Below, piece by piece: positions 1 to 21,450 of a stretch of 21,450 nt of DNA. Source of the DNA: a virus; the IMG/VR virus record IMGVR_UViG_3300026116_000106, positions 1 through 21,450 of that record, one strand, 5' to 3'. The translations under genes and the position numbers were made by a program. The stretch's first letter is position 1, and every line of letters starts with the position of its first letter. The notes under the pieces are model-generated. The model saw only the letters and a program-made list of their open reading frames with translations, was not told the DNA's origin and made no database searches.

Positions 1-1
1 T

Positions 2-133
2 CGCCTCCACGCGCAGAACGAGCGGATGCGGAAGACATTGCGAGAGGTAGAGCCATTTCTTACTGGCTTGCCATATCCTAAACGTGACCAGTTGCACGCT
101 CTAGTCGTCTCGACGCTTAAGGACCAGCCATGA
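2..133 (+). CDS. 3' end of an unidentified gene
   Basis: The window opens inside a reading frame that stays open for 43 codons and stops with TGA at 131-133. The stop overlaps the ATG of the next gene (ATGA), the same junction style used throughout this genome, which supports it being a real gene tail. The visible C-terminus is charged and probably helical (for example RMRKTLREVEPF) and ends in LKDQP. The product cannot be recognised from this fragment. Confidence 0.55.
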   Translation, partial: RLHAQNERMRKTLREVEPFLTGLPYPKRDQLHALVVSTLKDQP

Positions 134-639
134 CCATCGCTGTCGATGACATCGTGGAGCGGGTAGCGCGTGCGATATGCGACTGCGATCCGGACGCAGA
201 AACGGCGGTTACCGGATGGACTATGCTTCCTGACCGGACGGGACGACGCACCATTCAGGAACCGATGCCGATAAAAGCATGGCAGCGCTTCGAGGCGAAG
301 GCGCGGTTGGCAATTGCCGAATACGAACGCGCAGCGCTCGCAACCGCAGGGCCGGGGCGGGAGAAGACGATTGAGGAGTGTGCCCGCAGAATTGACAATT
401 CGGTTTTCGCATCAAGCTCGCGCAGTCGGGCAATAGCCTTCAAGGATGCGGCTAAAATCATTCGCGCCCTCGCCTCCCAGCCGGCCAAGCCCGTGCCGGT
501 GGAGCCCGGCGCCGATGTAGTCGAATACCTTGCCGGTGAGTTAGCCAGCCGTTCAAACCTCCCACACCATGCCTGCGTCGGGGAAGCAACTCGGATCGCC
601 CGCGCGCTGCTCGCCATGGCCGGGAAGCGGCAAGATTAG
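130..639 (+). CDS. hypothetical phage protein, 169 aa
   Basis: The start is supported by AAGGA six bases before the ATG and by the ATGA overlap with the preceding gene. The protein is soluble and has no membrane segment. It opens with the phrase DIVERVARAICDCDPD and has two further helical blocks, around residues 78-115 (EECARRIDN, AFKDAAKIIRALA) and 128-165. Short proteins with 'VERVARAI' and 'AAKIIRAL' phrases recur in the accessory early regions of alphaproteobacterial phages, but no function is known to me. The gene at 2681-2926 shares the VERVAQR and AIEAM style, so the two may be distant relatives. Function is unknown; I am confident it is coding. Confidence 0.75.
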   Translation: MTIAVDDIVERVARAICDCDPDAETAVTGWTMLPDRTGRRTIQEPMPIKAWQRFEAKARLAIAEYERAALATAGPGREKTIEECARRIDNSVFASSSRSRAIAFKDAAKIIRALASQPAKPVPVEPGADVVEYLAGELASRSNLPHHACVGEATRIARALLAMAGKRQD

Positions 640-697
640 TGTGCGCTGTCGCCTCATCAAACCAACATCTGACGAACACCAGAAAGGACCTCTCGCA

Positions 698-874
698 ATG
701 ACTGATTACACCAGCTGCGACAGATGCGGCATCACCACGATCTATAATCGCGAAGGTTCATCTCTCTGCCTTCGGTGTGAGGCCGAAGCCCTCAAAGAAG
801 TCGGAGATAGGTGCGGTAGTGAGCGTAGCGAGCGAGCCACCCCTTCCCCCGCCGCCCCGCATACAGAGGGATGA
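698..874 (+). CDS. small zinc-ribbon-like protein, 58 aa
   Basis: The frame is open further upstream (from 569), but the start at 698 is preferred because it has a purine-rich site (AGAAAGGA) upstream and the protein begins directly with a recognisable motif. Two CxxC knuckles, CDRC (residues 7-10) and CLRC (24-27), are spaced like a zinc ribbon or a minimal DksA/TraR-like finger, which suggests structural zinc binding. The C-terminal third (GSERSERATPSPAAPHTEG) is encoded by a low-complexity stretch of GAGCG/CGAGC units at about 817-840 and is probably unstructured. The stop TGA lies one base before the ATG of the next cysteine-rich gene. Role unknown; a small nucleic-acid or protein adaptor is only a guess. 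Confidence 0.6.
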   Translation: MTDYTSCDRCGITTIYNREGSSLCLRCEAEALKEVGDRCGSERSERATPSPAAPHTEG

Positions 875-875
875 G

Positions 876-1057
876 ATGAGCGAGAAGTGGAAACCTGGCG
901 AATATTGCGACTACTGCAACAACACAGGCAGATCGATTGCCGCTGTGGCGGGGATCTTTGCGTGTGCGGCGCCCAGGAACTTGAATGCCCGCAGTGCCAC
1001 GGTCTAGGCGGCCAACCCTTTAATGGCGATACCAGTGATATCGAGGATTGGCCATGA
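876..1057 (+). pseudogene. cysteine-rich zinc-finger protein, apparently frameshifted
   Basis: The ATG at 876 follows GAGG by about eight bases. The first ~20 residues include CDYCNNTGR, a DnaJ-like CxxC knuckle. That frame then turns into unconvincing sequence and stops at 1007. From about 935 the -1 frame instead reads IDCRCGGDLCVCGAQELE, then CPQCHGLGG, and ends in DIEDWP with TGA at 1055-1057. Joining the two gives a ~60-residue protein with regularly spaced CxxC and CxC pairs, as expected for a small zinc protein. The switch falls near 930-938. No good slippery heptamer is visible there, so a one-base deletion or a sequencing error is more likely than programmed frameshifting. The composite stop overlaps an ATG (ATGA) that opens only nine codons. 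Confidence 0.55.
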
Positions 1058-1110
1058 CCGCGCCCCGCTCAGGAAGCTATTAGGAGCACGCACAGCAAGG
1101 AGGAGATAGA

Positions 1111-1551
1111 ATGGCTACGTTGACTCACCCAGACGACGAAAACGATTCTACGGGCAGATTTTCGCCCGGAAACTGGCGGCAGCGCCGGGGATCGAAGATC
1201 CTGCTAGACGATAGCGCCAACCCGCAGAAGGACCCGGAGCGGCGGGCGATACCGGAGAACCAGACGCCGGAGCAAGTGGAACGCTTCCCCGCCCTTTACC
1301 CGCAGGAGATCGAGCACGATTGCCGCAGCGTTCGGTTGGACGTTACCTTCGACGAGCCGATTAGGATTCGGGACCAGGCGGAGATAATCGTCAAAGCCAT
1401 GCAGGAAATTATTGAACTGACCAAAAAGCATGACCTAGGCTCAGTTCAGCAGAGACGCCTCGCCCGGTTTACTGCCGCTGTGTGTGGGCGCACCCTCTCC
1501 CGCTTCAATGGGAAAACGCCGTACGGCGAGTATCGCAAGAAGCGGAAGTGA
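1111..1551 (+). CDS. hypothetical phage protein, 146 aa
   Basis: This gene has one of the best ribosome binding sites in the window, AAGGAGGAG about six bases before the ATG. The protein is highly charged. Its N-terminal half is hydrophilic and probably disordered (rich in D, E, N, P and R, including GRFSPGNWRQRRGSK). A compact middle section (about residues 70-110, VRLDVTFDEPIRIRDQAEIIVKAM) looks like a short beta strand followed by an amphipathic helix. The tail is strongly basic (EYRKKRK). No catalytic motif is visible. It is the last gene before a 189-base AT-rich gap. I do not recognise the family; a DNA- or RNA-binding role would fit the basic tail but is speculative. Confidence 0.7.
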   Translation: MATLTHPDDENDSTGRFSPGNWRQRRGSKILLDDSANPQKDPERRAIPENQTPEQVERFPALYPQEIEHDCRSVRLDVTFDEPIRIRDQAEIIVKAMQEIIELTKKHDLGSVQQRRLARFTAAVCGRTLSRFNGKTPYGEYRKKRK

Positions 1552-1740
1552 TTCTAATGATGCAGCATACACACCATAGGTTGAGTACGCTGTTAATCTT
1601 TCCACTTTATATATTCTACGATCTTGTCGTTGTCTAAATGATCTATGATATTGAATCCAATGTCAGATACCAGTATCCCCGCAATCCACATAAATTATCG
1701 TTCTTGAACTGTTCCCACCACATATATACTCTAACCCCTT
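1552..1740. other. AT-rich intergenic region
   Basis: No open frame of useful length is seen in these 189 bases, which are clearly more AT-rich than the flanking genes. The right end carries the promoter-like pair described separately at 1704-1730. I see no convincing intrinsic terminator. AT-rich DNA beside a free-standing HNH gene suggests the block 1552-2127 may have arrived together; this is inference. Confidence 0.4.
1704..1730 (+). promoter_or_regulatory. promoter candidate for the HNH gene
   Basis: TTGAAC (1704-1709) and TATACT (1725-1730) are separated by 15 bases, shorter than the ideal 17, so the -35 call is weak. The -10 hexamer ends only ten bases before the ATG at 1741. Transcription would therefore begin at or within a few bases of the start codon, giving a leaderless message. 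The interval (ctaacccctt) carries no Shine-Dalgarno sequence, which is consistent. Confidence 0.35.
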
Positions 1741-2127
1741 ATGAATCAACCCTCTAAGTTCGACCCGCGTGGCGAACCAATGCTCAAGAAAGCCTCCAAG
1801 GGGCGCAAGCCGATACCCGACCTGCTTTCCAAGTATGAGGTGAAGCCAAATGGCTGCTGGGAGTGGATCGCCACCCGAAACCGCCAAGGTTACGGCGTCG
1901 TGGGCCTCTATATCGATGGCCGTCCAGTGGGTTTGCCGGCGCCTCGGCTACAATGGATGCACTGCCACGGACAAATCCCTGATGGACTTGTGATAATGCA
2001 CATTTGCGATAATCCGCCGTGCATCAATCCAGCCCACCTGGCCCTCGCCTCCCAGGCCACGAATCTGGCCGATATGCGTGCAAAAGGAAGGGACAATCGG
2101 GACGGCTTAAAGTCCGCCGCCGCTTAA
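1741..2127 (+). CDS. HNH endonuclease (HNH_3-like), free-standing
   Basis: A 128-residue HNH nuclease, probably a homing endonuclease or nicking enzyme. Visible features are CWEW near residue 39, a short beta stretch (GYGVVGLYIDG), and the nuclease core with MHICDNPPC then INPAHL (about residues 83-99). There the His of MHIC, the Asn and the His of PAHL are expected to form the beta-beta-alpha metal site. The C-terminal NLADMRAKGRDNRDG is typical of phage free-standing HNH proteins. The start at 1741 has no Shine-Dalgarno but sits just after a -10-like hexamer; an alternative start is the ATG at 1780, also with a poor site. It lies alone after an AT-rich gap, consistent with a mobile intruder rather than a core gene. 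Confidence 0.85.
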   Translation: MNQPSKFDPRGEPMLKKASKGRKPIPDLLSKYEVKPNGCWEWIATRNRQGYGVVGLYIDGRPVGLPAPRLQWMHCHGQIPDGLVIMHICDNPPCINPAHLALASQATNLADMRAKGRDNRDGLKSAAA

Positions 2128-2172
2128 ATCCTCCCGTAAGGAACGTTATGACAAATTCAGGAGCCCTAGCCA

Positions 2173-2412
2173 ATGACCATCCCAGGAAGTGAGTGGCGGC
2201 CGATAGAGACGGCGCCGAAAGATGGTAGCCCTGTCCTTCTCACGTGGATGGAGGATGGCGAGCCGCAGGAGGTATGGCCGATGCAGTGGTGCCATATCCA
2301 GCGCAACGGCTTATTCCCTGGCCGCATCGGCTTCTGGGTCACCCCAGACGGGGCGCTGACATGGAACGACGATCCACCGCATGGCGGGCCAACTCATTGG
2401 AGGCGCCCATGA
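2173..2412 (+). CDS. DUF551-like protein, 79 aa
   Basis: The N-terminal phrase EWRPIETAPKDGSPVLLTW is the signature of the DUF551-type small proteins found in many phages and prophages: a W-x-P-I-x-T-A-P-x-D-G opening followed by a strand. The rest is Trp-rich (EVWPMQWCH, FWVTPDGALTWNDDPPHGGPTHW), which fits a compact beta fold. The ATG is preceded by AGGAG about nine bases upstream. A 14-codon frame starting at 2148 with a good AAGGA site overlaps it and may feed ribosomes into this gene. The stop overlaps the next ATG (ATGA). The biochemical role of the family is unknown. Confidence 0.75.
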   Translation: MTIPGSEWRPIETAPKDGSPVLLTWMEDGEPQEVWPMQWCHIQRNGLFPGRIGFWVTPDGALTWNDDPPHGGPTHWRRP

Positions 2413-2669
2413 CTCAAGACCCCACTGATTGGCCAACAGCTTCCTTCGAGTATGAAGGTGCCGATTTGAAGCGGCTCCGAAATGCACGTCGCCGCGTCAA
2501 TCGGGTGCGAGATTTCCCTACGCACACATGCCCGGCCTCTCGGCACCTCCACATGATCGCCGACGCCCTGGCCTCCCGACAGCCATATTGGATGCTTCTG
2601 GAGGAGCCACAGCATGTCGCTGAGACAATGTACGCTGTGCTGGAGGACCTTTGGAGGCTCAGGAAATAG
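2409..2669 (+). CDS. hypothetical protein, 86 aa
   Basis: The frame is open from 2244, but the start at 2409 is chosen because GGAGG lies six bases upstream and the ATG overlaps the previous stop as ATGA. The product is a soluble, mostly helical protein with a basic patch (LKRLRNARRRVNRVRDF, about residues 20-36) and a second amphipathic half (HMIADALASRQPYWMLLEEPQ, then VAETMYAVLEDLWRL). The basic patch could bind nucleic acid, but no named domain is visible. It sits in a tight plus-strand run with the flanking genes. Family not recognised. Confidence 0.65.
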   Translation: MTQDPTDWPTASFEYEGADLKRLRNARRRVNRVRDFPTHTCPASRHLHMIADALASRQPYWMLLEEPQHVAETMYAVLEDLWRLRK

Positions 2670-2680
2670 CAGAGGCCAGC

Positions 2681-2926
2681 ATGACCCAAGACCTACGAGA
2701 GACAATGGTGGAGCGGGTGGCGCAGCGGCTTGGCGACATGTTCCAGGCGGGAAAAACCGTGACGGGGAGAGAAATGGCTAGAGTTGCCATCGAGGCCATG
2801 CGGGTGCCGACTAAGACGATGCTAGATGCCGGCCCCGGAGAACCGTATCTAGACGGATACGTGTGGGGCAAGATAATCGACGCCGCCCTCGCCGAGCCTA
2901 GCGGTAAAGAGCGGGGTGGGGTATAA
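2681..2926 (+). CDS. hypothetical protein, 81 aa
   Basis: The start at 2681 follows AGAGG by five bases; an in-frame TTG at 2651 is less likely. The sequence MVERVAQRLGDMF, then MARVAIEAMRVPTKTML and IIDAALAEP belongs to a pattern common in small alphaproteobacterial phage proteins: an opening 'VERVA' helix, a central 'AIEAMR.PT..M' phrase and a closing 'IDAAL'. No function is known to me. The first gene of the window uses the same opening helix. This is the last convincing plus-strand gene before the convergence zone. Confidence 0.65.
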   Translation: MTQDLRETMVERVAQRLGDMFQAGKTVTGREMARVAIEAMRVPTKTMLDAGPGEPYLDGYVWGKIIDAALAEPSGKERGGV

Positions 2927-3078
2927 AGAGATGCTGCGGCGGCATGGATGGACATGCGCCAGTTGCACGAGGCAGGTAACTCGAAACCTGAAAAGCTGGG
3001 ACGCCGGAGTTCCTGTGTGGGGTGGCATGGTCCACCTTCTGGCCTCGACGGAGAGCCGGTGTCGAGCCCGGCCCGCAG
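2927..3078. other. convergent intergenic zone
   Basis: The plus-strand early-type block ends at 2926 and the minus-strand block ends at 3079, so transcription converges here. A plus frame continuing from 2931 (MLRRHGWTCASC...) is open to 3311, but it runs antisense through two better-supported minus genes and is not accepted. Short inverted repeats occur (for example GGTGG at about 3022 with CCACC just downstream, and GCCGG/CCGGC near 3055), but none has a T-tract. No clear intrinsic terminator can be called. Confidence 0.4.
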
Positions 3079-3282
3079 CTACTTCTGCCCCATCAGCGCA
3101 GCCTTGGAGAGATCTAAGCTCATCAGATGGGCACGGACGGGGGATAGGATACAAAGCACGCGGTCTGTCCCCTTCTCTGGGTCGAATAGCTTCAGCAGAA
3201 TCTTGCCATCTTCCACAACCGCTCTCGGGTAGGTGCCCTCGGCCCGAATTTCCAGCTCGTCAAGCATGGCCAGCGTTCTCAT
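3079..3282 (-). CDS. hypothetical protein, 67 aa
   Basis: The ATG at 3282 is preferred to the upstream in-frame TTG at 3288; it overlaps the end of the previous gene by 23 bases. The product is short and alternates strand-like and helical stretches (AVVEDGKILLKLFDPEKGTD, then RVLCILSPVRAHL). It may be a small alpha/beta protein and has no signal peptide or metal motif. It is the terminal gene of the minus-strand unit and is probably co-translated with its two upstream neighbours. Family not recognised. Coding potential is judged from the plausible protein composition and the tight packing. Confidence 0.55.
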   Translation of the reverse strand: MRTLAMLDELEIRAEGTYPRAVVEDGKILLKLFDPEKGTDRVLCILSPVRAHLMSLDLSKAALMGQK

Positions 3283-3454
3283 CCCCAATCGGGATCAACT
3301 TCATCGTATAGCTCTCGCCGTCGTCGCTGAGATCGATATGCAAGAGGTAGTCGTCCACATCCAAGCCGACAGGGATTTTCACATCGCCACCAGCTTTGAC
3401 CACGGCGCGTTTTAGCAGGGTCAATAGGTATTCGGCGGGAGGGTGGATGATCAT
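3260..3454 (-). CDS. hypothetical protein, 64 aa
   Basis: The ATG at 3454 overlaps the stop of the upstream gene as ATGA, which fixes the start and excludes a longer frame from 3514. The sequence has an N-terminal helix (AEYLLTLLKRAVVKAGG) followed by a small beta-rich part (DVKIPVGLDVDDYLLHIDLSD, then SYTMKLIPIGDE). The upstream gene also has a 'VTIPLG' phrase, so the two may be functionally linked, but that is only suggestive. Unknown function. Confidence 0.6.
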   Translation of the reverse strand: MIIHPPAEYLLTLLKRAVVKAGGDVKIPVGLDVDDYLLHIDLSDDGESYTMKLIPIGDENAGHA

Positions 3455-3681
3455 GGCGCCAATTCCTTCTCCTGAAGGATCATGCCGAGCGGAATCGTGA
3501 CATCCCCATCGCACTCGTCATCGACCAGGGATGCGGCCAGGGTTAGATACCGGCGCGTCCGCTTGATTTCCCAACCTACCGTTCGCACCGTTGCGGGCTG
3601 CTGGCGCTTGATCTGTTCAAGCTTCTTCCAGCCTACGGTATCGGATACGGCATCGTGCCAAACCACGTACAAGAGCTTCAT
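3451..3681 (-). CDS. conserved hypothetical protein, 76 aa
   Basis: Its ATG overlaps the stop of the HNH-AP2 gene (ATGA), and its ribosome binding site GAGG (3687-3690) lies inside the last codons of that gene. The protein runs KLLYVVWHDAVSDTVGW, a central VRTVGWEIKRTRRYLTLAAS, and an end DGDVTIPLGMI. The layout of a W-x-D-A opening, a 'VGW...YLTLAAS' middle and an 'IP.GMI' end is one I associate with small hypothetical proteins found in many phages of soil bacteria. A small beta-barrel-like fold is plausible. No catalytic residues are evident. It probably sat directly after the phosphoesterase gene before the HNH cassette inserted. Confidence 0.7.
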   Translation of the reverse strand: MKLLYVVWHDAVSDTVGWKKLEQIKRQQPATVRTVGWEIKRTRRYLTLAASLVDDECDGDVTIPLGMILQEKELAP

Positions 3682-4199
3682 TCGAGCCTCGCGAATTCAC
3701 CGTGGAGCTCGCGAGCCGCAGCCATATATGCGGCTATCGCCTCTTCCTTGGAGGCAAACACGCCGATCGTGATTTTTTTGCCGTAGAGCCCGATACGGGC
3801 GCGCCATTTCCCAGAGTCTTTTCTAAGGGAAACACCTTTGTGGCCGGATGAATTATCCCGGGCCAATCGGGTATTGCGCATATTCTGCGAGCGATCGACC
3901 TTGCGGAAATTAAGCCATGCATTATTCCCGGCGTCGCCATCTCTATGATCGATTTCGTGGCACGGCCATTCGCCCGTCACAAACCACCACGCTAATCGGT
4001 GAGCCGATACTAGGCGCTCCTCGATTTTGATCTGGATGCGCCCGTTACGCCCCCTATTCCCGGCGATCTGTCCGGTATAGCGCCCCGTTCTCCACCTGAA
4101 AATGCCAGCGACGGGATCGTACTCAAGCAACTCTTTCAGACGCTTGAGCGTGAACGGCTTGCCAGTTAGCCGAGATTCGGGAATAGGATAGTCAGCCAC
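3678..4199 (-). CDS. HNH-AP2 homing endonuclease (copy A)
   Basis: A 173-residue protein combining an N-terminal segment (LKRLKELLEYDPVAGIFRW), an HNH nuclease core and a C-terminal AP2-type DNA-binding domain. In the core, AHRLA (residues 66-70) and EIDHRDGDAGNNAWLNFR (82-99) carry the expected His, Asp-His and Asn residues. The AP2 part runs from about 117 (SSGHKGVS, KWRARIGLYGKK, ITIGVFASKEEAIAAY) to ELHGEFARLE. The GTG at 4199 is preferred over an ATG at 4295: GGAG lies seven bases upstream, and the resulting N-terminus aligns with the other copy at 6310. The last codons provide the Shine-Dalgarno and ATG for the next gene. The leader contains two hairpins shared in design with copy B. 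Expected to be a selfish mobile gene. Confidence 0.88.
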   Translation of the reverse strand: MADYPIPESRLTGKPFTLKRLKELLEYDPVAGIFRWRTGRYTGQIAGNRGRNGRIQIKIEERLVSAHRLAWWFVTGEWPCHEIDHRDGDAGNNAWLNFRKVDRSQNMRNTRLARDNSSGHKGVSLRKDSGKWRARIGLYGKKITIGVFASKEEAIAAYMAAARELHGEFARLE

Positions 4200-4200
4200 G

Positions 4201-4217
4201 ACAGCACTCCGCGCTGT
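4201..4217 (-). promoter_or_regulatory. start-site hairpin, HNH-AP2 copy A
   Basis: In the transcribed strand ACAGC and GCTGT pair across a seven-base loop (GCGGAGT) that displays the Shine-Dalgarno GGAG. The stem ends one base before the GTG start. The equivalent position of copy B (6316-6330) has CGCT/AGCG around a seven-base loop. The sequences differ but the geometry matches, and the spacer from GGAG to the start codon is seven bases in both. Confidence 0.45.
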
Positions 4218-4220
4218 TTG

Positions 4221-4262
4221 GGTTAGGGATGGCAGGGCGCTACCAACACCCTGCTGTCCCGC
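4221..4262 (-). ncRNA. structured RNA leader element, copy A
   Basis: This 42-base element begins two bases after the phosphoesterase stop codon and precedes the HNH-AP2 gene. In the transcribed strand it reads GC, then GGGA pairing with TCCC, a C/A mismatch, then GCAGGGTG pairing with CGCCCTGC around the loop TTGGTAG, and it ends TAACC. It aligns without gaps to 6337-6378 at 31 of 42 positions. Two of the changes are fully compensatory (an A-T pair for G-C and a G-C pair for A-T). No T-tract follows, so it is not a standard terminator. I cannot name an RNA family for it. Confidence 0.6.
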
Positions 4263-4263
4263 A

Positions 4264-5373
4264 TTATGCAGCAATTCTAGCATTTTTTCGACCATTTATA
4301 CGTTTGTCGCGGTTTACTTCTAACGGTCTGTCGTGGTCCGTTCGCAGCATCCGCAAGACCTTGGCTGCAAGCTCCACATCATGGAAGACAGAGACCAGCG
4401 CCGGGTCGTCATCATCCTTGGTCGGGTCTATGATCGTAACTGCTGCGGGCGAGACCGCTCCATCCGGCAATCCCAGTTCCTTGGCGTAGCGGTCATGCTT
4501 CTTGTAGCCGGCCAGCCTGAGGATGTGGGAGATGAGCCCGGACGCCGGGTCCTTGGTCATCAGGTAGGCGCTGGTGTGCGTATGTCCGCAGGAGAGGATA
4601 TGATCGCGCCAGCCCATCATGGCAGCCTTCAATGGACCATGGCCGGGGTTCCACATACTGTGGCCCTTGAAGTCGTGCCGGGCGTTGACCCGTATCTGCT
4701 TGCCATTCGGGAACTTCAGATTGAGCCGGACGCCCCCATAGTCGAACACGCCGGCCTGGTCCCGTGTAATCCACTGCAGAGGGTCCCCTGCGCCGCTCCA
4801 GGCATCGTGGTTGCCGCCTACGAGATAGAGCCAGTCAACCGACCTAACGAGCCATTCCGTGAGCCGCCATGCTGTCTTCTTGCTGGTCTCCTGCTGGCCC
4901 CACAGATGAGAAAGGCGACCCACCCAGTTGTTTTGGAGGTCGCCTACATTGGCCCCGAACATGCCAGGCGTACTCTGAACAATCTCGACGTGGCGACGGA
5001 GGGTGGGAAGATCACATCCATCATCGTCCACATGCGGGTCCCCGAAGTGAACGATGCCGATCGGGCCATCGAGCTTTATACGCACGTCGATGAGTTTGCG
5101 GGCCTGCTCCGCTCTATCCTTGAGGTGGAAGGCGCGGGATCGCCGTTCCAACAGTTCCTCGATCGGCTCGTCTCCGCTAGGTAAATCGTCAATCTCGAAA
5201 GCGGGTTCCTTCCGGAGAGGTAAGAACCCCCTGGCTTGGGCAAGCTTGAGCCTGCTCATGTAGGTCTTTCGATTGATCCCAAGTCGGAGGGCTGCCTGCA
5301 TCTGATTTCCGGCAATAGCAAGGGCATCTACCGCCTCCTGCAGGAGTTCCGGCGAAGTGGGATGGCCGGCCAT
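4264..5373 (-). CDS. calcineurin-like metallophosphoesterase with N-terminal HTH
   Basis: A 369-residue two-domain protein. Residues about 8-48 (ELLQEAVDALAIAGNQMQAA, then LGINRKTYMSRLK) look like a helix-turn-helix of the kind found in phage terminase small subunits or resolvases. The rest carries the canonical metallophosphoesterase motifs in order: GDPH (111-114), GDLQNN (144-149), GGNHD (186-190), RHDFKGHS (232-239) and GHTH (263-266). These residues coordinate the two metals and hydrolyse phosphomonoesters or diesters; the actual substrate is unknown. The ATG overlaps the upstream stop as TAATG. Phage enzymes of this class have been proposed to act on DNA ends, nucleotides or RNA; the fused HTH favours a DNA-related role. 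All metal ligands appear intact. Confidence 0.9.
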   Translation of the reverse strand: MAGHPTSPELLQEAVDALAIAGNQMQAALRLGINRKTYMSRLKLAQARGFLPLRKEPAFEIDDLPSGDEPIEELLERRSRAFHLKDRAEQARKLIDVRIKLDGPIGIVHFGDPHVDDDGCDLPTLRRHVEIVQSTPGMFGANVGDLQNNWVGRLSHLWGQQETSKKTAWRLTEWLVRSVDWLYLVGGNHDAWSGAGDPLQWITRDQAGVFDYGGVRLNLKFPNGKQIRVNARHDFKGHSMWNPGHGPLKAAMMGWRDHILSCGHTHTSAYLMTKDPASGLISHILRLAGYKKHDRYAKELGLPDGAVSPAAVTIIDPTKDDDDPALVSVFHDVELAAKVLRMLRTDHDRPLEVNRDKRINGRKNARIAA

Positions 5374-5783
5374 TAGAAGGCTCCAGTCGGAGGTACGGCG
5401 CAGAGCACGCCGGCATAGAGTGAGTAGCAGAGATGCCCGGTCACCCCAGACGGGTCCGGGTTGTGCTGGCGGATGATCTTGGCGTCAGGAACGTCGATCC
5501 ACCCGCCCCCGTCTTCCTTGGCTCGCAGGGCTTGCCAGTGGCCGCCGATGAGCTTAAACGGTGTCGGGTAACAATCCCCCGTCATCGCTCCGTTGGGGTA
5601 GACGACGCGCGCATTGCAGCAGGACGCCTCGCTGCCCGGCTGCTTCCAGTTCTGGTACTCGGCATGAAAGCGCATATGGCCTTCCGTGTGGTCCTGCCCC
5701 CACGCTGCGGAGCCGAGGACGAGGACAAAGCCTCCAAACGTCATCACGGCCACGAGGAGCGCGATCCAGTCGTCGCGCTTCAT
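5373..5783 (-). CDS. exported cysteine-rich hypothetical protein, 136 aa
   Basis: The N-terminus (MKRDDWIALLVAVMTFGGFV, continuing LVLGSAAWGQD) is a signal peptide with a plausible cleavage after AWG or AWGQ, or else a membrane anchor. The remainder is a small soluble domain with five cysteines (SCCNAR, GDCYP, HLCYS, VLCAV) and conserved-looking Trp and Gly residues. It resembles secreted hypotheticals common in Bradyrhizobium and relatives, which share a 'CC..(D)C' start, a 'W..VP' middle and a 'HLC....VLC..P' end. This is one reason to suspect a Hyphomicrobiales host. A periplasmic role is likely. The gene is entered by the ATGA overlap with HNH-AP2 copy B and leads into the phosphoesterase. 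Function unknown. Confidence 0.7.
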   Translation of the reverse strand: MKRDDWIALLVAVMTFGGFVLVLGSAAWGQDHTEGHMRFHAEYQNWKQPGSEASCCNARVVYPNGAMTGDCYPTPFKLIGGHWQALRAKEDGGGWIDVPDAKIIRQHNPDPSGVTGHLCYSLYAGVLCAVPPTGAF

Positions 5784-6310
5784 TTTAACCTCGCAAATTC
5801 GCCGTGGAGTTCTAATGCGGCGTTGCCATAAGCTTCGTGTGCAGCTGCCGCGGTAGTGAATGTGCCCCGGCAGATTCGCTTGCCATTTATTTCGATCACT
5901 GCCTGGAAGTTACGGCCGTTTCGCTGGACGCCCTTAAAGCCGGTCGCATTATCGGGGCGACGACGCCTATTTCGCATATTCTCAGATCGAGTGACCTCGC
6001 GAAGGTTTGCCCACCGATTATCGGCACGGTCCATGTTGCGGTGGTCAACTTCGTTGGCCGGCCATTTACCGGTCATATAGAGAATCGCTAGGCGGTGTGC
6101 CCCATAGAGTTGACCGTCGATACGGATTACAGGGTAGCCATGACTAAGGCATCCAGCGACGGCGCCAGCCTTGGCGTGGCCACCTCTTTTGCTTGTCGCT
6201 AACCACGTAAAAAGGCCAGTTCCCGGGTCATAGTTGAGAAGCTCTTTAAGCCGCTCCACTGTGACTAGCTTGCGCGATTCGGACTCTGGGCTCAGTGTGG
6301 GAAGAGCCAT
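5780..6310 (-). CDS. HNH-AP2 homing endonuclease (copy B)
   Basis: A 176-residue paralogue of the protein at 3678-4199. It has the same order: VERLKELLNYDPGTGLFTW, then AHRLAILYMTGKWPANEVDH (residues 71-90), NRWANLREVTRSENMRN, and an AP2-type tail with GFKGVQR (124-130), FQAVIEINGKRICRGTFTT and ELHGEFARLK. Conserved His, Asp-His and Asn residues of the HNH site are present. The ATG at 6310 has AGGAG with a good spacing and aligns with the start of copy A, so the in-frame ATG at 6403 is rejected. GCG AGG in its last codons provides GAGG five bases before the next gene's ATG, exactly as in copy A. It separates the lysis-type genes from the phosphoesterase block and is probably a mobile insertion. 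Confidence 0.88.
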   Translation of the reverse strand: MALPTLSPESESRKLVTVERLKELLNYDPGTGLFTWLATSKRGGHAKAGAVAGCLSHGYPVIRIDGQLYGAHRLAILYMTGKWPANEVDHRNMDRADNRWANLREVTRSENMRNRRRRPDNATGFKGVQRNGRNFQAVIEINGKRICRGTFTTAAAAHEAYGNAALELHGEFARLK

Positions 6311-6315
6311 TGCCT

Positions 6316-6330
6316 CGCTCCTATACAGCG
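6316..6330 (-). promoter_or_regulatory. start-site hairpin, HNH-AP2 copy B
   Basis: In the transcribed strand CGCT and AGCG can pair around the seven-base loop GTATAGG. The Shine-Dalgarno AGGAG spans the loop and the 3' arm, seven bases before the ATG at 6310. Only four pairs form, so it is weak alone. The matching loop size and spacing in copy A is what makes it worth recording. Confidence 0.35.
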
Positions 6331-6336
6331 GGTGAT

Positions 6337-6378
6337 GGTTAGGGGTGGCAAGGTGTTGGAAGCACCTCGCCGCCCCGC
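6337..6378 (-). ncRNA. structured RNA leader element, copy B
   Basis: This is the counterpart of 4221-4262. In the transcribed strand GGGG pairs with CCCC, a C/A mismatch is retained, and GGCGAGGTG pairs with CACCTTGCC (one G-T) around the loop CTTCCAA. The flanks GC and TAACC are the same as in copy A. It lies 30 bases after the lipoprotein stop codon and 26 bases before the HNH-AP2 start. The stem is kept while the loop has diverged, which is the pattern expected of a selected RNA structure. Confidence 0.6.
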
Positions 6379-6408
6379 TCAACATAGTAGCAGAAACGCC
6401 CATTTTAT

Positions 6409-6915
6409 CTATCTTTTAGCGGCATACGTCCGCAAAACTACGCGCGCTTGATCGGGGCTCATTTGAGCGCCAGCCTTGGGTGCCTGTACACCGACAATGC
6501 CAAGCACTTTCTCGATCGCGGGTACGAGTACTTGAGCCGCCGCAACGATGGTCAGCACGATCGGAGGAAGACCCGGAACGGCAGCCAAAGCGCCCGCCAG
6601 ACCCACCACGAGGGCGGACAGGCGCTCTACTAGCGGCTTGGCGTTCGACTCCGTGTAGACGCCGGCAACCTGCAGGGCGACGCTCTCGATATCGTCCACG
6701 ATGCCGCTCACAGTGGAAAGGACATCCGTGGGGACACCAAGATTGGCGACTTGCGGCAGGATCGCCTTGATGCCAGCGGCGACAGTCTGCACGTCAGCTA
6801 CGACAGAGGCGAGATTCTTATCGACGAACTGGCTGACCGAAGCGCAGCCGGCAAGGGAGACGGCCACGCCAACAGGGATATAGGCGGTGGTCTTTAGGAG
6901 ATTACGACGAAGCAT
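6409..6915 (-). CDS. lipoprotein with Tat-like signal, 168 aa
   Basis: The start at 6915 is chosen over a longer frame because AAAGGA lies upstream and it yields a complete export signal. The signal is MLRRNLLK, a hydrophobic stretch, and the lipobox SLAGC with the lipidated Cys at residue 24. The RRNLLK motif is close to the twin-arginine (Tat) consensus RRxFLK, so export in a folded state is possible. The mature protein is Ala/Val-rich and helical, with a long hydrophobic region (about residues 105-150, LVVGLAGALAAVPGLPPIVL onward) that could be a membrane or amphipathic segment. It follows the C1 peptidase by 17 bases and closes the lysis-like module. It could be an outer-membrane spanin-type or superinfection-exclusion lipoprotein; neither is proven. 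Confidence 0.7.
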   Translation of the reverse strand: MLRRNLLKTTAYIPVGVAVSLAGCASVSQFVDKNLASVVADVQTVAAGIKAILPQVANLGVPTDVLSTVSGIVDDIESVALQVAGVYTESNAKPLVERLSALVVGLAGALAAVPGLPPIVLTIVAAAQVLVPAIEKVLGIVGVQAPKAGAQMSPDQARVVLRTYAAKR

Positions 6916-6932
6916 TAGAGGGATCCTTTTCT

Positions 6933-7697
6933 TTAGGTATTGCTGTACACACACCAGAAGTCGTTTCCGTACTTCACGACGTACTCTTCGGGGATCCAGG
7001 CGTTGCCGCCATCGCCCCATGCTGAACTCCAACTGTTCCTGACTTTGAAAAAGCCGGGACGCTGGCCAAAGCCGATCACCAGCATCGCGTGACCACCAAT
7101 CGAGCGCTCGTTCCATGCCGGCATCGGCACGACGCCAGTCTTTGCAACCTCTTCGGACTCGAATGATGGGAAAATCTGGACGCCGATGATTACGGGGCGG
7201 CCGGTGTAGAGCGCCGTCTTGATGGCTCTCGTGGAGACCTCTATGCGCTGGTACTCGATCGCCTTGTGCTTGGCAGCTGATGCATAGGCAGCCTCATTGG
7301 GCTTGTCGTAGAGCTTCGTGAGGTCGTAGGGCCACACCGACTCCTCAGACACACCTATGGTCGCGGCCACCTTGAGGGCGTCGCGAATCTGGCACCCACT
7401 GTCCTCGCCTGCGGTTCCTTCCATGGAGCGCGTGTCGAAATAACCCTGCAGGCGCGAGAGCGGAACATCTGCGTCGTCGGTGTTCTTGTAGTCATACCGC
7501 ATAGCCGCCGTAGTGGCGTTCCAGACGCAGGAGCCGGCCGAGAGCTGGTCGAATGGCAATGGGCATTGCGGCTCAAGATCGGTCGGCCGCAACATGCTCT
7601 CCGGCATGTATTTTGCCTTGCTAAACCACGAGACAGAAAACTTGTGGTCCTTGCCGTCGTCCGGATCGTCCGGGATGTAGCCGTGGACGCGCGTCAT
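6933..7697 (-). CDS. papain-like C1 family cysteine peptidase
   Basis: A 254-residue protein with the full papain-type active site in order: QLSAGSCVWNA (oxyanion Gln51, nucleophile Cys57), GGHAMLVIGF (His203) and VRNSWSSAWGDGG (Asn221). The segment LRPTDLEPQCPLPFDQLSAG is the usual entry to a mature C1A-type domain. No signal peptide or long inhibitory propeptide is visible; only about 35 residues precede the domain. The ATG overlaps the stop of the holin-like gene. A C1 peptidase between lysis-type genes is unusual. It might cleave envelope proteins during lysis, be packaged with the virion, or modify a host target. The family assignment is firm; the role is inference. Confidence 0.9.
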   Translation of the reverse strand: MTRVHGYIPDDPDDGKDHKFSVSWFSKAKYMPESMLRPTDLEPQCPLPFDQLSAGSCVWNATTAAMRYDYKNTDDADVPLSRLQGYFDTRSMEGTAGEDSGCQIRDALKVAATIGVSEESVWPYDLTKLYDKPNEAAYASAAKHKAIEYQRIEVSTRAIKTALYTGRPVIIGVQIFPSFESEEVAKTGVVPMPAWNERSIGGHAMLVIGFGQRPGFFKVRNSWSSAWGDGGNAWIPEEYVVKYGNDFWCVYSNT

Positions 7698-7873
7698 GTG
7701 GCGAAGATGCTCGCGATATCGGCGGCGATCTTGGCCACGCTATCTTCCGGCAGTGTGTGTCCGATGGCAGTACAGACAAGGCCGATGATGACAACCCACG
7801 TCTTGGGCTTCTTGGCGATCTGTTCGCCAATGGGTTCACCCCATGCCCAGACCTTCTTGAGAAATGCAATCAT
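7694..7873 (-). CDS. holin-like small membrane protein, 59 aa
   Basis: This short gene reads MIAFLKKVWAWGEPIGEQ, then IAKKPKTWVVIIGLVCTAIG, and ends IAADIASIFAT. A single hydrophobic segment (about residues 26-42) is preceded by a basic, Trp-containing amphipathic stretch. Both ends overlap neighbours as ATGA: the start with the lysozyme-like gene and the stop with the C1 peptidase. Size, membrane segment and position beside a lysozyme-like gene fit a holin or small lysis protein that permeabilises the inner membrane. It could equally be an antiholin or an unrelated small membrane protein. The perfect overlaps make its reality likely. Confidence 0.7.
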   Translation of the reverse strand: MIAFLKKVWAWGEPIGEQIAKKPKTWVVIIGLVCTAIGHTLPEDSVAKIAADIASIFAT

Positions 7874-8322
7874 GCTAATGCGACTCCTCTCTCAATCTCG
7901 CCGTTCTCGTAGGGATTTCCGGCGCACTCGACGCGGATGATCGCCTCGATAAGCGCGCACATGACCTCGGGCTTGCCGATGTCTACGAACTCGTCTGATT
8001 TGACGCCGAGCTTCTGGGCGACGGCCTTGATGTATGCCGTCGTGTCGTTCTCGTTCGGAGGTGCCCAGCGATTGATGAAGTCGCGGATCGACTCGCAGCC
8101 ATAGGACTTGCGATAGGCCGTCAGGTTCTTCGCCATCGCCCGGATGCCATGCTCTGCATCGGTGAAGACGCAGAAGCGGCCCGTCGTCAGTTCCTTGCGC
8201 TGGCAGTCGTTCTGGGCGAACGCGGGATCACGAATCTCGCCATTCCAGACGTAGGCCGTCGAACGGTCGAGATTCCCTGGGTTGCAGTTCAGAAACCCGC
8301 GTGTGGTCTTGGGATCGATCAT
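7870..8322 (-). CDS. lysozyme-like / P5-type endolysin candidate, 150 aa
   Basis: The ATG at 8322 overlaps the preceding stop (ATGA), so a longer frame from 8340 is not used. The protein opens RGFLNCNPGNLDRS and contains FCVFTDAEHGIRAMAKNLTAY, IRDFINRWAPPNENDTTAYI and AVAQKLGV. This N-P-G-N, G-I-R-A, R-W-A-P-x-x-E-N-D-T signature belongs to a phage family annotated as 'structural protein P5' or lysozyme-like. Members are thought to act on or bind peptidoglycan. With a holin-like gene directly downstream it is the best endolysin candidate in the window. No signal peptide is seen, as expected for holin-dependent release. The catalytic residue cannot be assigned with certainty. Confidence 0.7.
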   Translation of the reverse strand: MIDPKTTRGFLNCNPGNLDRSTAYVWNGEIRDPAFAQNDCQRKELTTGRFCVFTDAEHGIRAMAKNLTAYRKSYGCESIRDFINRWAPPNENDTTAYIKAVAQKLGVKSDEFVDIGKPEVMCALIEAIIRVECAGNPYENGEIERGVALA

Positions 8323-8570
8323 GAGTGCAGCCCCAGCCACTTGCTGCCGATCGCCACCACAACCGCCACCGCAGCGGAGATGCCCGCCGTCTTGCCGTCA
8401 CGGTAGGATTCGCGCTGCTTCAGCCTAAGGACTTCCCTCTCAACCTCCTTGTCATCCAGCACATGGGAGTCGAAGCGGTCGCCCAATGCCTCAACCTTGG
8501 AGTCAAGCGCCCCCTGCCCGCGCTCGATGCGAAGGAGAGCCTCGTAAATCTGATTGAGATCGGCGGTCAT
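8319..8570 (-). CDS. coiled-coil plus C-terminal membrane protein, 83 aa
   Basis: Residues about 5-57 form a charged heptad-like helix (LNQIYEALLRIERGQGALDS, then KVEALGDRF and KEVEREVLRLKQRES). It is followed by one hydrophobic segment (about 63-80, AGISAAVAVVVAIGSKWLGL). This resembles the XhlA/holin-accessory layout of an extramembrane coiled coil with a C-terminal anchor. The gene is joined to both neighbours by ATGA overlaps and precedes the lysozyme-like gene, so a lysis-accessory or holin function is the leading hypothesis. Assignment is by architecture only. Confidence 0.6.
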   Translation of the reverse strand: MTADLNQIYEALLRIERGQGALDSKVEALGDRFDSHVLDDKEVEREVLRLKQRESYRDGKTAGISAAVAVVVAIGSKWLGLHS

Positions 8571-8923
8571 AGCTTGCTCGCCGCCACGAAAGCCGCATCC
8601 ACGTCCGCCGACGACATGCCGATAGCAGCCGCCATCTGCTCAAGGAGCGGATCTGTGCGGTTGAACGTCCCTGCCCCATACCAAAGCTCCAGCGTGAGGC
8701 CGCCAGCTTGAGAAACCGCCGCTTGTGCCGCCGTGAGTTTGCCCAAGACATCCAGTTGCCGCTTGAGTTGGGCATTCGTGACCGATTGTGGCGTTTCAGG
8801 CGCGAGAAACGCCTGCAATTCCTGATTGGCGTCATTCAATGCCTCATCCGCATATCCCGATTGCTCGTATTTCCCAGCCCATACGATCGCCCCGGAGACA
8901 TTGCGGGAGACGTACCAAGTCAT
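8567..8923 (-). CDS. tail-associated protein, XkdW-like C-terminus, 118 aa
   Basis: The ATG at 8923 overlaps the stop of the fibre gene (ATGA); an upstream in-frame start at 8956 is not needed. The N-terminus (MTWYVSRNVSGAIVWAGKYE) is beta-like. A middle segment (about residues 45-75) is helical (NAQLKRQLDVLGKLTAAQAA). The end reads FNRTDPLLEQMAAAIGMSSA, then DVDAAFVAASKL. The pattern of a helix, then 'F.R.DPLL..MA..IG...AD.D..F..A' is typical of XkdW-like or fibre-accessory proteins encoded right after tail-fibre genes. A chaperone or minor tail component is plausible. Confidence in the coding call is high, in the function low. Confidence 0.65.
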   Translation of the reverse strand: MTWYVSRNVSGAIVWAGKYEQSGYADEALNDANQELQAFLAPETPQSVTNAQLKRQLDVLGKLTAAQAAVSQAGGLTLELWYGAGTFNRTDPLLEQMAAAIGMSSADVDAAFVAASKL

Positions 8924-9765
8924 AGGTATTCTCGAATCACGATTGATGAAGCGCACACTCCGCCATATCTACGGGTGCTTGCGACGCCGTTAAATGTAGT
9001 GGTGCTGGCAATATTGAACCCGGCGCGTATCTTGAACGTGGTCGCGCTAGTAGTACCACTAGTCATCTCATGCTGGACGATCACGGGGATCAAGGAACCG
9101 GCGACAGCAATGACATTCGACGCCGCCGCCAGTGCGTTGGCGCCACTGTCTTGGAATAACGCGGCCGTGAATGTTCCGCCAGATGCGCTGGACGACAGAT
9201 GAGCGATAGAATCGATAATGAGCCTACTTGTGCTGCTCTTCGGCGTAATGGAGAGCGACAAGTATTGGTCGCCCTCGTTGTTCTGCGGGATCGTGTCGTC
9301 CGTTGGAATTTGCGTCGTGCCGGTTGCCACGGCGCCAGTCTCGAACGACACCATTTGCAGAAGGTTTTGCGGACGAAACAGACCCGGTCGGATCGTGTTG
9401 AGAGCGAAGGTCGGTGTCGTGCTGGTGACGACAACTTCAATCCATTCGTTCGCCGCGATATCGCCGGCTACTAAGGCAGAGCCATCCATGTAGGTGATGG
9501 TGCCCGCACCGAGACCATTCACATTGAGGGTCGGGGCTGTGCCGGTATTGGCGTTCGTCGCCTTGAAAAAGAATATCTGCCCGGGGTCGTAGACCTTGAC
9601 GCCGGGAACCGGAGAGATGACGTAGGCTGTCCCAGAGCCAGTATCCGTACCGAAGATCGGTGCGAACCGATCCGGCCGGTTGTATTCCTTCACGAGCTGA
9701 TTGACCGTTTCGGAGGTCCGAAGCGGCGGCAGATCCGAGGATACTGGCTGGAGGTTGCGGGCCAT
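8920..9765 (-). CDS. tail fibre-like protein, 281 aa
   Basis: The N-terminal part (LRTSETVNQLVKEYNRPDRF) is a probable virion-attachment segment. It is followed by a beta-rich module with ATNANTGTAPTLNVNGLGAG and GDIAANEWIEVVV, a repeat type common in phage fibres. The distal half is Ser/Thr/Ala-rich with a jelly-roll-like composition (DQYLSLSITPKSSTSRLIID, FTAALFQDSGANALA, FKIRAGFNIAS). It should contribute to host recognition. The start overlaps the stop of the preceding gene (TAATG). The same ~60-residue module occurs in the fibre at 10501-11541, so the two share evolutionary material. Confidence 0.75.
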   Translation of the reverse strand: MARNLQPVSSDLPPLRTSETVNQLVKEYNRPDRFAPIFGTDTGSGTAYVISPVPGVKVYDPGQIFFFKATNANTGTAPTLNVNGLGAGTITYMDGSALVAGDIAANEWIEVVVTSTTPTFALNTIRPGLFRPQNLLQMVSFETGAVATGTTQIPTDDTIPQNNEGDQYLSLSITPKSSTSRLIIDSIAHLSSSASGGTFTAALFQDSGANALAAASNVIAVAGSLIPVIVQHEMTSGTTSATTFKIRAGFNIASTTTFNGVASTRRYGGVCASSIVIREYL

Positions 9766-10139
9766 TACAAGGCCGTGAAGCCCTGCGCATTCACATAGAC
9801 GCCGCCCGTCACCGCAGTAAGCGTCACTACCTCAAGGAGGTTTCCCGGCGATCCCTTGAGGGGCGTCTGGAAATTGATGGAGACCAACGGCAGCGCCGTG
9901 GTCTGTAGCTGCGTGCGCCAAAGCACGGCCCCACCCGCGCCATCCCGGATGGCCAACTCAGTCGCGGCGCCCAGCGTGGCACTCTGAAGCTGCAGGTCGG
10001 TGAGGTAGTTGCGCTGGCTGGCTTGTGCGGGGGCCGCCTTGAGGGTGACGGCAGTGGTCGTGTTGGCAATACCCGCAGTGGCGGACGCAAAGGTCCACTC
10101 GTTGGCGAGGTTGCCCCTGTTATCGACTTGGACGCTCAT
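9765..10139 (-). CDS. putative tail/virion protein, 124 aa
   Basis: A small Thr/Ala/Leu-rich protein that looks entirely beta-structured: NEWTFASATAGIANTTTAVT, YLTDLQLQSATLGAATELAI and VNAQGFTAL. No signal peptide or enzyme motif is visible. Proteins with a 'YLTDLQLQ...ATELAIRDGAGG.V.W' centre are common in phage structural regions. Its position directly before the fibre gene, with a TAATG overlap, supports a role in the virion, perhaps as a fibre-linked or decoration protein. The ribosome binding site is weak (AGG about six bases from the ATG), and it follows a gap occupied by a plus-strand gene. Confidence 0.65.
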   Translation of the reverse strand: MSVQVDNRGNLANEWTFASATAGIANTTTAVTLKAAPAQASQRNYLTDLQLQSATLGAATELAIRDGAGGAVLWRTQLQTTALPLVSINFQTPLKGSPGNLLEVVTLTAVTGGVYVNAQGFTAL

Positions 10140-10339
10140 GGGAGCCTGGCGATGAGAGTGTCAGCGCACCGCGACGGCTGAACCGTCCCAATGCCACCTC
10201 TATCGCCGGTTGGCTGCGTACGTCCTATCCGCTGGACGGGGCGGGTCCCATGCGCCGGAACCAAGCGAAGCCCATTAAGGCGGGCGGACCTAGTGAATTT
10301 CTAACGCAATCCGGCTATAAAGGCAACCGGAGGTACATA
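10140..10339. other. intergenic region upstream of a reverse-oriented gene
   Basis: These 200 bases separate the start of the minus-strand gene at 10139 from the plus-strand gene at 10340. No credible frame is seen. A short inverted repeat (GACGG and CCGTC, near 10170-10185) has no T-tract. Near the right end, TATAAA at 10316-10321 could be a -10 element for the plus-strand gene, with no good -35 partner. No promoter was found for the minus-strand genes. Confidence 0.35.
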
Positions 10340-10534
10340 ATGCCTTACACCTGTAGATGCTGCGACGGCCTCATCGACGGACAGGACGGCTACGGCAAAT
10401 ATTACACCAATGACGAGACGCATTTCATTTGCGGCAACTGCCTTTCCGTGACCTTCGAAGACATAGCCAAAAGACGCAATCCACGCGAAACCAAGACCCG
10501 TCACAGCTTGACGATCGACAATTCCGTTACATAA
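10340..10534 (+). CDS. zinc-ribbon moron protein, 64 aa, opposite to the late genes
   Basis: This gene reads against the surrounding minus-strand unit. It has an excellent ribosome binding site (GGAGG six bases before the ATG). The protein has two cysteine pairs, CRCC (residues 5-8) and CGNC (31-34), a zinc-ribbon arrangement, followed by a basic C-terminus ([19 protein letters not shown]). Its last 34 bases overlap convergently with the 3' end of the tail-collar gene. Position, orientation and small size are those of a moron: a gene inserted between structural genes and expressed on its own, often to change the host. Specific function unknown. Confidence 0.65.
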   Translation: MPYTCRCCDGLIDGQDGYGKYYTNDETHFICGNCLSVTFEDIAKRRNPRETKTRHSLTIDNSVT

Positions 10535-11541
10535 GCGGGGATATTGTTCTGGGCGTCGGCTGAACCAGTGATTCCAATGCTGACGGAATGGAAGTGGGGC
10601 GCGCCGGCACCGCCGAACGGTCCCGAGCCGAAGGAACCATCAGCGCTCTCCGTAGAGGTATTACCGCTGCCGCTACCACTGACATTGTGGGTGTGCGTGT
10701 CAGAGCCTCCCGAGGCGCTGATAGCCGTGCCGCTATTATCAGTGCGCCGGAACTTGTTCGTCATGTTCGGCAAGACGAGCCGGCAATGGGCCGCGTAGTC
10801 GGCCGCCGCATTCGCTCCCCGGCTTACCGGAGCGCCAGCCGAGTTCTGGAGGACATAGTTTGTATTCGCCCAAAGCAGGGTAAAGAGGCTTACCGTGTCC
10901 GCATTGGCCCGCTCGGTAGCCCCCGAGGAAGCATCGCCGATCGAATTACCGCGCTCCAGCACCCAGCCCGAGGGGACCTGCGAGGTCGCGCCCCGGAAGC
11001 CCATGGTGGCCCCGGTGGGAACAGCGCCGGCCACTGGCCCGCTGAACGTATTTGTGCCGGTGAAGGTGTTGTTGCCCGACAGCGACGGCGGGTCCGTAGG
11101 ACCCGAGACGGCAAGGACATCAAAGCCCGGTGCGGCTGAATTGTATCTGACTGTTACATTCTGGTTCGCCTGAAGGTCGCCCGCCGCGAGGGCAACGAAG
11201 GAGCCACCGGAGAACTTGCGAAGAGAAATCGCACCAAGCCCGTCAATGTTCAGGCTGGGGCTCGCACCGCAAGTTGCATTGATTGCGAAGCTATAGAGCT
11301 GGCCATTGTAATAGGCCGTCTCCGCTTGCGTGGTAGAAGTCAGGGTATAGGCCGTGCTGGTGCCACCCGTTGTCAGGACCGGGTTGATCTTGTTGTACCA
11401 GCGCTTGCTTGCGGCCATGTTTTCCCGCGCACAGTCGTTCACGGTCGAGGGATTTTGGCCCTCCGGCCAACCGTTGGGGGTAGCGGCATTGTTGGAGGCA
11501 GCGGCCTCGGAATATGAAGACGATCCGATATCAGAAGGCAT
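10501..11541 (-). CDS. tail fibre with phage tail-collar domain, 346 aa
   Basis: The second ATG (11541) is the likely start because AGGAG lies seven bases upstream; the first (11547) would have the site almost touching it. The N-terminal part carries [20 protein letters not shown], a typical attachment segment. The middle module has [20 protein letters not shown] and [16 protein letters not shown]. The C-terminal ~150 residues form a tail-collar (microcystin-dependent-protein-like) domain: [20 protein letters not shown], then [12 protein letters not shown], with T4 fibre-tip-like HxH motifs (DTHTHN, HFHS) and the closing [15 protein letters not shown]. The HxH motifs suggest metal-stabilised trimerisation at the tip. 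Expected to be the receptor-binding fibre or collar component. The start overlaps the end of the HNH gene by 11 bases. Confidence 0.85.
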
Positions 11542-12199
11542 AGCCATTCTCCTGGCGCTGAATTTCAGTAGTTAGCGCCTTCTCAACGGACCAGCCGAAA
11601 ATATCCAGCCGCGCTCTTAATGTTCCGTGTTTTAACCCCCTCAATGACGCCCATTCAGCGAGCGTGTGGCGCTCGCCGCCGAACTCTATGAAGCGACTGG
11701 TACGTCGGTTATTGGCCTGCTCTTTTGGGGTAGCCCATCGACAATTTTCGGATGAATAAGGGCCATTGTTGTCAATCCTTTCAATGCTGCCCCCAAGCGG
11801 ACGCGGCCCCATATCACGTTCAAAAACCGCGAAATCAGCCCATCGCGGATCAATAGCAATCCCCCGACCACCATATGAAGGAAAGGCTCGATCGGTGGCA
11901 CATAAGCAGCGCCCGCGCATTTTTGCCCATATGCGATAGACGGCACCCTTCTTGCCACCAACAGTGCGACCATGCGTTATGGCTCTTCCCTGTGAAAGTT
12001 CATTGCGGAGGCAGCCACATGAACGAACTTTCCCACTACGTAGATTATTGCCACTTTGTGTGGTGCGATTGCCGCAATCACAGACGCAATTCCAGCGATA
12101 GCGGTAGCGAATCCTTTCGGGTGCCTCGCTCTCAACGAGAAGGCGCCCAAACCGCTCCCCGATGAGATTGAGTTTCCGCGAAGTTACTGTATCAGACAT
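11531..12199 (-). CDS. HNH-type homing endonuclease with zinc finger and C-terminal helix domain
   Basis: A 222-residue protein of a different architecture from the HNH-AP2 pair. The N-terminus has RFGRLLVES and a Cys cluster (CVCDCGNRT ... SCGCLRNE, about residues 38-63) likely to bind zinc. The centre has [27 protein letters not shown] and the nuclease-like segment [20 protein letters not shown], then [11 protein letters not shown]. The C-terminus ([20 protein letters not shown], then KHGTLRARL and WSVEKAL) is a NUMOD/HTH-like DNA-binding module. This domain set is common in free-standing phage homing endonucleases. The ribosome binding site AGAGG lies six bases before the ATG. The gene sits between an ejection protein and a fibre gene, a typical intrusion site. 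Confidence 0.83.
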
Positions 12200-12226
12200 T
12201 GAAACCTCTAGTTGCCGAGCTATATG
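12199..12226 (+). promoter_or_regulatory. promoter candidate for a plus-strand membrane protein
   Basis: TTGAAA (12199-12204) and TATATG (12221-12226) are separated by 16 bases. The -10 ends eight bases before the ATG at 12235, so the transcript would have almost no leader, and no Shine-Dalgarno is visible. The pair overlaps the start of the minus-strand HNH gene, so the two promoter or start regions would be back to back. Confidence 0.4.
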
Positions 12227-12234
12227 CTTGGGTC

Positions 12235-12456
12235 ATGGTCCGGACTTCACACGTCATAGCTGCCTTCTTGGGATGCCTTCTGGTCGCCTGGGTCCAATTC
12301 CATGACCCCGATCCCATCTGGCGCAACACTCCGGGCACACTCCTGACGACGCCACAGATCCTCTGGACGAGCCTATTCTTCGGATTGGTCTGGGAATGCA
12401 TCTTGCGCCTACCGGGTCTGCTTAAGGGCTTCTTGGCCCGCCAGCGCACCGAATAG
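12235..12456 (+). CDS. small membrane protein, 73 aa, opposite to the late genes
   Basis: The plus frame is chosen over the opposite-strand frame of equal length because it encodes a coherent membrane protein with host-like codon use. Two hydrophobic segments are SHVIAAFLGCLLVAWVQF (about residues 5-22) and ILWTSLFFGLVWECIL (about 41-56), joined by a polar loop (HDPDPIWRNTPGT), with a basic tail (KGFLARQRTE). Its last 48 bases overlap convergently with the 3' end of the 620-residue ejection protein. A TTG at 12199 is an alternative start. It may be a holin-like, antiholin or superinfection-exclusion moron. No family is recognised. Confidence 0.55.
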   Translation: MVRTSHVIAAFLGCLLVAWVQFHDPDPIWRNTPGTLLTTPQILWTSLFFGLVWECILRLPGLLKGFLARQRTE

Positions 12457-14271
12457 CTGCTTGGTCAACATCGAAGGCGCCACGTTCTCGTAGCGCTTCA
12501 GCAGCAAAGCCCTAGTTGCCGGATTGTTGAGCCCACGCTCTAGCAATGGAGGCAGAGCTAGGCTCCCGATCGCTAGACCGGCATGCAGGGGGTCTAGGCC
12601 GAGATGGTGCAAGCCTTCGTAGGCACCATACAGGCCACCCGCCTCCATCATATGATTGGCAACGTTGTGGCTGGCCGTGCGGCTAGTGTTTGCGGCCTTG
12701 TCGCCCACCATGGCGGTGCCGTACTGGCCCAGCTTCTGCAGATCTGGATTATTTCGGGCGAGACGATTGAAAGCCGCTGTCGGAATATTTCCGACCGCCG
12801 TACTGTCATTGTTGGCGCTCTTCATCGCATCTCGAAGTGTCACGGCATTGCGATAAAGACGACGACCCTCCTTATAGTCCTGTACGACATTTGCCGGCAG
12901 TGAACGCTCCGCGAGATCATCAAGCGCTCCGACCATTCCACCGGCCGCCTGCCTGACTTGCGGATCGGTGGCGCTGGAGGAAAGCTTGGAAAGCTTTGAC
13001 CGGATATTCTGGAAGGTATCGCCCTTCACGGCCACAGACGAAACACCGGATTGCCCTAGCGTGCTCGCGGCCGAGCGCAATTCCCTGATGCGGTCCATGA
13101 TGCCGGGCTGGATGGTCGAGAGGAGTTGTTTGCCGTACTCCTTTTCGATCTTGTCTAGATCGGAGCCAAACTGTTTATCGACCTTCACCGTTTGGCCACT
13201 GATGGCGGTCTCGATCTTGTTCCCGGCATTGTCGATTACATTCTCAACGACACTTGGCGTAGCGGCGGTCTCACCAGAAACGCCAGCTTTTTCAAGAATC
13301 GCCTTCTGCCAAGCGTTTCTATTCGCCTCTTCCGTCTTAGCCACCTGTCCGCCGATGACGGGGAGGGGCATGTTGCTGGCGGCACTCTCGACAGTTTGCA
13401 GTCCCTTGCTGCCCAAAATCTTTCCGGCAGTATTCGGCGCGCCGATCTGCTGACCAAGTTTTAGTAGGTCCCTTCTCTCCGCTTCCTGCGTGGTGACGGC
13501 GGGGGCGGCATGCGCAACACGGTTTGCCGCGTTCAGGGCGAAGGGTGTTGCCAATGAAGTTGCCATACCGATACGGGGATCACCGGTCACATCACCGACG
13601 ACATTTCCCGCTATCATAGAGGCAGCCTGTTGTCCCGGATTCTGCGCCAAAGAGGTGGCCACCTGCGCAGTCCTCGGCATAACAGAACCAAGATACTTGC
13701 TCATCAGACTGAGGGGGATAAGAGAACCGAAAACCTGTCCAGCGCCACCGCCTACATCGCCCGCGATTCTCTCCGCATCAGTCGTGGGCTCAAAGCGGGA
13801 GGTGCGCTTATCAAAAAGCGGAGAAGTCGATTTCTGGGCGATAGCATCAGCGGTCCGACCGGGCAGAGTAGCCACGTAATCGATGCCCTGTTTGGCAACA
13901 TCGCTGGGACGCGGTGTATCCTCTGGCACCAATCCGGTCTTGCGGGAAACCCAAGCTGACGCATCCGGCAACGCCAAGGCCGCATCGGTCACCGCATCAT
14001 TGAATTTCTGCGCCCCCTGACCAATGACGCGCTCTACTTGATGTTCGGGAGTGACAGTCGAGAAGTCAGCCCCGCCATAGGACTTGGGGGCATCCGGATT
14101 GGGGCTATATAGCTTCGTCGCACCTGGATTGGAGATCGGCTGCCATGACTGGCCGTCGAACGCCATCTTGACGCCAGCGTCGTTCTGCGTGATCTGCGCC
14201 GGCTTCCATGCGCTGCCGTCGAAGAAGAGCGCTTCTCCAGTGGCGTCATTGACTGCGAGATTACCGCTCAT
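12409..14271 (-). CDS. large internal virion / DNA ejection protein, 620 aa
   Basis: The N-terminus has two short repeats, ALFFDGSAWKPA and KMAFDGQSWQPI (residues about 14-48), joined to a Pro/Asn linker. The remainder is long, Ala-rich and mostly helical, with Gly-rich hydrophobic patches (DVGGGAGQVFGSLIPLSLMS, MATSLATPFALNAAN) and a C-terminal membrane-active-looking stretch (LHAGLAIGSLALPPLLERGL). These are the hallmarks of podovirus proteins ejected from the capsid with the DNA, which build a channel across the periplasm. No enzyme motif is visible. The ATG overlaps the stop of the upstream 659-residue gene (ATGA), as for other ejection clusters. Assignment by composition, size and position. 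Confidence 0.7.
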   Translation of the reverse strand: MSGNLAVNDATGEALFFDGSAWKPAQITQNDAGVKMAFDGQSWQPISNPGATKLYSPNPDAPKSYGGADFSTVTPEHQVERVIGQGAQKFNDAVTDAALALPDASAWVSRKTGLVPEDTPRPSDVAKQGIDYVATLPGRTADAIAQKSTSPLFDKRTSRFEPTTDAERIAGDVGGGAGQVFGSLIPLSLMSKYLGSVMPRTAQVATSLAQNPGQQAASMIAGNVVGDVTGDPRIGMATSLATPFALNAANRVAHAAPAVTTQEAERRDLLKLGQQIGAPNTAGKILGSKGLQTVESAASNMPLPVIGGQVAKTEEANRNAWQKAILEKAGVSGETAATPSVVENVIDNAGNKIETAISGQTVKVDKQFGSDLDKIEKEYGKQLLSTIQPGIMDRIRELRSAASTLGQSGVSSVAVKGDTFQNIRSKLSKLSSSATDPQVRQAAGGMVGALDDLAERSLPANVVQDYKEGRRLYRNAVTLRDAMKSANNDSTAVGNIPTAAFNRLARNNPDLQKLGQYGTAMVGDKAANTSRTASHNVANHMMEAGGLYGAYEGLHHLGLDPLHAGLAIGSLALPPLLERGLNNPATRALLLKRYENVAPSMLTKQLFGALAGQEALKQTR

Positions 14272-16247
14272 TGCACTATCCTGAAGCCATTAGGTGGCGG
14301 CGGTATGCTCGGTGGCGGCTGCGCGCCTGGATTTTGCGTGCGGAACCCTTTCTGCACTTCGGTGAAGTGATCGAATGACTGCTTGGCGTCTGGATCGATC
14401 ATTCCATCGATATAACTCTCTGGAACTTTGGCGCGGCGAGCAGCGAACTTCAGGGTGGATTCGCGCGCCTGCATGGCATGCATTAGGGCGTTGATTGCGT
14501 CCACGCCCTGCTTGGGCGATTGAGTCGTCTTCAACGTTTCTACCGCTGCCTCTACCTCCGGCATATTGAGTTGCTGGCCCTTAATGGCGTTGGCCAACTC
14601 GGTTCCCACAGCATGGCTAAGCGCCTCCGGCGTGGTGTAATCAGACTTACCCGTATTGTCGGCGAGCCACTTCTTGACTGCATTCCATGCTGGCGATTCG
14701 CTATTGCCGATCTTCAGGAACAAGTCTTGCCATTGATCTGCATGCTTATAGAGCGTGTTCACCGCATAGAGGGTGCGGCCGCTCTGTTTGTCCTGATCGG
14801 TGATATCCGACATGAATTTCTCACGCCGGTCGCCCGCGTTCGGGTCCCACTGGTCCTTGTAGAGCGCTCGACCCAACGCCTGTACATCGTTCTTGCCGAA
14901 CGTGATGCCAGTAGGCGATTGGCGCGTGCCGATATCAGCCATCTTAATTTGACCAGACTGAACACCCTCGGCGACAGAGAGCAGCTCTGGGTTGGCTTGC
15001 TTGCGCAATTCATCCGGTGATTTTTTCTCCCAGCCCGGGCCACCGTAAAGCGTATTGGTACGCGCGGCCTCCGTGGCCTCCATCTCGCCCTGTTTTTTTG
15101 CTTTCTCGGCAGCAATCTTGGCCTCATTGGGTTGGCCGTTCGGACCAACATCGGCGTTCTGCTCGGTAGTACGCTGCGCGCGAGCGCGCATACCAAGATC
15201 CAACACCTTAACGGCGTTATTGTATTTCTGAACATCGGCCTGATAGCGCTGCTTCGCCATCTCACCGACAATGCCCGGCATCCATGTGGGATACTTCGAG
15301 GGGTCGGGCGGAACGAGTCGTGGAATGCTGGTGCTCGACGCTCCTCCGCTCTGGCTATCACCGACTTGTGCTAGTTGCACACCGCCCGGAGTAGAGAGTG
15401 CCGAAGAATAATCAGCGGCGGGCCTCACAGCATTGCCACCCCACTCTGCGCCGTGGACGCCTCGGGCAAATGCCGTAGCTGTAGCTGGGTCATTGAGATC
15501 GAGCGGCTTATCGACTGGCAAACCACTAACCGTTGCGACATTTTTCGCCCATTGCGAGGGATCATTTGCTCCGTCGCCTGCCGGTGCCCACTTCTTCCCA
15601 ATCTCCAGCAAGGTCATATCCCTGCCGCCGTTAAAAAGAGCGGGATAGGCGCGAGCAGTATTGACCGCCAGCTTCACACCTGAATTGAAATCGGCGGGCT
15701 GCTGAAAGCCCGTGTTCGAGCCAACGGGGCGCACGTTTCCGATGTTGTTCGGATTGGGCTGGCTGCTATCCGGGGGTGGCGCGGAAGCCTGTGCAGTGGG
15801 GGGCTGTCCCTGGGTCTGCGCACCCCCTCCATATCCAGAGTTGGGATCGTAATTGCTGCCACCCTGAAGCTGCTGTAGCGCAGCTGGGTACATCGCCGAC
15901 TGCATCTGCAGATTGCGCAGCTGGGCACCCATCATGGCGCGCTGCATGTAGTTCTGTTGCGCTTCCTTTGCTCCCTGTGCCGCGCCACCAGCCAAGGCAC
16001 CGAATGCCTGCCCGAAGTCCTTGGGATAGGGTCCGGGGGCGGAAGCGTTGACCAAAGCCATGCCGGCATTGGTCAGCACGTCGAATGCCTGCTGCCGCTG
16101 GTAATCTGGATTGTTGTACAGCGCCGATAGCGAGCCGAATGGATTCCCGTACGCGCCCATCATGGGATTGGCATTCGGTTGCGGTACTGACCCGAGCATG
16201 GCCGCCTGATGCTGGGCCAGGAAATCGTCCGGGATATCGTCACTCAT
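14268..16247 (-). CDS. internal virion protein with embedded lysozyme-like domain, 659 aa
   Basis: The first ~170 residues are Gln/Ala/Pro/Gly-rich and end in a disordered linker (TAQASAPPPDSSQPNP). Around residues 167-275 lies a domain beginning NIGNVRPVGSNTGFQQPADF, with GVKLAVNTARAYPALFNGG, MTLLEIGKKWAPAGDGAND and TAFARGVHGAEWG. This has the same order of elements as the P5/lysozyme-like gene at 7870-8322 (N-x-G-N, F....G......L..YP, I...WAP, N D, A). The C-terminal ~350 residues are helical and charged (AEKAKKQGEMEATEAARTNT). Overall this fits a virion-carried muramidase-type ejection protein that opens peptidoglycan during DNA entry. The gene is joined to both neighbours by ATGA overlaps. 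Confidence 0.7.
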   Translation of the reverse strand: MSDDIPDDFLAQHQAAMLGSVPQPNANPMMGAYGNPFGSLSALYNNPDYQRQQAFDVLTNAGMALVNASAPGPYPKDFGQAFGALAGGAAQGAKEAQQNYMQRAMMGAQLRNLQMQSAMYPAALQQLQGGSNYDPNSGYGGGAQTQGQPPTAQASAPPPDSSQPNPNNIGNVRPVGSNTGFQQPADFNSGVKLAVNTARAYPALFNGGRDMTLLEIGKKWAPAGDGANDPSQWAKNVATVSGLPVDKPLDLNDPATATAFARGVHGAEWGGNAVRPAADYSSALSTPGGVQLAQVGDSQSGGASSTSIPRLVPPDPSKYPTWMPGIVGEMAKQRYQADVQKYNNAVKVLDLGMRARAQRTTEQNADVGPNGQPNEAKIAAEKAKKQGEMEATEAARTNTLYGGPGWEKKSPDELRKQANPELLSVAEGVQSGQIKMADIGTRQSPTGITFGKNDVQALGRALYKDQWDPNAGDRREKFMSDITDQDKQSGRTLYAVNTLYKHADQWQDLFLKIGNSESPAWNAVKKWLADNTGKSDYTTPEALSHAVGTELANAIKGQQLNMPEVEAAVETLKTTQSPKQGVDAINALMHAMQARESTLKFAARRAKVPESYIDGMIDPDAKQSFDHFTEVQKGFRTQNPGAQPPPSIPPPPNGFRIVQ

Positions 16248-17146
16248 GGCGCCGACGCTCCACCACCGCCAGCCGCACCGCGTAGGCCACTCAGGATGTT
16301 GCCGATCGCACTCACGCCACCGAGGCCGGGAACTGCGAGGCTCCCCAGGCTCAAGGCACCACCGAGGATCGAGCCCAATGGGTTCGAGTAGTACGGCGTC
16401 TGCTGAGTCGAGTTGACCGTTCCGGACTGGCCGTAGTTGCCGTTAACCAGGCCCTGGTACATCTGGATCGTCTGCCACGGCAGCATCTGGTTCTGCTGGA
16501 ACTGCTGGTAGTTGGCGTTGTTGACGTTCTGCTGCTGTTGTTGCTGGATGCCGCCGGCCTGCAGAAGCATATTCGGATCGATATATGCGTTCTGCATCAG
16601 GTTGCCGGTATTGTTCATCGTGTTGAGCTGATTCTGGCGCTCGTTCTGGTAGTTGCCGCCATAGATATTGGCCGCGAGGTTGTTGAGCGTCGATCCCAAT
16701 GCCTTCTGGTTCTGATTGACCATCTGGCCATACGCACCCGAGCCATAGCGACCGGCCGCTTCCATGGCCGATGAGGTCTGCGGTGCCGTCGCCGTCTGAT
16801 AGGCGTTCGTCACCGCATCCGATGCGGCGTTGAATGTGTCCTGCAGATAGGGATTGCTCGACGGATTGAGGTATTGTCCGTTAAGCGTGTTCTGAGCGAG
16901 ATTGTTCGACGCCCCCAGCAGCGGAGAGCCGTTCGAGGCCGTGTTGATGATATTGTTGAGACCCTGATTCTGCGCACCCGTCAGCGGCGCTACGATTTGT
17001 CCGGTATAAGCCTGCAGCGGATCATTTTGGTAAGCGTTCTCAGCCCGCCCGAACAGATTCTGGACGTACTGCTGCTGGGGCTGCCATGGCCCCATGTTGA
17101 CGTTTTGGGTGCTCTGGGTGGTTGTAGTGCCGCCGCCGCCAGCCAT
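16244..17146 (-). CDS. Q/N-rich virion protein, 300 aa
   Basis: The sequence is dominated by Gln, Asn, Ala and Gly, with runs such as GGIQQQQQQNVNNANYQQF and NYQNERQNQLNTMNN. It opens MAGGGGTTTTQSTQNVNMGP and has a conserved-looking helical part (TFNAASDAVTNAYQTATAPQ, then TSSAMEAAGRYGSG). The end is a Gly/Leu/Ala hydrophobic stretch (ILGGALSLGSLAVPGLGGVS) that could insert in a membrane. Podovirus clusters often have such a protein just before the large ejection proteins, comparable in position to T7 gp14, and it is likely ejected too. Start and stop overlap both neighbours. The composition is prion-like, but assembly behaviour is speculative. Confidence 0.65.
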   Translation of the reverse strand: MAGGGGTTTTQSTQNVNMGPWQPQQQYVQNLFGRAENAYQNDPLQAYTGQIVAPLTGAQNQGLNNIINTASNGSPLLGASNNLAQNTLNGQYLNPSSNPYLQDTFNAASDAVTNAYQTATAPQTSSAMEAAGRYGSGAYGQMVNQNQKALGSTLNNLAANIYGGNYQNERQNQLNTMNNTGNLMQNAYIDPNMLLQAGGIQQQQQQNVNNANYQQFQQNQMLPWQTIQMYQGLVNGNYGQSGTVNSTQQTPYYSNPLGSILGGALSLGSLAVPGLGGVSAIGNILSGLRGAAGGGGASAP

Positions 17147-17574
17147 CAGTGCATCTCCATGGCTGGATAGTCGCGGGCGATATAGGTGCCGATCACCTCG
17201 CCATCGACAACCTTGGTCCAGCCCTTACGGCCCATCGCCTCAATGCCTTCGCAACCCCATATCTTCGACCACGCCTCGATGGCGTTCACCATCGACTCAA
17301 GCCACTTTTCCAGTGTGTGCGGCTTCGCCCCGGCGAAGGTCGCTCTCACGCGCTTCTTGCGCGGATAGACGGCAATCTCGGTCACATAGGCCGCGAGCAC
17401 ATCCTCGCCATCGACGGCAAGCCATAGCTGCATCTCACCGCCTTGACAGAACATCGAAACGTCCTCCGGCAGATAGCAGCCCTTCGTCATCTCGATCGGT
17501 CCCTCAAGCAGAGGAAGCGCGAGAGGCCAGACGCTCGGCACGAGGGCGCTCGGAATTTGCATGATCTCGATCAT
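17146..17574 (-). CDS. GNAT-like protein in the virion cluster, 142 aa
   Basis: The sequence MIEIMQIPSALVPSVWPLAL opens a small alpha/beta protein with strands typical of acetyltransferase folds (MQLWLAVDGEDVLAAYVTEI, AVYPRKKRVRATFAGA) followed by a helix (LEKWLESMVNAIEAWSKIWG) and VVDGEVIGTYIARDYPAME. Similar proteins sit between tail-hub and ejection genes in many podoviruses and are often annotated as GNAT or hypothetical. The acetyl-CoA pyrophosphate loop (R/Q-x-x-G-x-G/A) is not well preserved: only RATFAGA approximates it, so catalytic activity is doubtful. It may have become a structural or assembly factor. ATGA/TGATG overlaps with both neighbours support co-translation. Confidence 0.6.
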   Translation of the reverse strand: MIEIMQIPSALVPSVWPLALPLLEGPIEMTKGCYLPEDVSMFCQGGEMQLWLAVDGEDVLAAYVTEIAVYPRKKRVRATFAGAKPHTLEKWLESMVNAIEAWSKIWGCEGIEAMGRKGWTKVVDGEVIGTYIARDYPAMEMH

Positions 17575-19085
17575 CTTTGCCCCGCTGGTCTAGCGTCGAA
17601 TTGAACGCCCTGCGCATCGTTCCAGGCGACACCCGCTGGAATGGTCACCTGAGCGCGATGGAACATGCCACTGACACGTACCCCAGCGCTTCCCGTGGTG
17701 GTCGTGATGCCAACTGGTGTTGAATAGGTGACGGCATCGGCAAGCCTGTTGCGAGCCGCCAGGGCCACCATGGCCGAGCCGCTATCGACCATCGGCCACA
17801 CACGATTCACATATGCAATTCCGTTGGGATTGAGGCTCGCCTCGGAGGTCTCCAGTGTCGCCGCGAGATTGGCACCAGAGAAGAAGCCCAGTTTATGGGT
17901 GATATCGAAGGCGGCGAGATTGAGCTTCCCGCCCGTCCACACGCGGCTATCGAGGCTGTAGGGCAGCGTCTCAAGGGTGCCGAAGGGGTCGAGCTGCTCC
18001 AGCGTGTAGCCGGTCGTCAACGCTCTGAGCATCACCTCAAGCTGGATCTGATCAATCAGCGTCCAACGCTGCATGGCATAGTGGTAGGCAAGGATGCGAT
18101 TGGGATTTCCGCCGGAGTTGCCCTTCGCCGGATATGCCCAATAGACAATCTTGTTGAGGGGATCGACGGCGGACGAGATGCGGAAGAGATTGCTCTGGTC
18201 AACATCGTTCCAGAAAAAGCGGTCGATCTTCTGGTCGCCAATAGGAGAAGCCTGCGCACCGTCGAAGCCGAAGAACCCGGAGTCCGCTAGATAATAGACA
18301 ACCGGGCCGTTCTGGATGATCGAACCAGGCGCCGGAGTGCCACGCCCGGAGTCAACCTGCGTGAAGGCGAAAATGGCCGGCGAGCCCACATAGATCGCGC
18401 GCCAGATGCGACGCTCCTGGAAGATGGCGAAGTCAGCCGCAGACAGACCACCAACTATTCCCTGATTCCACCCACCATCGCCCAATAGGTCCTGTGCGTC
18501 GCTCTGGACCTGTGTTGCCGTCACGCTTCCCAATGTGGGCCAGTTGGTCGAATCACCGATCGCACACCACCATGCCCTCTGCGGACGAGGGCCGTTCGTG
18601 CCATCGGTCGTGTTCGCGACCATCACGAAGCTCTTGTTGACGGCGATATAGCGCGCATTGGGAGCGCCGGAGGATAGGAGCGCGAAGTTGCTCGATGAGC
18701 CCATCACATAGCTTTGGATAGGGTCCGTTCCATTAGTCGCAATGATGCGCTGATCGAAGATACCGAAGTTCCACGCCCCATCTGCCGGGGTCGTATAAGC
18801 ACCACCGACTGTGCGGGTTGCATCGGTCCACGTCGTCGAGCCTGTCGCCTGATGATAGAGTTTGGTCGCATCTCCAGCGAAGCCGTTGACGTTTGCACCA
18901 CTATCTCGTGCGAACGCTCCACCCTGACAACGAGCAGTAAGTGCGCCCGTGATCGCCACGAGATTGGGCATGGGCCCATAGCTCCCCGGCGTTCTGGGCA
19001 GCACATTGCGGATGTTGCTCGACCCCGGGTTATTGTAGGGCGGCTGATCCGGCATAAATTCACCAAATGCGACCATTTGAGCCAT
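17571..19085 (-). CDS. tail hub / packaged-DNA stabilisation-like protein, 504 aa
   Basis: A long, entirely beta-rich protein with repeated Trp/Gly blade-like segments: AWNFGIFDQRIIATNGTDPI, NARYIAVNKSFVMVANTTDG, QERRIWRAIYVGSPAIFAFT, and DSGFFGFDGAQASPIGDQ with WNDVDQSNLFRISSAVDP, then ILAYHYAMQRWTLID. This is the pattern of podovirus tail-nozzle proteins with a beta-propeller, comparable in role to P22 gp10. These proteins seal the connector after packaging. The opening PPYNNPGSSNIRNVLPRTPG is a typical entry to this group. It starts immediately after the stop of the head-tail adaptor gene and overlaps the next by ATGA. The assignment rests on fold pattern and gene order. Confidence 0.72.
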   Translation of the reverse strand: MAQMVAFGEFMPDQPPYNNPGSSNIRNVLPRTPGSYGPMPNLVAITGALTARCQGGAFARDSGANVNGFAGDATKLYHQATGSTTWTDATRTVGGAYTTPADGAWNFGIFDQRIIATNGTDPIQSYVMGSSSNFALLSSGAPNARYIAVNKSFVMVANTTDGTNGPRPQRAWWCAIGDSTNWPTLGSVTATQVQSDAQDLLGDGGWNQGIVGGLSAADFAIFQERRIWRAIYVGSPAIFAFTQVDSGRGTPAPGSIIQNGPVVYYLADSGFFGFDGAQASPIGDQKIDRFFWNDVDQSNLFRISSAVDPLNKIVYWAYPAKGNSGGNPNRILAYHYAMQRWTLIDQIQLEVMLRALTTGYTLEQLDPFGTLETLPYSLDSRVWTGGKLNLAAFDITHKLGFFSGANLAATLETSEASLNPNGIAYVNRVWPMVDSGSAMVALAARNRLADAVTYSTPVGITTTTGSAGVRVSGMFHRAQVTIPAGVAWNDAQGVQFDARPAGQR

Positions 19086-19730
19086 TTAAAACCTCGATGG
19101 CTCAAGCATGCCGACCGCTTCACGAGTACCCGTCTCCGCAGAGAGGGCGGCGAACTCGCGGGTCAATTGGTCTTCAAGAAGGACGGTCTCAGCCTCCATA
19201 TCTGATGCACGGATGACGTTACGAAGAAGGTAGAGCTTGGCCTTGGTGCGGATGAGCGCCTCCGCATCATTCATCCATGGCCCCGCATCCGTATTGGACG
19301 AGGGCCGCACCAAGCGTGGAACCGCCATCGCATTCAGCACATACGCATTATCGGGGATGGGATAGAGGCGGATTTCTTCGCCGACATAGGCCCAATCCTG
19401 CGGCATGGCGTAGGACGTAACCAACGTCGAGATGGAGTCGATGTACTCCCACTCGCGCTTATGGAGTTGCCTGCGGAGGCCGTAGAACGTGCCCGTCAGC
19501 GTCACGATGTTGGGACTGGTCGCAATCGCTGCCGCATCGACAGAGGTGTAGTACTCCTGTGCGCGGACAGTGCTAAAGGTGAAGGTCTGGGGTGAAGGCG
19601 TGAAATAGAAATAACGCCGCTCGTAGAAACCGATGGCGTCCTGAATCGCGTTCTGGATCTGGGTGGCAAGGTCCGCGCGGTCCAACTCATCCGCTATCCT
19701 GGCCTGCATGGTGCCGTAGGTATTGGCCAC
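19086..19730 (-). CDS. head-to-tail adaptor protein, 214 aa
   Basis: The start codon is GTG at 19730, with only a weak ribosome binding site. The sequence TMQARIADELDRADLATQIQ, then NAIQDAIGFYERRYFYFTPS is a typical start of phage adaptor proteins: a helix, 'I..AI..A...Y....F'. It continues with LYPIPDNAYVLNAMAVPRLV and a helical C-terminus (AEALIRTKAKLYLLRNVIRA, ETVLLEDQLTREFAALS). Proteins of this kind form the ring joining the portal to the tail hub in podoviruses (P22 gp4, T7 gp11-like). Position between the capsid and tail-hub genes supports the call. Confidence 0.75.
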   Translation of the reverse strand: MANTYGTMQARIADELDRADLATQIQNAIQDAIGFYERRYFYFTPSPQTFTFSTVRAQEYYTSVDAAAIATSPNIVTLTGTFYGLRRQLHKREWEYIDSISTLVTSYAMPQDWAYVGEEIRLYPIPDNAYVLNAMAVPRLVRPSSNTDAGPWMNDAEALIRTKAKLYLLRNVIRASDMEAETVLLEDQLTREFAALSAETGTREAVGMLEPSRF

Positions 19731-19761
19731 TGATCACCCGAACACTGAAGAGCGGAGAAAT

Positions 19762-19788
19762 GGTGGAGTGAGAGGGGCCCACTCCACC
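19762..19788 (-). terminator. hairpin after the capsid-accessory gene (attenuator candidate)
   Basis: In the transcribed strand GGTGGAGTG pairs perfectly with CACTCCACC around a nine-base loop. The hairpin starts nine bases after the stop of the gene at 19797. Only ATTTCTCC follows, not a true T-tract, so termination would be partial at best. A partial terminator or RNA-stabilising hairpin here would allow much more capsid and accessory mRNA than tail mRNA, a common phage arrangement. Confidence 0.5.
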
Positions 19789-19796
19789 GCGACCTA

Positions 19797-20204
19797 TTAC
19801 TGGTCGTTGTTTACAGCGAACTCGATCGTGATCACCGCACGCCCGGCCGAAGCCGCCGTGCCGGTCTGGGTGTACGAGACATACACGTCATTATCCGCCG
19901 CGAGATCGACAAGGAAAGGCGCAGCGTTAGGCGCGATGTTGAGCTTCACGCCAGCCGTACCCGGCACCGATGCCGCGTTGTTGATGATCTCCGTCAACGT
20001 GGCCTGCGTGCCGACCGTAAGGACGTTGGTCGTACCGGCATTGAACGCCGTCGTCACATGCACGTGCGAGCTGACAAGCACCGCGCCCGCAGGCAGGGTG
20101 CCCATCTTCACGCCAGCAGCGATGCCGGCGTCATTGAAGTTCACAAGCTTGCGCAGATAGTGGATCTGCTGCGTGTGAAAAGTACGCGGATTGGGAGCAG
20201 CCAT
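19797..20204 (-). CDS. probable capsid decoration / accessory protein, 135 aa
   Basis: A strong ribosome binding site (AAGGAGAT, about six bases upstream) precedes the ATG, which fits a highly expressed structural gene. The protein is Thr/Ala/Val-rich and beta-like: YLRKLVNFNDAGIAAGVKMG, TLPAGAVLVSSHVHVTTAFN, DLAADNDVYVSYTQTGTAAS and GRAVITIEFAVNN. Small proteins of this type directly follow N4-gp56 type capsid genes and are thought to be decoration or cement proteins. A hairpin follows the stop. Direct function is inferred from position and expression signals only. Confidence 0.7.
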   Translation of the reverse strand: MAAPNPRTFHTQQIHYLRKLVNFNDAGIAAGVKMGTLPAGAVLVSSHVHVTTAFNAGTTNVLTVGTQATLTEIINNAASVPGTAGVKLNIAPNAAPFLVDLAADNDVYVSYTQTGTAASAGRAVITIEFAVNNDQ

Positions 20205-20216
20205 GTTCCGATCTCC

Positions 20217-21275
20217 TTACGGTGCGGCCGCATAGGAGGCGAGAACGATGGTCCCGAAGTCGGCGGAGTTGAAAACCGTCTTCTTCAGGCCAGCGATCAT
20301 GCCGCCAGCGACGCCCAGCTGATTGCCGTAGTCGAACAGCTGCTCGACCCAATTCGGCGTGGTGATCTCCTCCTTCTGGCCCACCGCGAATACGCCAGCC
20401 TGTGCGCCGGCCATGAAGGCACGACGAGTGTTGGCGATCGGGGCGCCCGCATTCACGCACTGCGGAACACGGAAGGCTTCATGGAGGACGACGTTGTTGT
20501 AGACGCCGAGAGCGCCCGTAAAGATCGGGTTCTCTTCAACGTCACCACCGGTCATCGCGGCCTTCTGGATATCCAGCCACTGCCCGGTCGAGGTCGAGGT
20601 GCGCAGCGAGTACACCTGATAGGGGTGCAGGAACGCCACGTACATCGGGGAGCCCGAGACGTTGATCGGTCGAATGACCGGGGTCAGCGTCTTGGCCGTC
20701 GCAACACCACGATCGATCATGCCGAGCGTGAAGGTGTTGGTGCTGCCGAGCGAGCTTTCGGCGCCGTTGCTCTGGCCCTGCACGAGAAGCTGTGCAGTCG
20801 TCGGAGCGATGGCCGCCTGGAGGCCGGTGTAGAGGTTGCGAGTCTCCGCCGTGTTGCCCGCCAGCTGGTTCATAAACCAGTAGTCGATGCGGCCGGCGAA
20901 CCAGTCCCGCAGACCCATCATCGCCTCTTCGCGGACGCTGAATGGAATGCGCTGCTCGGACATCTTGCCGGCAGAGCGGACAGCGTTGCGGATCTGGTCG
21001 ATGAAGAGGTTGTCGGAATAGGTGACAAGCGCCTCTTCGTTGCCCTCCAGCGTGCCGTCGCCCTGCACGCCATCACCGGACAGCTGCATACGCAGGCCGA
21101 TAGTGACGCGGTCGCCGGGACCCTTGGAGGTTTCGTTCTTCACCTGGCAGAGCGAATCATCGCTCTCGCCCATGAACTTGTAGGCAAACGTGGCCTTCAG
21201 CGCTTCACGGAAAAGGCGCTTGGACCACAGCTTGACTGCAAGGGCGTTGTTAACGCCATAGCTAGTCGTTGCCAT
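20217..21275 (-). CDS. major capsid protein, N4-gp56 family
   Basis: The 352-residue protein matches the N4-gp56 capsid family throughout: TSYGVNNALAVKLWSKRLFR at the start, GPGDRVTIGLRMQLSGDG with DGTLEGNEEALVTYSDN (about residues 53-88), and the very characteristic IRNAVRSAGKMSEQRIPFSV, then REEAMMGLRDWFAGRID. The C-terminal half has PMYVAFLHPYQVYSLR, FTGALGVYNNVVLHEAFRVP and AFMAGAQAGVFAVGQK. It assembles the icosahedral shell. The length is normal and the sequence uninterrupted. The ribosome binding site is weak (AGG some 12 bases upstream), but a leader of ~120 bases with a promoter lies before it. This is the most secure identification in the window. Confidence 0.92.
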   Translation of the reverse strand: MATTSYGVNNALAVKLWSKRLFREALKATFAYKFMGESDDSLCQVKNETSKGPGDRVTIGLRMQLSGDGVQGDGTLEGNEEALVTYSDNLFIDQIRNAVRSAGKMSEQRIPFSVREEAMMGLRDWFAGRIDYWFMNQLAGNTAETRNLYTGLQAAIAPTTAQLLVQGQSNGAESSLGSTNTFTLGMIDRGVATAKTLTPVIRPINVSGSPMYVAFLHPYQVYSLRTSTSTGQWLDIQKAAMTGGDVEENPIFTGALGVYNNVVLHEAFRVPQCVNAGAPIANTRRAFMAGAQAGVFAVGQKEEITTPNWVEQLFDYGNQLGVAGGMIAGLKKTVFNSADFGTIVLASYAAAP

Positions 21276-21400
21276 TGGATGTTGGACCTATGATGCGATT
21301 GAGGGTGCTGTGGCTTGCGCCAAGCCCTGCGGTATCGCCGTCAGGTCCGCGAAATCCCGGCTGCCGAGCGGGATGAGGCCGAAGCTACTAATGTAGCGCC
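21276..21400 (-). other. leader region of the capsid gene
   Basis: These bases lie between the promoter candidate and the capsid ATG and hold no gene. In the transcribed strand GGCTTG and CAAGCC (21312-21326) form a six-base stem with a three-base loop. No T-tract follows. The hairpin could stabilise the abundant capsid message. Confidence 0.35.
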
Positions 21401-21402
21401 AC

Positions 21403-21432
21403 TATAAATGCATAAGTGGCCGCTTATGTCAA
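21403..21432 (-). promoter_or_regulatory. sigma-70-like promoter upstream of the capsid gene
   Basis: Read on the minus strand, a consensus -35 TTGACA (21432-21427) is followed after 18 bases by TTTATA (21408-21403), with TATAGT two bases further as an alternative -10. It points at the capsid gene and would start transcripts near 21395. It is the best promoter match found in the window. Confidence 0.5.
21411..21428. repeat. 18-bp palindrome inside the promoter (operator candidate)
   Basis: CATAAG and CTTATG flank a GGCC core, giving an imperfect dyad with 16 of 18 positions symmetric. It fills the spacer between the -35 and -10 hexamers of the capsid promoter, the classical place for a repressor or activator operator. 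No second copy was noticed in the window. Confidence 0.5.
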
Positions 21433-21450
21433 ATCATAAACCGGATCGGC

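Follow-up and report, generated by a model that had tools for sequence, protein, structure and literature searches.

Two related leaders precede diverged HNH endonuclease genes

The window analyzed here is the whole 21,450-nucleotide stretch of a viral record (IMGVR_UViG_3300026116_000106, positions 1 to 21,450). Two HNH endonuclease genes lie on its minus strand: gene A (3678-4199, GTG start at 4199), which matches Pfam HNH_3 (E=1.3e-10) and, under the curated cut-off, AP2 (E=2.9e-6), and gene B (5780-6310, ATG start at 6310), which matches HNH_3 (E=2.7e-17) and the PHROG family phrog_99, HNH endonuclease (E=2.7e-65). An initial annotation had called the two genes clearly diverged, and their proteins are 46% identical. 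Ahead of them, at 4221-4262 and 6337-6378 on the minus strand, are the two 42-base segments that this annotation had described as a shared, covarying RNA leader. They align without gaps, as it reported, with 30 rather than 31 of 42 positions identical on recount; the runner-up non-self match of either segment across the window reaches 24, the segments' own reverse complements (25-27) being excluded.

Both segments adopt the fold proposed for them, in which a C/A mismatch separates an outer stem of four pairs from an inner stem of 8-9 pairs that ends in a 7-base loop, and the compensatory stem changes between the two copies are genuine. So is the second hairpin seen at the Shine-Dalgarno. Read along the plus strand, antisense to the genes, copy A comprises a candidate hairpin I (4201-4217; stem ACAGC/GCTGT, 7-base loop ACTCCGC with an anti-Shine-Dalgarno), the linker GGTTA (4221-4225; the flanking TAACC of the initial annotation), and hairpin II (4226-4260; its long hairpin). 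Copy B has the same order, with a candidate hairpin I at 6316-6330 (stem CGCT/AGCG, 7-base loop CCTATAC), the linker GGTTA at 6337-6341, and hairpin II at 6342-6376. Hairpin II is delineated by covariation, and hairpin I in both copies by sequence and by the enrichment of its class over shuffles, as described below.

Two other HNH-type genes are present in the window, and a search with our model R2 found no element at either. One, at 1741-2127 (+), is an HNH_3 gene; the other, at 11531-12199 (-), has no Pfam match and resembles in sequence the phrog_374-type HNH proteins, which elsewhere accompany the element. The window also encodes a phage-borne papain-family (Peptidase_C1) cysteine protease at 6933-7697 (-).

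The element recurs in phages, plasmids, and proteobacterial genomes

A search pattern derived from the two window copies retrieved L040 among viral contigs and six bacterial matches, five of which are real; the match in L045 was attributed to chance, as were those in L104, L109, and L136. A looser pattern describing the hairpin only, free of any start-codon or endonuclease criterion, matched at least 119 viral contigs, for which we estimate a chance expectation well below one. Among the matches listed, and with hold-outs kept apart, we assembled 93 unique leader-gene units, bacterial and plasmid members included, that occur in phages, plasmids, and proteobacterial genomes. A Shine-Dalgarno and ATGGC consistently follow the hairpin, the start codon lies a median of ~24 bases from it, and the second codon is GCT in 74 of the 93 units. 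Partial-coverage matches of model R1 (positions 5-34), which fall mainly within coding genes, were excluded.

The initial annotation had proposed looking for further copies at HNH genes, and the element is indeed linked to HNH endonuclease genes well outside this window. Among 38 relatives of the HNH proteins that we examined (best full-length identity 53%), it is clear in L014 and L016 and weak in L006, L021, and L023, in all five cases immediately before the HNH gene; it also stands ahead of HNH genes in Rhizobium phage RHph_Y1_10 and Sulfitobacter phage phiGT1. In genomes sampled from two proteobacterial classes, ~8% carry at least one copy (30/367 and 30/350).

Some genomes hold six to nine copies (G386, G613, G694, G387). 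Near antisense elements in bacterial genomes we also observed int-alpA RNAs (RF02996, above the gathering score; L061 2118-2187 and L055 809-889), which suggests the presence of integrative elements.

Base exchanges point to the antisense strand

When 45 antisense sequences are aligned in the two-hairpin structure, the covariation score is 0.306, compared with 0.146 (SD 0.012) for shuffled alignments and 0.045-0.143 for slid partners, bearing out the covarying structured RNA put forward initially. From AGCCAU at the 5' end, the alignment continues into hairpin I, whose 7-base loop is of the CUCC type, then a GGUYA linker that hardly varies, and finally hairpin II (helix 41-54/63-76). MAFFT sets some rows of hairpin I out of register; with the register fixed at 5 pairs and a 7-base loop, at least four Watson-Crick pairs form in 50 of 92 units, by 37 different stems. 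A stem of at least four pairs with a 7-base loop is found in 40 of 93 units, against a mean of 5.1 and a maximum of 12 in shuffled spacers.

The strand on which this structure is selected can be read from the exchanges within it. We counted these at the hairpin II pairs that the search pattern leaves free. On distinct stems, 43 exchanges give a sense A.C, which is a G.U in the antisense strand, and one gives a sense G.U (binomial p=5e-12, kinship ignored; the p-values for strand bias are only indicative because the sequences are related). The Shine-Dalgarno hairpin shows the same bias, and 29 viral units held out from the analysis repeat it, with 14 sense A.C to one sense G.U. Stem sequence itself varies freely, with 69 distinct arm combinations. 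Such an excess of A.C over G.U on the sense strand implies that selection acts on the antisense transcript; neither selection for an mRNA structure nor a DNA palindrome would predict it, and it counts against both. The initial annotation had placed the structure in the transcribed strand, where G.U pairs are nearly absent; the selected fold belongs to the opposite one. The C/A position that it noted is present in both copies, and in the antisense RNA it is a U.G wobble instead of a mismatch.

Promoter-like signals flank the element on both strands

Averaged over members, the antisense strand carries a sigma70-like promoter signal inside codons 5-14 of the downstream gene, facing backwards. Its -10 peaks at coding sequence (CDS) offset 13 (mean score -0.8 versus -5.0, SD 0.4) and its -35, spaced from it by 16-17, peaks at offsets 35-36. 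The predicted start, CDS base 6, is the position at which SymR starts within symE in E. coli K-12. Members score higher for this antisense promoter than 252 control genes drawn from their own contigs (p=1e-12) and than 59 controls that likewise start with ATGGC (p=6e-9). The -10 peak was repeated in 51 new bacterial units (+1.45 versus -4.06, SD 0.43), which were found with a model that stops short of the -10, and it appeared at offset 12 in the 29 hold-out phage units.

In the window, a putative antisense promoter for copy A lies within the HNH coding region at 4159-4187 (+): TTGCCA (4159-4164), 17 bp, and AATAGG (4182-4187), with a score of 4.6 that equals the family median. That of copy B (6270-6298, +), composed of TTGCGC (6270-6275), 17 bp, and CAGTGT (6293-6298), sits at the family position, matches the consensus poorly (score 0.1), and is doubtful on sequence. 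From these starts, the predicted antisense RNAs would extend back from CDS base 6 across the start codon, Shine-Dalgarno, and leader, covering 4194-4262 (+, ~70 nt) for copy A and 6305-6378 (+, ~74 nt) for copy B.

In four members (L299, L306, L310, L320), otherwise unlike small proteins share a start resembling MAD..NTRT, apparently a product of the antisense -10 (TATTAT) written into their codons.

On the sense strand, -10 and -35 peaks of the family lie immediately upstream of the hairpin, so that the mRNA would start at the hairpin base. Copy A has a putative sense promoter of this kind at 4263-4291 (-), with TCGAAA, 17 bp, and a CATAAT that ends at the hairpin base. The A-rich stretch ahead of the hairpin is compatible with a sense -10 as well as with an antisense U tail.

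These sense signals bear on the view taken initially, that the hairpins are a structured leader which acts within the mRNA, on its translation or its stability, and that no antisense RNA takes part. They have the transcript beginning at the hairpin, and the mRNA is able to form a mirror fold with the Shine-Dalgarno in a loop; moreover, T4-type homing endonucleases are under the control of hairpins at the ribosome-binding site (PMC2988022). We nonetheless consider this view unlikely: A.C mismatches would be common and G.U pairs nearly absent in the strand said to fold, an antisense promoter recurs within unrelated coding sequences, and the characterized relatives with the same anatomy are antisense RNAs.

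The element precedes diverse endonucleases and other genes

Genes downstream of the element belong to PHROG endonuclease families in 42 of 75 phage units, including several HNH families, endonuclease VII, the GIY-YIG homing endonuclease, and others; by comparison, 4 of 459 other open reading frames on the same contigs resemble these endonucleases. The remaining units encode RadC, Bro-N/KilAC antirepressors, GDSL lipases, and many unknowns. The restriction to HNH-AP2 genes implied by the initial annotation therefore falls away, as the element also stands before endonuclease VII-like, GIY-YIG, and many non-endonuclease genes.

A comparison of phage phiGT1 with pCB2047-A reveals a 669-bp insert that starts from the stop codon of the preceding gene and holds the sense promoter, the leader, and the HNH gene; this is a single comparison between phages that are ~72%-75% identical there. 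A second phiGT1 copy (L212 1830-1902, 35.6 bits) precedes gene 9, another HNH nuclease. In this phage, the start annotated for the gene 12 HNH protein is misplaced by 115 bases in the downstream direction, with the element pointing to L212 3069. For copies A and B, we searched for an empty site at 80 loci with relatives of the window's metallophosphoesterase-like gene and found no such site, nor any shared neighbors apart from one lysozyme-like match.

The phiGT1 hairpin lies ~35 bp inside the insert and not at its end, at odds with the earlier suggestion that the element marks the boundary of a mobile unit. This also weighs against a palindrome acting in the DNA, whether as an operator, a homing target, or such a boundary. 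Many downstream genes do encode DNA-binding enzymes, and I-TevI is autorepressed through an operator within its promoter (PMC2988022). However, selection on a DNA palindrome would not separate A.C from G.U exchanges, found here at 43 to 1, nor would it readily leave stems free to take dozens of arm combinations, and we judge it very improbable. That the hairpin serves the gene upstream as an intrinsic terminator is a reading that we reject and give almost no credence: in the window, a same-strand gene does end shortly before each hairpin, yet the sense direction lacks a U-run, the Shine-Dalgarno and ATGGC follow at a consistent distance, and in L040 and L014 the upstream neighbor is divergent, so that the hairpin is not an upstream gene's 3' end.

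A model for antisense silencing of mobile endonucleases

We conclude that the two leaders are most likely loci of cis-encoded antisense (counter-transcript) RNAs, predicted on the plus strand of the window, together with the complementary target on the HNH mRNA, and that these RNAs would silence the endonuclease. Judged from sequence, we favor a family of RepX/SymR-like RNAs that would silence homing endonucleases of phages along with further genes of mobile elements; this reading draws on two covarying hairpins, the bias in strand, signals resembling promoters on either strand, unrelated endonuclease genes downstream, and one whole-unit insertion. Points against it are the poor -10 and -35 of copy B, the absence of a U-run after hairpin II in both window copies, and the existence of members without a clear hairpin I.

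The element probably controls translation of the endonuclease, and we infer the following course. The antisense RNA would begin within the gene, near CDS base 6, run back across the start codon and Shine-Dalgarno, and fold into hairpin I, with its 7-base anti-Shine-Dalgarno loop, the GGUYA linker, and a terminator-like hairpin II. Kissing-loop pairing with the mirror hairpin of the mRNA, followed by duplex formation, would prevent ribosome binding and keep endonuclease levels down. Together with its own sense promoter and the RNA locus, the endonuclease gene could move as one cassette. The benefit may be a low level of endonuclease in the established phage and possibly a burst on entry into a cell that lacks the RNA.

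To our knowledge, the restraint of free-standing phage homing endonucleases is known mainly from T4, where it involves mRNA hairpins and late promoters. If our model is correct, an antisense-RNA cassette shared by HNH, endonuclease VII-like, and GIY-YIG genes would represent a second, general solution. The position of the antisense -10 would also explain why unrelated proteins have in common an ATGGCT start and T/A-rich codons 5-7.

Comparison with known RNA families

An Rfam scan of the window with 4,227 families, HEARO included, gave no match at gathering score. The initial annotation knew of no named family for the element; a relative can nevertheless be named, as copy B matches RF00043 (Plasmid_R1162) end to end on the strand opposite to its predicted antisense RNA (42.2 bits, E=2.8e-5), under the gathering score of 55. 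Copy A has no RF00043 match at E<=10. Model R2 scores copies A and B at 51.9 and 72 bits, respectively, both sequences being part of its training set. Trained without any IncQ plasmid, R2 also finds the repA leader of the IncQ1 plasmid pMS260 (38.1 bits, E=2.6e-7), where RF00043 itself scores 90.3 bits. On pMS260 (L048 1475-1548), RF00043 matches the repA mRNA strand, while the published R1162/RepX RNA is the complement; the Rfam model appears to run in the direction of the mRNA.

The 75-nt RepX RNA is antisense to the ribosome-binding site and start codon of repA, and a GUUA spacer joins its two stem-loops; it is bound by FinO, and mutations in it raise copy number (PMC8136791). Its 3' tail likewise lacks three consecutive uridines (PMC8136791). 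The element resembles this RNA of the IncQ1 plasmids RSF1010/R1162 in its length of about 75 nt, in its two hairpins and GUUA spacer, in lying antisense to the ribosome-binding site and start codon, and in the ATGGCT gene start. The targets differ: the replication helicase gene repA of an IncQ plasmid for RepX, HNH endonucleases in the window.

SymR, which has its promoter inside the symE reading frame and is proven to repress translation (PMC1891008), offers a second parallel. It is 77 nt long with its 5' end at CDS base 6, a hairpin I loop CUCCAGG, and a linker ending in GAUUAG, although symE is not a phage endonuclease. In our element, a 5' end at CDS base 6 with a -10 inside the reading frame is present as a sequence signal, weak for copy B. 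The SymR family (RF01809) gave no match to the window copies; member L061 matches it at 44.1 bits (E=3.2e-5; gathering score 61, not reached). As R2 does not find SymR, kinship with it goes by anatomy and through L061 as a bridging member. Two further members connect to the plasmid-transferred antisense RNA ptaRNA1 (RF01811), with L041 at 32.1 and L157 at 35.6 bits on the antisense strand (gathering score 47, not reached). Both also match RF00043 below threshold (30.7 and 41.1 bits). The window copies have no RF01811 match, the one in the window (15.5 bits) being elsewhere.

Other systems are more distant. FinP of F-like plasmids, which acts on traJ, shares two stem-loops and anti-ribosome-binding-site pairing, and RepX has been called FinP-like (PMC8136791); its linker is GACA instead of GUUA, and R2 found no match in the F traM-traJ region. 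The radC RNA (RF01754), considered because L043 lies ahead of a RadC gene, yielded no hit in the window region (E<=10) or in L043 (E<=1). In the T4-type homing endonucleases I-TevI, segB, and mobE, RNA structure at the ribosome-binding site also lowers translation, as passages of PMC2988022 describe, yet these are single mRNA hairpins tied to late promoters, and the same passages describe no antisense RNA acting on these endonucleases.

The element thus falls within no single Rfam family, and its working anatomy is the same as that of SymR, RepX/R1162, and ptaRNA1. We tentatively suggest, at somewhat less than even odds, that SymR, RepX/R1162, ptaRNA1, and the phage element form one superfamily of exchangeable antisense modules across Proteobacteria, in phages, plasmids, and integrative elements, joined again and again to homing endonucleases that are unrelated, and to dozens of further genes, as a switch that is silent when resident and active on entry. 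If so, three Rfam families that have no common clan would be joined.
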